This document shows, in pieces, positions 1 to 64,000 of a stretch of DNA of 64,000 bases (the first letter of the stretch is position 1; the number at the start of each line of letters is the position of its first letter). Origin of the DNA: Pectinatus sottacetonis (GTDB lineage: Bacteria > Bacillota > Negativicutes > Selenomonadales > Selenomonadaceae); assembly GCF_015732155.1 (NCBI RefSeq), contig NZ_WIQK01000001.1:1-64000 (forward strand), read 5' to 3'. Below the pieces are notes generated by a model. The model was not told where the DNA came from. It did no database searches and saw only the letters and a list, made by a program, of their open reading frames with translations. The translations under genes were made by a program, and so were the position numbers.

Positions 1-148
1 GGATGAACGCTTATCTACTGTAGCAGCAGAGCGTTATCTAGTCGCTGCTGATGTAAGCAGAGCAAAACGCCGTAAAGTCATTGATAAAATGGCTGCTGTC
101 TTTATTTTACAGGGATATCTAGACAGTAATCCGCAAAAATTATATTAA
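1..148 (+). CDS. ruvX: RuvX/YqgF Holliday junction resolvase-like protein, C-terminal part
   Basis: The window opens inside this gene; the frame starting at base 2 gives 48 codons and a TAA stop at 146-148. The visible peptide begins [10 protein letters not shown], continues with [14 protein letters not shown] and ends with ILQGYLDSN. These are the conserved C-terminal blocks of the YqgF family (putative pre-16S rRNA nuclease / Holliday junction resolvase), including the acidic residue of the DER motif that is part of the RNase H-like active site. The start and first two catalytic blocks lie upstream of the window. A strong hairpin follows directly. Assignment rests on motif recognition over a short fragment. 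Confidence 0.88.
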
Positions 149-152
149 AAAA

Positions 153-194
153 AAGTTCGTTATAGGAAAAAATCTCCTATGACGAACTTTTTTT
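153..194. terminator. Bidirectional terminator between ruvX and sdhB
   Basis: A 15-bp stem (153-167 with 175-189, one G-T wobble) with an A-run on the left and a T-run on the right lies between the convergent ruvX and sdhB genes. It can stop transcription from either side. Confidence 0.85.
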
Positions 195-207
195 AAACTA
201 TTATTAA

Positions 208-960
208 TTATTTATTAAAAATATTCTTTAAAGCTTGTTTATTTACATCACGATTAAGCTGTGCCAGATACGTAGTCAATTTTATATCCTTAGGACAAAC
301 TTCAACACAGTTTTGACTGTTGCCGCAGCTTGTAATACCGCCCTTTTGCATTAAGGCATTAAGACGTTTTTCTTTATCAAATTTGCCAAGTGGATTAAGA
401 TTGAATAAATATGCCTGTACAGTAGGTGCCGGTCCAATAAAATCAGACTGAGGACCAACATTAGGACAGGCTTCCAAACAACAACCACATGTCATGCAAT
501 GAGCAATTTCATAAGCAGTTGCAGCAGTGTAAGGGTTTTGGATAGGAGCATCATTTACTTCCCAACTGCCATCTACTTCAATCCAGCCTTGAATACGTTT
601 AAGGCTTTCAAACATTACGGAACGATCTATTTGTAAATCACGGATAACAGGAAAAGTACGTGCCGGAGCCAAATGTATAGGCTGCGAAATCTGGTCTACC
701 AAAGTAGCACAAGCTTGTTTAGCTTTTCCATTAATAACCATCATACAAGCACCACAAACTTTTTCCAGACAATTACATTCCCAGACAACAGGAGTTGTCT
801 TTTTACCATCTTTAGTTACTGGGTTTTTTTGTATTTCCATTAACGCAGCAACAACATTAAGAGCCGGACGATATGGTACTAAAAATTCTTCTGTATAAGG
901 TTTACTGTCAGGACTATCCTGACGTTCTATAATAAAATGTACTGTTTTTTGTTCTGACAT
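208..960 (-). CDS. sdhB: Fumarate reductase/succinate dehydrogenase iron-sulfur subunit
   Basis: This 250-residue subunit carries electrons between the cytochrome b anchor and the flavoprotein at the cytoplasmic face of the membrane. Three cluster motifs are visible: a [2Fe-2S] set at C62/C64/C69/C72/C84, a [4Fe-4S] motif CMTCGCCLEACP at 155-166, and a CGNSQNCVEVCP motif at 212-223 for the third cluster. It is the last gene of the sdhC-sdhA-sdhB order and starts 5 bases after the sdhA stop. With PFOR and fumarase nearby, the enzyme probably runs as a quinol:fumarate reductase in an anaerobe, but sequence alone does not fix the direction. The gene ends at a hairpin terminator. Confidence 0.95.
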   Translation of the reverse strand: MSEQKTVHFIIERQDSPDSKPYTEEFLVPYRPALNVVAALMEIQKNPVTKDGKKTTPVVWECNCLEKVCGACMMVINGKAKQACATLVDQISQPIHLAPARTFPVIRDLQIDRSVMFESLKRIQGWIEVDGSWEVNDAPIQNPYTAATAYEIAHCMTCGCCLEACPNVGPQSDFIGPAPTVQAYLFNLNPLGKFDKEKRLNALMQKGGITSCGNSQNCVEVCPKDIKLTTYLAQLNRDVNKQALKNIFNK

Positions 961-965
961 TGTTA

Positions 966-2723
966 TTATTTACCTCCCTTAGCAACATCGTAGCGACGCG
1001 GACGCGGTTTAATCAAGGAGTGATCAAAATCTCTATAGGTAATTTCAGGTTCATTTGTTTCAGGATTATATGTTGCAATAGTAGTTTTAAGGAATTTTTC
1101 ATCATTGCGATCAGGAAATTCCGGTTTATAATGAGCGCCACGGCTTTCGTCACGTTTGCGAGCAGCCTTACAGATAACCATTGCATAAAGGATCATATTG
1201 CGCAACTGACGAACAAACATAGCTTCCTGGTTTGCCCAATGGCCTTTATCACTTACACCGATATCATTCCAGCGTGCTAAAATCTTTTTCAACTCGCCCA
1301 TACAGTAATCAAGTTCTTTATTAACACGAACAATTGTACAATATTTATTCATTAAATCACCTAATTCATGGTGAAGTTTGTGCGCATTTTCTGTACCATT
1401 CATATTAATAATATCTTCAAACTGATCTACACATTCCTGTTTTGCAACGGTAAGCTGTTCATCAGTTAATTCTTCGCCTATTTCATCACTTTCTGACCAA
1501 CGAATTGCTTCCGGACCTGATATCGTTCCAGAATAAGCTGCCGAAAGAAGTGAATTAGCTCCCAAACGATTAGCTCCATGATACTGATAATCACATTCTC
1601 CAGAAGCGAGCAGTGCCGGAATATTTGTATTGTGTTTGATATCTACCCAGATACCACCCATTGAATAATGAACGGAAGGATATATCTGCATTGGCACTTT
1701 ACGAGGATCATCGCCTACAAATTCCGAATACATTTCTAATATACCACCAAGTTTACGTTCAAGATATTCAGCAGGAATATGGGAAAGATCCAAATATACA
1801 CGATTTTCGCCGTTAATACCTAATCCCTGATTTACACATACATCATATATAGCACGTGCCGCAATATCACGAGGAACTAAGTTACCATAAGCTGGATACA
1901 TTTCTTCCAGGAAATACCATGGTTTACCATCTTTATAAGTCCATACACGACCACCTTCACCACGGCAAGCTTCAGACATAAGCCGATTCTTATCACTGCC
2001 TGGAATTGCTGTTGGATGAATTTGAATGAATTCACTGTTGCCAATTTCAGCACCTTGCTGATAAACAGCAGATACTGCAGAACCATTACATATAGTAGAT
2101 GCTGTACAACGACCGAAAATAACTCCCGGACCACCGGTTGCCAATATTACGGCATCAGCACGGAATGCTTCAACTTCCATTGAATTCATGTTTTGTGCTA
2201 CAATACCGCGACAAACTTTTTTATCGTTCTTTATAATTTTTATAAATTCCCAGAACTCATATTTTTTAACTTTGCCCTTTACTTCCCATTTACGAACTTG
2301 TTCATCAAGAGCATACAATAGCTGTTGACCAGTTGTAGAACCAGCAAATACCGTACGTTTATTTTTTTGCCCGCCGAAATTACGCAGATCCAGTACACCT
2401 TCAGCAGTACGTGTAAAAGGTACCCCCATGCGATCAAACATCTTTATAAGTTTAGGAGCTGTTTCGCACATACCTTTAACAGCTGTCTGATCTGCTAAGA
2501 AATCTCCGCCATAAACTGTGTCATCAAAATGTTCCCATGTTGTATCGTGCTGTCCCTTTGTATTCATGCAGGCGTTTATACCGCCCTGTGCACATAAAGA
2601 ATGTGAACGTTTTACAGGACAATACGAAAACAATTTTACTTCGCCGCCTGCTTCGCAAATTTTAATTGTTGCCATAAGTCCGGACAGACCACCGCCGACA
2701 ACGATTATATTCTTTTTACTCAC
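966..2723 (-). CDS. sdhA: Fumarate reductase/succinate dehydrogenase flavoprotein subunit
   Basis: This 585-residue catalytic subunit binds FAD covalently and interconverts fumarate and succinate. The dinucleotide-binding motif GGGLSGLMA sits at residues 10-18, and the SHSLCAQGG stretch near 40-48 holds the histidine expected to carry FAD. The active-site blocks HPTAIPG (236-242) and SEACRGEGG (250-258) are intact, as is the C-terminal HGANRLGANS block near 383. Length matches the Bacillus/epsilonproteobacterial class with a single-polypeptide cytochrome b. It lies between sdhC and sdhB in one operon. Fumarate reductase and succinate dehydrogenase cannot be told apart by sequence here. Confidence 0.95.
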   Translation of the reverse strand: MSKKNIIVVGGGLSGLMATIKICEAGGEVKLFSYCPVKRSHSLCAQGGINACMNTKGQHDTTWEHFDDTVYGGDFLADQTAVKGMCETAPKLIKMFDRMGVPFTRTAEGVLDLRNFGGQKNKRTVFAGSTTGQQLLYALDEQVRKWEVKGKVKKYEFWEFIKIIKNDKKVCRGIVAQNMNSMEVEAFRADAVILATGGPGVIFGRCTASTICNGSAVSAVYQQGAEIGNSEFIQIHPTAIPGSDKNRLMSEACRGEGGRVWTYKDGKPWYFLEEMYPAYGNLVPRDIAARAIYDVCVNQGLGINGENRVYLDLSHIPAEYLERKLGGILEMYSEFVGDDPRKVPMQIYPSVHYSMGGIWVDIKHNTNIPALLASGECDYQYHGANRLGANSLLSAAYSGTISGPEAIRWSESDEIGEELTDEQLTVAKQECVDQFEDIINMNGTENAHKLHHELGDLMNKYCTIVRVNKELDYCMGELKKILARWNDIGVSDKGHWANQEAMFVRQLRNMILYAMVICKAARKRDESRGAHYKPEFPDRNDEKFLKTTIATYNPETNEPEITYRDFDHSLIKPRPRRYDVAKGGK

Positions 2724-2757
2724 GTAGCTTCTCTCCTTATTTTTAGTTAAAACCTAG

Positions 2758-3378
2758 TTATTGCATTTTGTAAGCTGCCATAAATACAACAGTAACAACG
2801 GATAATAATACACAAACAGCCATCATTACTCTGCTTACGAATGTTTGTATACGAGGACCTTTAGCTATACCCCATGTCATGCACAGAGTGGTCACACCAT
2901 TGCAAAAATGGAATATCGCAGCAATCATGCCAACCAAATAGAGAACAAACCAACCCATATTATTAAACATCTGATCTAATAAAGCATAGGAAATCGGAGT
3001 ACCGCCGCCTTTAGTAAAAATACGCAGGTCGACTACATGGATAATAAGAAAAACAAATAAGAAAACAGCTGTCCATCTTTGAAGGGCAAACTGCCAGTTA
3101 CGGGCATATCCGTATTGTGTTGGATTATTTTTTGCCTGCAGAGTTATATACAAACCATAAAGCATATGGAACAAGAAAGGAATTGCCAGACCAAAAATTT
3201 CAATTACTAACATGATATTATGTGGAATAAGCTCAATTCTTTCAATGGCTTCATTAAAAGCCTGTGGTCCGCCAAGTACCTCTGCGTTAGTCATAATATG
3301 TTCTAACAAAAACAATCCCATCGGAACAATGCCGCAAATTGAATGCAGTCGACGAATGTAAAATGTTACATTGAACAT
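2758..3378 (-). CDS. sdhC: Succinate dehydrogenase/fumarate reductase cytochrome b subunit
   Basis: This 206-residue integral membrane anchor has about five hydrophobic segments and several membrane-placed histidines (for example in RRLHSICGIVP, LLEHI, FLFHML and IHVVDL) suited to ligate two b hemes, as in the Bacillus and Wolinella type. It links the SdhAB headpiece to the menaquinone pool. It is the first full-length gene of sdhCAB, with an AGGAGG ribosome site at 3385-3390. The stop codon of a 29-codon upstream ORF overlaps that site. Confidence 0.93.
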   Translation of the reverse strand: MFNVTFYIRRLHSICGIVPMGLFLLEHIMTNAEVLGGPQAFNEAIERIELIPHNIMLVIEIFGLAIPFLFHMLYGLYITLQAKNNPTQYGYARNWQFALQRWTAVFLFVFLIIHVVDLRIFTKGGGTPISYALLDQMFNNMGWFVLYLVGMIAAIFHFCNGVTTLCMTWGIAKGPRIQTFVSRVMMAVCVLLSVVTVVFMAAYKMQ

Positions 3379-3388
3379 TGTAAACCTC

Positions 3389-3478
3389 CTAATTATTTAT
3401 TCCCTCTGCGGGAAATTTTTTAATAAGGAAAGATCTAATAATAAATTTACCTGTGAATAAATTAACAGATTCATCCAT
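3389..3478 (-). CDS. Small ORF (29 aa) directly upstream of sdhC
   Basis: An ATG at 3478 is preceded by a GGAGG site at 3487-3491 with good spacing. It opens a 29-codon frame that begins MDESVNLFTGKF and ends PAEGINN. Its TAG stop (3389-3391) overlaps the AGGAGG of sdhC, so translation of the two would be coupled. The peptide is mixed (basic centre, some hydrophobics) and matches no family I recognise. It could be a genuine small subunit or leader peptide, or a chance frame with a good ribosome site. Confidence 0.5.
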   Translation of the reverse strand: MDESVNLFTGKFIIRSFLIKKFPAEGINN

Positions 3479-3524
3479 TATTAGCTCCTCCAAACTAACA
3501 AATTAATAATATATCTTACCGTAT

Positions 3525-3614
3525 AACCTAATCTGTCCATGTAAGGCATATGCAAGCTACCTTAGTGTGATCATGGCTTTACAGTTACTCACCATCTGTT
3601 TAGGTTAAAGATGG
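3525..3614 (-). promoter_or_regulatory. Candidate pseudoknotted leader RNA of sdhCAB
   Basis: Read on the minus strand, CCATCT (3614-3609) pairs with AGATGG (3597-3592). The loop of that hairpin holds AACCTAA (3606-3600), which is complementary to TTAGGTT at 3531-3525. The intervening sequence folds as CCATG/CATGG (3576-3572 with 3541-3537) stacked on TAAGG/CCTTA (3564-3560 with 3546-3542) with a 7-base bulge. This hairpin plus loop-to-tail pairing is the kind of fold seen in pseudoknotted riboswitches, but it matches none that I recognise. It fills most of the 330-base gap between fumarase and sdhC. Pairings were read by eye and no energy was calculated. Confidence 0.4.
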
Positions 3615-3656
3615 AAAACTTCCTGCTTTCTATTTTACAGTAATTACCATTCAAGT

Positions 3657-3684
3657 ATTTTAGTTATCCATCCAACATCTACAA
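3657..3684 (-). promoter_or_regulatory. Possible promoter of sdhCAB
   Basis: TTGTAG (3684-3679), a 16-base gap and TAAAAT (3662-3657) would start a transcript near 3650, just before the candidate leader RNA. The -35 is only a partial match, so read-through from fumarase is also possible. Confidence 0.4.
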
Positions 3685-3708
3685 AACGGTAAATTTTTGT
3701 TATATTCA

Positions 3709-4266
3709 TTAAAGTCTGCGATAAGGTTTCTGACCTATTTCATAAAAGTTATTGCCTTCAGAATCAATAACAACAATTGCCGGAAAATCTTCTACCGTAA
3801 GGGCTGCTAGTGCTTCAGGTCCAAGTTCAGGATAAGCAATTACTTCGTATTTTTTTACTGATTTAGAAATAAATGCTGCTGCCCCGCCTACAGCGGCAAA
3901 ATATGTAGCACCATTTTTCTTCATTGATTCAATAACTTCTGGTTCACGGGAACCCTTGCCAATCATTCCTTTTATACCTTGTTCAAGCATCGTAGGTGTA
4001 TATGCATCCATACGGCCGGCAGTCGTTGGACCGCATGATCCAATCGGATTACCAGGTTTTGCCGGTGTAGGCCCTAAATAATAAACGATCTGATTATGCC
4101 AATCTATTGGAAGCTTTTCTCCTCTAGCCAAAGCTTCTGTCATTACTTTATGAGCAGCATCGCGTGCACTATAAATAACACCACTTATTAAAACACTATC
4201 TCCTGCTTTTAATTTACGGGATGCTTCTTCCGTCAAAGGTGTTGTAATACGAATTTTTTCAGCCAT
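3709..4266 (-). CDS. Class I fumarate hydratase, beta (C-terminal) subunit
   Basis: This 185-residue subunit of the Fe-S fumarase/tartrate dehydratase family adds or removes water between malate and fumarate. The stretch SGVIYSARDAAHK, the block IGSCGPTTAGRMD and the C-terminal EGNNFYEIGQ are family hallmarks. I chose the ATG at 4266 (MAEKIRITTPL) because AAGGAGG lies about 10 bases upstream; an in-frame ATG nine bases earlier is too close to that site. It follows the alpha subunit by 23 bases. The fumarate reductase genes downstream favour fumarase over tartrate dehydratase. Confidence 0.9.
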   Translation of the reverse strand: MAEKIRITTPLTEEASRKLKAGDSVLISGVIYSARDAAHKVMTEALARGEKLPIDWHNQIVYYLGPTPAKPGNPIGSCGPTTAGRMDAYTPTMLEQGIKGMIGKGSREPEVIESMKKNGATYFAAVGGAAAFISKSVKKYEVIAYPELGPEALAALTVEDFPAIVVIDSEGNNFYEIGQKPYRRL

Positions 4267-4289
4267 TATTAACATTCCTCCTTAAAATA

Positions 4290-5132
4290 TTATAATACAC
4301 GTTTACTATGGCGCGTTGCATGACAGCAAATGGTTACAGCAACAGGAAGTCCTGCTATATGAGTAGGCCCCCATTCAATATTGACCGCAAGTGCAGAAGT
4401 AGTACCGCCAAGTTGTGGGCCAATACCCGTCTTATTAATCATATCTAAAAGATCTTTTTCCAATTGTGCATATTTTGGATGTTCATTACGAACGGTCAGC
4501 GGACGAAGAAGTGCTCTCTTAGAATAATACGCAGCCTTATCCATTGTGCCGCCAATACCGACACCAACAACCATAGGAGGACACGGATTACAGCTCGCAT
4601 GTAAAATAATATCCATAACAGCTTTTTTTACACCTTCAACTCCATCAGCAGGTACAAGCATTTTTATATCAGATTTATTTTCACTGCCAAAGCCCTTTGG
4701 TTCAATTTCAATTTTTAGTTTATCTCCAGGAACCATTTGAGTATAAATAATAGCAGGCGTATTGTTTTGTGTATTTTTTCTATCAAATAGCGGTTCAGCT
4801 ACTACTGATTTTCTTAAATAGCCTTCAGTATATCCTTTGGCTACTCCGGCATTAATAGCATCATTAAGACTGCCCCCTTCAATATGAAGGTCCTGTCCTA
4901 CTTCTAGAAATACAATAGTCATTCCTGTGTCCTGACAGATAGGACGATCTTCCGCCTTTGCAATTTCTGCGTTTTTGATAATTTGATCAAGAACATCTCG
5001 GCCTACAGGAGATTCTTCAGTTTCTCTCCCCTTTTTTAATGCTTGATAAACATCTTCAGGCAAATAATAAGCAGCTTCTTTACACATCTGTGCTACTGCC
5101 TCTGTAATTTGTTCTACCTGTATAGTACGCAT
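4290..5132 (-). CDS. Class I fumarate hydratase, alpha (N-terminal) subunit
   Basis: This 280-residue subunit holds the catalytic [4Fe-4S] cluster; candidate ligands are the cysteines in RPICQDTG, HASCNPCPP and the C-terminal VTICCHATRH. Two-subunit fumarases of this kind are common in anaerobes and oxygen-sensitive. The start at 5132 has AGGAGGG about six bases upstream. A longer reading from 5180 would run through the promoter, so I reject it. Together with the beta subunit and sdhCAB it makes the malate-to-succinate reductive branch. Confidence 0.9.
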   Translation of the reverse strand: MRTIQVEQITEAVAQMCKEAAYYLPEDVYQALKKGRETEESPVGRDVLDQIIKNAEIAKAEDRPICQDTGMTIVFLEVGQDLHIEGGSLNDAINAGVAKGYTEGYLRKSVVAEPLFDRKNTQNNTPAIIYTQMVPGDKLKIEIEPKGFGSENKSDIKMLVPADGVEGVKKAVMDIILHASCNPCPPMVVGVGIGGTMDKAAYYSKRALLRPLTVRNEHPKYAQLEKDLLDMINKTGIGPQLGGTTSALAVNIEWGPTHIAGLPVAVTICCHATRHSKRVL

Positions 5133-5170
5133 ATAAACCCTCCTAGAATATAATATCCCCAATGAAATAA

Positions 5171-5199
5171 ATGTTATCACATTTTTAAAATGCTTTCAA
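5171..5199 (-). promoter_or_regulatory. Sigma-A-type promoter of the fumarase operon
   Basis: TTGAAA (5199-5194), 17 bases, TAACAT (5176-5171). It sits 38 bases before the chosen start of the alpha subunit and also argues against the longer start. Confidence 0.75.
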
Positions 5200-5301
5200 G
5201 CCTATAATGACAAGTATTTGCAGATTTTAAAAGGTGAAACAGATTCATTTTTTTGCTTTACAATATTTATAGTTGATATTCTCCATTATAAATATTAAAT
5301 A

Positions 5302-5787
5302 TCATCTAATTGTATACTTTGTTATATAAAAAAATGATTTATTTTCTGGAAAATTAATTACTGCAAATGTTCCACATTTTCCATCACGCGGTAAAGAAAT
5401 GCTGCCAGGATTCAAAAATACCTGATTAGCTAATTTTTTTTCCATATAAATATGGCTATGCCCAAAAATTATTATATCAGCCTTATTCTTTATGGATTCT
5501 TCACGTAAAGTTTCAATACCCCACTTTACTTTGTATTTATGCCCATGTGTCAACCATACATTTTTATTTTTAATTGTAAAGTAAACATCTTCTTTACTAT
5601 CCAGACAGTTCCAATCTCCGTTTCCGGCAACTCTGATAACACGCCTGCCCGTAAGTTCCTGCAAATATTCTGCATCCTGTATATAGTCACCAGCATGGAG
5701 CCATATGTCAATTACTCCTGCTGCATTCACAGCTTTTTCTATAGGTTTTATATTACCGTGACTGTCACTCATTACTCCCACTCTCAT
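5302..5787 (-). CDS. YfcE-type metallophosphoesterase
   Basis: This 161-residue calcineurin-like phosphoesterase is probably a cytoplasmic phosphodiesterase. The metal-binding blocks appear in order: MSDSHG near residue 6, AGDYI, GNGDWN, THGHKY and FGHSHI, so the two-metal site is intact. Family members hydrolyse model phosphodiesters and the physiological substrate is unclear. It overlaps the rdgB stop by four bases and closes the rph-rdgB-yfcE operon, an arrangement common in Firmicutes. Confidence 0.88.
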   Translation of the reverse strand: MRVGVMSDSHGNIKPIEKAVNAAGVIDIWLHAGDYIQDAEYLQELTGRRVIRVAGNGDWNCLDSKEDVYFTIKNKNVWLTHGHKYKVKWGIETLREESIKNKADIIIFGHSHIYMEKKLANQVFLNPGSISLPRDGKCGTFAVINFPENKSFFYITKYTIR

Positions 5788-6374
5788 AACAAATATCCGG
5801 ACAATAATTGTTTTATTTTCCTTATCGCCTTTCCCCTATGACTTATTTTATTTTTTTCTTCTATAGATAATTCAGCCATGCTTTTGTCACCAATAAAAAA
5901 ATACGGGTCATAGCCAAAACCATTATTTCCTTTTTTTAGCAAGCGTATTTTCCCTTCACATATTCCTTCAGCTTGCAGTTTGGTTCCGTCAATATCATAA
6001 AAAACCAAAACACACTTGTATCTTGCAGAAGATTCTTTAACATTTTTCCGATTCAATTCACTAAGCATTTTTTTATTATTAGCCATATCATTTGATGGTT
6101 CCCCGGCAAATCTGGCAGAATAAATTCCCGGACGTTTATCTAATTCATCTATTTCCAGCCCGGAATCATCAGCAATACAAGCCGTACCTGTTTTTTCTGC
6201 ATAAAATTTTGCTTTCAGCAACGCATTTTCTGCAAAACTATTACCATTTTCTATTGCATCAGGCAAGTTGCCTAATTCAGTTAACGCCCTGACATTTACC
6301 GGCAAATCAGCAAATTCTTTTATCATTTCTTTAATTTTTCCCTTATTTTTTGTTGCTATGACTATTGTTTTCAT
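5784..6374 (-). CDS. rdgB: RdgB/HAM1 non-canonical purine NTP pyrophosphatase
   Basis: This 196-residue house-cleaning enzyme hydrolyses dITP, ITP and XTP to the monophosphates, keeping deaminated purines out of nucleic acid. The N-terminal IATKNKGKIKE, the central CIADDSGLEID, and GNNGFGYDPYF plus SHRGKAI in the C-terminal half are the conserved substrate- and metal-binding blocks. It starts directly after rph and overlaps yfcE by four bases, so the three are co-translated. Confidence 0.94.
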   Translation of the reverse strand: MKTIVIATKNKGKIKEMIKEFADLPVNVRALTELGNLPDAIENGNSFAENALLKAKFYAEKTGTACIADDSGLEIDELDKRPGIYSARFAGEPSNDMANNKKMLSELNRKNVKESSARYKCVLVFYDIDGTKLQAEGICEGKIRLLKKGNNGFGYDPYFFIGDKSMAELSIEEKNKISHRGKAIRKIKQLLSGYLL

Positions 6375-6375
6375 A

Positions 6376-7122
6376 TTAAGGTTCCCTTCCTATCCGCCAT
6401 CCAAGATAATTTCCTAAAATATCTTTCTGATAGGAAATTAACTTATCTATTCCCTTTTCTGCTTTAGCTAAAAGCTGTGTCAACTGAGTATGTGAAAAAG
6501 GATGTTCTTCTCCTGTTCCTTGTATTTCCACAAACTCTCCATTACCTGTCATTACAACGTTCATATCAACGACTGCTCTGCTATCTTCTTCATAGCATAA
6601 ATCCAGAAAAACATCATCTTCATTTATTACTCCCACACTCACAGCAGCCAGAAAATCTTTTATAGGAAAAATTTTTTGCGGGTCATAAATAGTTTCCATC
6701 GCATCTACCAAAGCCAGAAAAGCTCCTGTTATTGAAGCCGTTCTAGTACCGCCATCAGCCTGTATAACATCACAGTCTATTATTATACTACGTTCTCCCA
6801 GAGCCTTTAAATCCATCACACTCCTAAGACTTCTTCCAATGAGTCGCTGAATTTCCTGCGTACGCCCGCTTATTTTACCGCGTGAAGCTTCTCTTGCCAC
6901 TCTGACCTCAGTAGATGCCGGCAATAATGAATATTCAGCAGAAAGCCACCCACTGCCTGTTCCCCGTAAAAATTTAGGAACTCGTTCCTGGATACTTGCT
7001 GTACAAATAACTTTTGTATCGCCAAATTCTACTAAAACAGATCCAGCGGGATGTTTTAAATAATGTCTTGTAATTGTTACACGGCGCATTTCATCGTCAC
7101 TGCGTCCATCTGCCCTTATCAT
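6376..7122 (-). CDS. rph: Ribonuclease PH
   Basis: This 248-residue phosphorolytic 3'-5' exoribonuclease trims tRNA 3' ends and works as a hexamer. It shows [11 protein letters not shown] at the start, [19 protein letters not shown] with the RNA-contact arginines, [19 protein letters not shown] in the core, and [13 protein letters not shown] near the C-terminus. The length is normal for the family. GAGGAGG lies just upstream of the ATG. It is the first gene of the rph-rdgB-yfcE operon. Confidence 0.96.
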
Positions 7123-7188
7123 AAAATCCTCCTCAAAACTTACTATCTGCGCTCTGATATATAATTTTTAGTTTCAGTTTTTCACACC

Positions 7189-7215
7189 ATTATACCAATT
7201 TTATACCAATGTAAA
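7189..7215 (-). promoter_or_regulatory. Possible extended -10 promoter for rph
   Basis: TGGTATAAT (7197-7189) gives an extended -10, with TTTACA at 7215-7210 and a short 15-base spacer. It overlaps the end of the upstream metallophosphoesterase gene. Confidence 0.45.
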
Positions 7216-8343
7216 TAAGGTAATCTCCGGTGGACATCCTATCCTAAACGGAAACCAGCTTCCTGCCCCCGTACTCACATAACCATATAAATAGCCTTTT
7301 CGGAACATACCCCGCACATATTTAAATCCGAGAAACAGCGGCTTACCAAAAATACCGATCTGTCCACCATGTGTATGTCCTGTTAAAGTTAAATTAATAT
7401 GATACTCAAAACCATTATCAATAAAATCGGAGTGATGTGCCAACAATATTTTTATTGCTGAATCAGGTGCATTCTTAACAGCTTTCTTCATATATATTTG
7501 CGCCTGCTGTTGAAATTTACTTCTGTCATGTGGGTAATCCACTCCCATCAGACATAATTTTTCTCCATTTTTATTAATGATACTACACCTGTTATCTAAT
7601 ACTTTTATCGCCGTAGCATTTAAAGCCATCTTTATATTTTTCATATTATGCATATATTCATGATTTCCCCAACAAAAATAAATTCCATAAGTGAATTTAT
7701 CTACATATTTACCTAGTATTTTCACTGCCTGGACATTAAGGACGTCATCATCAAAAATATCACCTGTTACTGCTAAGATATCAGCATTCATCGCTGCTAA
7801 ATGTTTTAATGTATTATTCAATTTTTCCAGAGAAAAAAAACTACCTACATGGGCGTCTGTTAAATGAGCTATTTTCAAGCCCGACCAAGTTCCGGCATTC
7901 GCCATCTTAATGTTGTATTTTTTTACAATAATATCGTTTCTTTCAACAAAACTTCCATACAATACTACTCCCTCAATAGGAAGTAACATTGATTTAAAAA
8001 GAAAATTTCTTCTCCCCAAGTCAGTTGGTTTATCGATAATTTTAGTGATAAAAAATTTTTTCAGAAAACAACATATCAACCTGATAATATTCAACAATGA
8101 CAAAAATATTTCTGATATGAAAATAACGATTATTATTTGCTGGAACAGCCACAAATAAACAAAAGTTCTAGGTATAAATCTGCTAAAATACAAAAATAGT
8201 AATAACAACAAATTGATAAAAAAAATTTTCCCATAAATAAATTTTTTAATCATGTTAGGTACAATCTGCTTTAAAGTATAAGCAAAAAGTAACGAAAATA
8301 ATATGAGTGTTCCGAAAACGCAGGTTAAAAAAATAGTAAACAT
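7201..8343 (-). CDS. Membrane-anchored calcineurin-like metallophosphoesterase
   Basis: The 380 residues start with about four hydrophobic segments in the first 110 residues, then a phosphoesterase domain. The metal-site blocks are HLTDAHVGS, TGDIFDDD, WGNHEYM, LAHHSDF and LTGHTHGGQIG, all intact. The architecture matches the YkuE/YaeI-like predicted phosphohydrolases, some of which act on lipid-linked substrates such as UDP-diacylglucosamine; whether this one does is unknown. It stands as a single gene with its own short upstream gap. Confidence 0.85.
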   Translation of the reverse strand: MFTIFLTCVFGTLILFSLLFAYTLKQIVPNMIKKFIYGKIFFINLLLLLFLYFSRFIPRTFVYLWLFQQIIIVIFISEIFLSLLNIIRLICCFLKKFFITKIIDKPTDLGRRNFLFKSMLLPIEGVVLYGSFVERNDIIVKKYNIKMANAGTWSGLKIAHLTDAHVGSFFSLEKLNNTLKHLAAMNADILAVTGDIFDDDVLNVQAVKILGKYVDKFTYGIYFCWGNHEYMHNMKNIKMALNATAIKVLDNRCSIINKNGEKLCLMGVDYPHDRSKFQQQAQIYMKKAVKNAPDSAIKILLAHHSDFIDNGFEYHINLTLTGHTHGGQIGIFGKPLFLGFKYVRGMFRKGYLYGYVSTGAGSWFPFRIGCPPEITLFTLV

Positions 8344-8422
8344 TTAATTCATCCTATCAAATTGCAAATGTCATAGTAATTTTCCTATATAGATTTATTA
8401 CAATTATATCATGCACTATTTA

Positions 8423-8926
8423 TTAAATATATGTATCTATTTTCTGTGCTAGTATAATTACCTTAGGATCTATTAACGATAAATAAACATCTATACTGTT
8501 GTCAACACAAAAACGGCTGCATTCTTTTATTGCTATTGTCAGTGCCGCCTTAAGAGGATAGCCATATATTCCTGCAGAAATAAGAGGAAACGCTATACTT
8601 TTTATATAATTTTCTCGTGCTAAATTTAAAGAATTTTTATAGCAATCCCGTAGCAGCACTGCTTCATTCTTTTTCCCGCCATGCCAGACAGGACCAACTG
8701 TATGAATAATATAATCAGCAAATAGCTCTCCCCCCGGTGTAATAACAGCCTTACCAGTAGAGCAATGACCTATTGCCTGACAATAAGTCCGCAGCTTATT
8801 TGCCCCAGCTGCTTTAAAAACAGCGCCACAGACGCCGCTGCCTTGACAAAGATCATTATTAGCAGCATTAACAATAGCCTCTGTTTTCATATTAACAATA
8901 TTTTCTTTTACAATAGAAAATGGCAT
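8423..8926 (-). CDS. Macrodomain protein (O-acetyl-ADP-ribose deacetylase type)
   Basis: This 167-residue protein is a single macro domain. AIVNAANNDLCQGSGVCGAV gives the ADP-ribose-binding Asn-Ala-Ala-Asn loop and the glycine-rich loop. IIHTVGPVWHGG and FPLISAGIYGYP are the other conserved loops. Members of the YmdB/TARG/MacroD group remove O-acetyl-ADP-ribose or ADP-ribose from proteins. No ADP-ribosyltransferase or sirtuin lies alongside, so the substrate in this cell is open. Confidence 0.92.
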   Translation of the reverse strand: MPFSIVKENIVNMKTEAIVNAANNDLCQGSGVCGAVFKAAGANKLRTYCQAIGHCSTGKAVITPGGELFADYIIHTVGPVWHGGKKNEAVLLRDCYKNSLNLARENYIKSIAFPLISAGIYGYPLKAALTIAIKECSRFCVDNSIDVYLSLIDPKVIILAQKIDTYI

Positions 8927-8969
8927 TTTTTTCTCCCTTTAATAAAATATTAAAAAATTTTCTGGTATA

Positions 8970-9005
8970 TACTAAAATAGTGCCGAATATTTCGTCGGCA
9001 CCATC
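8970..9005 (-). terminator. Hairpin after the CofE-like gene
   Basis: GTGCCGA/TCGGCAC (8980-8986 with 8995-9001) followed on the minus strand by TATTTTAGT. It is a modest terminator between the CofE-like gene and the macrodomain gene. Confidence 0.55.
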
Positions 9006-9040
9006 TTATGTCAATAAAAAATATTATACACCACAATATT

Positions 9041-9694
9041 TTACTTCTGCTGATATTGTTTAAAGTTTTTTATAATAACAATAGGTGTTTTCTGCGAAGC
9101 ATTACCAAATGGATTATGCAATAACAATTTTGCTATTTTACCACCATCTATGCCATTGGTAATTCCTACAATACGCGAGCGTTGCAAATCATTGACATCA
9201 GCTATTACTGCGCCAAAGCAATTCAATCTTTCTTTTAGCCGTCTTACCACATCATTAGGATTTTTCGGCCCATAAACTATACATTTATCAAAAGGCGGCA
9301 TAGTACCTGTTACATCATCAATCAAAGCTGTCTGTTCTCCGCCCCATTTATAAAAAAGGCCATTTTGTCCCACCAGTTTGCCAATAAATCCCAAAAGCAG
9401 AGCAAAAGCAACACGCCATTTCCCTTCAACATCCATTAGCGATTGCATACCATGTGGACTTGCCAAACTACCATAGTCAGGTATAAACCGACAACAAAAA
9501 AGGGCCAATTTGGAAATTTTTAAGTTCTCCGGCCGCACAAATCTACCCTGAGTAATAGCAACTACACTTTCTGCCACTGAAATTACATCATTCTCAGTAA
9601 TTTTATCCTTAGCATATTTTTCAATAGTATCTATAATATCATCTTTTTCTGTCAATATTCTTGTCGGAACAGAAATTATTTCAATATTGTCCAT
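9041..9694 (-). CDS. F420-0:gamma-glutamyl ligase (CofE)-like protein, function unknown
   Basis: About 217 residues, beginning [13 protein letters not shown]. The [20 protein letters not shown] block near residues 38-57 and the later [11 protein letters not shown]-like segment ([14 protein letters not shown]) resemble the CofE fold, which joins glutamate to coenzyme F420-0 in methanogens and actinobacteria. No F420 biosynthesis genes are visible here, and many anaerobic Firmicutes carry such homologues of unknown role. The ATG at 9694 with AGAAGG upstream is preferred over an in-frame GTG at 9703. It follows the unknown membrane protein by 21 bases, which suggests co-expression. Confidence 0.65.
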
Positions 9695-9715
9695 TAGCTT
9701 CACCTTCTTTTTTTA

Positions 9716-10255
9716 TTAGCAGCTCTTTTCTCCGCATAGCTTATTGATTTCATCTGCCGGTAAAACCAATCTTTTTTTGGATAAAGAAGCTTCGTGACGT
9801 GCTGTATGCTGATAAACAACATCTACAGGTATATCTACAACATTTTTTAGTACCTCTTTTATGTTCTCTTCTTCATTTCCACATACACTTAATTCTATTT
9901 TTATTATTACACTGATTTTCTTATGTTTTTCGATAAGCACAGCCTCAAAATAATCATCTTCACGCGGACTGCCTGCCAGCTCCGCTTTCGCACGAACTCT
10001 TATTTTATTAAACTGTTCCTGTGGCAGCTGCGAACGGACAAAACAATCCATAATCGTTGCACATTGTTTTCCCTCATTAGCAACCTCAAATTTTGTTGTA
10101 AATACTGCCTTCTGTGTATTAAGCTCTTCCAATGCAAACGGCGAATGCTCTTCTATGCGAAACTGAATATCGGCATCACCTATACTTTTCCAAGCTAAAT
10201 ATAAAGCTAAAGCCAATATTATTATAGCAATTATAATTATACTTAATATATGCAT
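9716..10255 (-). CDS. Hypothetical protein with N-terminal membrane helix
   Basis: I do not recognise this 179-residue protein. Residues 5-24 form a hydrophobic helix that should anchor it in the membrane. The remainder is a soluble, mainly beta-looking domain with scattered cysteines, including GNEEEN and a C-terminal CGEKSC. It lies between murI and the CofE-like gene on the same strand with gaps of 16 and 21 bases, so it is probably in their operon. Confidence 0.7.
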   Translation of the reverse strand: MHILSIIIIAIIILALALYLAWKSIGDADIQFRIEEHSPFALEELNTQKAVFTTKFEVANEGKQCATIMDCFVRSQLPQEQFNKIRVRAKAELAGSPREDDYFEAVLIEKHKKISVIIKIELSVCGNEEENIKEVLKNVVDIPVDVVYQHTARHEASLSKKRLVLPADEINKLCGEKSC

Positions 10256-10271
10256 TAAATTTCCTCCAAAA

Positions 10272-11081
10272 TCAATTAAATTTTTCTAAATTTATCTCAC
10301 TTATGATGGGATTTTCCATCGCTAAAACAATTTTTACCATTGCAGCAGCATGCTGCAGTGATGCGGAAAAGAAAAACTCAACTCTTCCTTTCTTCTTTCT
10401 ATTATTCTTTAGATTATTTCTTTCTAAAGTGGCTTTTGCCTGCCATGCCGTATCTACTGCTGGATCAATTAAAGTAACTTCCTGATCCAAATATTTTATT
10501 AACTCTCTTTTTATAATAGGATAATGTGTACATCCCAAAATTAATGATTCAATATGTTTTCCAGAAAAAATCTGCAGGTATTTCTCAGCAGCTTTATCTA
10601 TATGGCTGTCATTTATATGTCCTGCTTCAATAAGTGGTACAAAATCAGGACAGGAGCATTCCACTATACTAGCTTCCTTATCAGTCTTGTTAACCATCTC
10701 ACGATGAAAACCTTTATTTATCGTGGCTTCCGTGGCTATAACTCCTATCTTTTTATTTGGTGCATGTAATAAAGCCTGCCCAATTGCCGTACTCATTGGA
10801 ACTGAAAGATATGGCAGCTTACCATCAATCTTGTCATATCCCCATGAAGTCATTGTATTGCAAGCAAATACAGCCATTTTTACTTTTTTTACAGCAAAAA
10901 AATTTAAAAACTGATACATGAACTTTATTATCTCCTGCGGGTCACGCGGACCATAAGGTAAGCGTTTCAAATCACCAACATAAATAATGTCCTCATTAGG
11001 TAAAATTTTATGTAACTGTTTAACAACGGTAAGACCACCCGAACCAGAATCAAAAACGCCAATGGGCGCATAAGGCTGCAT
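10272..11081 (-). CDS. murI: Glutamate racemase
   Basis: This 269-residue cofactor-independent racemase makes D-glutamate for peptidoglycan. The N-terminal FDSGSGGLTVV (10-20) holds the catalytic aspartate. The two catalytic cysteines are C74 in ACNTMTS and C184 in GCTHYPII. YGPRDP and EATINKG blocks also fit the family. AGGAGAGG precedes the ATG. It follows the thioesterase gene by 29 bases and belongs to the operon starting at 11518. Confidence 0.95.
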   Translation of the reverse strand: MQPYAPIGVFDSGSGGLTVVKQLHKILPNEDIIYVGDLKRLPYGPRDPQEIIKFMYQFLNFFAVKKVKMAVFACNTMTSWGYDKIDGKLPYLSVPMSTAIGQALLHAPNKKIGVIATEATINKGFHREMVNKTDKEASIVECSCPDFVPLIEAGHINDSHIDKAAEKYLQIFSGKHIESLILGCTHYPIIKRELIKYLDQEVTLIDPAVDTAWQAKATLERNNLKNNRKKKGRVEFFFSASLQHAAAMVKIVLAMENPIISEINLEKFN

Positions 11082-11110
11082 CTAATCCTCTCCTAATCCT
11101 GCTGACTTTT

Positions 11111-11518
11111 TTAGTTTAATGCCTGTTGTAATCTATTATAATATTTTTCTGGCAGACGAGTTATTTTACCTGTGTCCCTATGCGTAAAAACATTTTGTGT
11201 ATACCCTTTAACCAAAACAGCACTATCACACTGTCTATATATCTCATAATTAAATTCCATTTTAGCTTTTGTTAATGCAGTTGGAATTGTCTTTATCACT
11301 AGCACTTCATCGTAATGGGCAGAAGAAATGTATTTAGCACTTACATTAGTTATTGGAAATATATATCCATCGGCCATTATCTCAGTTAGTGTTATCTTAT
11401 TTTTACGCAAAAAATCAACCCGGCCTATTTCAAACCACTTTATATAATTGGCATGATGCACAACTGCCATGGCATCTGTATCAAAAAAATTAACTCTATG
11501 CGTAACTTCTGTAATCAC
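11111..11518 (-). CDS. Acyl-CoA thioesterase, YbgC/4HBT hotdog family
   Basis: A 135-residue single hotdog domain. The N-terminal VNFFDTDAMAVVHHANYIKWFE is the 4-hydroxybenzoyl-CoA thioesterase signature with the catalytic aspartate (DTD). Such enzymes hydrolyse short- or medium-chain acyl-CoA, and the true substrate cannot be read from sequence. The start is a GTG at 11518, seven bases after GGAGGG. It leads the thioesterase-murI-hypothetical-CofE-like group. Confidence 0.88.
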   Translation of the reverse strand: MITEVTHRVNFFDTDAMAVVHHANYIKWFEIGRVDFLRKNKITLTEIMADGYIFPITNVSAKYISSAHYDEVLVIKTIPTALTKAKMEFNYEIYRQCDSAVLVKGYTQNVFTHRDTGKITRLPEKYYNRLQQALN

Positions 11519-11550
11519 ATTTTTCCCTCCAACTAATATAAAGCAATCTT

Positions 11551-11580
11551 ATTATATTGCCTAAAACAAGCATATTCCAA
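11551..11580 (-). promoter_or_regulatory. Promoter of the thioesterase-murI operon
   Basis: TTGGAA (11580-11575), 18 bases, TATAAT (11556-11551), 33 bases before the GTG start. Confidence 0.7.
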
Positions 11581-11698
11581 TATATCACATACTAAATAAA
11601 AAATAAAGTATCTGATCGCTGTTAGCTCAAGTTATTTTGAAAATTTATGAAATAACCATCCTTTTTCTACATACTATTAATATCAGTAAACAATAAAT

Positions 11699-11722
11699 AA
11701 CATATATTTATAAATATATGTT
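11699..11722. repeat. 24-bp perfect AT palindrome in the thioesterase-pfkA gap
   Basis: The half-site AACATATATTTA is followed directly by its reverse complement. The gap from 11519 to 11854 holds this palindrome, the thioesterase promoter at its left end and the pfkA terminator at its right end; I see nothing else in it. The palindrome could be an operator or simply AT-rich chance. Confidence 0.4.
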
Positions 11723-11801
11723 ATAGTATAATAAATAAAAATTGTCATGATAATTATAATATTTTCATTCAAAACTGTTGCCTATCTAAACAATGCAAAA
11801 T

Positions 11802-11858
11802 GTGATATATAAAACGGCCTGTATGACAAATTGTCATACAGGCCGTTTTATATATCAC
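11802..11858. terminator. Long terminator hairpin of pfkA
   Basis: Two 27-base arms (11802-11828 and 11832-11858) are perfect reverse complements around a 3-base loop. The core is AAAACGGCCTGTATGACA, so A- and T-runs flank the GC part on both strands. The right arm reaches into the pfkA stop codon. Confidence 0.85.
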
Positions 11859-12817
11859 GCCAAAACACGTGCTAAACGCACAAGTTCAGGATCAAGTGTC
11901 TTTGTATTATTTACTGAATCAAATAAATCTATGCTAACAACTTTTCCTGAATTAAAGCCAAATACGACATTAGACACACCAGAAATAACCGCAAGTGCAG
12001 CTCTTTCTCCTAAAATACTGGCCTTTAGTCTATCTTCAACGCTTGGTGAACCGCCTCTTTGAATATGGCCTAAAACTGATACACGTGTATCAATTCCTGT
12101 TTTTTCACCTATTTCCTTGCCTATTTCAATGCCGCTGCCAGCTCCCTCAGCCACAACAATGATACTGTAACGGCGACCATCTGTATAAGATTCTTTTAAC
12201 TCATGACAAATCTGATCTAAATTAAATTTAGCTTCCGGAACCAAAATATATTCGGCTCCACCAGCAATACCCGACATCATTGCCAACCAGCCTGATTTAC
12301 GTCCCATAACTTCAATTACTATTATACGACGGTGGGAAGAAGCAGTATCACGTAACTTATTAATAGCATCAAGAATTGTATTTACTGCCGTATCCGCTCC
12401 AATTGTATAATCAGTACCCCATACGTCATTATCAATAGTTCCTGGCAAGCCAACTATAGGCATTCCACCCAATTTGCTCAAAAGGGCTCCACCAGTGAGA
12501 CTACCATCGCCACCAATAATAACAAGGCCTTCTATTGCATGGCTTTTTAAATTTGCCAAAGCTTTTTTTCGGCCTTCCTCTGTTCTAAATTCATCGCTGC
12601 GAGCAGTGCCAAGGAAAGTACCTCCGCGTTGAATAATATCGCTGACGCTGCGTGAACTGAGTTCATGGATATCATCTTCAATCATTCCCTGATATCCATT
12701 ATAAACACCCCATACTTTAACGCCTTCGAATATTGCGGTACGAACAACTGCGCGGGTAGCCGCATTCATGCCCGGGCTATCACCGCCACTAGTTAATACT
12801 GCAATGGATTTTAACAT
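11855..12817 (-). CDS. pfkA: ATP-dependent 6-phosphofructokinase
   Basis: This 320-residue enzyme phosphorylates fructose 6-phosphate, the committed glycolytic step. Conserved blocks include TSGGDSPGMNAA near residue 10 for ATP binding, GGDGSLTGG near 102, PGTIDNDVWGTD with the catalytic aspartate near 127, and VLGHIQRGGSP towards the C-terminus. The length equals the classic bacterial PfkA when translation starts at ATG 12817; an upstream in-frame start at 12841 would add eight atypical residues. It is monocistronic, with its own promoter and terminator. Confidence 0.96.
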   Translation of the reverse strand: MLKSIAVLTSGGDSPGMNAATRAVVRTAIFEGVKVWGVYNGYQGMIEDDIHELSSRSVSDIIQRGGTFLGTARSDEFRTEEGRKKALANLKSHAIEGLVIIGGDGSLTGGALLSKLGGMPIVGLPGTIDNDVWGTDYTIGADTAVNTILDAINKLRDTASSHRRIIVIEVMGRKSGWLAMMSGIAGGAEYILVPEAKFNLDQICHELKESYTDGRRYSIIVVAEGAGSGIEIGKEIGEKTGIDTRVSVLGHIQRGGSPSVEDRLKASILGERAALAVISGVSNVVFGFNSGKVVSIDLFDSVNNTKTLDPELVRLARVLA

Positions 12818-12874
12818 CGTCCCACTCTCCCTTATTTTCACTGATCATTAATATTAATAATAAATCATATTATT

Positions 12875-12903
12875 ATTTTAGATAATTACTGAGAAAATGT
12901 AAA
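12875..12903 (-). promoter_or_regulatory. Promoter of pfkA
   Basis: TTTACA (12903-12898), 17 bases, TAAAAT (12880-12875). Confidence 0.75.
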
Positions 12904-12970
12904 GTATTTTTATAAAAAGCCCTGCTGACATTATTATGATATACAATAAAATTATACTTATCATAAATCG

Positions 12971-14320
12971 TTATTTATTGTATTTTTGCTGCTCCTTTAT
13001 TTCATCCGGTTCTTCATTGAGTTCAACATCTGTTTTTATTAATACCCTTACTATACGTACATTTTCAACTTCTTCAACAAAAAAAACATTCATGGCAAAA
13101 AATGCCTGTTGCCCCACTCTAGGTGGCGTATCAACCTTATTAGAAAGCCAGCCACCAATAGTATCGACATTTTCTGCATCTATCTTTATCGATAAAATAT
13201 TATTGAGTTCAGACAACAACATTCTTCCATCAACAGAATATAAACAATCTCCCTTTTTCTCTATAAAAGGTCGTTCTTCATCAAATTCATCCTGGATTTC
13301 CCCGACAATTTCTTCAATAATATCTTCAATAGTAACCATTCCCGCTGTTCCACCATATTCATCTACTACAATTGCCAATTGCACACGATGCTGTTGCATA
13401 GTATGCAGCAGATTACTAATAGGCATTGTTTCCGGAACAAATGGCACTGAACGCACAAATGATAACAGTTCTGGCTTTTTTCCTATATATAAAGAACGCA
13501 ACAGATCTTTTATATGTAAAAATCCAATTATATTATCCTTATTTTCACGACATATGGGGTAGCGTGTAAGATGACATTCTAATGCTGTTTTTATATTCTC
13601 GTCTGAAGTATCTTCCAAATATAAACAGACCATATCCGTTCGCGGAATCATTATTTCCCGGACGTTTCTATCAGAAAAATTAAATACATTATCTACAAAA
13701 GTCAATTCTGTTTTATTAATATATCCATGTTTATGACTTTCTTCCATTAAAATACGGATTTCATCCTCAGTATGTGCGACTTCCTCTTCTGCTGCCGGTT
13801 CAAACCCCAACCTTCTTATGACCCAGTTTGCCACATGATTTAAGAACCATACCGCAGGATACATCATCCTATGAAATATGAGCATTGGTAATGCTATACC
13901 CAAAGCAACTGGTTCAACTTTTTGAATTGCCATTGATTTTGGAGCTAACTCACCCAAAACAATATGAAATGCTGTGATAAATATAAATCCTATAATTAAA
14001 GAAATAGAATGGCTTAAGGCCACATTTATATTCAGCAGCCGCAATACTGGTTCTATTACTTCTGATATAGCCGGTTCACCAATCCAGCCTAGTCCCAGTG
14101 ATGCTAAAGTTATACCAAGCTGTGTAACAGACAATGAAGCATCCATATGATCAGTGAGCATTTTAGCATATTTAGCCCGTTTATTACCATTTTGAATAAG
14201 GATGTTCAATCGCGTAGTTCTGATTTTTACAATAGCAAATTCAGCAGCAACGAAAAATCCATTCATAAAAACTAAAAAGCAAACTAATGCAAATTTTAGA
14301 AGTATAGAAAAAATATCCAA
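12971..14320 (-). CDS. CNNM/HlyC-CorC family membrane protein with CBS domains
   Basis: 449 residues. The first 190 form a DUF21/CNNM membrane domain with several hydrophobic helices (FMNGFFVAAEFAIVK is typical). Two CBS motifs follow (IMIPRTDMVCL and LAIVVDEYGGTAGMVTIEDI), then a C-terminal CorC_HlyC domain. Family members are implicated in Mg2+ or Co2+ efflux or homeostasis; older 'hemolysin' names are unreliable. The only usable start is TTG at 14320, with AGGTGG six bases upstream and buried in a small hairpin. Confidence 0.88.
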   Translation of the reverse strand: MDIFSILLKFALVCFLVFMNGFFVAAEFAIVKIRTTRLNILIQNGNKRAKYAKMLTDHMDASLSVTQLGITLASLGLGWIGEPAISEVIEPVLRLLNINVALSHSISLIIGFIFITAFHIVLGELAPKSMAIQKVEPVALGIALPMLIFHRMMYPAVWFLNHVANWVIRRLGFEPAAEEEVAHTEDEIRILMEESHKHGYINKTELTFVDNVFNFSDRNVREIMIPRTDMVCLYLEDTSDENIKTALECHLTRYPICRENKDNIIGFLHIKDLLRSLYIGKKPELLSFVRSVPFVPETMPISNLLHTMQQHRVQLAIVVDEYGGTAGMVTIEDIIEEIVGEIQDEFDEERPFIEKKGDCLYSVDGRMLLSELNNILSIKIDAENVDTIGGWLSNKVDTPPRVGQQAFFAMNVFFVEEVENVRIVRVLIKTDVELNEEPDEIKEQQKYNK

Positions 14321-14325
14321 TAACC

Positions 14326-14341
14326 ACCTGCGTTAGCAGGT
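14326..14341 (-). promoter_or_regulatory. Hairpin covering the ribosome site of the CorC/CNNM gene
   Basis: ACCTGC-TAAC-GCAGGT on the minus strand. The right arm contains most of the AGGTGG ribosome-binding site that serves the TTG start at 14320. It could lower translation, or be regulated, but no further structure is evident. Confidence 0.4.
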
Positions 14342-14492
14342 ATTCACCTCCACAATATAAATATATTATTAATATATTCAAAACCGGACCGCAAAATCCT
14401 TTATTTTCTCAAGTAATATTAAAAAATCATAATTTTTTTCTAAAAACAAATTGCTGAATCAATACCTTATTTTTAAATATTTTATGCATTCC

Positions 14493-16754
14493 TTAATTGT
14501 TCAGTACCGGCTTTTTATCTCTATCATCAAAATTAGCCGTGCAATGAGGATAGTTAGAACAGCTCCAGAAATAACTATTTTTCCCCTTTATTCTTCGCAG
14601 AAAACCTTCTTTACAACGCGGGCACAAATACTTTTTGTCCTGTACTGTTTTCTTATGTACAGTTTTCTGCTGATGTATAAGATCCATTGCTGAAATCATA
14701 CCAACTGAAATATTTGCATTCTCATTTCTTTCATATTGATCTTCCCTTGACTTTTTTGCCACATCAAGATCTGGCCTGCCCTCTTTATCATTACAAGTCA
14801 TATGACATCTTGGATAATTAGAACAGCCCCAAAAAGAACCATTTTTCCCGTTTCGCTTCAATAAGACTCCCTTATGACAGCGCGGACATATATAATCATT
14901 TTGACTCGGAGTCATTACAATATTAGCAGCTTTTTGGCATAAAATTCTCGTAAACCTTATCTGTCCTGCTAAAAAATCTTCCAGTGTTCCTTCTCCGTTA
15001 GAAAGACTATTTAAATATTCCTCCCACATTGCTGTAAAATCAGGATATAACAATTCTTCTGGTAAGGAATCCACTAGCATATATGCCATCGCGGTAGGAA
15101 CAAGGTATTTCTTTTTCCCTTCCGTTGTTAAAAATTTACGTTTTATTAAATCATCTATTATTGACGCCCGTGTAGCTTCCGTTCCGATCCCATATATCGC
15201 CCGAAGTTTCTTCTTAACTGCCTCATCTTTCACATATTTATGAATTTCCTTCATACCCGCCAGTAATGTAGACGGCGTAAATCTCACTGGTGGTTTTGTG
15301 GCTTTTTTATCCAGTATTGCATCCCGGTATACTGCGTCATCCCCCTTTTTCATCGCAGGAATGACATTCACCTTATTATCTCCCTCATCATTTTTTTTGT
15401 TTTCTGATATATATAATTTTTTCCAGCCATATTGTTTTTCAACCCGACCTGTAGTCTGGAACTTTTCCTTTGCAAAACTCACAGTCAATTTTATCTGATT
15501 GAATATATGCAGAGGATAAAATTGCGCAATATAACTTTGGGCTATTAAAAAGTAAATATTTTTTTCCATTATCGGCAGCTTAGCTAAATTTACTTTTACC
15601 TGTGTTGGTATTATAGCATGATGGGCAGATATTTTCTTGTCATTCCATGCCCTGCTTCGTATTGTAAAATCAGTTTTTTCTGTCCAATCTGCCAGTTCCC
15701 TATTGCCGCACAACAATAGATTATGCAGAATAACCTTTGCATCATTAAATTGATTCTGTGGTAGATACTCACAATCAGAACGCGGGTATGTCGTCAATTT
15801 TTTCTCATATAGATTTTGGGCTGTATCTAATACCTGCTGTGGCTCATAACCAAAACACCTGCCCGCATAAACCTGCAATGCCGACAATGAAAACGGCAGG
15901 GATTGTGCCTCTTTTTTTTCTTGTTTACTGTAAGCAGTTATTATTCCATTTTCCTGCACCCTTTTTAATTTAGCCAGGAGTATTTCAGCTTCTTCTCTGG
16001 CAACAAGCCGTCCTTCATAATCAAGTCCCTTTTGTGTTTTACCTGCCTTCCAGTTAGCTGAAAACTGCCCATTTTCATGCTCAAAAATAACTTTTAGAGT
16101 GTAGTAATCAACCGGCTTAAAATCTTTTAGCTCTCTTTCCCGTCTAACTACTAAAGCCAGTGTAGGTGTTTTAACACGTCCCACAGGTAAAACCACTTTC
16201 ATATGTCCCGATCTTCTTGCAGCCAGTGTATAAGCACGTGATAAATTCATTCCTATAAGCCAATCTGCCCTTGCCCGTGCTAATGCTGATTTTTTTAGCG
16301 ACAGAAATTGTTTATTATCACAAAGCGATGCATTAGCCTTTTTTATGCTTTTTTCATCCAATGCATTTAATAATATTCTTTTAACTGGTTTTTTGTTACC
16401 AACAAAATCAAAAATCTCATCGATCAAAAGCTGCCCTTCCCTATCTGGATCTCCTGCATGTACAATTTCATCAGCTTTACTAAGCAAAGATTTTATTATA
16501 TTAAACTGTTTCTCACAGTTCTTATCTATGACCATCTGCCATTCTTTGGGTATTATCGGCAGATCCTCAGCGCGCCATATTTTATACCTCTTATCATATT
16601 CATTTGGCTCAGCCTGGCGTAAAATATGACCAAAAACCCATGTGACAATTCCTCCGGCAGTTTCTAAATATCCATCATGTTTCTTTATTGGACCTGCCAG
16701 GCATTTTGCTATTTCATTTCCCATACTAGGCTTTTCCGCAATATATAAACGCAA
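14493..16754 (-). CDS. topB: DNA topoisomerase III (type IA)
   Basis: 753 residues from a TTG at 16754 that gives the family start RLYIAEKPSMG, with GGAG about seven bases upstream; a longer TTG reading adds seven residues. A TOPRIM domain (AEKPS, DPDREGQLLIDE) is followed by the type IA core with the active-site tyrosine in LTTYPRSDCEYL. The C-terminus carries two zinc-ribbon repeats, each of the form CPRC...CSNYP.C. The enzyme decatenates DNA and acts on single-stranded regions. The two zinc ribbons and chromosomal context suggest a housekeeping rather than plasmid copy. Confidence 0.94.
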   Translation of the reverse strand: MRLYIAEKPSMGNEIAKCLAGPIKKHDGYLETAGGIVTWVFGHILRQAEPNEYDKRYKIWRAEDLPIIPKEWQMVIDKNCEKQFNIIKSLLSKADEIVHAGDPDREGQLLIDEIFDFVGNKKPVKRILLNALDEKSIKKANASLCDNKQFLSLKKSALARARADWLIGMNLSRAYTLAARRSGHMKVVLPVGRVKTPTLALVVRRERELKDFKPVDYYTLKVIFEHENGQFSANWKAGKTQKGLDYEGRLVAREEAEILLAKLKRVQENGIITAYSKQEKKEAQSLPFSLSALQVYAGRCFGYEPQQVLDTAQNLYEKKLTTYPRSDCEYLPQNQFNDAKVILHNLLLCGNRELADWTEKTDFTIRSRAWNDKKISAHHAIIPTQVKVNLAKLPIMEKNIYFLIAQSYIAQFYPLHIFNQIKLTVSFAKEKFQTTGRVEKQYGWKKLYISENKKNDEGDNKVNVIPAMKKGDDAVYRDAILDKKATKPPVRFTPSTLLAGMKEIHKYVKDEAVKKKLRAIYGIGTEATRASIIDDLIKRKFLTTEGKKKYLVPTAMAYMLVDSLPEELLYPDFTAMWEEYLNSLSNGEGTLEDFLAGQIRFTRILCQKAANIVMTPSQNDYICPRCHKGVLLKRNGKNGSFWGCSNYPRCHMTCNDKEGRPDLDVAKKSREDQYERNENANISVGMISAMDLIHQQKTVHKKTVQDKKYLCPRCKEGFLRRIKGKNSYFWSCSNYPHCTANFDDRDKKPVLNN

Positions 16755-16899
16755 ACTTTCCGCTCCATTTCCCAATTACTTATTTATTGATAATTATTAT
16801 TAATTATTTTATTGGTATAACACAAATTTTATATATAGTCTAAACTATTTTACCCGTACAATGCAAGCTTTCTTCAATATCATTTTTTAACTTAATTAT

Positions 16900-16944
16900 A
16901 AAAAATAAGCATCCTTATATCCATAGAATTAAATATAAGGATGC
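16900..16944 (-). terminator. Terminator of the DUF4127 gene
   Basis: A 12-bp perfect stem (16909-16920 with 16933-16944, arm GCATCCTTATAT) with an A-run at 16900-16907 that reads as a T-run on the minus strand. Confidence 0.8.
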
Positions 16945-16958
16945 CCAACTAAATTCAT

Positions 16959-18623
16959 TCATTTTTTATAACTGTGAAAAAATCTTTCCTCATACTCATC
17001 GGGATTATTAGAAACCTGTACATAAGCCTCAAAAAGTCTGTCCCACGGAAAGGTAACTTTAACTGATTTTATATGTAAAAAAGGCATATATTCATCAAAA
17101 AACTGCTGTGCCATTTCTTTAGCATCAATTTCCGCCGGTTCAGTCTTATCTCCCAGTGCCAATTTAGTTCCTCTTCCTGGAAAAATATTGAGCTGTCTAG
17201 CTACCTGTTGTCGTACATTAGCCTGATACATCCAGTCATCAATATATCTTGTGAGCAGAAGTTGGTTTTTATCGGTCTGTTTCATTCTCAAAGATAAAAT
17301 CCCTTCACCGACTACCCAGCCCGTGCTATTAGTAGCAGTATTCCAACCGGCATATGATGTCAGCTTAAACAATAAGTTCTTTTCCAGCAGTATTTTCATA
17401 AGTGCATTATCTGAACCATTAGCATAAGCTATATCACCAACAGCTACTGGAATTTTTCTCTCTATGCAATTTTGAATTTCATTTGCAAAAGACAATGTAT
17501 TTGCTCTCAGCGCAAACGAATTTACGCTTTCACCTGCTTCATAAGTCCATCCACTCACATTAGTGTTAACTAATACGAGCATTGCTGCCTTATCAACAGC
17601 TGTCGTTGGCCTGCCACCAGCAAGATAAATTTCAGAACGCACCGAATCATCTATGGGTTCATCAGAATATGCCGGTATAGTTGCTCCACCATAACCATCC
17701 GCATAACCAATTGCCACCAAAGGATTATACTTATTGATTTTGTTTATTGCCCTAGTAAGTAACAGCAGTCCTAATTCATCAACACCTGATATAATTCTGA
17801 AATCATTTCTTGACAAATCGTCAGCATCTTCAGCCAAAAGTACACTTTCAGCATGTGTTTGTGAAAACGGTGCACTATCATCGCAACCAAGGGCTAAATA
17901 GGATATTATATTATTGCGAATCAATTCCAGCAAAGCTCTGTTGGCTGTGAAATTTTTTTGTCGGCGCTCAAACCAGTCAGCAAAAACAGATCGTGGTATA
18001 CTGTTTTTTAAGTTATCTAGTCGGGCTTGTTCATCATCTGTCAAAACGGCATTATTGTCTTTATCCAATAATGCCGTATAATTAAAAATACTACTACCGT
18101 ACTTCTGATAATACTCTGGTTCTTCTGTTCCTGATGCAGCAGCATTTTTAGGCGTCCGCATTATTGAAGAAAAAACATATACTGGCAGCTTGGGGTATTT
18201 TCTATGTATTTCTACAAATCGTCCTGCCCGCTGTAAGATGACATTTTTATCAAGTTCATGCTTGCGAGATGCTACAAGACTGCCATATAGCATAGCATCC
18301 GATGAAATAACCGCCGCATCTGCTCCCTTGGCATTATCAATTATCCATTCATATAGTCCATCGGGATTGCCATATGTGGTACAATTCCCCAAAAGTTTAT
18401 CCGGCGGCACTTTTATAACAAACCCAGCTTTTTGTACCACTTGTACTGTCTGCCTATTAGAAATAGGTCTATCATCATGTGGGACGTATAAAATAATTTT
18501 TTGTTTGGGTTTCTTCGCTGCTGCGTTTCCACTGCATATTCCTAATACAATTATTCCTACAACAAAAACAGCCAGTATTTTATCCCAATTTTCTACTGAC
18601 AAATATTTATACAAAAACTCCAC
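16959..18623 (-). CDS. DUF4127 family exported protein
   Basis: 554 residues. A hydrophobic stretch near residues 17-32 (ILAVFVVGIIVLGICSG) followed by AAAKK suggests a signal peptide or anchor. The following IILYVPHDDRPISNRQTVQV, the SSDAMLYGSLVASR block and IIRNNIISYLALGCDDSAP-like segments fit DUF4127, a family of unknown function found in Firmicutes. The GTG at 18623 overlaps its own GAGGTGG site, so a TTG nine bases later is a plausible alternative. It is monocistronic and divergent from the PLD lipoprotein gene. Confidence 0.78.
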   Translation of the reverse strand: MEFLYKYLSVENWDKILAVFVVGIIVLGICSGNAAAKKPKQKIILYVPHDDRPISNRQTVQVVQKAGFVIKVPPDKLLGNCTTYGNPDGLYEWIIDNAKGADAAVISSDAMLYGSLVASRKHELDKNVILQRAGRFVEIHRKYPKLPVYVFSSIMRTPKNAAASGTEEPEYYQKYGSSIFNYTALLDKDNNAVLTDDEQARLDNLKNSIPRSVFADWFERRQKNFTANRALLELIRNNIISYLALGCDDSAPFSQTHAESVLLAEDADDLSRNDFRIISGVDELGLLLLTRAINKINKYNPLVAIGYADGYGGATIPAYSDEPIDDSVRSEIYLAGGRPTTAVDKAAMLVLVNTNVSGWTYEAGESVNSFALRANTLSFANEIQNCIERKIPVAVGDIAYANGSDNALMKILLEKNLLFKLTSYAGWNTATNSTGWVVGEGILSLRMKQTDKNQLLLTRYIDDWMYQANVRQQVARQLNIFPGRGTKLALGDKTEPAEIDAKEMAQQFFDEYMPFLHIKSVKVTFPWDRLFEAYVQVSNNPDEYEERFFHSYKK

Positions 18624-18817
18624 CTCAACAATTTAAATTCTCAGGTTATTAGAATACCATAAAAAACGAGAAAAATAAATCACTAAGCCTGTTATCTTTG
18701 TTTCATTTGTATTATTATTATTTAGAATAACAAATAATGATAATATTTTACAAAAATTTTTAAATTTATTTTTAAACTTATAATTATTTAAATACTGTCA
18801 ATCAAGGAGACCATGTT

Positions 18818-19432
18818 ATGTGTAAGAAAAAAATTATTCTCACATGTATTTTAACCATTTTTACTATAATTTTTCTAAATGGCTGCAAAAATCTGCCTAA
18901 TAACACTTCTTCCGCTCCTGCTGTCACCACATATTCTGACAAATTACCACCAGACATAAACCAACCCCATATTGTCAAGGCAACAGGTACCATTGAAGTT
19001 GCCTTCAGCCCCGATGGTGGAGCAGAAAAAGCTATCATCAAAGCGATTAATGCAGCTGAAAAATCAATAAAAGTCCAAGCATATAATTTTACGAATCACA
19101 ACATTGCCAAGGCATTATTAAAAGCTAAAAAACGTGGTATCGATGTTAAAATTATTCTTGACAAAAGCCAGGAAACAGATAAATATTCCTCTGCTAGATT
19201 TTTTGCCAATAACCACATTCCCACCAAAATAGATCATCAATTTTCCATTGCCCATAGTAAAATAATAATTATCGATGATATCAATATTGTTACTGGTTCA
19301 TACAATTTTACTAAATCTGCGGAAACTAAAAATGCTGAAAATGTACTAATTATTAGAAATAATCCTGAACTAGCTCAGTTGTATGTAAAAAATTGGTTAT
19401 GGCGTTGGAGCCAAACGCAAAATTATACTTAA
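18818..19432 (+). CDS. Phospholipase D-family lipoprotein (Nuc-like endonuclease fold)
   Basis: 204 residues. A lipoprotein signal ends in FLNGC (cysteine at residue 23). The mature part has one HxKxxxxD motif, HSKIIIID, with TGSYNFT after it. This single-motif layout matches the small Nuc-type phosphodiesterases that act as dimers. Exported Nuc homologues degrade DNA, and the lipobox places this one on the outer face of a membrane. AAGGAGA lies upstream of the ATG. Substrate (DNA or lipid) is not decided by sequence. Confidence 0.88.
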   Translation: MCKKKIILTCILTIFTIIFLNGCKNLPNNTSSAPAVTTYSDKLPPDINQPHIVKATGTIEVAFSPDGGAEKAIIKAINAAEKSIKVQAYNFTNHNIAKALLKAKKRGIDVKIILDKSQETDKYSSARFFANNHIPTKIDHQFSIAHSKIIIIDDINIVTGSYNFTKSAETKNAENVLIIRNNPELAQLYVKNWLWRWSQTQNYT

Positions 19433-19482
19433 AACTATTAACTTATAAATAATATTAATTATATTTTTTTAGGGAGAATTAT

Positions 19483-21225
19483 ATGAAATTACTGCTCATT
19501 GCCATAAATGCTAAATACATTCACTCATCACTATCTATTAGATATTTAAAAACCTATTGTGATAAATTACCCTGTGAAATAAAACTTACCGAGTTCACTA
19601 TAAATAACCATCTATTAGAAATTGCTGATCAAATATTTGATGAATTTCCTGATATTCTAGGCATAGATTGCTATATATGGAATATAGAACTCATAAAAAA
19701 ATTACTACCGCTCATAAAAAAAATGCTGCCACACACAAAAATAATCTGTGGTGGACCGGAAGTTTCATATAAAACAAAAGAATTCATGACAGCTTTTCCC
19801 ATAGTAGACTATGTTATACGAGGTGAGGGAGAAAAAGTTTTATTTTCATTATTAAAAAATATACTGGCAGATACATCAACAACTGATATTCCCGGACTTG
19901 CCCAATATACAGAAGAAAAAACCATTCAGGAAAGTTTTCCTGTAGTTTTAGCAAATTTAAACGAACTGCCTTTTCCTTATACAGACTCAGACATAAAACA
20001 ATTGGGTGAACGCATAATATATTATGAAAGTTCCCGTGGCTGCCCCTTCTCCTGCAAATACTGCCTTTCCTGTGCTACAAAGGGAGTACGTTACCGCAGC
20101 CTTGATAAAGTGCTCAAAGAATTATCCTTCTTTGTCCGACATAACGTTAAACAAGTGAAATTTGTTGACAGAACATTTAATGCCAGCAAAAAACACTTTC
20201 TCCCCATATTAGAATTCTTAGCCAAACAAAATTGTCGGACTAATTTTCATTTTGAAGCCGCTATAGACTATCTTGATACAGAAGCATTATCCATACTGCA
20301 AAGAATGCCGCCAGGCCGTGTACAGCTCGAAATAGGTATACAATCCACTAATACTGAGACACTACAGCAAATAAACCGTACTAATCACTGGCAAAAAATT
20401 GTCAACAATATCAATGCCATAAAATCCTTCGAAAATATTCATATACACGCTGATCTTATAATCGGACTGCCACTTGAAAATATAGTTTCATTTGAAAAAT
20501 CATTTAATACTGTATACCAATTATATCCTCACATGCTACAGGTTGGCTTTTTAAAACTACTCAAAGGTTCTGCCATGGAAAATTTAGTTAAGCCGCATAG
20601 ATATAAATTTATGGATACCGCTCCTTATGAAGTTTTAGCAAATAAATACCTATCTGTTAAGGAAATAAGACAATTACGGATATTTGTCGATGTTTTTGAA
20701 GTATATTACAATTCCGGCCGTTTTTCCCTTACACTGCAGTATCTTATTAACAAAAATAATTTTAACGCTTTTTCTTTTTTTACCAGCTTAGCTTCTTTTT
20801 GGCATATACGCTTACTGGACAAAGCCTCACATTCGCCAAAAGCATTATATAAATATCTTAATGATTTTGCCAGCAATAATAAAAGCTCCTCACCGCAAAT
20901 ACTTGACAATCTGCTTAGATTCGATGCTTTATCCTCAGATCAGGGACATTTTCGTCCTTTATTTTTAAATTGGTCAGAAAAAGATAAGCATAGTACTATT
21001 AAAAATTTTTGGAAAAACACACCTGTGGTAAAAAAATATATCACCGCATATGTTTTTGCTGACTGGCGTACTATAAGAAACAACTATCATATAGAATATT
21101 TTTCCATTGATATATTGCATTTTGCAGAAACTCATGAAATAATAGACAATCCATGCATAATTTTATTTATATACAATGGACTTTTCGTAAAAAAAATACC
21201 AATGAAATCAGGTGACCTAAAATAA
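19483..21225 (+). CDS. B12-binding-domain radical SAM protein, DUF4080 family
   Basis: 580 residues. The N-terminal 150 form a cobalamin-binding-type Rossmann domain (MKLLLIAINAKYIHSSLS, then LGIDCYIWN). The radical SAM domain follows with the cluster motif CPFSCKYC near residue 188. The C-terminal region fits DUF4080. The reaction is unknown for this family. It is followed by another radical SAM gene whose start overlaps its TAA stop, so the pair is probably one operon. AGGGAG precedes the ATG. Confidence 0.88.
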   Translation: MKLLLIAINAKYIHSSLSIRYLKTYCDKLPCEIKLTEFTINNHLLEIADQIFDEFPDILGIDCYIWNIELIKKLLPLIKKMLPHTKIICGGPEVSYKTKEFMTAFPIVDYVIRGEGEKVLFSLLKNILADTSTTDIPGLAQYTEEKTIQESFPVVLANLNELPFPYTDSDIKQLGERIIYYESSRGCPFSCKYCLSCATKGVRYRSLDKVLKELSFFVRHNVKQVKFVDRTFNASKKHFLPILEFLAKQNCRTNFHFEAAIDYLDTEALSILQRMPPGRVQLEIGIQSTNTETLQQINRTNHWQKIVNNINAIKSFENIHIHADLIIGLPLENIVSFEKSFNTVYQLYPHMLQVGFLKLLKGSAMENLVKPHRYKFMDTAPYEVLANKYLSVKEIRQLRIFVDVFEVYYNSGRFSLTLQYLINKNNFNAFSFFTSLASFWHIRLLDKASHSPKALYKYLNDFASNNKSSSPQILDNLLRFDALSSDQGHFRPLFLNWSEKDKHSTIKNFWKNTPVVKKYITAYVFADWRTIRNNYHIEYFSIDILHFAETHEIIDNPCIILFIYNGLFVKKIPMKSGDLK

Positions 21226-22175
21226 TTTACTATCCATTTTCTGATTATTTAAAACATCATTATGGTGAAAAAGTATATAAACTTCCTATTGCATTGCCAG
21301 TTACCTGTCCCAACCGTGATGGTACGCGCGGCACAAACGGCTGTACTTTTTGCGGTGAAATAGGCGCTGGCTATGAAAATCTGCCTTCTTCTATGACTAT
21401 ATCTGAACAAATTGCCAATAATAAAGCTCATATAGTTCCCAAATACAAGGCCAAAAAATTTATATCTTATCTACAAAATTTTACCAACACATATATGCCT
21501 ATAGAAAAATTAGTGCAATGTGCCACTGAAGCAGTACAAGACAAAGATATCGTGGCCTTATATATAGCCACCCGGCCCGACTGCATAAGTGAATATTATC
21601 TTTCACGGTTAAATGCAATAAAAAAGCAATATAATATTGATATCTGCATCGAACTCGGCTTACAGACAGTCAATTATAAATCCTTAAAAAAAATAAACCG
21701 CGGCCATAGTTTAGCTGAATTTATCGATGCCGTTTTACAAATAAAGCAATATAATATGCTGACCTGCGCCCATATCATTTTAGATCTGCCATGGGATGAC
21801 ATGGATGATGTTATTGAAAACGCCAAAATCATGTCGGCATTAAAATTGGACCAAGTAAAATTACATGCCCTTTATATAATAAAAAATACCAAAATGGCTG
21901 ATGATTATTTACATGATAAAATAAAATTAATATCATTAGACGATTATAAAAAAAGAGTAATAACTTTTCTAGAATATTTATCATCAGATATTGTCCTACA
22001 GCGCTTAATCGGGCGGGCACCAGCAGAAAACACCTTATTTTCCAACTGGCATACCGGCTGGTGGAAAATACGCGATGAAATAATTACCGAAATGGAAAAA
22101 AATAATTTGTACCAAGGAAAACTATGCAACTATCTTAATGGGCCTGCATTGAAAAAATTTGACCCGTATAATTGA
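21225..22175 (+). CDS. TIGR01212/YhcC-family radical SAM protein, probable ATT start
   Basis: The conserved frame runs YYPFSDYLKHHYGEKVYKL followed by CPNRDGTRGTNGCTFCG, the N-terminal signature of this family. The three cysteines for the Fe-S cluster are present. No ATG, GTG or TTG precedes the conserved N-terminus; the frame is closed by TGA at 21213-21215. An ATT at 21225 overlaps the upstream TAA (TAATT instead of the usual TAATG), with AGGTGA nine bases before it. The only standard start, TTG at 21294, would remove the conserved YGEKVYKL block. The reaction of the family is unknown. From ATT the protein has 316 residues. Confidence 0.8.
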   Translation: MYYPFSDYLKHHYGEKVYKLPIALPVTCPNRDGTRGTNGCTFCGEIGAGYENLPSSMTISEQIANNKAHIVPKYKAKKFISYLQNFTNTYMPIEKLVQCATEAVQDKDIVALYIATRPDCISEYYLSRLNAIKKQYNIDICIELGLQTVNYKSLKKINRGHSLAEFIDAVLQIKQYNMLTCAHIILDLPWDDMDDVIENAKIMSALKLDQVKLHALYIIKNTKMADDYLHDKIKLISLDDYKKRVITFLEYLSSDIVLQRLIGRAPAENTLFSNWHTGWWKIRDEIITEMEKNNLYQGKLCNYLNGPALKKFDPYN

Positions 22176-22262
22176 TAATAATTCTAAAAAGGTGTATTAT
22201 AATTGTATGTTATTCTTATTCGCGGTGTATATTTAATATTATAATGCAAGGGAGAGAATACA

Positions 22263-25200
22263 ATGAATAAAAAAATGAAGACAATGGATGGCAATACCGC
22301 AGCCGCATATGTCTCATATGCTTTTACTGATATTGCTGCTATCTATCCGATCACTCCGTCTTCCCCTATGGCGGAAGCTGTAGATGAAATGGCTGCGAAA
22401 GGTGCTAAAAATCTTTTCGGTCAGAAAGTCAAAGTTGTGGAAATGCAATCTGAAGCAGGTGCCGCAGGAACTGTTCACGGTTCTTTACAATCCGGTGCTT
22501 TAACAACAACTTATACAGCATCACAGGGACTTTTACTGATGATTCCTAACATGTATAAAATTTCCGGTGAACTTTTACCAGGTGTATTTCACGTAAGTGC
22601 ACGTGCATTAGCAACATCTTCACTTAACATATTTGGTGATCACCAGGATGTTATGGCAGTGCGCCAGACCGGTTGTGCAATGCTTGCTGAAAGCAGCGTA
22701 CAACAAGTAATGGACTTAAGTGCTGTAGCTCATCTCGTTGCCATTAAGGGACGTATTCCCTTTGTGAATTTTTTTGATGGTTTCAGAACATCCCATGAAA
22801 TTCAAAAAATTGAAGTTATAAATTATGATGATTTAGGAAAATTACTCGACTGGAAAGCAGTAAACGCCTTCCGTCATAATGCCCTTAATCCTGATCACCC
22901 TGTTATTCGTGGTACTAACCAAAATCCTGATATTTATTTCCAGGAAAGAGAAGCTGTAAATAAATATTATGATGCTATTCCTGATTTAGTAGAAGAAAGT
23001 ATGCAGAAAATTTCCAAAATTACTGGACGCGAATATCATCTCTTCAATTATCATGGTGCTCCAGATGCAGATCGCTTAATAATTGCTATGGGATCTGTCT
23101 GCGAAACAGCAGCAGAAGCAGTTGATTATTTGAACTCCCAAGGAGAAAAAACAGGTATTCTCACAGTTCATTTATACCGTCCATTCTCAATAAAACATTT
23201 ACTGAGTTCTATTCCTAAGACTGTTAAAAAAATAGCCGTGCTTGATCGTACTAAAGAACCTGGTGCACACGGCGAACCTTTATATATTGATGTTAAAAAT
23301 GCTCTTTATGATAGTGATATCCATCCAATAGTTGTAGGCGGACGTTATGGTCTAGGTGGTAAAGATGTCACTCCGGACCATGTTCTTTCTGTTTATGAAG
23401 AACTTAAAAAGGCTACACCGAAAAACGACTTTACTATTAGTATTGACGATGATATAACTGGTACATCTTTGGAAAAATATCCTAAGGATCTTGATTTTAC
23501 ACCAGAAGGTACTACTGCCTGCAAATTCTGGGGATTGGGTTCCGATGGTACTGTTGGCGCTAATAAAAGTGCAGTAAAAATTATCGGTGATAATACTGAT
23601 ATGTACGCTCAGGCATATTTTGCTTATGATTCTAAAAAATCAGGCGGGATTACAATGTCACATCTGCGCTTTGGTAAACTGCCCATAAAATCTCCTTATC
23701 TCATAAATAAAGCTGATTTTATTTCCTGCTCCCAAGAATCATATGTTCATAAGTATGATTTATTAGCAGGTCTTAAACCTGGTGGTTCATTCCTTCTCAA
23801 CACACATTGGACAGAAGAAAATTTATCTAATGAACTTCCTGGTTATATGAAACGCTATATCGCCAAAAATAAAATTAATTTCTATGTTGTAAATGCCGTT
23901 AAAATTGCGCAGGAATTAGGATTAGGCGGTCGTTTCAATATGGTTATGCAGGCTGCTTTCTTTAAACTTACAAATATTATTCCTATTGAAAAAGCCGTTG
24001 GTTATCTAAAAGATGCCATAGTTAAATCATATGGCAAAAAGGGCCAGAATATCGTTGATATGAATAATGGCGCTGTAGATAAGGGTATCGAAGCTGTTGT
24101 AAAAATCAACGTACCAGCAGACTGGGCTGATGCACCTGATGAAACTAAAAAAGAAAAACAGGTTCCTGCATTTGTAAAAGACATTCTTGTCCCGATGAAT
24201 CGTCAAGAAGGCGATAAGCTTCCTGTAAGCACATTCAGTAAGGGAATGGAAGATGGAACTTTCCCAGTAGGAACAGCTGCTTACGAAAAACGTGGCATTG
24301 CTATAAATGTACCTGAATGGATCGCTGATAACTGTATCCAGTGTAATCAATGTTCCTTTGTTTGTCCTCATGCTGTAATTCGTCCGGCTCTTTTAACAGA
24401 AGAAGAAAAGAACAATGCTCCAGAAGGCATGAAATTCAAACCTGCTATAGGTATGAAGGATATGTATTTCAGTATTGTTATATCTCCTTACGACTGCAGC
24501 GGTTGTGGCAACTGTTCACAAATCTGTCCTGCACCAAAAGGAAAAGCATTGGAAATGAAGCCTTTTGACACTCAGGCTCCTAAGCAGCCTACTTTTGATT
24601 ATGCTGTTGATCCTAAAAAAGTATCACCAAAGAAAAATCCACTTAAAAAGACAACATTAAAGGGCAGTCAGTTCGAAAAACCATTGCTTGAATTCTCCGG
24701 TGCATGTGCTGGTTGTGGTGAAACACCTTATGTAAAACTCATTACACAGTTATATGGTGATCGTATGATAGTAGCCAACGCTACAGGTTGTTCTTCAATC
24801 TGGGGAGCTGCTGCACCATCAATGCCTTATACTACTAACGTAAAGGGACATGGGCCTGCTTGGGCAAATTCACTGTTCGAAGATAATGCTGAATTTGGTT
24901 TTGGTATGCATCTTGGCAGCAAGGCTGTACGTGACACCTTGGCGTCTAATATGAAGGATGCCATTGCCAACGGTGTAAGTGCACAATTAAAGACTGCTAT
25001 GGAAGAATGGCTGGAAAAAATCGATGACGGCGAAGGTACGCGTGATCGTGCAGATATTTTAACAGCCCTTTTAGAAAAGGAAAAAGGTTCTAATGAATTA
25101 CTCAATAGAATCTATGATCAGAAAGACTTTTTTGTAAGACGCTCCCAATGGATCTTCGGCGGTGATGGCTGGGCCTATGATATCGGCTACGGTGGACTTG

Positions 25201-25787
25201 ATCATGTTCTTGCTTCTGGTGAAGATGTCAATGTTTTAGTTATGGATACTGAAGTATACTCCAATACTGGCGGCCAATCCTCTAAATCAACTCCGACGGC
25301 AGCAATTGCTCAATTTGCTGCTACTGGTAAAAAAACAAAGAAAAAAGATCTTGGTATGATGGCAATGTCCTATGGTTATGTATATGTTGCCCAGATTAAT
25401 ATGGGTGCTGATAAAAACCAGACACTAAAAGCTATTGTCGAAGCTGAAAGTTATAAAGGACCTTCCTTAATTATTGCTTATGCACCATGCATAAATCATG
25501 GTATAAAAATTGGTATGGGTAAGAGTCAAATAGAATCAAAACGTGCTGTAGAAGCGGGATACTGGGCTAATTATCGCTATAATCCAGCATTACGCGGCAG
25601 TGAAAAGAATCCATTTAGTCTTGATTCCAAAGAACCTACTGCTAATTTCCGGGAATTTTTAATGGGTGAGGTTCGTTACAACTCATTAAAACGAGGTTTC
25701 CCTGATAAAGCTGATGCTTTATTTGAAAAAACAGAACAGGATGCTAAAGAACGTTTGGCAGGCTATAAAAAATTAGCTGGTAAATAA
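22263..25787 (+). CDS. nifJ: Pyruvate:ferredoxin (flavodoxin) oxidoreductase
   Basis: This 1174-residue single-chain PFOR converts pyruvate and CoA to acetyl-CoA and CO2 and reduces ferredoxin. In order it shows the pyrimidine-binding domain (AYPITPSSPMAE-like block near 20), the gamma domain, two [4Fe-4S] ferredoxin motifs (CIQCNQCSFVCP and CSGCGNCSQICP around 695-760), and the C-terminal thiamine-diphosphate domain (GGDGWAYDIGYGG). Cysteines CAGCGE near 820 fit the proximal cluster. It is monocistronic, with GGGAGAG before the ATG and a strong terminator behind. It is the expected acetyl-CoA source in a fermentative anaerobe. Confidence 0.96.
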   Translation: MNKKMKTMDGNTAAAYVSYAFTDIAAIYPITPSSPMAEAVDEMAAKGAKNLFGQKVKVVEMQSEAGAAGTVHGSLQSGALTTTYTASQGLLLMIPNMYKISGELLPGVFHVSARALATSSLNIFGDHQDVMAVRQTGCAMLAESSVQQVMDLSAVAHLVAIKGRIPFVNFFDGFRTSHEIQKIEVINYDDLGKLLDWKAVNAFRHNALNPDHPVIRGTNQNPDIYFQEREAVNKYYDAIPDLVEESMQKISKITGREYHLFNYHGAPDADRLIIAMGSVCETAAEAVDYLNSQGEKTGILTVHLYRPFSIKHLLSSIPKTVKKIAVLDRTKEPGAHGEPLYIDVKNALYDSDIHPIVVGGRYGLGGKDVTPDHVLSVYEELKKATPKNDFTISIDDDITGTSLEKYPKDLDFTPEGTTACKFWGLGSDGTVGANKSAVKIIGDNTDMYAQAYFAYDSKKSGGITMSHLRFGKLPIKSPYLINKADFISCSQESYVHKYDLLAGLKPGGSFLLNTHWTEENLSNELPGYMKRYIAKNKINFYVVNAVKIAQELGLGGRFNMVMQAAFFKLTNIIPIEKAVGYLKDAIVKSYGKKGQNIVDMNNGAVDKGIEAVVKINVPADWADAPDETKKEKQVPAFVKDILVPMNRQEGDKLPVSTFSKGMEDGTFPVGTAAYEKRGIAINVPEWIADNCIQCNQCSFVCPHAVIRPALLTEEEKNNAPEGMKFKPAIGMKDMYFSIVISPYDCSGCGNCSQICPAPKGKALEMKPFDTQAPKQPTFDYAVDPKKVSPKKNPLKKTTLKGSQFEKPLLEFSGACAGCGETPYVKLITQLYGDRMIVANATGCSSIWGAAAPSMPYTTNVKGHGPAWANSLFEDNAEFGFGMHLGSKAVRDTLASNMKDAIANGVSAQLKTAMEEWLEKIDDGEGTRDRADILTALLEKEKGSNELLNRIYDQKDFFVRRSQWIFGGDGWAYDIGYGGLDHVLASGEDVNVLVMDTEVYSNTGGQSSKSTPTAAIAQFAATGKKTKKKDLGMMAMSYGYVYVAQINMGADKNQTLKAIVEAESYKGPSLIIAYAPCINHGIKIGMGKSQIESKRAVEAGYWANYRYNPALRGSEKNPFSLDSKEPTANFREFLMGEVRYNSLKRGFPDKADALFEKTEQDAKERLAGYKKLAGK

Positions 25788-25810
25788 GAATAAATTTATC
25801 ATCTGGAAAA

Positions 25811-25848
25811 AAATCCCCTGTGATAGTAACCTATCACAGGGGATTTTA
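25811..25848 (+). terminator. Terminator of nifJ
   Basis: A 14-bp perfect stem (25813-25826 with 25831-25844, arm ATCCCCTGTGATAG), 4-base loop, then TTT. Confidence 0.88.
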
Positions 25849-25927
25849 AAGTATTATGAAACTCTAATACTCAAAGCAAGAAATAAATCTAATATAACAA
25901 TAACATATTAATTATGTTGATTTTAAA

Positions 25928-25987
25928 ATAATAGAAAAGATATCGCTGCCAGCCAGAAATAACTGGCAGCGATATCTTTTCTATTAT
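25928..25987. terminator. Terminator of rnc facing nifJ
   Basis: A 25-bp perfect stem (25928-25952 with 25963-25987) with a 10-base loop, touching the rnc stop codon. It is flanked by A- and T-rich ends so works best for the minus-strand operon. Confidence 0.8.
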
Positions 25988-26694
25988 TATATTCTTTTAT
26001 ACTTTTTTAAAGTCTCCAACGCCGCATGCTGCTCAGCTTCCTTTTTGCTATTGCCATCGCCAAGGCCCTCTACAGCACCATCAACAATTGCAGCAAAACG
26101 AAATTGCCTCGCATGTGCAGGTCCAATTTCCGAAATAAGCTCATATTCAATATGTTTATTTTCACTTTGAACTATTTCCTGCAAAATTGTCTTATAATCT
26201 TTTAGATTATAGCCTTTTTCAACAGCTATAAAATCATCATGCAGTTTATCTAAAATATATTTATAAGCAGTATCCCATCCCTGATCAAGATAAATAGCTC
26301 CAATAATAGATTCAAAAGCATCTGCTAAAATTGACGGTCGGGTACTCCCCCCACTTAGCCGCTCACCTTTTCCCAATAAAAGATATTGTCCCACTTCCAG
26401 CTTAGCCGACAAACGTGCTAGTGTAGTTTCACAAACTACACTAGCACGTGCCTTTGTCATTTCACCTTCAGGCATTTCAGGATATTTATTAAATAAATAA
26501 GAACTGGATGCCAGTTCTAAAACAGCATCACCTAAAAATTCCAATCTTTCATTATGGATAATAGAATTTTTAGCTTCATTAGCATAGGAAGTATGTGTAA
26601 GAGCAGTATCTAGTAAAGCTATATCATTAAAATCCACACCAAGACACGAAGATAACGTTAGTAATTTTTCCTTGCGTTTCTTTGAAATATTCAT
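25987..26694 (-). CDS. rnc: Ribonuclease III
   Basis: This 235-residue endonuclease cuts double-stranded RNA in rRNA and mRNA processing. The signature NERLEFLGDAVLEL near residue 44 carries catalytic acidic residues, with the second acidic pair in LADAFESIIGAIYLDQG near 118-126. A double-stranded RNA-binding domain fills the C-terminus (GDGNSKKEAEQHAALETL). It is the last gene of the fatty-acid cluster, 13 bases after fabF, an arrangement common in Firmicutes. Confidence 0.95.
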   Translation of the reverse strand: MNISKKRKEKLLTLSSCLGVDFNDIALLDTALTHTSYANEAKNSIIHNERLEFLGDAVLELASSSYLFNKYPEMPEGEMTKARASVVCETTLARLSAKLEVGQYLLLGKGERLSGGSTRPSILADAFESIIGAIYLDQGWDTAYKYILDKLHDDFIAVEKGYNLKDYKTILQEIVQSENKHIEYELISEIGPAHARQFRFAAIVDGAVEGLGDGNSKKEAEQHAALETLKKYKRI

Positions 26695-26707
26695 TACAAA
26701 ACCTGAT

Positions 26708-27949
26708 TTATTTAAATTTTTTCAGAAGAATAGCTGCATTATGTCCACCAAATCCCAATGAATCAGAAATAGCTGCATTAATGATTTTTTTGCGTGAAAC
26801 ATTAGGAACATAATCCAAATCCAATTCTTCATCTGGTGTATCCAGATTTATGGTTGCCGGCATAATATCATGTTTAACAGCTAAGGCTGTTGCTATACAT
26901 TCGATACCGCCAGCAGCTCCCAATAAATGACCGATCATGGATTTAATAGAACTTACTGATAATTTATAAGCATGTACACCAAAAGCTTTTTTAATAGCTG
27001 CTGTTTCTGTTTTTTCATTTAGCTGTGTGGAAGTACCATGGGCATTTATATAATCAATATCTTCCATCTGTAGGCCAGCATCCTTTACCGCCAAAGTAAA
27101 GCATCTTGCCGGCTGTCTTGCTTCTGGATCAGGACTAGTAATATGATAAGCATCCGAAGTTGATGCGTAACCACCGACTTCTGCATATATTTCAGCACCA
27201 CGAGCCAATGCATGTTCCAAACTTTCCAGAATAACAATTCCCGCTCCTTCGCCCATAATAAAACCGCTGCGATTCTTATCGAATGGGCGAGATGCTTTTT
27301 CTGGATTATCATTCATATCTGTGCATAACGCCTTCATCGATGCAAATCCTGCTACCGGCAACGGTGAAATACATGCTTCTGTCCCTCCCGCAACCATCAC
27401 ATCAGCTTCTCCTCTTTCAATGACACGCATAGCATCGCCAATTGCATTAGTTCCTGTTGCACATGCTGTAATAGGGCAACAGCTGGGTCCGTGCAGATCA
27501 AACGTAATAGACGTCTGCCCTGTAGCCATATTAGCAATCATCATCGGCACGCAGAAAGGACTTACACGATTAGGTCCTTTTTCCAATATTACCTTATATT
27601 GTTCATGCATAGTTTCTATACCGCCAATACCAGTTCCGATGAAAACACCTATACGATCTTTATCTTCTTTTACTAAATCTATAGCCGCATCTTCAAAAGC
27701 TAATTTTGTAGCAGCAATGGCAAACTGTGTGTAACGATCCATACGTCTTGCCTTTTTTTTATCTATAAAATCATCTGATTCAAAATCCTTAACTTCAGCA
27801 GCAATCTGTGCCTTAAAATCAGTAGCATCAAAGCGTGTAATCTTACCTATGCCTGATTTCCCGGCTAATAACCCTTTCCAAAATTTATCTTTGCCAATAC
27901 CAATAGGCGTAACTGCACCTAGACCGGTAATAACTACTCTATTTGCCAA
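26708..27949 (-). CDS. fabF: 3-oxoacyl-ACP synthase II
   Basis: A condensing enzyme of about 413 residues that extends acyl-ACP with malonyl-ACP. The Cys-His-His triad is visible in CPITACATGTNA, NAHGTSTQLNEKTE and SIKSMIGHLLGAAGG. I chose TTG at 27949 (ANRVVITGLGAVTPIG follows), with GAGGTG about ten bases upstream; the longer GTG reading at 27967 overlaps that ribosome site. It lies between the second fabK-like gene and rnc. Confidence 0.94.
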   Translation of the reverse strand: MANRVVITGLGAVTPIGIGKDKFWKGLLAGKSGIGKITRFDATDFKAQIAAEVKDFESDDFIDKKKARRMDRYTQFAIAATKLAFEDAAIDLVKEDKDRIGVFIGTGIGGIETMHEQYKVILEKGPNRVSPFCVPMMIANMATGQTSITFDLHGPSCCPITACATGTNAIGDAMRVIERGEADVMVAGGTEACISPLPVAGFASMKALCTDMNDNPEKASRPFDKNRSGFIMGEGAGIVILESLEHALARGAEIYAEVGGYASTSDAYHITSPDPEARQPARCFTLAVKDAGLQMEDIDYINAHGTSTQLNEKTETAAIKKAFGVHAYKLSVSSIKSMIGHLLGAAGGIECIATALAVKHDIMPATINLDTPDEELDLDYVPNVSRKKIINAAISDSLGFGGHNAAILLKKFK

Positions 27950-27969
27950 AATAATATTACACCTCACAT

Positions 27970-28914
27970 TTAATTTGCTTCGGCAGCTTGTTGTTTCAGC
28001 CGCGCAAATATTTCTTTTACTGGCAATATTTCCTTTATCTTATGGATATATTCCCCCGCAAAAACCAAACCGGTTTCAACATCCCCCTGTTGAGCCCGTT
28101 CCAACGCTTTTATGATGCAAAAATTATGTTTGCAATTTTTCAAACAGTTATCACAATGCTTTATTGGAACAGGTCCTTGCATTATTCTTTCTGAAAATGG
28201 ATTACGCACAGCACGACCGGGAAGTCCTACTGGACTGCGTATCACAACTATATCGTCCGGTGCTGCTTTCAAATAAAATTCTTTTAAGGCTGGAGCTGCA
28301 TTTGATTCTTCGCTTGCAGCAAACCTTGAACCCATTTGAACACCATTAGCACCCATATTTATAAAATCAACAATATCTTGACCGGTAAGTACTCCACCTG
28401 CTGCAACAATTGGTAAATCAACAGCAGCACGAATTTCAGGAATAAGTTTCTTTATAGATACTGTTGTTCCTAAATGACCTCCTGCTTCTGTTCCTTCCAC
28501 AACCACAGCAGACGCACCAAGATTTTGAGAAATTTTCGCTAGTTTAGCAGAAGATACAATTGGAACAATAGGTGTACCAGATTCTCTGCCTATACCAAAC
28601 ATATCACGAGAAAATCCTGCCCCTGCAACAACTAAATCAATACCTTCTTTAATAGCTGTTTTCATTAATTCACTAAATTTTTTCGCAGCTACCATTACAT
28701 TGATACCAATAATTCCAGATGTTAAAGAACGTGCTAAGCGAATTTCATACCGTAATTCGTCATTTGTCATACCGGATGCAGCGATTAAACCAATACCGCC
28801 TTCATTTGCCACTGCTGCAGCAAGACGTGCTGTCGAAAGTCTTATCGCCATGCCGCCTTGAATAACCGGTACTTTTGCGATTTTATCGCCAATCTTAAGC
28901 TCCGGAAGCTTCAA
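27970..28914 (-). CDS. FabK/nitronate monooxygenase-like flavoprotein with cysteine cluster
   Basis: 314 residues from a TTG at 28914, seven bases after AGGAGG. The TIM-barrel FMN-binding blocks VIQGGMAIRLS, VVVEGTEAGGHLG and AAGGVLTGQDIV, NGVQMGSRFAAS are typical of the family that includes FabK and nitronate monooxygenase. Unlike the true FabK upstream, it carries CDNCLKNCKHNFC near residue 260, four closely spaced cysteines that could hold a metal or Fe-S centre. Its operon place suggests an enoyl-ACP reductase-like role. The cysteine-bearing subgroup is less well characterised, so the substrate is open. Confidence 0.75.
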   Translation of the reverse strand: MKLPELKIGDKIAKVPVIQGGMAIRLSTARLAAAVANEGGIGLIAASGMTNDELRYEIRLARSLTSGIIGINVMVAAKKFSELMKTAIKEGIDLVVAGAGFSRDMFGIGRESGTPIVPIVSSAKLAKISQNLGASAVVVEGTEAGGHLGTTVSIKKLIPEIRAAVDLPIVAAGGVLTGQDIVDFINMGANGVQMGSRFAASEESNAAPALKEFYLKAAPDDIVVIRSPVGLPGRAVRNPFSERIMQGPVPIKHCDNCLKNCKHNFCIIKALERAQQGDVETGLVFAGEYIHKIKEILPVKEIFARLKQQAAEAN

Positions 28915-28964
28915 AATAACTCCTCCTATCAATTTCGCTTTTATCAGCTTAGAAAGAATTTACT

Positions 28965-29012
28965 AAATACCTTATATTGGATTAGTGACATTATATCCAA
29001 TATAAGGTATTT
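28965..29012 (-). repeat. 18-bp inverted repeat between acpP and the fabK-like gene
   Basis: Arms 28965-28982 and 28995-29012 are perfect complements with a 12-base loop. The T-tract after it on the minus strand is weak (ATTTAGTAAATT), so it may act as a partial terminator or as an mRNA stabiliser that keeps acpP mRNA abundant. Confidence 0.55.
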
Positions 29013-29066
29013 ATTGAATATAATGCCACTCTATAAACAAAGGCCCATCTAAACTAACTAAGAATC

Positions 29067-29297
29067 TTATTTATGCTGTTCTATATAGGTTACAACATCT
29101 TGGACAGTTTTGATTTTTTCAGCAGCTTCATCAGGAATTTCAATACTGAATTCTTCTTCAAAAGCCATAATCAATTCAACAATATCCAGTGAATCAGCAC
29201 CTAGATCATCAATAAATGTAGAATTAATATTGACGTCATCAGCTTCAACTCCTAATTGTTCTACAACAATGTCTTTAACTTTTTCGAATGTTGACAT
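29067..29297 (-). CDS. acpP: Acyl carrier protein
   Basis: This 76-residue carrier holds the growing acyl chain on phosphopantetheine attached to the serine in [12 protein letters not shown]. It is acidic and of standard length. The ATG at 29297 lies nine bases after GGAGGTG; an in-frame upstream reading is not needed. It sits between fabG and the second fabK-like gene. Confidence 0.97.
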
Positions 29298-29329
29298 ATG
29301 TTGCTCACCTCCTCCCATAAAATATATTA

Positions 29330-30073
29330 TTACATGACCATGCCACCATCAACATTTATAACTTGTCCTGTTATGTAGGCCGCTTTATCAGAAACCAAGA
29401 ACAATACTGCGTTAGCAACATCTTCTGGTTTTCCCATTTTTTTTAACGGTATATTATTTAATATATCTTCCTTAGCTTTATCTGGAATTACTGCTGTCAT
29501 ATCTGTGGCTATAAATCCAGGGGCAACAGCATTAACTGTTATTCCACGTGCTGCTAGTTCACGTGCTATTGATTTAGTAAAACCAATGACTCCGGCTTTT
29601 GCTGCTGCATAATTTGACTGGCCTATATTTCCCGTCAAACCGACAACAGAAGCCATATTTATTATACATCCGGTACGCTTCTTTATCATCAATTTAGAAA
29701 CTACTTTGGTGCAGTTGAATACACCTGTTAAGTTCGTATTGATGACACGTTCCCAATCCTGCTGCTTCATCCTAAGAAGCAAAGTATCACAGGTTATCCC
29801 TGCATTATTAACCAATATATCGACAGTACCAAATGTATCAACAACAATTTTTAGCATTTCATCTACAGATGTACTATCAGAAACATCAGCTTTAACAAGA
29901 ACAGCCTTGCTGCCCAGTCCTTCTATTTCCTGTTTTACTGATTCAGCCGCTTTCACATTTCCTGCATAGTTTATTGCTATAAAGGCTCCTTCTTTAGCCA
30001 ATGCTAAAGCAATAGCACGACCTATACCACGGGAAGCACCTGTGACTAATGCCACCTTACCTTCTAACAGCAT
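29330..30073 (-). CDS. fabG: 3-oxoacyl-ACP reductase
   Basis: This 247-residue short-chain dehydrogenase reduces 3-oxoacyl-ACP with [16 protein letters not shown] near residue 13 binds the cofactor, NNAGIT is the structural motif, and the catalytic SNYAAAKAG holds Tyr and Lys. GFIATDMT matches FabG. The ATG at 30073 has GGAGGTC about eight bases before it and almost abuts the fabD stop, which indicates coupled translation. Confidence 0.95.
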
Positions 30074-30074
30074 T

Positions 30075-31019
30075 TTAGCGGACCTCCTGAAAATAATCAA
30101 GCGTTTTTTGCAATGACGCAATATTTTCTACGTTTAAGGACTTTAAATCTTTATCAATGCGACGATTAAAACCGCATAAAACTTTTCCTGGGCCTGCTTC
30201 TACATAGACATCAGCACCAAAATTCTTCATAGAATTTATACAATCTTCCCATTTTACAGGACTTGACGCCTGTTTTATCAAACTTTCTTTTATGTCAGCA
30301 GCCTTTGTCAAGGCTTTACCCGTAACATTAGCAACTACTGGAATCACTGCATCATGAATTTCTATTTTATCTAGCTCCACAGCTAATTTTTTTGCTGCAG
30401 GTTCCATAAGTCTGCTATGAAACGGTGCACTTACCGGTAAATTCACACATTTTTTAGCACCAGCAGTTTTTAATTTTTCAACGGCTATACCAACACCTTC
30501 GGTCGTACCTGCAATAACTACCTGTCCAGGACAATTAAAGTTAACCGCCTGTACCAATGCTTTATTTTTGGTAATATCTTCACAAATATCGATAATAATA
30601 TTTCTATCAAGCCCGATCACAGCTGCCATTCCACCCTGTCCTACAGGAACAGCTTCCTGCATAAAAGAACCACGTCTGTTAACTAAATATACAGCATCAG
30701 CAAATTTTAATGCTCCGGCTGCAACTAATGCGGAATATTCTCCCAGACTATGTCCACCTGTAATTTCCGGTTTTATTCCGTGTTCTTGAAGTATTGTTGC
30801 TGCAATAACACTAACAGTCAATATTGCCGGCTGGGTATTTGCCGTTAATTTCAAATCTTCTTCAGGACCATTAAAACACATGTCCATTATAGAATAGCCT
30901 AAAGATTTATCTGCTTCCTTAAATATTTTTTTAGCAACATCGTAATTATCGAAAAATTCTTTTCCCATTCCGACAGTCTGCGATCCCTGTCCAGGAAAAA
31001 TAAATGCAAGTTTATTCAT
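30075..31019 (-). CDS. fabD: Malonyl-CoA:ACP transacylase
   Basis: This 314-residue enzyme moves malonate from CoA to ACP. FPGQGSQTVGMGKE lies at the N-terminus, the nucleophile serine is in GHSLGEYSAL near 91, and the catalytic histidine in VSAPFHSRLM near 200. It lies one base from fabG and about 47 bases after fabK in the operon. Confidence 0.96.
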   Translation of the reverse strand: MNKLAFIFPGQGSQTVGMGKEFFDNYDVAKKIFKEADKSLGYSIMDMCFNGPEEDLKLTANTQPAILTVSVIAATILQEHGIKPEITGGHSLGEYSALVAAGALKFADAVYLVNRRGSFMQEAVPVGQGGMAAVIGLDRNIIIDICEDITKNKALVQAVNFNCPGQVVIAGTTEGVGIAVEKLKTAGAKKCVNLPVSAPFHSRLMEPAAKKLAVELDKIEIHDAVIPVVANVTGKALTKAADIKESLIKQASSPVKWEDCINSMKNFGADVYVEAGPGKVLCGFNRRIDKDLKSLNVENIASLQKTLDYFQEVR

Positions 31020-31066
31020 AATGAACTAATCCTTCTTTCATTACCCTACTTAAATTAAAATATTTA

Positions 31067-32014
31067 TTATTTACAATTATTTTTTATATTTTCCAGTGCT
31101 GGCTGAACCTCAGCTATTATATCAGCAATAATGCTCTTTACGGGCTTTATTTCATTGAGCATGCCGCTTATCTGCCCTATCATTACAGACCCATTTTCGA
31201 CATCACCTTTATGTGTAGCTAGATTTAGCTTACCTGCTCCAAGTTTTTCTAATTCACTGACATCAACTTTTGCTTTTTCCAATTCCTGAAATTTACGTGT
31301 CAGCCTATTAGTAAGTACACGCACAGGATGCCCTGTTGCACGTCCTGTCACCACAGTAGAACGATCTCTGGCCTTTAATACCATTTTCTTATAATTTTCA
31401 TGAGCAATACATTCGTTAGAAAGGACAAATCTAGTTCCCATCTGTACTCCTGATGCTCCAAGAGAAAAAGCGGCCAAAACGCCTCTTGCATCACCAATAC
31501 CACCGGCAGCAATAACAGGAACATCTATCGCATCAACAATCTGAGGAACTAAAGACATTGTCGTAATTTCCCCTATATGACCGCCGCTTTCCAGACCTTC
31601 AGCAATAACAGCATCCACTCCAGTGCGTACTAATCTTTTAGCTAATGCTACAGATGCCACAACTGGAATAACTTTGCTTCCTATTTTCTTTAAAGCAGGA
31701 ATATATTCGCCCGGATTACCAGCACCAGTAGTAACAACAGGAACTTTTTCTTCTAATACTACCTGCATAACTTCCTTAACAAAAGGCGACATAAGCATTA
31801 TATTTACGCCAAATGGTTTTTGGGTCCAGTTTTTAGTTTTCTTAATTTCTATACGCAGTAAATCAGGGGGCATATGGCCCGCACCAATTATTCCAAGGCC
31901 GCCAGCATTAGATACAGCTGAAGCCAGTTCAGATGTTCCTATCCAAGCCATACCACCCTGAAATATCGGATATTTTATGCCAAGTAATTTACATAATCTA
32001 TTGTTCTCAAACAT
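31067..32014 (-). CDS. fabK: Enoyl-ACP reductase II (FMN type)
   Basis: This 315-residue FMN enzyme reduces trans-2-enoyl-ACP, replacing FabI in many Firmicutes. FQGGMAWIG near 18, the long AEGLESGGHIGE block with the likely catalytic histidine near 144, and AAGGIGDARGV plus GVQMGTRFVLS follow the FabK pattern. It lies directly behind fabH with a 1-base gap. No FabI-type gene is in the window. FabK enzymes are known to be insensitive to triclosan. Confidence 0.92.
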   Translation of the reverse strand: MFENNRLCKLLGIKYPIFQGGMAWIGTSELASAVSNAGGLGIIGAGHMPPDLLRIEIKKTKNWTQKPFGVNIMLMSPFVKEVMQVVLEEKVPVVTTGAGNPGEYIPALKKIGSKVIPVVASVALAKRLVRTGVDAVIAEGLESGGHIGEITTMSLVPQIVDAIDVPVIAAGGIGDARGVLAAFSLGASGVQMGTRFVLSNECIAHENYKKMVLKARDRSTVVTGRATGHPVRVLTNRLTRKFQELEKAKVDVSELEKLGAGKLNLATHKGDVENGSVMIGQISGMLNEIKPVKSIIADIIAEVQPALENIKNNCK

Positions 32015-32015
32015 A

Positions 32016-33017
32016 TTATTCCTCCCTAGCCCACTTAAGAATACAGGACGCCCACGTTAGCCCTGCACCAAATCCAGAAAAAGCTAGTATATCCCCTTTT
32101 TTGAATTTCTTATTATGAGCCGCTTCAGCTAAGGCAATGGGAATAGATGCCGCAGATGTATTGCCATATTTATCTATATTTACAATAACTTTATTCATGG
32201 GTAAGCGTAGACGTTTAGCACCAGTTTTTATTATTCGGATATTTGCCTGATGCGGCACCAGCCAATCTATATCCTCTTTTTCCATATCTGCTTTCTTTAA
32301 CGATCTTAATATAGTTTCTCCCATGACTTTAACAGAAAAGCGATAAACTTCTTTACCATTCATATGCAAATAATGCATTCTTTCCTTTACAGTTTCTTCT
32401 GACGCAGGATTCAGGCTGCCTCCTGCTGGTATATTTATATACTCACTGCCGGAACCATCAGCTCCAAGTTCAAAGGAAAGCATTCCATAACCTTTTTCCA
32501 CTTGGCCATAAACAGCTGCTCCTGCCCCATCAGCAAATATGACACAGGTGTTACGATCTTGCCAATCAACAAATTTTGATAAAGCCTCCGCTCCAATTAC
32601 CAGTACTTTTTTATATACACCTGTTTCAATAAATTGTGCTGCTACTGAAGATGCATATATAAATCCAGAACAAGCTGCCGTCAAATCAAATGCTGCGGCA
32701 TTTCTAGCCCCCAGTCTGTCTTGTAGCACACAAGCCACAGAAGGTACTACTCTATCAGGCGTGATCGTCGCTACTATTATCAAATCCAGTTCTTCAGGCT
32801 GGATATTTGCATCTTCCAATGCCATTTGAGCTGCTTTAAAAGCCAAATGCGAGGTAGCTATGTCCCTAGATACTATACGCCGTTCATGTATTCCAGTTCG
32901 CTCTACTATCCAGTCATCACTAGTATTGACCATTTTTTCCAGATCAAAATTAGTTAATTTTTTTTCTGGTACACAAAAACCTGTGCCAAGTATACCGGCG
33001 CTATTTTTCTCTGTCAT
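32016..33017 (-). CDS. fabH: 3-oxoacyl-ACP synthase III
   Basis: This 333-residue enzyme starts fatty-acid synthesis by condensing an acyl-CoA with malonyl-ACP. The catalytic cysteine is in FDLTAACSGFIYA near 113, the histidine in WLVPHQANIRI near 255, and the asparagine in KYGNTSAAS near 285. Its ATG lies inside the end of plsX (17-base overlap), with AGGAGATG upstream, so the two are translationally coupled. Confidence 0.96.
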   Translation of the reverse strand: MTEKNSAGILGTGFCVPEKKLTNFDLEKMVNTSDDWIVERTGIHERRIVSRDIATSHLAFKAAQMALEDANIQPEELDLIIVATITPDRVVPSVACVLQDRLGARNAAAFDLTAACSGFIYASSVAAQFIETGVYKKVLVIGAEALSKFVDWQDRNTCVIFADGAGAAVYGQVEKGYGMLSFELGADGSGSEYINIPAGGSLNPASEETVKERMHYLHMNGKEVYRFSVKVMGETILRSLKKADMEKEDIDWLVPHQANIRIIKTGAKRLRLPMNKVIVNIDKYGNTSAASIPIALAEAAHNKKFKKGDILAFSGFGAGLTWASCILKWAREE

Positions 33018-34026
33018 TAGCCAGCATCTCCTCTTTCTGTATATTTTCCCGTATGCGACTCACAACATCCTGTTTTATATATTCACAAGCCACACCAATA
33101 GCGCTTTTGATTGCTTTTTTATTTGAACTTCCATGTGCTATTATATAACATCCATTAACACCTAGTAAAGGTGCACCACCATACTCGGCATAATCAATTT
33201 TTTGGGCAAATTTCTTTAATGCCGGAGATAATAATAGTGCTCCCAACTTTGCCATCATGCCACTCTTAATTATAGTTTCCCGCATGAGTTTCATCAATGT
33301 TTTTGCTAATCCCTCAGCAAACTTCAATACAATATTGCCAACGAATCCATCACAAACAACAACATCGAAATTACCATTTGTAATATCGCGTCCTTCAGCA
33401 TTTCCCTTAAAGTTGATAGTACTCATGTTTTCCAATAATGGATATGTATTAAGAACCTGTTCATTACCTTTTGTTGCTTCTTCACCAATGTTTAAAAGTC
33501 CAACACGCGGATTCTTAGTCCCAAAAACACATTCACTATATACTGAACCCATAATCGCACTTTGCAAAAGATGCTTTGGTTTACTATCTACATTAGCCCC
33601 AGAATCCATAAGCAGGGTAACGCCATGTCCGGTGGGGATAGGAGTAGCTATTGTCGGCCTGTCGATCCCCGGTATACGTCCTAAGGTAAACAGTGCCGAT
33701 GTAACTGCAGCACCTGTACTTCCTGCTGAAATAACTGCATCACAATCACCATTTTTAACGAGTTGCGCTGCAACTACTAACGAAGAGTCCTTCTTTTTGC
33801 GTACAGCAGCAACAGGATGCTCACCCATCTCTATGACTTCAGTTGCATGATGTACAGAAATTCGTAATTTATTCCAGTCAGCAACTTTATTTAATTCATT
33901 ATATATGCTTGCCTGATTACCGACAAGTACTATTTCGCAATCAAAATTTCGGGCAGCATCAATCGCGCCAGCGACTATTTGTTCAGGAGCATAATCTCCA
34001 CCCATTGCATCTAGCGCTATCTTCAT
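33001..34026 (-). CDS. plsX: Phosphate acyltransferase
   Basis: This 341-residue peripheral membrane enzyme makes acyl-phosphate from acyl-ACP for phospholipid synthesis. Typical blocks are IALDAMGGDYAPE at the start, AVISAGSTGAAVTSA near 100, MDSGANVDSKPKHL, and EYGGAPLLGVNG near 290. It is the first gene of the plsX-fab operon. No fapR lies in front, unlike in Bacillus. Confidence 0.96.
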   Translation of the reverse strand: MKIALDAMGGDYAPEQIVAGAIDAARNFDCEIVLVGNQASIYNELNKVADWNKLRISVHHATEVIEMGEHPVAAVRKKKDSSLVVAAQLVKNGDCDAVISAGSTGAAVTSALFTLGRIPGIDRPTIATPIPTGHGVTLLMDSGANVDSKPKHLLQSAIMGSVYSECVFGTKNPRVGLLNIGEEATKGNEQVLNTYPLLENMSTINFKGNAEGRDITNGNFDVVVCDGFVGNIVLKFAEGLAKTLMKLMRETIIKSGMMAKLGALLLSPALKKFAQKIDYAEYGGAPLLGVNGCYIIAHGSSNKKAIKSAIGVACEYIKQDVVSRIRENIQKEEMLANDREK

Positions 34027-34088
34027 GTCCAGCCTCCCTATTGCCTGTCAAAATATGATATTTAGAAACTTTAAATCATCGTTTTGTT

Positions 34089-34117
34089 ATTATACTGGCT
34101 TTAATATAAAATATCAA
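34089..34117 (-). promoter_or_regulatory. Promoter of the plsX-fab operon
   Basis: TTGATA (34117-34112), 17 bases, TATAAT (34094-34089). A 12-bp inverted repeat (TATAAAAAACAT with ATGTTTTTTATA) sits just upstream around 34143-34170. I see no match to the FapR operator. Confidence 0.8.
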
Positions 34118-34228
34118 GTAGAAAGCTATAATTTAGACATAATATAAAAAACATCATTATGTTTTTTATAGATATAACATCTTAGTATTGTTTTAATAAA
34201 TAGCATTTATGAATTTTACTAAATTATG

Positions 34229-34274
34229 CATAAAAAATAATGAGCAAGATATAGACAATTATACCTTGCTCATT
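34229..34274 (-). terminator. Terminator of rpmF
   Basis: AATGAGCAAG pairs with CTTGCTCATT (34265-34274 and 34239-34248), extended by a G-T wobble and TAT/ATA. A T-rich tail follows on the minus strand. Confidence 0.8.
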
Positions 34275-34281
34275 AAAATTA

Positions 34282-34458
34282 TTATTCCGCAGAAATTACT
34301 TCCTTACCATCATAATATCCACATTCTGTGCAAACATGATGCGGCATTTTAGGTTCATGACATTGTGGACATGATACATAGCCCGGAGTTTCTAATTTCC
34401 AATTAGCACGGCGCTTATCACGGCGAGCTTTAGACATTTTACGCTTTGGTACTGCCAT
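34282..34458 (-). CDS. rpmF: 50S ribosomal protein L32
   Basis: A 58-residue basic ribosomal protein. [17 protein letters not shown] is the invariant start, and the zinc ribbon CPQC...CTEC shows this is the zinc-binding C+ form. GGAGG lies before the ATG at 34458. It follows yceD as in most Firmicutes. Confidence 0.97.
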
Positions 34459-34638
34459 CAAAAACACCTCCTTAAAAAACCAATAGTGACGCATGCACCC
34501 TAAATACTTAATAACAGCAAAAAGAAAAGCACCTTTTACAGTTACTACTGTACTTTCCCTCTATGAACTGCTATTTTAAGCTGCGATGATTATTTATCAT
34601 CATACTTTACAATAAGGAAACCCATCACATTAGTCAAA

Positions 34639-35142
34639 CTAATCTTTTTCTAGCAGTTTTTTTAATACCATCAAACGAGGATCTATCACTGTGTTATCAC
34701 AAGAACATCTATGTTTATTTAAATTTGTACCACACTTGGGACACAAACCCTTGCAATCCGGTCTACACAAATTAATTATTGGTTGACCAACAATTACAAT
34801 ATCATGTATTAAATCAGTGATATCAATAAAATCTCCGCTGAAGATATTCACATCTTTTTGATTTTCAATCGACTTTTTAGCATAAATCTCATCAAAATTG
34901 TGAACTTGATTTTCTGTAACCTCTTCTAAGCAGCGATCACATACAAAATGCCTTCGGCATTTTACACTGCCTTGTAAATGATATCCGGCACCTGTGTTTT
35001 CAGCTATACCGCCTACTTTTATCATGCCGTCAATACGATAATTATTAGTAGGAAAATCAAATTTGCCAGCAGGTATATCAAAAGCAAATTCGTATCTCCT
35101 GCCACTGGTATTGTTTACATCAGATAACTTTATTCTCATCAT
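34639..35142 (-). CDS. YceD/DUF177 family protein
   Basis: This 167-residue protein precedes rpmF, the usual partner of this family. A cysteine pair in RRHFVCDRCLEEV and a second in CKGLCPKCGTNLNKHRCSC near the C-terminus suggest a zinc site. The family is needed for 23S rRNA accumulation in plants and E. coli, but its molecular action is not settled. A consensus promoter lies upstream. Confidence 0.88.
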   Translation of the reverse strand: MMRIKLSDVNNTSGRRYEFAFDIPAGKFDFPTNNYRIDGMIKVGGIAENTGAGYHLQGSVKCRRHFVCDRCLEEVTENQVHNFDEIYAKKSIENQKDVNIFSGDFIDITDLIHDIVIVGQPIINLCRPDCKGLCPKCGTNLNKHRCSCDNTVIDPRLMVLKKLLEKD

Positions 35143-35161
35143 ATGATAACGACCTCAATTT

Positions 35162-35190
35162 ATTATAGCTGGCACTATATATTTTGTCAA
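35162..35190 (-). promoter_or_regulatory. Consensus promoter of yceD-rpmF
   Basis: TTGACA (35190-35185), 17 bases, TATAAT (35167-35162): a perfect sigma-A match. Confidence 0.88.
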
Positions 35191-35228
35191 ATTAGTTTTA
35201 AAAAAACTTTTTTAAGATTTTTTTATTT

Positions 35229-35265
35229 AAATATACTATAATAATAAAGTTATTATAGTATATTT
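35229..35265. repeat. Palindrome over the tmcAL promoter start region
   Basis: Two 16-base arms (35229-35244 and 35250-35265, arm AAATATACTATAATAA) are perfect complements around a 5-base spacer. The left arm holds TATAAT (35237-35242), a plausible -10 for tmcAL, and the right arm ends 14 bases before its ATG. It could be an operator or a 5' mRNA hairpin. Confidence 0.55.
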
Positions 35266-35279
35266 AGAAAGGATTTTTC

Positions 35280-36521
35280 ATGAAAATATGTGGCATTATT
35301 GCAGAATTTAACCCTTTTCACAATGGACATAAATATTTACTTGATACTATGCGCAAACAACAGCCTAATAGTGTATTTGTTGTAGCTATGAGTGGAAATT
35401 TTACTCAACGTGGAGAAGCTGCTCTCTTCGATAAATGGCATAGAGCTAAAATGGCTGTATTAGGAGGTGCTGATCTGGTAATAGAACTTCCGTCTGTCTT
35501 TGTCATAAGAAGTGCTGAAGCTTTTGGCCATGGGGCAGTAAATTTATTCCAAAAACTAAATTGCATAGATAATATATGTTTTGGCAGTGAAAACGCCGAT
35601 ATCACTATTTTAAACAAAATTGCGGCTCTTCTAGACACTCCTTTGCTACTTCATACTTTGCTGCCACCAAAATTAAAAAAAGGACTTCCTTATGCAGCAG
35701 CTATAGCAGAAATTATAAGCCAGTATATCCCCCAGGCCGCTACATTATTAAAGGAACCCAATATAATCTTAGCTGTAGAATATTTAAGAGCAATGCATCA
35801 GTTAGAAACCACTTTTACTCCCATCGCTATAAAAAGAAAAACAGCGCATCATAATGATACAAAGTTAAACGGAGAAATTTCTAGTGCTACAGCTATCAGA
35901 AATATTCTCCTCAATCATTTTGAAAAACATATGGAAGTCAAACAATCTGTCCCTGAAATCTGCTATGATTATATGATAAAGATCTTAAAGTCCTCCAATG
36001 ATATAGCCCGACTGAATAGATTGTCACGTGTATTACTTGCCAAACTACGTCTTAGTAACATCAAAACTCTCACTGACTATCCAGGGGTAACCAACGGTTT
36101 GGAATATAAGCTGCTTCACAGTGCTGTTTCTGGTAAAAGCATTGATGATATAATGTCCAGTTTAAAAAGCAAACACTATCATCACAGCCGTTTGAGTAGA
36201 AGTTTGCTTTATATTCTTATGCATATGAATACAACTGTTTTATCCTATTTTGACAAGATAGGTCCCTGCTATGCTCGTGTGCTTGCTTTCAACAAAAATG
36301 GTAGGAAAATACTACGAAAAATAAACAGCCAGGCAACAATTCCCGTCGTATTAAAGACCACCCATTTTTTATCACAGAAGTGCTTGTGGCAATCTCCTGA
36401 AACTGATTTACAGCAAATGCTTTCATATGACATAGCAGCCACTGATTTATATGGATTGTGTTTTCAAAACATCCAAAATGGCGGTAGGGACTTTTATACT
36501 TCACCTATATACATTTCTTAA
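35280..36521 (+). CDS. tmcAL: tRNA(Met) cytidine acetate ligase
   Basis: This 413-residue protein fits TmcAL (YlbM), which activates acetate with ATP and acetylates C34 of elongator tRNA-Met. The nucleotidyltransferase-like motif GIIAEFNPFHNGHKYLL opens the protein, with MSGNFTQRGE and SAEAFGHGAV as further family blocks. It is monocistronic and divergent from yceD. AAAGGA lies before the ATG. The gene ends seven bases from the convergent DUF1292 gene with no clear terminator. Confidence 0.92.
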   Translation: MKICGIIAEFNPFHNGHKYLLDTMRKQQPNSVFVVAMSGNFTQRGEAALFDKWHRAKMAVLGGADLVIELPSVFVIRSAEAFGHGAVNLFQKLNCIDNICFGSENADITILNKIAALLDTPLLLHTLLPPKLKKGLPYAAAIAEIISQYIPQAATLLKEPNIILAVEYLRAMHQLETTFTPIAIKRKTAHHNDTKLNGEISSATAIRNILLNHFEKHMEVKQSVPEICYDYMIKILKSSNDIARLNRLSRVLLAKLRLSNIKTLTDYPGVTNGLEYKLLHSAVSGKSIDDIMSSLKSKHYHHSRLSRSLLYILMHMNTTVLSYFDKIGPCYARVLAFNKNGRKILRKINSQATIPVVLKTTHFLSQKCLWQSPETDLQQMLSYDIAATDLYGLCFQNIQNGGRDFYTSPIYIS

Positions 36522-36528
36522 AATTTTA

Positions 36529-36837
36529 TCAATCATTTTCCTGCATTAATGCTTCATATGCACTCACTGCCATATCAAATTCATCATCTTTTGGAGAATA
36601 GTATTCTTCTTCTCCCGCATCATTAATAATTACTTTCGCAATAGTATTATCATTCTCCTCCAATCCCTCAGGAGCCTCTCTTTCTTCATCCAAAACACTC
36701 AACAGGGCATATCTATTATTTCCGGCGGAAAACTGCATCTCTTCATAAAAATAATGCTTATTTCCTTCCTCATCAGTCATTTCAATGATATTTCCCTCAT
36801 CATTATTATTTTGTTCTATTTTGAAATCATCTTCCAT
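36529..36837 (-). CDS. DUF1292 family acidic protein
   Basis: This 102-residue, strongly acidic protein has the DUF1292 pattern: NIIEMTDEEGNKHYF near residue 16, then FYEEMQF, ALLSVLDE and YYSPKDDEFD. Members (YrzB in Bacillus) are small cytoplasmic proteins of unknown function. It lies 18 bases after the beta-CASP nuclease gene and is probably in its operon. Confidence 0.85.
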   Translation of the reverse strand: MEDDFKIEQNNNDEGNIIEMTDEEGNKHYFYEEMQFSAGNNRYALLSVLDEEREAPEGLEENDNTIAKVIINDAGEEEYYSPKDDEFDMAVSAYEALMQEND

Positions 36838-36855
36838 TTTTGATGCTCCTTATTA

Positions 36856-38475
36856 TTAATTTATTCCGAAATCCTTAAATATGCGTTTTACATACCGCCA
36901 GCCTTTTTGCGCCTGACGCATCGAACTTTCCATGATCTGCGGATTACGAATAACTGCTGCCAACAGTTTTTTGCGCCATTGCCGATATTCAGAATCAATC
37001 AACTGTAAGAATTCTTCCATTTCTTTTTCTACAGCTACTTCTGGTATATCAGTCGATATAATAGTACATTTAGTATTTTCTATATGTGCTGTATCCGCAT
37101 AAAATGGCGCATATATGTTATATTTCTTATATTCTTTCTTAATTTTTTCTTGCAGAGATTGTATTCCCAGCGGTTCACCATGTACTAAAAATATCTGTTG
37201 AGGTTCATTCATATGAATATGACTCACCCAATCCAGTATTTGCTTATAATCACCATGGGCCGAAAAACCATCCAACTGAAAAATTCTAGCCCGTACAGCT
37301 ACTTCTTCTCCTAAAATCTTTACCCGCTTAATTCCATCTACAAGTCTTCTGCCCAATGCTCCTTCAGCCTGATACCCCACGAATAATATTGTTGATTCTG
37401 GCCGCCAAAGATTATGTTTTAAATGATGCAGAATACGTCCTGCATCACACATGCCACTTGCAGAAATAATTATCGCCGATCCCTCACTACTGTTTAAAGC
37501 TTTTGATTCCTGAGCTGTCCGGCACATTTTAAGCTGTGGCATTTCTGACAACTTACCGCTACGTTTGAGCATTTCTATCGTCTGTTTATCAAAGTTTTTC
37601 ATATTAGCCGCAAAAACTTCTGTTGCCGCAACAGCCAGTGGACTGTCTATTACTATAGGAATATCATCTATACGCTTTTGTTTCCATAACCTATATATAT
37701 AGTATAACAGCTTTTGGGTGCGACCAACCGCAAACGCAGGAATAATAAGATTACCTCCACGTTCTATGGTATCATTTATTATTTCTGCTAAAGCCGATTC
37801 TTTATCATATATTTCATGTAATCTATCTCCATATGTTGATTCAATTATCAAATAATCTGTGTTGTCAACATAAGAGGGATCTTTTATAATAGGCTGTCCC
37901 GGCTGTCCTATATCTCCTGAAAAAACGAATTTTACTGGTTTCTCATTATTTTCTCTCACATAGACTTCAATTATTGCTGAGCCCAATATATGTCCTGCAT
38001 CTAAAAAAACAGCAGATATATTATCATTTATTTCAATTTTTTTATCATACTCAATTGCTTTAAATTGTAATAATGATTTTTCAGCATCAGCTATCGTATA
38101 TAACGGGGCAATTGGTATTCTTCCTACACGCAGACCCTTACGATTCATGATCTCAGCATCACTTTCCTGAATGTGGGCACTATCAGGAAGCATTATTTTC
38201 GCTAAATCACAGGTAGCTTTCGTGGCATAAATTTTGCCTTTAAATCCTTCCCGGCAAAGTTTAGGGATAAGACCACAATGATCAATATGGGCATGTGTTA
38301 AAAGTACCGAATCAATTTCCTGCGGTGAGAAACGGAAGGGCTCGTAATTACGTTCCCGTAACTGCCTGCCACCTTGAAACATTCCACAATCAATGAGTAT
38401 GTTTTTCTCATTGACTTCCAGTAGAAAGCATGAACCAGTAACAGTGTGTGCAGCTCCTAAAAATTGCAAGTTCAT
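36856..38475 (-). CDS. Beta-CASP metallo-beta-lactamase RNase
   Basis: 539 residues. The metallo-beta-lactamase core shows LTHAHIDHCGLIPKL near 59, VFLDAGHILGSAIIE and FSGDIGQPG. A beta-CASP insert follows (PAFAVGRTQKLLYYI and SASGMCDAGRILHHL), then the RMMBL block FQLDGFSAHGDYKQIL with the last metal histidine. The layout matches CPSF73-like bacterial nucleases; activity is most likely on RNA. About 80 residues of basic, lysine/arginine-rich C-terminus extend beyond the catalytic core. It is a single-copy neighbour of dnaE. Confidence 0.88.
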   Translation of the reverse strand: MNLQFLGAAHTVTGSCFLLEVNEKNILIDCGMFQGGRQLRERNYEPFRFSPQEIDSVLLTHAHIDHCGLIPKLCREGFKGKIYATKATCDLAKIMLPDSAHIQESDAEIMNRKGLRVGRIPIAPLYTIADAEKSLLQFKAIEYDKKIEINDNISAVFLDAGHILGSAIIEVYVRENNEKPVKFVFSGDIGQPGQPIIKDPSYVDNTDYLIIESTYGDRLHEIYDKESALAEIINDTIERGGNLIIPAFAVGRTQKLLYYIYRLWKQKRIDDIPIVIDSPLAVAATEVFAANMKNFDKQTIEMLKRSGKLSEMPQLKMCRTAQESKALNSSEGSAIIISASGMCDAGRILHHLKHNLWRPESTILFVGYQAEGALGRRLVDGIKRVKILGEEVAVRARIFQLDGFSAHGDYKQILDWVSHIHMNEPQQIFLVHGEPLGIQSLQEKIKKEYKKYNIYAPFYADTAHIENTKCTIISTDIPEVAVEKEMEEFLQLIDSEYRQWRKKLLAAVIRNPQIMESSMRQAQKGWRYVKRIFKDFGIN

Positions 38476-38575
38476 AATGATACCCCCTAATAATAATATA
38501 TCTTTAATTTCGCCTGCGATGATAAAAAATAATATACAATTACCGCCATGCGAAACAGACTGTATATTAATCCTT

Positions 38576-41500
38576 TCAGGTAATCTTTATCGAATTTTCC
38601 CCCAGCAACGCTGCTATACTATCCAGCGCTGCCTCACTACCATCTATCCAATATTGCTCCTGTGCCTTTATTTTTTTGTTACCAGCAATAAAATAAAAAC
38701 AAACTATATGATCACCATGATATTTTTTTAATATACTCTTTAACTTCTTTAAAGACTCTGGTTTTTCCTGCATAGCATTTATTTGTATCCAATATGTTTC
38801 CCTATAATCTGCTAGAGATTTTATTTGTCTGGCAATTATTTTAAAACCATTATCCAAAAGATTTATTTTTCCAGAAACTACTATAGCAGATTCTGGTACT
38901 AAAACATTAACAGCTTCATAAAAAATATTAGGAAAAGCAACTACTTCAACAGTCTGAGTGAAATCTTCCATCTGAAGTACACACATAGTGTCACCCTTAC
39001 GTGTATTCATCTTCTTTAATCCAGTAATAACTCCCGCTGTTTTTACATATGAACTATCTTTGAGTTTTTCTTCCGTGAGCTGGGAAAGTGATTTGATATG
39101 CTTTAATTTATCTCTATATATATCGAGCGGGTGCCCTGTTATATAAAAACCAGTAATTTCTTTTTCTGAATTAAGTCTTTCCATCGTAGAAAGTTCTGGT
39201 ATATCTGGCAGTTTTATTGTTTCCTGTTCAATAGATTCTTCCCCAAACAAAGACATCTGACCACTGTTGATGTCCTTTTGTTTTATTAAAGCGGTTTCTA
39301 TAACTTGCTCTGATACAGCCAGCAACTGTGACCTTTTATTGCCAAATGAATCAAAAGCTCCTGAACGTATTAAATATTCTAATACCCGCTTAGTAACAAT
39401 TTTACTATCTACTCTGCTGCAAAAATCGACTAATGATTTGAACGGGCCATCCTGTTGTCTTACCTCGATTATAGTTTTCATCGCACTTTCCCCGACATTT
39501 TTTATAGCTGCCAAGCCAAATCTTATGCCACCTTTTTCTGGGTCTGCTGTAAACGCTGCTCCACTTAAATTTATATCGGGTGGTAAAATTTTTATACCCA
39601 TGTGCTGACAATGTTCAATATAAGTTTTTATTTTATCAGCATTGGTCATAAAACTTGTCAACATAGCTGCCATGTATTCATGTGGATAATGTGCCTTTAA
39701 ATATGCTGTCTGATATGCTACAAGCGCATAAGCCGCACTATGTGATTTATTAAACCCGTAATCGGCAAAATTGATCAGCAGATCAAAAATCTTTTCTGCC
39801 AGCTGCTTATCTATGCCATTTTTTTTAGTTCCGGCTAAAAAATTTTCCTTTTGGGCAATCAACACCGCGTGTTTCTTTTTTCCCATTGCCCGGCGTAAAA
39901 TATCCGCTTGCCCCAGAGTAAAACCTGCCAGCACCTGAACAATCTGCATTACCTGTTCCTGATATAAAACAACACCAAAGGTTTCTTTTAAAATTGGTTC
40001 TAATAAAGGATGCATATATTTTACCTTTTTCTTACCATGGCGACCATTTATAAAATCCGTAACCATGCCGCTTCCTAGAGGACCTGGACGATATAAAGCT
40101 ACAAGTGGTATTAAATCAGAAAAATTCTGGGGCTGAAGATCCTTTACTAAAGTTGTCATGCCTGATGATTCCATCTGGAAAACACCACAGGTATCTCCCC
40201 GGCAAAGCATTTTTGCTGTTTCTTCATCGTCCAGTGGAATATGACTTATATCTATTTTCTTTCCAGTATTATCTTCTACATTTTTTATAGCATCGCTTAT
40301 AACAGTCAGTGTCCGTAATCCCAGAAAATCCATTTTCAGCAGACCTAACTCTTCAACATAGTCCTTATCATACTGTGTTACTAAAGTTCCTTCTGACATC
40401 TGAACAGGTAGATAATCTGTCAACGGCTGCCGAGCAATAACTATTCCAGCCGCATGTGTAGAGGAATGGCGAGGCATTCCTTCGATATCCCTGGCAAAAT
40501 CAACCATTCGGTGCATAGTTGCATCAGTATCGTATACTTTACGGAATTCTTTAGATTCTTTCAATGCTTTATCCAAAGTCATCCCTAATTCCGTTGGTAC
40601 CATTTTGGCCACTTTGTCGACTTCATTATAGGGAATATCCATAACACGCCCGACATCTCTTATCGCTCCACGGGCAGCCATTGTTCCAAAGGTTATTATC
40701 TGTCCTACATGATCATTGCCATAACGTCTTTTTACATATTCAATTACTTCCTCCCGCCTTATATAGCAAAAATCAATATCAATATCAGGCATTGTAACAC
40801 GTTCTGGATTTAAAAAACGTTCAAAAAGCAGATCATATTTTAATGGATCTATATCAGTTATCCTCAGCAGAAATGCTACGATACTCCCAGCAGCAGAGCC
40901 TCGTCCCGGACCAACTACTATATTATTATTGCGAGCAAAATTAATAAAATCCCATACAATCAGAAAATAACTGTCATATCCCATTTTATTTATTATTCCC
41001 AACTCATATTCCAGTCGATCCCGTACTGATTTAGTAACAACTTGATATCTTTTAGGTAAATTTTCTTCACATAATTTTCTTAAATATTCCTTATCCGTAA
41101 TGCCTTCTGGTAAAGGGAAATATGGTAAATGCAAATGACCAAATTCAAAATCAACATTACATCTTTCAGCAATTTTCAGAGAATTACTTATAGCTTCCGG
41201 CGTCGCAGAAAACAGCATTTTCATTTCTTTCGGCGTTTTAAGATAATATTCATCACTGGAAAATTTCATTCTATCAGCATCATTGAGTGTCTTACCAGTT
41301 TGTATACATAATAATACATCATGGAATTCACTATCCGTTTTATTTAAATAATGGATGTCATTTGTGGCAACTAATCCCAAATCATATTTTTTTGCCAAAT
41401 TTACTAAATTATCATTTACTTTTGCTTCCTCCGGCAGCCCATGATTCTGCATTTCCAAAAAGAAATTGTCTTTGCCAAAAATAGCTACATATTCCTGCAG

Positions 41501-41992
41501 TATTTTCTCTGCTTCGGCAATATCTTTATATAAAATCGCATGAGGCAGCTCTCCGGCTATACAGGCGCTGAGTGCAATTATTCCCTCATGATACTTATGT
41601 AAAAGCTCCTTATCAATACGTGGCTTATAATACATTCCTTCAATATTTGCCAATGAAACAAGTTTTACCAAATTTCTATAGCCAGTTGAATTTTCTGCTA
41701 ACAGGATAAGATGATAATACCTCACTCCATCTACCTCAAATGCTTCATGTCTGTCCCGTGGCGCTACATAAACTTCACACCCTATAACAGGTTTTATCCC
41801 TGCTTTTTTTGCTTCTTTATAAAACTCCACTGCTCCGTACATATTACCATGATCTGTTATGGCAATCGCTGGCATACCCATATCCTTAGCAGCTGCAACT
41901 AATTTTTTTACTCTGGCTGCCCCATCAAGCAGACTATATTCAGTATGAACATGTAAATGAACAAACTGTTCCTGATTTTTTATTTCCTGCAT
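38576..41992 (-). CDS. dnaE: DNA polymerase III alpha subunit (DnaE type)
   Basis: 1138 residues. A PHP domain opens the protein (HLHVHTEYSLLDG, then ITDHGNMYG). The polymerase core has VGPGRGSAAGS and the catalytic PDIDIDFCYIRR. GFNKSHSAAYALVAYQTAYLKAHYP is the fingers-region block. A helix-hairpin-helix and an OB domain (VKTAGVITGLKKMNTRKGD) follow near the C-terminus. It copies DNA in the replisome; in Firmicutes it often works with PolC, which is not in this window. The ATG at 41992 gives the usual N-terminus. Confidence 0.95.
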   Translation of the reverse strand: MQEIKNQEQFVHLHVHTEYSLLDGAARVKKLVAAAKDMGMPAIAITDHGNMYGAVEFYKEAKKAGIKPVIGCEVYVAPRDRHEAFEVDGVRYYHLILLAENSTGYRNLVKLVSLANIEGMYYKPRIDKELLHKYHEGIIALSACIAGELPHAILYKDIAEAEKILQEYVAIFGKDNFFLEMQNHGLPEEAKVNDNLVNLAKKYDLGLVATNDIHYLNKTDSEFHDVLLCIQTGKTLNDADRMKFSSDEYYLKTPKEMKMLFSATPEAISNSLKIAERCNVDFEFGHLHLPYFPLPEGITDKEYLRKLCEENLPKRYQVVTKSVRDRLEYELGIINKMGYDSYFLIVWDFINFARNNNIVVGPGRGSAAGSIVAFLLRITDIDPLKYDLLFERFLNPERVTMPDIDIDFCYIRREEVIEYVKRRYGNDHVGQIITFGTMAARGAIRDVGRVMDIPYNEVDKVAKMVPTELGMTLDKALKESKEFRKVYDTDATMHRMVDFARDIEGMPRHSSTHAAGIVIARQPLTDYLPVQMSEGTLVTQYDKDYVEELGLLKMDFLGLRTLTVISDAIKNVEDNTGKKIDISHIPLDDEETAKMLCRGDTCGVFQMESSGMTTLVKDLQPQNFSDLIPLVALYRPGPLGSGMVTDFINGRHGKKKVKYMHPLLEPILKETFGVVLYQEQVMQIVQVLAGFTLGQADILRRAMGKKKHAVLIAQKENFLAGTKKNGIDKQLAEKIFDLLINFADYGFNKSHSAAYALVAYQTAYLKAHYPHEYMAAMLTSFMTNADKIKTYIEHCQHMGIKILPPDINLSGAAFTADPEKGGIRFGLAAIKNVGESAMKTIIEVRQQDGPFKSLVDFCSRVDSKIVTKRVLEYLIRSGAFDSFGNKRSQLLAVSEQVIETALIKQKDINSGQMSLFGEESIEQETIKLPDIPELSTMERLNSEKEITGFYITGHPLDIYRDKLKHIKSLSQLTEEKLKDSSYVKTAGVITGLKKMNTRKGDTMCVLQMEDFTQTVEVVAFPNIFYEAVNVLVPESAIVVSGKINLLDNGFKIIARQIKSLADYRETYWIQINAMQEKPESLKKLKSILKKYHGDHIVCFYFIAGNKKIKAQEQYWIDGSEAALDSIAALLGENSIKIT

Positions 41993-42120
41993 ATAAAGAT
42001 TTCCTTCTTAAAAATATTATATATTTAATAATACCATTTTATCATATACAAAAATGAAGTGGAAACATCATTGAAAAACTTTATTATTTATTTTTTCAAT
42101 ATTAGCTCACAATGACTGTC

Positions 42121-42149
42121 TTGACTTTCAACATTACACCTATTATAAT
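42121..42149 (+). promoter_or_regulatory. Promoter of leuS
   Basis: TTGACT (42121-42126), 17 bases, TATAAT (42144-42149), ahead of the T-box leader. Confidence 0.8.
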
Positions 42150-42159
42150 AAAAAACAGT

Positions 42160-42460
42160 TTTATAATTGGATAAGTTAAAGCTTATGATGCAGAGTAGTA
42201 AATTTTAGGCATTTTTCAGAAAGCCAATGGCTGATGTGAATTGGTATTTGTCTTTTTTGAACTCACTGCTGAAGCTTCCGATAAGGAATTTAATATTAAA
42301 TATATTTTATTAATATTAAAAAAACCTTAGCCTGCTCAATATAACAACAGGTTGATCGGCGTTAATAGCGTTAATATTTTAAGAGGGCAGTTTTACTGTC
42401 AATCAGGGTGGTACCGCGAAATTTTCGTCCTTGGCTTAAAGCCAGGGATTTTTTATTTTT
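42160..42460 (+). promoter_or_regulatory. T-box leader of leuS (Leu, CTC specifier)
   Basis: The invariant T-box AGGGTGGTACCGCG lies at 42405-42418. A terminator hairpin (CCTTGGC with GCCAGGG, 42429-42447) and T-run follow. Upstream, AGAGTAGTA and CAGAAAGCCAATGGCTG match stem I blocks. The specifier loop reads GAACTCACTGCTG, giving CTC (Leu) at 42262-42264, consistent with leuS. Uncharged tRNA-Leu should stabilise the antiterminator and raise expression. With the promoter at 42121-42149, this fills most of the 485-base gap before leuS. Confidence 0.93.
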
Positions 42461-42477
42461 AAGGAGGACTTTTTTTA

Positions 42478-44946
42478 ATGGATAAATATTGCCCAGGTAA
42501 AATCGAAAAAAAATGGCAGGATAACTGGGAAAGTAATGGGGTATATACTACTAATGAAGATGATACCAGAGAAAAATACTATGTTTTGGAAATGTTTCCT
42601 TATCCATCAGGCAATCTGCATATGGGACATGTGCGAAACTATTCTATCGGTGATGTAATCGCTCGTTTTAAAACTATGCAGGGATTTAATGTACTACATC
42701 CTATGGGCTTTGATGCCTTCGGCATGCCTGCAGAAAATGCAGCTATAAAGCATGGTGTTAAACCTTCTGACTGGACATATTCTAATATGGATAACATGAT
42801 CCGCCAGCAAAAGCAGATAGGACTGTCTTACGACTGGAACAGATTAGTCCAGACCTGTAATCCTGATTATTACCGCTGGACTCAATATTTATTTGAAATT
42901 TTTTATAAAAAGGGTCTTGCTTATAAGAAAAAAGCTACCGTTAACTGGTGCGATTCCTGTAAAACAGTCTTAGCTAATGAACAGGTAATTGATGGCTGCT
43001 GCTGGCGATGTGATTCTCCTGTAATAAAAAAAGACTTGGAACAATGGTTTTTAAAAATAACTGATTATGCCGATGTTTTATTAAAAGACTTAAAAAAATT
43101 ACCCAATTGGCCGACCCGTGTCAAAACAATGCAGGAAAACTGGATAGGACGCAGTGAGGGGGCAGAAATAACTTTTACTGTTCCTAATTTCAAGGAAAAT
43201 ATTACTGTTTATACAACAAGACCTGATACTGCTTTCGGCATCAGTTATATGGTTTTAGCTGTTGAACATCCCTTAGTAGAAAAACTTATAAAAAATTCTA
43301 TTAATAAAGAACAAATACATAAATTTATTGAACATGTCCATAATCAAAGTGAATTGGAACGGACTTCGGATAAATTAGAAAAAGAGGGTATTTTTACCGG
43401 AGCATATGCCATCAATCCTTTTAATGGTGAAAAAGTTCCCATATGGATTGCCAATTATGTATTATTTGAATATGGGACAGGCGCTGTTATGGGTGTTCCT
43501 GCACACGACAGCCGTGACTGGATGTTTGCCGGTAAATACAATCTTAAGAAAAAAATTGTTATAACTAACGAAGACAAATCTTTATGCCTTGAAAAAATGA
43601 GCGATGCTTATACTGATGATGGTATATTAATAAACTCTGGTGAATTTACTGGTATGAATAACCGCCAGGCAATTCCGGCAATAATTGACTGGCTGGAAAA
43701 AAACAAATGTGGTAAACGTCGTATCAATTACCGCCTGCGTGACTGGCTTATCTCACGTCAGCGTTACTGGGGGGCCCCCATCCCTGTGATTTACTGCGAA
43801 AAATGCGGTACTGTCCTTGTGCCAGAAAAAGATCTTCCTGTTAAGCTACCAGAAGATGTTAAATTTGAACCTGGTGTCGTTTCACCTTTGGCCCACAGCA
43901 GTGATTTTGTAAACTGCACTTGTCCTAAATGCGGCGGACCCGCAAAACGAGAAACAGATACAATGGATACTTTTATATGCTCCTCCTGGTACTACATGCG
44001 CTTTGCCGATGCCAAAAACACTACGGCTCCATTTGATAAAAACATCGTAAATAAGTGGCTTCCTGTAGATCAATATATTGGCGGCATAGAACATGCCATT
44101 TTGCATCTTCTTTATTCCAGATTTTTTACTAAAGTTTTAAAAGATGCCGGGCTGGTAAACTTTGATGAACCTTTTACCAACCTTTTAACTCAAGGTATGG
44201 TTATAAAAGATGGTTCTAAAATGAGTAAATCGCTCGGCAATGTTGTTTCTCCAGAAGAAATAATCAGTAAATACGGCGCTGATACCGCCCGCTTATTTAT
44301 ATTGTTTGCTGCTCCGCCAGAACGTGATCTCGAATGGAGTGACCAAGGTGTTGAAGGTGCGTGGAGATTTTTAAATCGCATTTGGCGCATAGTCCTCCAT
44401 TATGAAAATATGGTAAAAGATAACCCTGCCATTAATACTGCCATTTTAAATAATAAAGAAAAAGACCTGCGCCGTATTGTCCACACAACTATAAAAAAAG
44501 TGACTGAAGACATTGCAGTCCGTTCCAACTTCAATACAGCTATAAGTTCCATTATGGAACTAGTAAATGCCTTTTATTCCATACGAGAAGAAAAAATACA
44601 ACCGGGTCTTATAAATGAAACTATTAACTCCTTATTACTGCTTTTAGCTCCCTTTGCTCCGCATATCACAGAAGAACTTTGGCAGAGAATAGGTCGCCCG
44701 GGTAGTATTCATAAAGCAATATGGCCTAAATATGATGAAAAAGCACTTGCTGCCGACGAATTGGAAATAGTTGTTCAGATAAACGGCAAAGTTCGCGATA
44801 AAATGACCATTGTGGCACAAACAGATCCAAATGAAATAAAAAAACAGGCTCAAACATTAAACCGCATCCAGAAATTAATCCAAGGAAAAAATATAATAAA
44901 AACTATTTATGTGCCTAAAAAAATAGTAAATATTGTCATCAGATAA
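42478..44946 (+). CDS. leuS: Leucyl-tRNA synthetase
   Basis: This 822-residue class I synthetase charges tRNA-Leu. The HIGH-type motif [15 protein letters not shown] lies near residue 41 and the KMSKS loop in [11 protein letters not shown] near 580. An editing domain between them carries [13 protein letters not shown], and the zinc-type cysteines are in [10 protein letters not shown] and CWRCDSP. AAGGAGG precedes the ATG. It is monocistronic, T-box-controlled and followed by a strong bidirectional terminator. Confidence 0.97.
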
Positions 44947-44963
44947 CTTATTTCTGCTAAAAT

Positions 44964-45016
44964 AATCCCAAAAGGGGCTGTCGTACATTAAAAGTACGAC
45001 AGCCCCTTTTGGGATT
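44964..45016. terminator. Bidirectional terminator of leuS and the M-box ABC operon
   Basis: Two perfect 23-base arms (44964-44986 and 44994-45016, core GGGGCTGTCGTAC) with a 7-base loop, between convergent genes. Confidence 0.88.
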
Positions 45017-45017
45017 T

Positions 45018-46310
45018 TCAGATAGTTACCCCTTCCATGGATTTTTCCAAATAGATTATTTCTTTATTATCATCATATTCTATAAGCTCAGCATATCGTT
45101 CCCAACCAATAAGTAAATCTAATTGTTTTTTTGCCGCTTCTTCTCCTAAAGGTTGTACCAATAATTCTTCAAAAAAATCTATATTCATTTGTCGATTCGA
45201 CTTTGATTGCAGAATACTTATCATTTTTTTTACAAAGGGAACATGTTTCATAATCTGCCGCTTAAATAAATTTTTGCGCTCGAGAACTGTGGCCTGTGCA
45301 AATTCTATACCGTAAGCTGTAAGCTCAATATCACCCTCAGTGACCTTAGTAAAATGCAACAGACTACAGGCATCTATAAGTGGCAGAAAGTCCTCCATAT
45401 CTATAGCAAAACGGTTAGCAAGCTTATATAGATCTACTTTTTCATTCAAATCTTCCAGTAACTCTAAAAAACCAGTAAGTGCTCCAGCAGATACCTGAGG
45501 AATAATCATGTCCTTTTTAACCTGAAGTGCAGTTTCTTCTATCACTGTTTTCTTTTTAGTCATTATTGAATAAATTTCATCTACATACTTTAAAAATTCT
45601 ATTGATTTTCTATCGCGCCAACGTGGCAGAGCTATATCAATATTTCTTATTATTGTCGCTGGTCCCGAAGAAAGTATAATTGCCCTATCAGCCATATATA
45701 CAGCTTCTTCGATCCCATGTGTAATCAAAACTATCGATTTTGTAGGTATTTTCTTTTCTAACCACAATTCCAACAAATCACGCCTTAAATTTTCTGCCGT
45801 TAATACATCAAGTGCAGAAAAAGCTTCATCCATAAGCAAAATATCTGGTTCACTAACTAAAGCTCTGCCAATACCTACACGCTGGCGCATACCACCTGAT
45901 AATTCCTTAGGATATGCATTCTCAAATCCATCCAGTCCCACAATATCAAGAACCTGCATAGATTTTTCTTTCTTGTACTCTAAAGAAATATCTTTTTTTT
46001 CTAAACCAAGCATCACATTTTCTAAAACAGTCAACCACGGGAATAACGCAAATGATTGAAAAACCATTGCTACTCCGGGATTCACACCATTAATTTCATT
46101 ACCAAGGTATGATACCGTTCCTTTTGAACTGGGAATCAGTCCAGCAATTATGCGCAGCAATGTTGACTTCCCAGAACCTGATGGTCCTAAGACAGCCAGA
46201 AATTCCCCTTCTTTTACCTGAAGATTAATATTTTCCAAAACTACAGCATCGTCACTGCCTTTTATCGGGAAATTTTTACCTACTGACTTTAATTCCAGTA
46301 AATTTTTCAT
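45018..46310 (-). CDS. ABC transporter ATPase with AAA-associated C-terminal domain
   Basis: About 430 residues. The ATPase domain shows Walker A GPSGSGKSTLLR, the Q-loop FQSFALFPW, signature LSGGMRQRVGIGRAL and Walker B ILLMDEAFSALD, all intact. The closest named group is the NitT/TauT (nitrate/sulfonate/taurine) type. The last 170 residues form an extra domain of the AAA_assoc_C type. The ATG at 46310 lies about nine bases after AAGGA; an in-frame start at 46331 overlaps the permease end. It is the second gene of the M-box operon. Homology suggests anion uptake, the riboswitch suggests Mg2+; see findings. Confidence 0.85.
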   Translation of the reverse strand: MKNLLELKSVGKNFPIKGSDDAVVLENINLQVKEGEFLAVLGPSGSGKSTLLRIIAGLIPSSKGTVSYLGNEINGVNPGVAMVFQSFALFPWLTVLENVMLGLEKKDISLEYKKEKSMQVLDIVGLDGFENAYPKELSGGMRQRVGIGRALVSEPDILLMDEAFSALDVLTAENLRRDLLELWLEKKIPTKSIVLITHGIEEAVYMADRAIILSSGPATIIRNIDIALPRWRDRKSIEFLKYVDEIYSIMTKKKTVIEETALQVKKDMIIPQVSAGALTGFLELLEDLNEKVDLYKLANRFAIDMEDFLPLIDACSLLHFTKVTEGDIELTAYGIEFAQATVLERKNLFKRQIMKHVPFVKKMISILQSKSNRQMNIDFFEELLVQPLGEEAAKKQLDLLIGWERYAELIEYDDNKEIIYLEKSMEGVTI

Positions 46311-46327
46311 AATCTGCCATCCTTCTT

Positions 46328-48064
46328 TCAATCAACATGATACTTTGTCTGCGCTATATAATATAATCTATGCCAAATAAAACGATTTATTACTACAACC
46401 ATAATGCACATTACAATTATACCCAGCAAAATTTTACTCCAATCACCAAGAGTTGTTGCCATGCTTATATATGCCCCTATACCGGAAGCAGTCAAAACGA
46501 TTTGTTTCCATTTTACTATTTCAGAAATAATACTAGCATTCCATGCCCCACCAGAGGCAGTTATGAATCCTGTCACCAGATAGGGAAAAATGGCTGGCAG
46601 TATGAGCACCCTCCATTTTTTCCATCCTTTTATTCCCAAAACAGCAGCAGCCTCTACTAAATCATTAGGGATACTGGCTGCTCCCGCGATAACATTAAAC
46701 AAAATATACCATTGTGTTCCCAGCATCATTAACACTATCGACCCATATTGAAAATTTATGCCATATTGAATAAAAAGCATTGTAATAAAAGGAAACAGCA
46801 TATTAGCTGGAAAAGAAGATGCCGCCTGTACTAAAGGCTGAATTTTTTGTGACAGCTTCGGTTGCATGCCTATCTTTACTCCTGCTGGTATTGTCCAAAT
46901 AGCTCCCAGTAAAATTGCCATAAAAACACGGGCAGCTGTAAGCAATCCCAGGTTAAAAACATGCCATAATTGGTCAAAACCCATCTCATACAGCATATAT
47001 ACTGCATCTTTTACAGGTATATATATTTCATATAAAAATGCTGCTAAAATAAATATTTTTATTATTGCCTGGAAAAAAGCACTAACTTTTATTTTCTTAT
47101 ATATATCCAGGCTATTTTCTATTCGATCAGATGTTTTTACTATTTTTTTATTTATAAACCGACCTATAGGCATAAAAATTTTTCTATATATCCAGAAAAC
47201 TATAAATGACCTATATAACAGATTATAAACAAATGATGTCGGCTGTTCATTTCCCTTTGAAGATTCTAATTTAAATCTCTGTCCCCATACAACAAGCGGC
47301 CGCCAAAAAACCTGATCCACTAATAAAATCATTATAAGCATAGTAAGCATTGCGTATACCATAGCTCTTATATTACCTGAAGCTGCTGCCACAGCCAAAT
47401 AAGAGCCTATTCCGGGAAGATGAATATCTTTTCCCAGAACACTTATAGCTTCACTGGCCGCCAAAAAAAACCAACCGCCGCCAAATGACATCATCGCATT
47501 CCATATTAATCCTATCATACTAACAGGTAATTCCAGTTTGGTAAATTTTTGCCATTTATTAAAATGAAGCATTTGTGATGCTTCTTCTAAATCCTTAGGC
47601 AGTGTCGTCAACGAATGATAAAAGCTGAAAGTCATATTCCAAGCCTGCCCAGTAAAAATTGCAAAGATTGAAGCACATTCCACACCTAACAAAGTATTGG
47701 GAAATATCGTCATAAAGGCAACTATTGTCGCTGACAAAAAACCCAAAACAGGTATTGACTGCAAAATATCTAAAAGAGGAATCATTATTTTACCAGCCCA
47801 TTTACTTCTAGCTGCAATATAACCATAAATAAATGTAAATAAAAAAGAAAAACCTAGCGCAATGAACATTCGCAGCAATGATCTTCCCGCGTAATAGGGA
47901 AGCATTTCAGGTGATAGACTTATGGAGATATCGGTATCAAGGGAAAATGGGATATCCATCCCCATACTTAACTTTAAAACAATATAAAAAATCATAAAGA
48001 CAACAGCTAATACTACAATGTCCATTGCAGTAAATTTTCGTTCTACCAAGGTTTGAGTAAACAT
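46328..48064 (-). CDS. ABC transporter permease with two fused permease domains
   Basis: This 578-residue membrane protein contains two copies of the binding-protein-dependent permease domain, residues about 60-260 and 350-570, each with about five to six helices and an EAA-type loop (for example DLEEASQMLHFNKWQKFTKLELP and DLVEAAAVLGIKGWKKWRVLILP). This duplicated layout is that of the 'anion transport, duplicated permease' family. AGGAG lies before the ATG. No substrate-binding protein is beside it. It is the first gene after the M-box, so it should be expressed when Mg2+ is low. Confidence 0.85.
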   Translation of the reverse strand: MFTQTLVERKFTAMDIVVLAVVFMIFYIVLKLSMGMDIPFSLDTDISISLSPEMLPYYAGRSLLRMFIALGFSFLFTFIYGYIAARSKWAGKIMIPLLDILQSIPVLGFLSATIVAFMTIFPNTLLGVECASIFAIFTGQAWNMTFSFYHSLTTLPKDLEEASQMLHFNKWQKFTKLELPVSMIGLIWNAMMSFGGGWFFLAASEAISVLGKDIHLPGIGSYLAVAAASGNIRAMVYAMLTMLIMILLVDQVFWRPLVVWGQRFKLESSKGNEQPTSFVYNLLYRSFIVFWIYRKIFMPIGRFINKKIVKTSDRIENSLDIYKKIKVSAFFQAIIKIFILAAFLYEIYIPVKDAVYMLYEMGFDQLWHVFNLGLLTAARVFMAILLGAIWTIPAGVKIGMQPKLSQKIQPLVQAASSFPANMLFPFITMLFIQYGINFQYGSIVLMMLGTQWYILFNVIAGAASIPNDLVEAAAVLGIKGWKKWRVLILPAIFPYLVTGFITASGGAWNASIISEIVKWKQIVLTASGIGAYISMATTLGDWSKILLGIIVMCIMVVVINRFIWHRLYYIAQTKYHVD

Positions 48065-48140
48065 TTTTACACTCCTCCCAGAAAAATATTATAAAATTTT
48101 TAGTCCAGGTCTCGCCATCCTCCATATTTACTCACCTCCC

Positions 48141-48350
48141 AAAAAAATAAACCCTTCTACAAAAGCGCAGAAAGGTTCAGTAATCCCTCAATTCAATCGT
48201 AAGAGCTTTAGCACTGCATAACGTAGAGTAAATAAATTACTCAGCTATCTTGGGTAATACCTTATTTCGATAATACCTGTCCTACCCATTGGCATCTCTC
48301 GATGTTTCCGGGCAATAGCCTGTGTTTATTGCAGGAACCTCACCTAACAA
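48141..48350 (-). promoter_or_regulatory. M-box (ykoK) magnesium riboswitch with terminator
   Basis: On the minus strand the M-box blocks appear in order: GTTAGGTGAGG (48348-48338), TGCCC, GCCAATGGGT (48293-48284), ATAAGGTATTACC (48265-48253), GTGCTAAAGCTCT (48214-48202) and ACGATTGAA (48200-48192). These match the Bacillus mgtE M-box closely in spacing and sequence. A terminator follows at 48177-48141: AACCTTTCT pairs with AGAAGGGTT, then a T7 run. In the known family, Mg2+ binding favours the terminator, so the downstream ABC genes should be on in low Mg2+. With its promoter this accounts for the 382-base gap from 48065 to 48446. Confidence 0.93.
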
Positions 48351-48376
48351 AATTATGCAATTTTTGATGTCGATTC

Positions 48377-48405
48377 ATATTACCACCAGAAAAAATAAAA
48401 TGCAA
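48377..48405 (-). promoter_or_regulatory. Promoter of the M-box ABC operon
   Basis: TTGCAT (48405-48400), 17 bases, TAATAT (48382-48377), about 30 bases before the M-box. Confidence 0.7.
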
Positions 48406-48446
48406 GCTAAATTTTAACAATTATTAAATTTAACCATAAATTAACT

Positions 48447-48875
48447 TTAAGAACCAGCTATGATTTTTTGACATTCCCTGCAATATCCATATAACTCCAA
48501 ACGATGGCTCACTACAGAAAACTGTGTATCTTGTTCTACTTCTTTTTCAAAATCATATAAGGGACAATTTTTTAAAAAAATAACTTTCTTACAGCGCAGG
48601 CATATTAACTGATGCCGATGTGCAACAGGTTTCAATCCATAGACAGATTTTTCATTAAAAAATGATGTTTTCACCGTAATTGCTTTTGCTGTAAACTTTT
48701 CCAGAATCCTATATACTGTGGATAAATTTACTAAAGAATCGTTTTTTTTCATTAGTAGATAAATATTTTCTGCGGTCTGAGGATTTTCACTATTTTTTAA
48801 AATAGTCAACAGTAAATTGCGTTGTTTTGTACTTTTCATCCCATTTTTATTAAGATATTCTTTATAATCGCCCAT
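48447..48875 (-). CDS. zur: Fur-family repressor, probable Zur
   Basis: 142 residues. A winged-helix DNA-binding half (STKQRNLLLTILK, LSTVYRILEKF) is followed by the dimer/metal half. HRHQLICLRCKKV and YGYCRECQK give the structural zinc cysteines and regulatory histidines. It sits in the znuC-znuB operon, which favours zinc sensing (Zur) over iron or peroxide sensing. AAAGGT lies before the ATG. It should bind DNA with zinc and shut the uptake genes. Confidence 0.85.
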   Translation of the reverse strand: MGDYKEYLNKNGMKSTKQRNLLLTILKNSENPQTAENIYLLMKKNDSLVNLSTVYRILEKFTAKAITVKTSFFNEKSVYGLKPVAHRHQLICLRCKKVIFLKNCPLYDFEKEVEQDTQFSVVSHRLELYGYCRECQKIIAGS

Positions 48876-48910
48876 ATCTACCTTTCCTTAACACACTACC
48901 AAAAATATAA

Positions 48911-49711
48911 TTAACTTCTTTTCTTTATTTTATGTTTATAAAATAAAACTATCAATAGTAAAAGTACAGAATTCAGTGCTATTATTCCACCTGGAGCTGC
49001 ATTTATCCAGTAAGATATAATTATCCCAGCAAATATATCTATATAGCTGAATAATATACCATATAATAAGGTTTTCTTAAAACTGACTTCTAGCTGCAAT
49101 GCCGAGGCAATAGGTAATGCTATCAATGAACTAATTACAAGGATACCTACGATCCTTATAGAGATAGAAATTGTTGCCGCAACCAAAATGGCAAACAGAT
49201 AGTTTATTACTTTTACATCCACACCTGCTACTGTTGCGCCTTCTTCATCAAATACAATAAACATTAGCTCATAATAATAACGATAAACTAAAAACAGGGA
49301 AATAATGCTAAAAAACAGTACCCAATAAAAATCAGATTTCGTAACCGTCAAAACACTGCCAAACATCAATGAATCAATATTTGCATGTACCATACCAGAA
49401 CTTAGTAAAGTAATTGCTATACCGATCGAAAGAGATAAAATAACCACCAGGATTAATTCAGCATAAGTTCTAAAATGCTTACGCAGCCACTCAATTATCA
49501 CACTAAAAATAGAAACAACTACAAACGCACTTAACACTGGATTTTGCTGGAATAACATTCCTACCGAAATTCCTGCTAAAGAAGCATGCGATAATGTATC
49601 CCCCATCATCGAATATCGTCTTAATACAAGAAACATCCCAATTACCGGGCACAGGACCGCTATAAAAATTGAAACAAGAAACGCATTTTGCATAAAATTA
49701 TAAGTCAACAT
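48911..49711 (-). CDS. znuB: Zinc ABC transporter permease
   Basis: This 266-residue permease has about seven to eight membrane helices and the family blocks LRRYSMMGDTLSHASLAGI and, later, VVKNV-type IVGILVISSLIALPIASA. It belongs to the ABC-3 group for Zn2+ and Mn2+ import. It overlaps znuC by 14 bases and lies 35 bases upstream of zur. The Zur neighbour argues for zinc. Confidence 0.9.
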   Translation of the reverse strand: MLTYNFMQNAFLVSIFIAVLCPVIGMFLVLRRYSMMGDTLSHASLAGISVGMLFQQNPVLSAFVVVSIFSVIIEWLRKHFRTYAELILVVILSLSIGIAITLLSSGMVHANIDSLMFGSVLTVTKSDFYWVLFFSIISLFLVYRYYYELMFIVFDEEGATVAGVDVKVINYLFAILVAATISISIRIVGILVISSLIALPIASALQLEVSFKKTLLYGILFSYIDIFAGIIISYWINAAPGGIIALNSVLLLLIVLFYKHKIKKRS

Positions 49712-50378
49712 CAGTTATGTCTCCTAAATTATTTTTTATATTTTCCTTTATATACTGCTTAGGCAGGCATAAATGTCCTCGCCCTTTTTCAATATGATAT
49801 ATTATAGTAGAATTTTTCACAGCTGCCCGCAAATTATGTTCCACACAAATGATTGTCATTTTTTGCTTATTGTTTAGTTCAGCTAAAAGATTATATATTT
49901 CTGTGCGGCTTATACTATCTATTCCATTCGATGGTTCATCTAAAATCAACAAATCAGGATTACCTAAAAGAGCGCGGGCAATAAACAGTTTTTGGCATTG
50001 ACCACCGGAAAGCTGCCCAATAAGAGTTTCCTGTTCATTTTCCAAATTAAGTAATTTTAGAACTTGTGATATATTTTTATAATTTCTTTTTTTCTTTACT
50101 GCCTTATAGCAGTATAAAACTTCCCGAACTGTTATGGGAAAATGCGTATTCAACTGATTAAACCGTTGCGGTACATAAGCAATATTTTTAAAATCACTAT
50201 TTATTATTCCTGATGTAGGTATTATCAGCCCTAAAATTAAACGTATTAAAGTACTTTTACCTGAACCATTTACACCTAATATTGAAACATATTCTCCCGT
50301 TTGCAGCGTAAAATTTATGTCATTTAATAAATTAGGTTTATTGCTGTAGGAAAAATATAAATGTTCTATTTTTAACAT
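49698..50378 (-). CDS. znuC: Zinc ABC transporter ATPase
   Basis: About 226 residues from the ATG at 50378 (MLKIEHLYFSY), just after GGGGGA; the longer start at 50402 reads through the ribosome site. Walker A GVNGSGKSTL, signature LSGGQCQKLFIARAL and Walker B LLILDEPSNGID are intact. It energises ZnuB and leads the minus-strand znuC-znuB-zur operon. Confidence 0.92.
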   Translation of the reverse strand: MLKIEHLYFSYSNKPNLLNDINFTLQTGEYVSILGVNGSGKSTLIRLILGLIIPTSGIINSDFKNIAYVPQRFNQLNTHFPITVREVLYCYKAVKKKRNYKNISQVLKLLNLENEQETLIGQLSGGQCQKLFIARALLGNPDLLILDEPSNGIDSISRTEIYNLLAELNNKQKMTIICVEHNLRAAVKNSTIIYHIEKGRGHLCLPKQYIKENIKNNLGDITDVDL

Positions 50379-50414
50379 AAAATCCCCCATTAATCTTGAC
50401 ATTTCTTTTTTATT

Positions 50415-50461
50415 ATTATATCTTTATATTAGTGTTAACGCAAATGCGAATTATTTGCATT
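50415..50461. promoter_or_regulatory. znuC promoter with overlapping Zur-like box
   Basis: A minus-strand promoter TTGCGT (50443-50438), 17 bases, TATAAT (50420-50415) drives znuC. A near-palindrome AATGCGAAT-T-ATTTGCATT (50443-50461, 9-1-9, one mismatch per arm pair) touches its -35. It also lies before a TATAAT at 50475-50480 that could serve znuA on the plus strand. Its layout is that of Fur-family operators, and its place between the two zinc genes suggests Zur binding to both. Confidence 0.65.
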
Positions 50462-50501
50462 AACTGATATTATGTATAATTTGAAAGGTGGAAACACAAT
50501 A

Positions 50502-51425
50502 ATGAAAAAAAAGATACTCATTTTTGCCCTTTCGGCATTATTTCTCTTTGTGGTATCCGGTTGTTCCTTAAATCATTCCAAACCAGAATCAGCAGCTACT
50601 CCTGATTCCAATAAATTGAAAGTAGCCGTTTCTTTTCAAGCTATGAAAGGACTAACTGAAGCTATTGGCAAAGATCACATAACTGTTGAATCTGTAATTC
50701 CTGACGGCAGCGAACCACATAATTTCCAGCCAACTGTAAAAAATTTAATGGCACTTCACAACGCAAAATTATTTATCTACAATGGTTTTGGACTAGAAAA
50801 TGCATGGCTGAATAAAGTTACTAATGCTGCATCGGATAACAAGGATCTTGTATTAGTAGAAGCTTCAAAAGGGGGAAAACCATTATTACTTAATACCCCT
50901 GAATATAAAGGAAAAAATGTTGATGATCCACATTTTTGGGTAAGTATTAATGGTTCTGAGCTTGAAGCTAAAAATATAAAAGATGCCTTGGTTAAAGCAG
51001 ATCCTAAAAACAAAGCAGATTATGAAAAAAATTACCAAACATTTTATAATGAACTTGAATCTCTGAAAAAAGAATACAGTAAAAAATTTGCTGATTCCAA
51101 AAGAAAAGATTTTGTTACCGGTCATGCTGCCTTCGGTTATCTGGCAAAAGATTTTGGGTTAGAACAAAAAAGTATATCTGATGCTCTTCTTTCAGGAGAA
51201 CCCAGTGCTAAAAAATTAAAAGAACTGACTGATTACTGTAAAAAGAATCAAGTCACTACAATATTTGTTGAAGATATGGTAAGCCCTAAAGTCTCAGAAA
51301 CATTAGCCAAAGAAGTTAATGCCAAGGCCGTTAAAATCTACACCTTGGAAAGCTCTCCTGATAAACTCAGTTATATAGACGCCCTGCGGTATGACTTGGA
51401 ACAAATATATAAAAGCTTGAATTAA
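50502..51425 (+). CDS. znuA: Zinc-binding lipoprotein of the ABC transporter
   Basis: 307 residues. A lipoprotein signal ends in VVSGC. The cluster A-I fold is shown by PDGSEPHNFQPT (first metal histidine), DDPHFWVS, VTGHAAFGYLA and IFVEDMVSPK. It delivers Zn2+ (or Mn2+) to ZnuBC. The ATG at 50502 lies after AAAGGTGG; an in-frame start at 50472 is less likely. It is divergent from znuC across a shared operator-like site, and ends at a terminator. Confidence 0.9.
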   Translation: MKKKILIFALSALFLFVVSGCSLNHSKPESAATPDSNKLKVAVSFQAMKGLTEAIGKDHITVESVIPDGSEPHNFQPTVKNLMALHNAKLFIYNGFGLENAWLNKVTNAASDNKDLVLVEASKGGKPLLLNTPEYKGKNVDDPHFWVSINGSELEAKNIKDALVKADPKNKADYEKNYQTFYNELESLKKEYSKKFADSKRKDFVTGHAAFGYLAKDFGLEQKSISDALLSGEPSAKKLKELTDYCKKNQVTTIFVEDMVSPKVSETLAKEVNAKAVKIYTLESSPDKLSYIDALRYDLEQIYKSLN

Positions 51426-51467
51426 CTTACTTGTAAAATAAAATTTTCATAATATAAACATAAATGT

Positions 51468-51510
51468 GGTGTCATCAAAATTTCTAAGTTTCATGATGAC
51501 ACCATATTTT
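51468..51510 (+). terminator. Terminator of znuA
   Basis: GGTGTCATCA pairs with TGATGACACC (51468-51477 with 51494-51503), then ATATTTTA. Confidence 0.75.
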
Positions 51511-51691
51511 ATACAAAAATAAAATTATATTTGATAATTTTATTTTTTTGTTTTATTATCATATATAGTAGTAAGATACACTTTAGACATAATATAATTA
51601 ACAAGTATGTTTTGTCAATAAAATATCAGTATCATTTACTTAAAAATCTGCACTGGTTATTTCCGCAGAAATCCTAAGAGGTTTTTAATTT

Positions 51692-52282
51692 ATGAATCGT
51701 AGACAATTTATCTATTATGCACTATCTTCCCTTACTGGCTTGCTAATAGCATCAAATTCACATTTTACTGCCAAAGCTTTTGCTTCAAGCAGCCATATGG
51801 TATCTTCTCCTTATGTAAAAGAAACATATTTAAAATTTGTCATGCCGTTAGAAAACCGTACCGAAACTAATATGATTATTCTCCATCATATTGGAGATAC
51901 GAACAGAGACGTATCTGCTGCAGAAATCCATCAATGGCATCTTGCTAGAGGATGGGCAGGAATTGGTTATCATTATGTTATCCGCAAAGATGGAACAATA
52001 GAAAGAGGTCGTCCCCGTGATACTATTGGAGCCCATTGTTATGGACACAATGAAACATCTGTCGGCATCAATATCGTAGGAGATTTTGAACGCTTCTTTC
52101 CTACTCAGCCGCAACTGGCGTCAGCGATACAGTTAACTGCCTTTCTCTGTCAGTTTTATCGCTTATCCCCCAGTGATAATATTATCTTTGGACACAAAGA
52201 TTTTAACCAAACTTTATGCCCGGGGAAAAATTTTTATGCCCAATTAGACGATTTTCGCCAAAATGTTTTTAAACTGTTATAG
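51692..52282 (+). CDS. Exported N-acetylmuramoyl-L-alanine amidase (PGRP type)
   Basis: 196 residues. The start NRRQFIYYA looks like a twin-arginine (Tat) signal, ending near AKAFA. The amidase_2/PGRP domain has ILHHIGDT (zinc His), WAGIGYHYVI, and HKDFNQTLCPG near the end with the other zinc ligands (His and Cys). The enzyme cuts the bond between muramic acid and the peptide in the cell wall. It is monocistronic. The Tat assignment is inferred from the motif. Confidence 0.85.
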   Translation: MNRRQFIYYALSSLTGLLIASNSHFTAKAFASSSHMVSSPYVKETYLKFVMPLENRTETNMIILHHIGDTNRDVSAAEIHQWHLARGWAGIGYHYVIRKDGTIERGRPRDTIGAHCYGHNETSVGINIVGDFERFFPTQPQLASAIQLTAFLCQFYRLSPSDNIIFGHKDFNQTLCPGKNFYAQLDDFRQNVFKLL

Positions 52283-52333
52283 GATAAGACACTATTTTGA
52301 TAACCTTTGGGATTTTCTTGCTTAAACAAATGC

Positions 52334-52378
52334 GTAAAAGCCCTCTAGCTGTGAATTTTACAGCTAGAGGGCTTTTAC
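52334..52378. terminator. Bidirectional terminator of the amidase gene and rpoC
   Basis: A perfect 19-bp stem (52334-52352 with 52360-52378, arm GTAAAAGCCCTCTAGCTGT) with a 7-base loop. Confidence 0.85.
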
Positions 52379-52401
52379 ATTTAAATATATCTACAATAAA
52401 A

Positions 52402-55400
52402 CTATTTAGTATTTGTATTAGCTGCATCATCGATCTTATCAAGCTCTTTTACTTCAATATTGCGATAACGACTCATGCCCGTTCCTGCCGGAATAAGTTT
52501 ACCAATTATTACATTTTCCTTCAATCCAATAAGAGGATCTACCTTTCCTTTTATGGCTGCATCAGTAAGAACGCGTGTCGTTTCCTGGAAAGAAGCTGCA
52601 GACAAGAATGAATCCGTTGCTAACGAAGCTTTAGTTATCCCTAACAGTATAGGATGTGCTACAGCTGGCATACCATCATTTTCTATTGTCTTGGCATTAG
52701 CTGTCTCAAATGTATTTATATCAACATATTCCCCTGGCAAAAATTCAGTGTCACCAGAGTCTTCTATTTTTACCTTATGCAACATCTGTCTTACCATTAC
52801 TTCTATATGCTTATCATTTATTTCAACACCTTGTGATTTATAAACTTTCTGCACTTCATAAACAAGATACCGCTGTGTTTCTTTCAAGCCACACACCCGT
52901 AAAATATCATGCGGATTGATAGATCCTTCAGTAAGCTTGTCTCCTGGTTTTACTGTAGATTTATCACGAACTACCAAGCGTGCCCCATAAGGTATCTGAT
53001 ATTCACGCGGTTCTCCTTCTTCCGGCGTTATAACGACAACACGCATACCCTTATCTTCTGTAATAGTTACATCTCCTGCTATTTCAGCAATAATCGCATG
53101 ATGTTTTGGTTTACGTGCTTCAAATAATTCTTCGACACGCGGCAGACCTTGAGTTATATCTTCACCTGCCACACCGCCAGTATGGAATGTACGCATAGTC
53201 AGCTGTGTTCCTGGTTCTCCAATAGACTGTGCTGCAATAATACCAACAGCCTCACCAATATTAACTTCAGTCGCATTAGCCAAATCACGACCATAGCATT
53301 TTATGCAGACACCAAATTGTGATTTACATGTCAGTACACTTCGTATTGAAACTTTTTCCCGTACAGCACATATTTTATCTGCTAATTCATCTGTAATAGT
53401 TTCATTTAATGAAGCTATTTTTTCATTTGTCTTAGGATCAACTATATCTTCTGCCAGTACACGACCAACAATACGTTCTTTTAATGGCTCGATAACGCCA
53501 TTGCCTTCTTTTATTGCTTCAACTTCAATACCGCGAATACTATTATTACGAACTTTTACTTCTTTAGCATCACTTTGTAATATAGTTTCTATATTTTTTT
53601 CTGTAAGGGCCGTTCCTTCTGAAACCAGGACATCCCCATTTCCCGTATAAACATCTTTTGTTATTTTTTTACCGAGCATTTCCCGCATCATAGCTTTTTT
53701 AATAGCTGCGCGGGCATGTTCTTCTGGCGCGCCCAGCGAAATTATTTCACTGGATGCTGCACTACCACAAATGTCTGCATTCGATGAACCTTTTACAGTT
53801 ATCTGTGATACACCATGTTCGCCAATTGATTTGAGCATAGCATTATCAAGAACTGTATCTGCGCTGAACAAAATATCCGCCGTCTTGGGATCTGCCACAT
53901 CCTGTGCCAGTATACGCCCCACAAGAGTAGGTGCCAACATAGAAACAGCATTTGACGATGATGTAGCAAGTTTTGCCCTTTCGCGTACAAGATTTATGCC
54001 TACGACATCACAATCCTCTTCACGTACTATAACATCCTGTGCCACATCAACAAGGCGACGTGTAAGATAACCAGAATCAGCTGTACGAAGTGCTGTATCT
54101 GCCAGCCCCTTGCGGGCACCATGTGATGAAATAAAGTAATCAGATACCGTTAGCCCTTCACGGAAATTAGCTTTGATCGGCAGTTCAATAATATTCCCAG
54201 ACGGATCAGCCATAAGTCCGCGCATACCTGCTAATTGACGCATTTGTTGTTTATTACCACGAGCCCCAGAATCAGCCATCATAAATATAGGATTAAACGG
54301 ACTCATATTATTCATCATAGCATCTGTTACATCTTCAGTTGCCTTAGTCCAGAGATCACAGACCTTTTTATGGCGTTCTTCTTCCGTTATCAATCCACGA
54401 GAGAACTGACGTTCTACCCCATTTACTACGCCTTCTGTAGCTGTGATAATTTTCTTCTTTTCTGGTGGTACAATTATATCAGAAATAGCAACTGTCATAC
54501 CGGCTATACATGCATAATGATAACCTAAGTTTTTAACGCCATCAATAACAACAGCTGTCTGGCTGCCGCCTAATTTTTTATAACATTTTGCTACCAGTTT
54601 ACCAAGCTCTTTTTTGTCCATCCGAATACCCAAACACCATTCATCAGTCTTTTTATCCTTATAAAAATACTGTAACGGTTCTGGCAGTATTTCATTGAAT
54701 ATCATTCGTCCGAGTGAAGTATTGACCATTCCATACTTTTTAAAACGCACTTTTATCTTTGCTTGCAGTGCCAAAACTTTTTCCTGATAAGCCAACAGTG
54801 CTTCATTAATACCAGTAAAAATTTTACCCTCCCCAAGCGCACCTGGTCTTAATATCGTAAGATAATATGACCCCAAAACCATATCCTGGGTAGGAACAAT
54901 TATCGGGCGTCCATCTTTAGGTGCCAGTATATGATTTGCAGCCAACATTAGGATACGCGCCTCTGCCTGTGCTTCAGCAGATAAAGGTAAATGAATAGCC
55001 ATCTGGTCACCATCAAAATCGGCATTATAAGCTGTACATGCTAGAGGATGCAGCTTTAACGCACGTCCTTCTGTCAAAACTGGTTCAAAAGCCTGTATTC
55101 CAAGGCGATGCAGTGTTGGTGCCCGGTTAAGAAGAACCGGATGTTCCTTAATAACTTCTTCCAAAACATCCCACACTTCAGGACGTACACGTTCTACCAT
55201 ACGCTTTGCTGATTTTATATTATGAGCAATACCAGCATTAACAAGTTTCTTCATAACGAACGGCTTAAATAGTTCTAACGCCATTTCTTTTGGTAAACCA
55301 CATTGATGCAGTTTCAGTTCCGGTCCTACTACAATAACCGAACGACCTGAATAGTCAACACGTTTACCAAGTAAGTTTTGGCGGAAACGTCCTTGCTTAC

Positions 55401-56364
55401 CTTTAAGCATATCACTTAATGACTTCAAAGGACGATTTCCCGGTCCTGTTACTGGACGACCCCGACGACCATTATCAATTAAGGAATCAACAGCTTCCTG
55501 CAACATACGTTTTTCATTTCTGACAATAATATCCGGAGCTCCTAAGTCAAGCAGTCTTTTCAACCTATTATTACGATTTATAACACGACGGTATAAATCA
55601 TTTAAATCGGATGTGGCAAATCTTCCGCCGTCTAACTGTACCATTGGACGTAGCTCTGGAGGAATTACCGGAACTACATCCATTATCATCCACGACGGCT
55701 TATTGCCTGACTTACGAAAAGCTTCAACAACTTCCAAACGGCGAATAGCTCTTACTTTGCGTTGCCCGCTAGAAGAATGCAGCTCAGCCCGTAAGTCAAC
55801 ACTCATCTTATCCAGATCTAGTTCCTGCAAAAGTTGCTTGACTGCCTCAGCTCCCATGCCAACTTTAAAATTACTGCCATATTTTGCACTATACTCACGA
55901 TATTCACTTTCAGTCAAAAGCTGCTTTTTCATAAGTGGTGTATCCCCGGCATCAAGAACTATATATGATGCAAAATACAATACCTTTTCCAAAGAACGAG
56001 GTGATACATCAAGAATAAGCCCCATGCGGCTTGGAATACCCTTAAAATACCAAATATGTGATACAGGTGCTGCCAGTTCAATATGCCCCATACGTTCACG
56101 GCGTACTTTAGCTCGCGTAACTTCAACACCACACCGATCACATATAACACCTTTATAACGAATACGTTTATATTTACCACAATGACATTCCCAGTCACGT
56201 GTAGGCCCAAATATTCTTTCACAGAATAAGCCATCCCGTTCCGGTTTCAATGTACGGTAATTTATAGTTTCCGGCTTTTTTACTTCACCATAAGACCATT
56301 CTCTTATCTTTTCTGGTGAAGCAATCCCTATGCGCATGGAATCAAAATTATTGACATCCAACAA
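52402..56364 (-). CDS. rpoC: DNA-directed RNA polymerase beta-prime subunit
   Basis: 1320 residues. The N-terminal zinc ribbon is [20 protein letters not shown] near residues 59-79. The catalytic Mg2+ motif [14 protein letters not shown] lies near 455. The trigger-loop region and the C-terminal [10 protein letters not shown]-type block ([17 protein letters not shown]) are normal. It lies 17 bases after rpoB and closes the rpoBC operon. Confidence 0.97.
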
Positions 56365-56381
56365 AGGGTAGTCACTCCCCT

Positions 56382-59300
56382 CTACTCATTATAATCGTCA
56401 TTATCATTATCTGATGAATTACCTTTATCAGTGCTGCTCAAATCCTCTTCATTAGTCATATTACCAAGTTCCGCAATGATATCATCATCAGTTAAATCTT
56501 CTTTTTTGTCATCAGAATCTTTATTATCAGTTTTTTTATCATCATGTCCTACTGCTGGCTCATGAGGTAAAGGAAGCCCTGGAGCCGCTGATTTATCCGC
56601 ATTAGGCTCAATAGGATCATCATCAGTATCATGAATCATTATTTCCTGTGCATCTTCCGAAAGGACTTTTATATCCAGACCAATACTTTGAAGTTCCTTT
56701 ATCAAAACTTTAAATGATTCCGGTACCCCTGGTTCAGGTATATTTTCCCCCTTGACTATTGATTCATAAGTTTTTACACGACCTACAACATCATCAGATT
56801 TAACAGTTAAAATTTCCTGCAATGTATATGCTGCACCATATGCTTCCAAGGCCCATACTTCCATTTCCCCAAAACGCTGACCACCAAACTGTGCTTTACC
56901 ACCCAGCGGCTGCTGTGTAACCAGGGAATAAGGACCTGTAGAGCGAGCATGAATTTTATCGTCAACTAAATGATGCAGTTTAAGCATATAAACACAGCCA
57001 ACTGTTACTGGATTTTCAAACGGCTCACCTGTACGGCCATCATAAAGTATCGTCTTACCATCATCAGAAAAACCTGATGCATGTAATGTTTCAAATACTT
57101 CATTTTCCTTTGCCCCATCAAAAACTGGTGTAGCAATATGAAGTCCCGCTTCATCTGGTTTAGGCATTCCATAGGCATCATAGTCATATCCTATTTCCCG
57201 TAACCGTTTTTCAACTGTCGGATCTCCGGCTTTAATCTGCATACCAAGCTCACGGACAGCCATGCCTAAATGTGTTTCCAGTACCTGCCCAATATTCATA
57301 CGAGATGGCACCCCTAATGGATTTAGAACAATATTAACTGGTGTACCATCTGGTAAAAATGGCATATCCTCTTCACGCATTACACGGGATACTACCCCTT
57401 TATTTCCATGACGGCCAGCCATTTTATCGCCAACTGATATTTTACGTTTCTGCGCTATATAAACACGTACCAATTGATTTACACCCGGTGGTAACTCATC
57501 ATTGTTTTCTCTGGTAAAAATTTTAACATCGACAATTTTACCTGCTTCACCATGAGGTACACGCAATGAAGTATCACGCACTTCCCGTGCTTTTTCACCA
57601 AAAATTGCCCGCAATAATCTTTCTTCTGCCGTAAGTTCAGTTTCTCCTTTAGGTGTAACTTTACCTACAAGGATATCACCAGGACGAACTTCTGCTCCGA
57701 TACGGATAATTCCCTGTTCATCGAGATCCTTTAGTGTGTCTTCTGCCACATTAGGCATATCACGTGTAATTTCTTCCGCTCCAAGTTTTGTATCTCTTGC
57801 ATCGCATTCATATTCTTCAATATGAATAGACGTATAAATATCTTCTTTTACCAGCTTTTCACTCAACAGCACTGCATCTTCATAGTTGTAACCTTCCCAA
57901 GGCATAAAAGCAACTATTATATTATACCCCAGAGCAAGTTCGCCATGATCAGTTGCCGGTCCATCAGCTATCGGCTGTCCTTTATAAACACTATCGCCTT
58001 TATAAACAATTGGTAATTGATTTATACAAGTTCCCTGATTGGAACGCAGATATTTCTGTAATTTATAAGTATCATATTCTCCATTATCCTTACGGACAAC
58101 GATCTGATCTGCCGTTACTTTGGAAATCACGCCAGCATTTCTCGCTAAAATCATAACACCAGAATCACATGCGGCCTTATATTCCATACCAGTACCTACT
58201 AAAGGTGCCTGTGTACGAAGTAAAGGCACTGCCTGACGCTGCATATTAGCCCCCATCAGCGCACGGTTAGCATCATCATTTTCCAGAAAAGGAATCATAG
58301 CTGTAGCAATAGATACAACCTGTTTTGGCGACACATCCATGTAATCAACAGAATCAGCCGGCATTAAGCTTGTTTCTTCATGGAAACGAGCTGTTACACG
58401 ATTATTCAAGAACCAGTCATTACTGTCAAGTTTTTCATTGGCTTGTGCAATTACTATATCGTCTTCCTCATCAGCCGTAAGATAATGTACTTCATTAGTA
58501 ACTTTTTTATTAACTTTATCAACTTTTCTATAAGGTGTTTCCATAAAACCAAAACGATTGACCCGTGCATAAGTTGATAAAGAACCAATCAGCCCGATAT
58601 TAGGACCTTCTGGTGTTTCTATAGGACACATACGTCCATAATGAGAATTATGGACATCACGTACTTCAAATCCAGCACGTTCCCTAGATAAACCACCAGG
58701 TCCCAATGCACTAAGACGACGTTTATGTGTAAGTTCACTCAGTGGATTATGCTGATCCATAAACTGAGATAACTGACTTGATCCAAAAAATTCCTTTATA
58801 GAAGCAACTACCGGACGAATATTTATAAGTGCCTGCGGTGTAATAACTTCATTATCCTGGATAGTCATTCTTTCTCTTACTACACGTTCCATACGTGACA
58901 ATCCTATACGGAACTGATTCTGCAACAGCTCACCTACAGAACGAACACGTCTATTTCCCAAATGATCAATATCATCTGTATTTCCTACACCATCCATTAA
59001 ATTAAGCAAATAATTTATAGATGCCATTATATCTTCTATAGTTATCGTACGATGGTGATATTCCAGAGTAGAAGAACAAATCATTTTCATTGGTTTATCT
59101 GATTTGGTTTTGACATAAAAAGAGATCATATCAGTATCACCAAAGATATTTCTTTCCTGTTCAACAGTTATAGGTTCCAGCATAGACATATCAATAACAG
59201 TGTCGGCTGGAACTACTATTTCGCCAGTAGTACGATCAACCAATGGTTCTGTAAGTTCATGCCCTGCAAGACGGCGCTTCCAACCAAGTTTCTTTGTTAT

Positions 59301-60116
59301 TTTATAACGCCCGACAGTAGCTAAATCATAACGTTTAGGGTCGAAAAACAATCCATCTAAAAGTGCCTGTGAGTTTTCAACTGTCGGCGGTTCACCTGGT
59401 CGCAGACGTTTATAGATTTCGACTAGTGCCTCTTCCTTGGACATGGCACTATCACGTTCCATAGTATTTACGATACGTGGGTCATTGGCAAACAACTCAG
59501 CAATAGCTTGATTAGAACTTATGCCAAGCGCACGAATAAGAATAGTTACCGGCAGCTTACGAGTACGATCAATTCTGACTGAAATTATATCATTAGCATC
59601 ATTTTCCAGTTCTATCCATGCTCCGCGATTTGGAATAAGCGTGGAATTATAAAGCTGTTTTCCTGTCGAATCTGTTGTCACTCCATAATATGCTCCTGGT
59701 GAACGTACTAACTGACTTACTATAACACGTTCAGCCCCATTTATAATAAATGTGCCTGTTTCCGTCATCAACGGAAAATCACCCATGAACACTTCCTGTT
59801 CTTTTATTTCGCCAGTTTCATTATTAATAAGACGTACATTAACACGCAGCGGTGCCGCATAGGTAGTATCTCTTTCCTTACATTCGTCAATAGAATATTT
59901 GGGATCACCTAATGAAAAAGTTTCAAATGATAAAACAAGATTCCCCGTAAAATCCTGAATAGGAGAAATATCATGAAAAATTTCTTTAAGCCCATCTTTC
60001 ATAAACCATTCATATGAATTTCTCTGGATATCCAACAAATGCGGCATATCCATAACTTCTTTAATTTTGGCGTAGCTATACCTTGTTCTTTTTCCTACCG
60101 GAACAGGTTTAAACAA
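56382..60116 (-). CDS. rpoB: DNA-directed RNA polymerase beta subunit
   Basis: About 1244 residues. Blocks include the rifampicin region [32 protein letters not shown] near 450-480 (given here as landmarks SQLSQFMDQ and [10 protein letters not shown]), [10 protein letters not shown] and the C-terminal [21 protein letters not shown] prefer TTG at 60116 because GAGGGGTG lies five bases before it; a GTG at 60125 overlaps that site. About 80 highly acidic residues (aspartate/asparagine-rich) extend the C-terminus. It is not preceded by rplJL here but by a leader with an attenuator-like hairpin. Confidence 0.96.
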
Positions 60117-60164
60117 AATTTTCACCCCTCAGCACATTTAAACAATAATAAAGTAATGAACATT

Positions 60165-60200
60165 AAAAAGGCAAGGCAGTTATTATTTTTCACACCTTGC
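60165..60200 (-). terminator. Attenuator-like hairpin in the rpoB leader
   Basis: GCAAGG (60200-60195) pairs with CCTTGC (60176-60171) on the minus strand, followed by CTTTTT. The left arm and loop lie inside the 13-codon leader ORF, so a translating ribosome could prevent the hairpin. This is the layout of classical attenuation. Confidence 0.5.
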
Positions 60201-60224
60201 TCTCTTAATTTCATAATATTTCAT
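60183..60224 (-). CDS. 13-codon leader ORF ahead of rpoB
   Basis: ATG at 60224, preceded by GGCGGGGTG, encodes MKYYEIKRARCEK and stops at TAA-TAA. Its final codons form the left arm of the terminator-like hairpin. It lies in the transcript started at the 60303-60331 promoter. It is likely a regulatory leader peptide if translated at all; nothing else supports a protein function. Confidence 0.45.
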   Translation of the reverse strand: MKYYEIKRARCEK

Positions 60225-60302
60225 TGTACACCCCGCCTGATATATTTTATCTGCAATAGGTCCTCTGTCTTTTACAGATAATTAGCCATTCTGTAATATC
60301 CA

Positions 60303-60331
60303 ATTTTAGCATACATGACATATTATGTCAA
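60303..60331 (-). promoter_or_regulatory. Strong promoter of rpoBC
   Basis: TTGACA (60331-60326), 17 bases, TAAAAT (60308-60303), about 180 bases before rpoB. It lies after a terminator, so rpoBC is its own transcription unit. Confidence 0.85.
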
Positions 60332-60380
60332 TAATATTTTATTATTTTGTCCAAATAAATACAGCCATTTCGACTTTAGT

Positions 60381-60414
60381 AAAAAAGCTTCCCCTCATAT
60401 CAATGAAGGAAAGC
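60381..60414 (-). terminator. Terminator between sepF and rpoB
   Basis: GCTTTCCTTCAT (60414-60403) pairs over 12 positions (three G-T wobbles) with ATGAGGGGAAGC (60398-60387), followed by a T6 run. Confidence 0.75.
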
Positions 60415-60424
60415 CCTGTATCAT

Positions 60425-60510
60425 ACTTTCATTATAACAAACTCAACATGAAAGTTTCATTTGCTAAGACTGCATTACAGTCTTAAGCGAGCTATTCCGT
60501 GTATTCACGG
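60425..60510 (-). other. Hairpin-rich region, possible small RNA or sepF 3' end
   Basis: Three perfect hairpins lie in series before the terminator: CCGTG/CACGG (60497-60510), TAAGACTG/CAGTCTTA (60465-60485) and ACTTTCAT/ATGAAAGT (60425-60455). They contain no convincing ORF. With the 60381-60414 terminator they could form a roughly 130-base stable RNA. I match it to no known family. The rest of the gap, 60511-60719, shows only AT-rich sequence. Confidence 0.4.
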
Positions 60511-60719
60511 TTTTTAGTTATATATCATAAAATATTCCGTACTATTTCTTATAAAAAAATTTTATTTATAATACATATTCTGCCTTTTAACATCTATGAC
60601 ATTCAAGTAGCAGCTTACCTAATATGATAAGCATTAACAAACTAAATTCTATATATCTAATAAAGCCAAACTTATGTGTTAATTTCCTGTTTTTCAGGCA
60701 AAAACATACATTATCAAGG

Positions 60720-61220
60720 TCAGCTGGCAATATCCTTTTTGAACATGCTGTCAGCTTCACTTACAATACCATTATTAATAGTAATGTTTTCTGGCACATA
60801 TAAGACCATGGAAGCAGTAATTCTTTTAACTGCCCCATTCATAACATAACATGCCCCATTAATAAAATCACAAATACGCCTTTGCGTTTCAGCATCAACT
60901 TTTTCATAATTGACCACAGCTGCTTTTTTACGCTTTAATGCATCGGCCACAGCTTTTACTTCATCAAACGCATTTATCTTAAACACCAATATCTGCATGT
61001 CAGCAACCTTATTATTGGTGTGAACTGATAAATGTGTACGTACAGACGAAGTTGATACCGAAGCTGTATTCTGCTGTGGAATAGCAGTTCCTTGTTCAGC
61101 AGATGTCTGTGACTGCTGTTTACCAGAGTTAGAATCATGCTGTAATGGCATATTTTCAAGTGGTTCTTCAATCTCTTCAATCGGCATCAATATATTAGCT
61201 AGTTTGTTTATCAATTTCAA
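60720..61220 (-). CDS. sepF: Cell division protein SepF
   Basis: About 166 residues from a TTG at 61220 (start KLINKLANILMPIEE), preceded by GGGGGTGA. The short N-terminal amphipathic segment fits membrane binding. The middle is a low-complexity Gln/Ser/Thr linker. The SepF core occupies the last 85 residues (VADMQILVFKINAFDEV, then RRICDFINGACYVMNG). SepF ties FtsZ to the membrane. Reading from 61262 adds 14 residues that are not needed. It lies between typA and a terminator. Confidence 0.9.
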   Translation of the reverse strand: MKLINKLANILMPIEEIEEPLENMPLQHDSNSGKQQSQTSAEQGTAIPQQNTASVSTSSVRTHLSVHTNNKVADMQILVFKINAFDEVKAVADALKRKKAAVVNYEKVDAETQRRICDFINGACYVMNGAVKRITASMVLYVPENITINNGIVSEADSMFKKDIAS

Positions 61221-61319
61221 AAAAATCACCCCCACACAGTACAAAACAGATCCTATAGTCATTATGTGTGTTATTCTACATATAATTAAAATATCCTGCT
61301 AAAAAAAATTTTTTAGCAA

Positions 61320-63134
61320 CTATTTCGCATTTTTTCTCATACGACCGCGCTGCTGTTTATTAAGAATTGCTTTGCGTAAACGTACATTTTTGGGTGTAAC
61401 TTCTACAAGTTCATCTTTATTTATATATTCTAAAGCCTGTTCAAGACTTAATATACGTGGCGGAGTCAGGCGAATAGCTTCATCTGATGAACTAGAACGC
61501 ATGTTAGATACATTTTTCTTTTTACATGGGTTGATATCAATATCTACATCGCGGCTATTTTCACCAACTATCATGCCTTCATATACTTGTTCATTTGGGG
61601 CAACAAACATTGTTCCTCTGTCCTGTAGTGTATAAATCCCATAAGCAGTAGTTTCACCACGTTCAAAAGCAACCAGAGAACCGCGTGCCCTTCCCGGAAT
61701 ATCTCCCTTATAAGGTACATATCCATGGAATACGTGATTCATTATGCCATTTCCCTTAGTATTTGTTAAAAACTCCGATCTGAATCCGATAAGGCCGCGT
61801 GCTGGTATTGTGAATTCCATTCTTAAATAGCCTGATAACTCAACCATATTAGACAGTTCTGCCTTACGTGTTCCCAGTGATTCCATTACCGTACCCATAA
61901 ACTCCTGTGGAACTTCTATGGATAAATTTTCAATAGGTTCACAAAGCTGCCCATTAATAGTCTTATATATTACTTCTGGTTTACCAATCTGTAATTCAAA
62001 ACCTTCTCGGCGCATAGTTTCAATTAATATAGATAAATGCAGTTCACCGCGTCCTGAAACCTTAAAAGTATCTGCCGAATCAGTTTCCTCAACCTTTAAA
62101 CTGACATTGGTTTCCGTTTCTTTGAATAACCTGTCACGTAAATGACGTGATGTTACAAAATCACCTTCATTGCCTGCAAAGGGACTGGTATTTACACCAA
62201 ATGTCATTGACAACGTAGGTTCATCAATATTAATTGCCGGCAGGGCTTCTGGATTTTCCGCATCTGCAATAGTGTGTCCAATACTTATATCTCCCAGACC
62301 GGTTATAGCCACAATTTCTCCCAATGGTGCTGTTTTTACCGGAACACGTTTCAGTCCCTGATAAACGAAAACCTGTCCTATTTTAGCTTTTCTTTCTCCA
62401 TCACCACTTATTATGACTACATTTTGACCTTCCCTTGCCTGCCCACGAATAATACGTCCGATTGCAACACGACCAACATATTCATCAGCATCAAGCGTAG
62501 TTACCATTATCTGCAGAGGACCATCAGCATCACCCTGAGGTGCTGGTATTTCCTTTATCAAAAGATTCATCAGTGGTTCCAAATTAGTACTTTCATCGTC
62601 CATAGAAAGTTTTGCTATCCCATCGCGAGCAGCTGCATAAACAACAGGAAAATCAAGCTGCCCATCGTCTGCACCAAGTTCCATAAACAATTCTAAAACT
62701 TCATCATAAACATCATCCACACGTTGATCAGGACGATCTATTTTATTAATTACAACAATGGGCTTTAGTTTTTGTTCCAAAGCCTTTCTAAGAACATATT
62801 TAGTTTGCGGCATAGGTCCTTCAAAAGCGTCTACCAATAAAAGGACTCCGTCTACCATATTAAGTACACGTTCAACTTCACCGCCAAAATCAGCATGTCC
62901 CGGGGTATCAACTATATTTATTTTTATACCTTTATACATAATAGCCGTATTTTTAGATAAAATAGTAATACCGCGTTCACGTTCCAAATCATTGGAATCC
63001 ATAACACGTTCAGCAACTTGTTCGTTAGCGCGGAATACATGACTTTGTTTCAGCATAGCATCTACTAAAGTTGTTTTTCCATGATCGACGTGCGCAATTA
63101 TCGCGATATTTCTAAGATTTTCATTAGTACTCAT
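61320..63134 (-). CDS. typA: Ribosome-associated GTPase TypA/BipA
   Basis: This 604-residue translational GTPase shows G1 [15 protein letters not shown]3 [14 protein letters not shown] and G4 NKIDRPDQR in the first 140 residues. EF-G-like domains III and V and the specific C-terminal domain ([16 protein letters not shown]) follow. It acts on ribosome assembly and stress responses. The ATG at 63134 lies about ten bases after GGAGG; a reading from 63170 adds 12 residues ahead of the normal start. It has its own promoter. Confidence 0.95.
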
Positions 63135-63189
63135 AATTAACTTACATTCCTCCAGGAAACAATTCTTCATTTAGTTGTATATCTTCATA

Positions 63190-63218
63190 ATCATAGTATA
63201 AAAAGTAATTACTGTCAA
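63190..63218 (-). promoter_or_regulatory. Promoter of typA
   Basis: TTGACA (63218-63213), 17 bases, TATGAT (63195-63190). Confidence 0.8.
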
Positions 63219-63375
63219 TCATAATATATAATAATAAGTAGCTAATTATATATGCTTAATTTATTTAAACAAATATTAATACAATTTTAACATTTGCAAA
63301 TAATATAAATTTCTATAAATACGGTCAATCTTATCATAAAAAATATTTTATATTACACCAAATAGTCAATAATTG

Positions 63376-63384
63376 TGTTATAAT
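63376..63384 (+). promoter_or_regulatory. Extended -10 promoter of fba
   Basis: TGTTATAAT at 63376-63384 is an extended -10; no clear -35 is visible 17 bases upstream. It starts about 44 bases before the aldolase gene. Confidence 0.5.
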
Positions 63385-63427
63385 CTTCATATAGCTTTAG
63401 ATAAAAAACTTGGAGGTATAAACAAAA

Positions 63428-64000
63428 ATGGCAAAAGTAACAACTACAGAAATGTTTAAAAAAGCCTATGAAGGCGGTTATGCTATTGGCGCTTTCAATG
63501 TAAACAACATGGAAATTATCCAGGGTATTACTGAAGCAGCAAAAGAAGAACAAGCTCCTCTTATTCTTCAGGTATCTGCTGGTGCCCGTAAATATGCAAA
63601 ACATGTTTATCTTACAAAATTAGTTGAAGCAGCAATTGAAGATACAGATTTACCAATTGCCCTGCATCTGGATCATGGTGCTGATTTCGATATCTGTAAA
63701 TCCTGCATTGATGGCGGATTCACCTCCGTTATGATCGACGGCTCCAAACATAGCTTCAAAGATAATATTGAATTGACAAAACGTGTTGTTGAATATGCAC
63801 ACAAAAAAAATGTTGTAGTTGAAGGTGAACTGGGAAGACTTGCCGGGATTGAAGACGATGTCAATGTTTCCGCTGAAGATTCTTCTTATACACAGCCAGA
63901 AGAAGTTGAAGAATTTGTAAAATCTACTGGTGTTGATTCACTGGCAATTGCCATTGGTACAAGCCATGGTGCTTTCAAATTCACACCAGAACAATGCACT
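63428..64000 (+). CDS. fba: Class II fructose-bisphosphate aldolase, N-terminal part
   Basis: The first 191 codons are present and the frame is open at the window edge. MAKVTTTEMFKKAYEGGYAIGAFNVNNME fits the start (shown here as landmark AIGAFNVNN). LHLDHGADFDICKSCIDGGF carries the zinc histidine and catalytic aspartate; EGELGRLAGIEDDV and AIAIGTSHGAF follow. This zinc aldolase cleaves fructose 1,6-bisphosphate and serves glycolysis with PfkA. GGAGG precedes the ATG. Confidence 0.95.
   Translation, partial: MAKVTTTEMFKKAYEGGYAIGAFNVNNMEIIQGITEAAKEEQAPLILQVSAGARKYAKHVYLTKLVEAAIEDTDLPIALHLDHGADFDICKSCIDGGFTSVMIDGSKHSFKDNIELTKRVVEYAHKKNVVVEGELGRLAGIEDDVNVSAEDSSYTQPEEVEEFVKSTGVDSLAIAIGTSHGAFKFTPEQCT

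Follow-up and report, generated by a model that had tools for sequence, protein, structure and literature searches.

Why should an M-box, an RNA that responds to Mg2+, precede an ABC transporter that similarity would assign to nitrate, sulfonate or taurine uptake, and what does such a transporter carry? This question is raised by a locus in the window, i.e., the whole stretch of DNA that was analyzed (64,000 nt, Pectinatus sottacetonis NZ_WIQK01000001.1, positions 1 to 64,000). The aptamer, the terminator, a short upstream open reading frame (uORF), the two transporter genes and the recurrence of the arrangement are directly established. The answer that we hold, with moderate confidence, is a Mg2+-repressed ABC transporter through which the cell would obtain Mg2+ under scarcity, with Mg2+ as the deduced substrate.

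The M-box and its expression platform

The first-pass annotation had described a complete M-box before a permease and an ATPase, and the covariance-model check that had been named beforehand bears this out: the score is far above the threshold (146.7 versus 44 bits; Table 1), and the RF00380 model is covered completely by the aptamer (169 positions, 1-169, cmscan). It is the sole RF00380 match found in the genome. The proposed intrinsic terminator was likewise recovered: closely behind the 3' end of the aptamer lies a hairpin of 14 pairs that is followed by a T run. Of the four terminator-like sites in the 700 nt scanned, compared to 0.3 on average in shuffles, it has the longest stem by a wide margin. 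The 60-nt terminator region folds at -16.7 kcal/mol, and an equivalent hairpin with a T run is present in all 18 M-box/permease leaders of the class Negativicutes. The proposed promoter held up only in part: an extended -10-like TGGTAATAT and a TTGCAT are recognizable by eye, but a sigma-70 consensus scan found no minus-strand site at this position. Because the scan does not list it, the promoter-like sequence is regarded as a weak element, and it is the weakest one of the locus.

Table 1. Features of the M-box/permease locus in the window.
Feature	Position	Strand	Evidence
Promoter-like sequence: TTGCAT (48405-48400), extended -10-like TGGTAATAT (48385-48377)	48405-48377	-	by eye; weak
M-box (RF00380) aptamer, full length	48358-48186	-	cmscan 146.7 bits, gathering score 44, E 2.6e-33
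Intrinsic terminator (expression platform)	48179-48148	-	scan; 14-pair hairpin and T run
Short uORF (MEDGETWTKN...), 62 codons, acidic start	48125-47937	-	SD-like GGGAGG, 48140-48135
Two-domain ABC permease, 578 aa, 2 x BPD_transp_1	48064 (ATG)-46328	-	Pfam 3.4e-25
ABC ATPase, 437 aa from TTG, ABC_tran and C-terminal AAA_assoc_C (PF09821)	46331-45018	-	7.8e-33, 1.1e-34

An antiterminator pairing of the segment around the aptamer 3' end beats 95% of shuffles in 12 of the 18 class leaders. It was not found above shuffles in the window leader, where 255 of 300 shuffles score as well or better, or in those of its three congeners. A pairing of the conserved 3' tract of the aptamer with the terminator arm did not exceed shuffles in the 12 leaders that were recovered with the motif. 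The switching direction of the window M-box would be that of characterized M-boxes.

Next to the transporter locus lies a zinc-type system that includes a Fur-family regulator, and the genome contains a strong Nramp match.

Permease and ATPase

Two BPD_transp_1 stretches in the permease and an ABC_tran ATPase directly downstream are in agreement with the two-domain permease and ATPase that had been annotated, and a BPD_transp_1 permease together with an ABC ATPase is the composition of NitT/TauT importers. We take the permease to be the COG4986 duplicated permease, a name that fits its two-domain architecture. The ATPase gene lies outside positions 46328-48405, the interval covered by the first-pass annotation. 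Its relatives align from about residue 8, which makes the ATG at 46310 a more probable start than the TTG. Each of the 26 class loci has a matching ATPase after the permease, in one case truncated by a contig end.

BPD_transp_1 is the only Pfam match of the permease at E <= 0.001, and at this threshold there is no match to models of known Mg2+ transporters (PF01544, PF01769, P-type ATPase, PF01566). No Mg2+-binding motif was identified in the transporter. In the AlphaFold2 model of the permease (pLDDT 87.6, pTM 0.87) both halves have a predicted type I importer fold. The halves match CmpB/NrtB in structure, as does the permease in profile comparison, while its full length matches FbpB. The nearest fold and sequence are those of bicarbonate/nitrate permeases, which counts against Mg2+ import. 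The pair shares with NrtBCD and CmpBCD (8w9m, 9u9z, 9ua1) the folds of permease half and ATPase and a detectable sequence similarity, but it differs from them in its fused halves, the AAA_assoc_C domain of the ATPase, the M-box control, and in that a binding protein was not found.

An ordinary nitrate, sulfonate or taurine importer with an accidental M-box would explain the generic NitT/TauT similarity. However, the permease is far under the cut-off of the respective NCBIfam equivalogs (ntrB 75 versus 209, TauC 33 versus 342, SsuC 23 versus 347 bits), the M-box pairing recurs in many lineages, and no NMT1-type binding protein was found beside the pair; this explanation is close to refuted.

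The best full-length structural match is the fused ferric permease FbpB of Thermus thermophilus FbpBC (9j4r), a metal importer with a two-domain permease as well (Z 20.1, 420 residues, 5.5 A, 11% identity). This match would suit import of another divalent metal (Mn2+, Fe2+, Co2+/Ni2+) under M-boxes that sense or tolerate that metal. A manganese-type M-box branch is described for mycobacteria in PMC12810186, which also cites a study on the association of an M-box with divalent cations other than Mg2+. Against such a substrate stand the fit of the window M-box to the family consensus over its full length, the adjoining zinc-type system with its Fur-family regulator and the strong Nramp match in the genome, and we consider it improbable.

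The C-terminal part of the ATPase apparently consists, in the model, of two winged-helix-like units. An exporter, or a signalling or regulatory ATPase module in which AAA_assoc_C senses the cytosolic state, would be compatible with these units and with the failure to find a binding protein near the pair. Yet each half of the permease shows the fold of a type I importer, and a Mg2+ exporter that is induced by Mg2+ scarcity makes little sense; we give this alternative very little credence.

Recurrence of the pairing

The first-pass annotation had asked whether the M-box and the duplicated permease recur together in Negativicutes. An M-box is located directly upstream of the permease in 18 of the 26 permease-bearing class genomes, and these 18 are spread over nine families; the distance to the start is 121-195 nt in the 17 loci with an intact permease. 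A phylum-wide sample yielded an M-box before 16 of 25 permeases. In a wider set, the 80 best relatives in genome_contigs, ten have it; among these ten are Paenibacillus, Clostridium, an Alicyclobacillaceae MAG, an Anaerolineae MAG and two Nocardia, the latter with the order M-box-mgtC-permease-ATPase, in which the M-box is linked through mgtC. Permease relatives as such were found in cyanobacteria, actinobacteria, proteobacteria and Bacillota.

In favor of the association, the congener G141 has neither permease nor M-box. No M-box precedes the permease, however, in 8 of the 26 class loci, in 9 of the 25 loci of the phylum sample and in 70 of the 80 relatives of the wider set, which counts against the Mg2+ reading. 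In the permease tree the M-box label needs at least eight changes; row L205 of this tree was read in the wrong frame, and its long branch carries no information. In GC-rich loci the choice of ORF was often wrong, and tblastn ranges were used for the alignments there.

Chance placement was considered and rejected. With 75 M-boxes distributed over 60 genomes, each several Mb in size, the estimated chance of one within 0.5 kb upstream of a given gene and on its strand is of the order of 1e-4 per genome, versus 18 of 26 observed. Another riboswitch in place of the M-box was also sought in the eight class loci lacking it, and the only one present was a T-box of another gene.

The pairing had been thought undescribed, which is not the case: a study of 2017 mentions in one sentence that a COG4986 ABC permease of Bifidobacterium breve is preceded by an M-box, and proposes a function in metal ion homeostasis (PMC5746004). 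No other description was found among the mostly open-access papers searched. As in the window, Bbr_0406-07 of B. breve is a pair of ABC transporter genes with an M-box in its 5'-UTR; the text available from that study treats one expressed leader in one species and describes no cross-genome comparison, uORF or functional test (PMC5746004).

Gene neighbors and binding proteins

The other M-boxes of the class precede genes for Mg2+ homeostasis almost throughout. Among 47 such leaders scored this holds for the next gene in 46, namely MgtE_N (22), E1-E2 ATPase (11), Nramp (10), MgtC (2) and CorA (1); the odd one is a pseudouridine synthase. This count omits 10 of 75 M-box places with the next long ORF more than 440 nt away, eight of which are upstream members of tandem pairs (the others are in G316 and G090). 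Next to the permease itself, a Mg2+ P-type ATPase lies directly upstream in a Mycobacterium sp. (TIGR01524, 850 bits, cut-off 610.75), and CorA adjoins it in a Paenibacillus. Beside the wider permease set, in contrast, few Mg2+ genes recur, which counts against the Mg2+ reading: among the best 25 of 144 Pfam families from 109 neighbors, only MgtC and cation P-type ATPase, with two cases each, are Mg2+-related. CorA was found in all but one of 27 genomes, which leaves the cells another possible Mg2+ route besides the ABC pair.

Sulfonate genes beside the relatives had been named as an outcome that would speak against a Mg2+ function. The neighbors examined contain no NMT1-type binding protein and, among the families listed, no sulfonate operon. 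Within 40 kb of the 26 class permeases, no NMT1_2 or NMT1 (PF13379, PF09084) is among the matches listed, to about E 1e-5, and the 99% complete genome G345 contains neither. A six-frame search of the 26 loci (about 5 kb on each side) with a profile of 12 NMT1-type proteins gave only four weak matches (in L068, L069, L060 and L073), with 13.7-26.5 bits versus 159-447 bits for the members of the profile. Among the neighbors of the class loci (129 of 149 tallied), SBP_bac_3, of the amino-acid type, occurs in three, and the NMT1 family is not among the best 25 of 157 Pfam families. FbpBC works with a binding protein. Type I ABC importers normally require one, which makes a binding-protein-free importer odd and counts against this part of the proposal, and an unlinked binding protein may be encoded elsewhere in most genomes.

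MgtC belongs to M-box regulons yet is not known to transport Mg2+, and the order M-box-mgtC was seen in this analysis as well. The pair could thus be part of a Mg2+-regulated operon and transport something other than Mg2+ that is useful at low Mg2+, e.g., a Mg2+-chelating anion, another cation or compensating solute, or a phosphate-like anion, and its fold and sequence of the nitrate/bicarbonate kind would suit such a function. However, the binding proteins expected for anion import were not found near the 26 pairs, and most of the remaining genes under M-boxes in the class encode Mg2+ transporters or MgtE_N proteins; we regard a helper solute as rather unlikely.

A short acidic open reading frame in the leader

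A new observation of this analysis is an acidic uORF, likened to mgtQ, in 17 of the 18 class M-box/permease leaders (shuffle expectation 0.11), counted on the very leaders in which the motif was first noticed. The motif was defined as an ATG, an acidic codon 2, a second acidic residue at codons 3-5 and an SD; codon 2 is acidic in all 16 distinct motif-bearing sequences. In these leaders the uORF sits between the terminator and the permease, and in the window it overlaps the permease start out of frame. Two of the eight class permease leaders without M-box have it, too. Strict or similar acidic forms were seen in two of the 79 genome_contigs loci, namely L171 and L118, the latter once more from a genome of the class (L165, with a match starting at base 31, was left out), and in 1 of 23 loci of the phylum sample (L199), in which the gene start is misplaced in several loci and L220 yielded the ATPase. 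This scarcity suggests that the acidic uORF is mainly a Negativicutes feature.

Salmonella mgtQ also has a strong SD and acidic residues (Asp2 and Glu5), precedes a Mg2+ transporter gene and is tied to ribosome destabilization (PMC8092293), and E. coli/Salmonella mgtL is likewise a short ORF before a Mg2+ transporter gene that is connected with ribosome destabilization (per PMC11552253). Leader ORFs of this type are marked by an acidic or proline-rich start and a good SD before a Mg2+ transport gene; the acidic form is present in the 17 leaders, with Mg2+ as the presumed cargo. In contrast to mgtQ and mgtL, the predicted uORF of the window follows an M-box and terminator and overlaps the transporter start. 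Mycobacterial leaders, too, combine an M-box with a translated small ORF, but the genes (mgtE, pe20, rv1535) and the peptides differ, and no acidic Met-Asp-x-Asp start is described in the text available from these sources (PMC4974804; PMC12810186).

Proposed regulation and significance

Mg2+ control together with a role in Mg2+ supply is the best reading of the locus, because the pairing is found much more often than chance would allow, and the two adverse outcomes that had been named, a sub-threshold M-box and sulfonate genes beside the relatives, were not seen. The earlier interpretation is thereby supported in part: Mg2+ or a Mg2+ complex would be the putative cargo of a permease that, by sequence and fold alone, looks nitrate/bicarbonate-type. 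With enough cytosolic Mg2+ the aptamer would be folded, the terminator at 48179-48148 would form, and transcription would end ahead of the genes; at low Mg2+ the aptamer would be open and RNA polymerase would read through. By analogy to mgtQ/mgtL, the uORF, with its Met-(Asp/Glu)-x-(Asp/Gly) start and good ribosome-binding site, may act as a second gate on the read-through mRNA. Ribosomes translating it at high Mg2+ would pass over the permease start in another frame, whereas at low Mg2+ they would tend to drop off past the acidic start and thereby free permease translation. Permease and ATPase would then import Mg2+ or a Mg2+ complex at the expense of ATP, without an NMT1-type binding protein; the direction of transport and the substrate are deduced from this context.

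The M-box pairing recurs in distant bacteria, therefore the pair is probably an unrecognized kind of Mg2+ uptake system. More tentatively, and with some doubt, it may be a widespread binding-protein-free ABC importer of Mg2+, controlled in Negativicutes by an M-box and then by an acidic uORF gate, of which the second may outlast the first. For the relatives in cyanobacteria, actinobacteria, proteobacteria and Bacillota, names that refer to nitrate, sulfonate or "anion" transport are customary, and therefore many annotations would change if this were true. A permease under the name "ABC-type anion transport system, duplicated permease component" is included in the essential-gene table of Liberibacter crescens (PMC4837290).

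CorA, MgtE and MgtA/MgtB are the previously identified families of Mg2+ import, to which Nramp-related genes were added (PMC4072509). The Nramp-related transporters of Clostridium acetobutylicum resemble the present case, as an other-metal family under M-boxes that was suspected of Mg2+ transport for this reason; they belong to another protein family, and complementation was done for them (PMC4072509), while the window pair is a candidate on the basis of sequence. The same work describes a Bacillus subtilis triple mutant (mgtE yloB yfjQ) that depends on about 50 mM Mg2+ in rich medium (PMC4072509). A binding-protein-free ABC importer, if true, would represent a further kind of Mg2+ import with a different energy source. 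And a metal-sensing RNA in tandem with a ribosome-destabilizing leader ORF, if true, would constitute a two-step logic that is directly testable.

The M-box operon and its recurrence

The first-pass annotation had described an M-box with promoter and terminator in front of a permease and an ATPase gene. The order of M-box, terminator, permease and ATPase was confirmed, with the M-box scoring well above the gathering score, while the promoter was recognized by eye only. The M-box is the only one found in the 2.69-Mb genome. In G142 and G144, too, genes resembling those of the adjoining zinc-type cluster are neighbours of the M-box operon.

Features of the M-box operon and its surroundings in the window
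Feature	Position	Strand	Remarks
T-box leader (RF00230)	42176-42435	plus	98.7 bits, gathering score 93; just upstream of long ORF
Long ORF behind T-box	42478-44946		reads as leucyl-tRNA synthetase
ATPase	46331-45018	minus	C-terminal AAA_assoc_C domain
Permease, 578 aa	48064-46328	minus	two BPD_transp_1 domains
uORF MEDGETWTKN...	48125-47937		SD GGGAGG; lies between terminator and permease, overlaps permease start in another frame
Intrinsic terminator	48179-48148	minus	3' of M-box
M-box (RF00380), full-length	48358-48186	minus	146.7 bits, gathering score 44
Zinc-type uptake cluster	48447-51425	minus	Fur-family regulator, ABC-3 permease, ATPase on this strand; ZnuA-type binding protein divergent

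A survey of M-boxes and of the duplicated permease in Negativicutes, proposed in the first-pass annotation as a check, revealed that the pairing recurs. M-boxes are present in 60 and the permease (E <= 1e-25) in 26 of the 380 genomes searched, and coordinate comparison placed an M-box directly upstream of the permease on the same strand in 18 of these 26, which span nine families (f1, f8, f11, f17, f25-f28, and f30); the window and a Selenomonas genome both carry the label f1. The gap is 121-195 nt at 17 of the 18 loci; G143 was left out of the measurement, its permease being broken. In that congener (L066 4995-6819) the permease is split into two frames, while M-box, uORF and ATPase remain, and a second M-box before mgtC and a Mg2+ P-type ATPase are also present. 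Eight of the 26 permeases lack an M-box of their own: three genomes carry one elsewhere, before an Nramp gene (G276), mgtC (G347) or a P-type ATPase gene (G346), and none was found in G098, G259, G277, G331, and G345. In the congener G141 neither M-box nor permease was found.

In the phylum-wide sample the permease (E <= 1e-60) occurs in 25 of 398 genomes, 16 of which have an M-box directly upstream; in family f48 this holds for 11 of 11 permeases, which are only 36-38% identical to that of the window. Among the best 80 relatives in named genomes, chosen by score and not at random, ten have an M-box ahead of the permease in the same orientation. These are Pelosinus, listed under Negativicutes, two Paenibacillus, an Alicyclobacillaceae MAG, a Bacillota MAG, two Clostridium, an Anaerolineae MAG, and two Nocardia, the latter with mgtC between M-box and permease. 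None was found in the last 20 loci of that list, and some of its loci repeat genomes of the other sets (e.g., L118 and G073). In a permease tree with 111 members, 36 carrying an M-box, ten changes of this label are required, and well-supported branches force at least eight of these.

M-box targets and operon partners

From 75 M-box places read out in the class, ten with the next long ORF more than 440 nt away were set aside (eight upstream members of tandem pairs, G316, and G090). This left 65 leaders, 18 in front of the ABC permease and 47 in front of other genes, the latter with Pfam matches to MgtE_N (22), E1-E2 ATPase (11), Nramp (10), MgtC (2), CorA (1), and pseudouridine synthase (1). 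By these matches, 46 of the 47 targets are Mg2+ homeostasis genes or members of families holding such genes. The exception is L110 (G305 C1:1223308-1223476), at which a pseudouridine synthase gene is the next long ORF. Tandem M-boxes about 250-310 nt apart precede MgtE_N-type or Nramp genes at L003, L004, L005, L007, L008, L009, L017, and L023, in f8/g55 genomes, Pelosinus-type, and in G318.

The operon partners of the permease point in the same direction. Both Nocardia genomes have M-box, mgtC, permease and ATPase in this order, and mgtC adjoins or overlaps the permease gene. In a Mycobacterium sp. (L173 21-4123) a Mg2+ P-type ATPase gene (TIGR01524, 850 bits, cut-off 610.75) lies directly upstream of the permease, and no M-box was found at this place. 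In one Paenibacillus a CorA gene adjoins the pair, and Streptomyces orinoci and G314 have an Nramp gene near it. Apart from these partners, a KimA-like APC-type permease, weakly similar to K_trans, is divergent to the ABC pair at L065 (7059-8912) and L064, two genomes in which the pair has no M-box.

The ABC pair and its substrate

An identity as a nitrate, taurine or sulfonate permease is very unlikely, as the NCBIfam models score far under cut-off. At the 26 class loci, permease and ATPase are constant and the neighbours vary. A Pfam tally of 129 of the 149 neighbouring ORFs contained SBP_bac_3 in three neighbours and no NMT1 families among the first 25 of 157 neighbour families. A profile built from 12 NMT1-type binding proteins, which scores its own members with 159-447 bits, gave only four weak matches at the 26 loci (13.7-26.5 bits). 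In the 26 permease genomes plus G141, NMT1_2 is present in 23 and NMT1 in 25 of 27, with none within 40 kb of the permease among the matches listed; at least three of the five NMT1 places in the window's own genome could be located (1.01, 1.82, and 2.32 Mb), and neither family was found in G345 (99% complete). The same 27 genomes contain CorA (26), Nramp (25), and the Mg2+ P-type ATPase (4), the latter two above cut-off, and the MgtE channel domain was above cut-off in none. Therefore, the window genome has CorA, two Nramp-type genes and the ABC pair, and an M-box on the ABC pair only.

According to its AlphaFold2 model (70 sequences; pLDDT 87.6, pTM 0.87), the permease is predicted to carry the type I importer fold twice. 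Its halves match CmpB and NrtB in model comparison, and FbpB, a fused ferric permease, gives the best structural match over the full length (Z 20.1, 420 residues, 5.5 A). PDB sequence-profile matches at E <= 0.001 were only CmpB, NrtB, and OpuA, and no metal site was identified. The C-terminal part of the ATPase (model pLDDT 90.5, pTM 0.62) may consist of two winged-helix-like units. Of 14 control genomes, those of Synechococcus elongatus and Sulfolobus acidocaldarius contain an AAA_assoc_C domain.

The acidic uORF

A strict uORF (ATG, Asp/Glu at codon 2, another acidic residue at codons 3-5, and an SD) is present in 17 of the 18 class M-box/permease leaders, with a shuffle expectation of 0.11, and in 9 of the 47 M-box leaders that precede other genes, where about 0.7 would be expected, namely, mgtC 2/2, MgtE_N 5/22, Nramp 1/10, P-type ATPase 1/11, corA 0/1, and other 0/1; the rule was devised after inspection of the same leaders, and several genomes are close kin. 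Among the starts are MDDGES, MDSDSS, MDCDGN, MDTDGP, MDADGS, and MEDGET. Codon 2 is acidic in all 16 distinct sequences (two from leaders without M-box), as the rule itself demands. Pairwise comparison of this codon gave 69 differences. Of these, 54 are synonymous, which points to the peptide and not to the RNA, and the other 15 are Asp/Glu exchanges; codons 7-9 vary freely. The uORF is kept in two of the eight permease leaders without M-box (G346 and G347, MDDGGS) and is rare outside the class, where the M-box/permease leader L199 has an acidic, proline-containing ORF (MDADPEPQ...). The mgtC M-box leaders L085 and L087 have the acidic short ORFs MDDGGRQQ and MDDGSIRK, respectively, and mgtC is followed in both genomes by a gene for a Mg2+ P-type ATPase.

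Precedents are mgtQ and mgtL. A passage on Salmonella mgtQ states that mgtB translation requires Asp2 and Glu5, attributed to ribosome destabilisation (PMC8092293), and one on mgtL that prolines and acidic residues render elongation Mg2+-dependent (PMC11552253). Mycobacterial M-box leaders with uORFs are described in passages of PMC4974804 and PMC12810186.

Proposed mechanism and implications

At high Mg2+ the aptamer would be compact, the terminator would form and transcription would end, as a passage of PMC4072509 states for M-boxes; at low Mg2+ read-through into the genes would occur. In 12 of 18 leaders the stretch around the 3' end of the aptamer can pair with the 5' arm of the terminator better than 95% of shuffles, which is what an antiterminator should do; by the same comparison such pairing was not found in the leader of the window or of its congeners. 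The uORF would restrain or release permease translation, depending on ribosome stability.

The first-pass annotation had regarded the pairing as undescribed. This does not hold, since PMC5746004 states in one sentence that the leader of an ABC transporter of B. breve, whose permease is of COG4986, contains an M-box. The same logic of M-box association led to Nramp-related Mg2+ transporters, according to part of PMC4072509. The breadth of the pairing, the missing binding protein, and the acidic uORF behind an M-box were not found described in the papers covered, most of them by title and abstract. We infer that the pair transports Mg2+, and the system is probably an M-box-controlled Mg2+ supply with an unusual, putative transporter.
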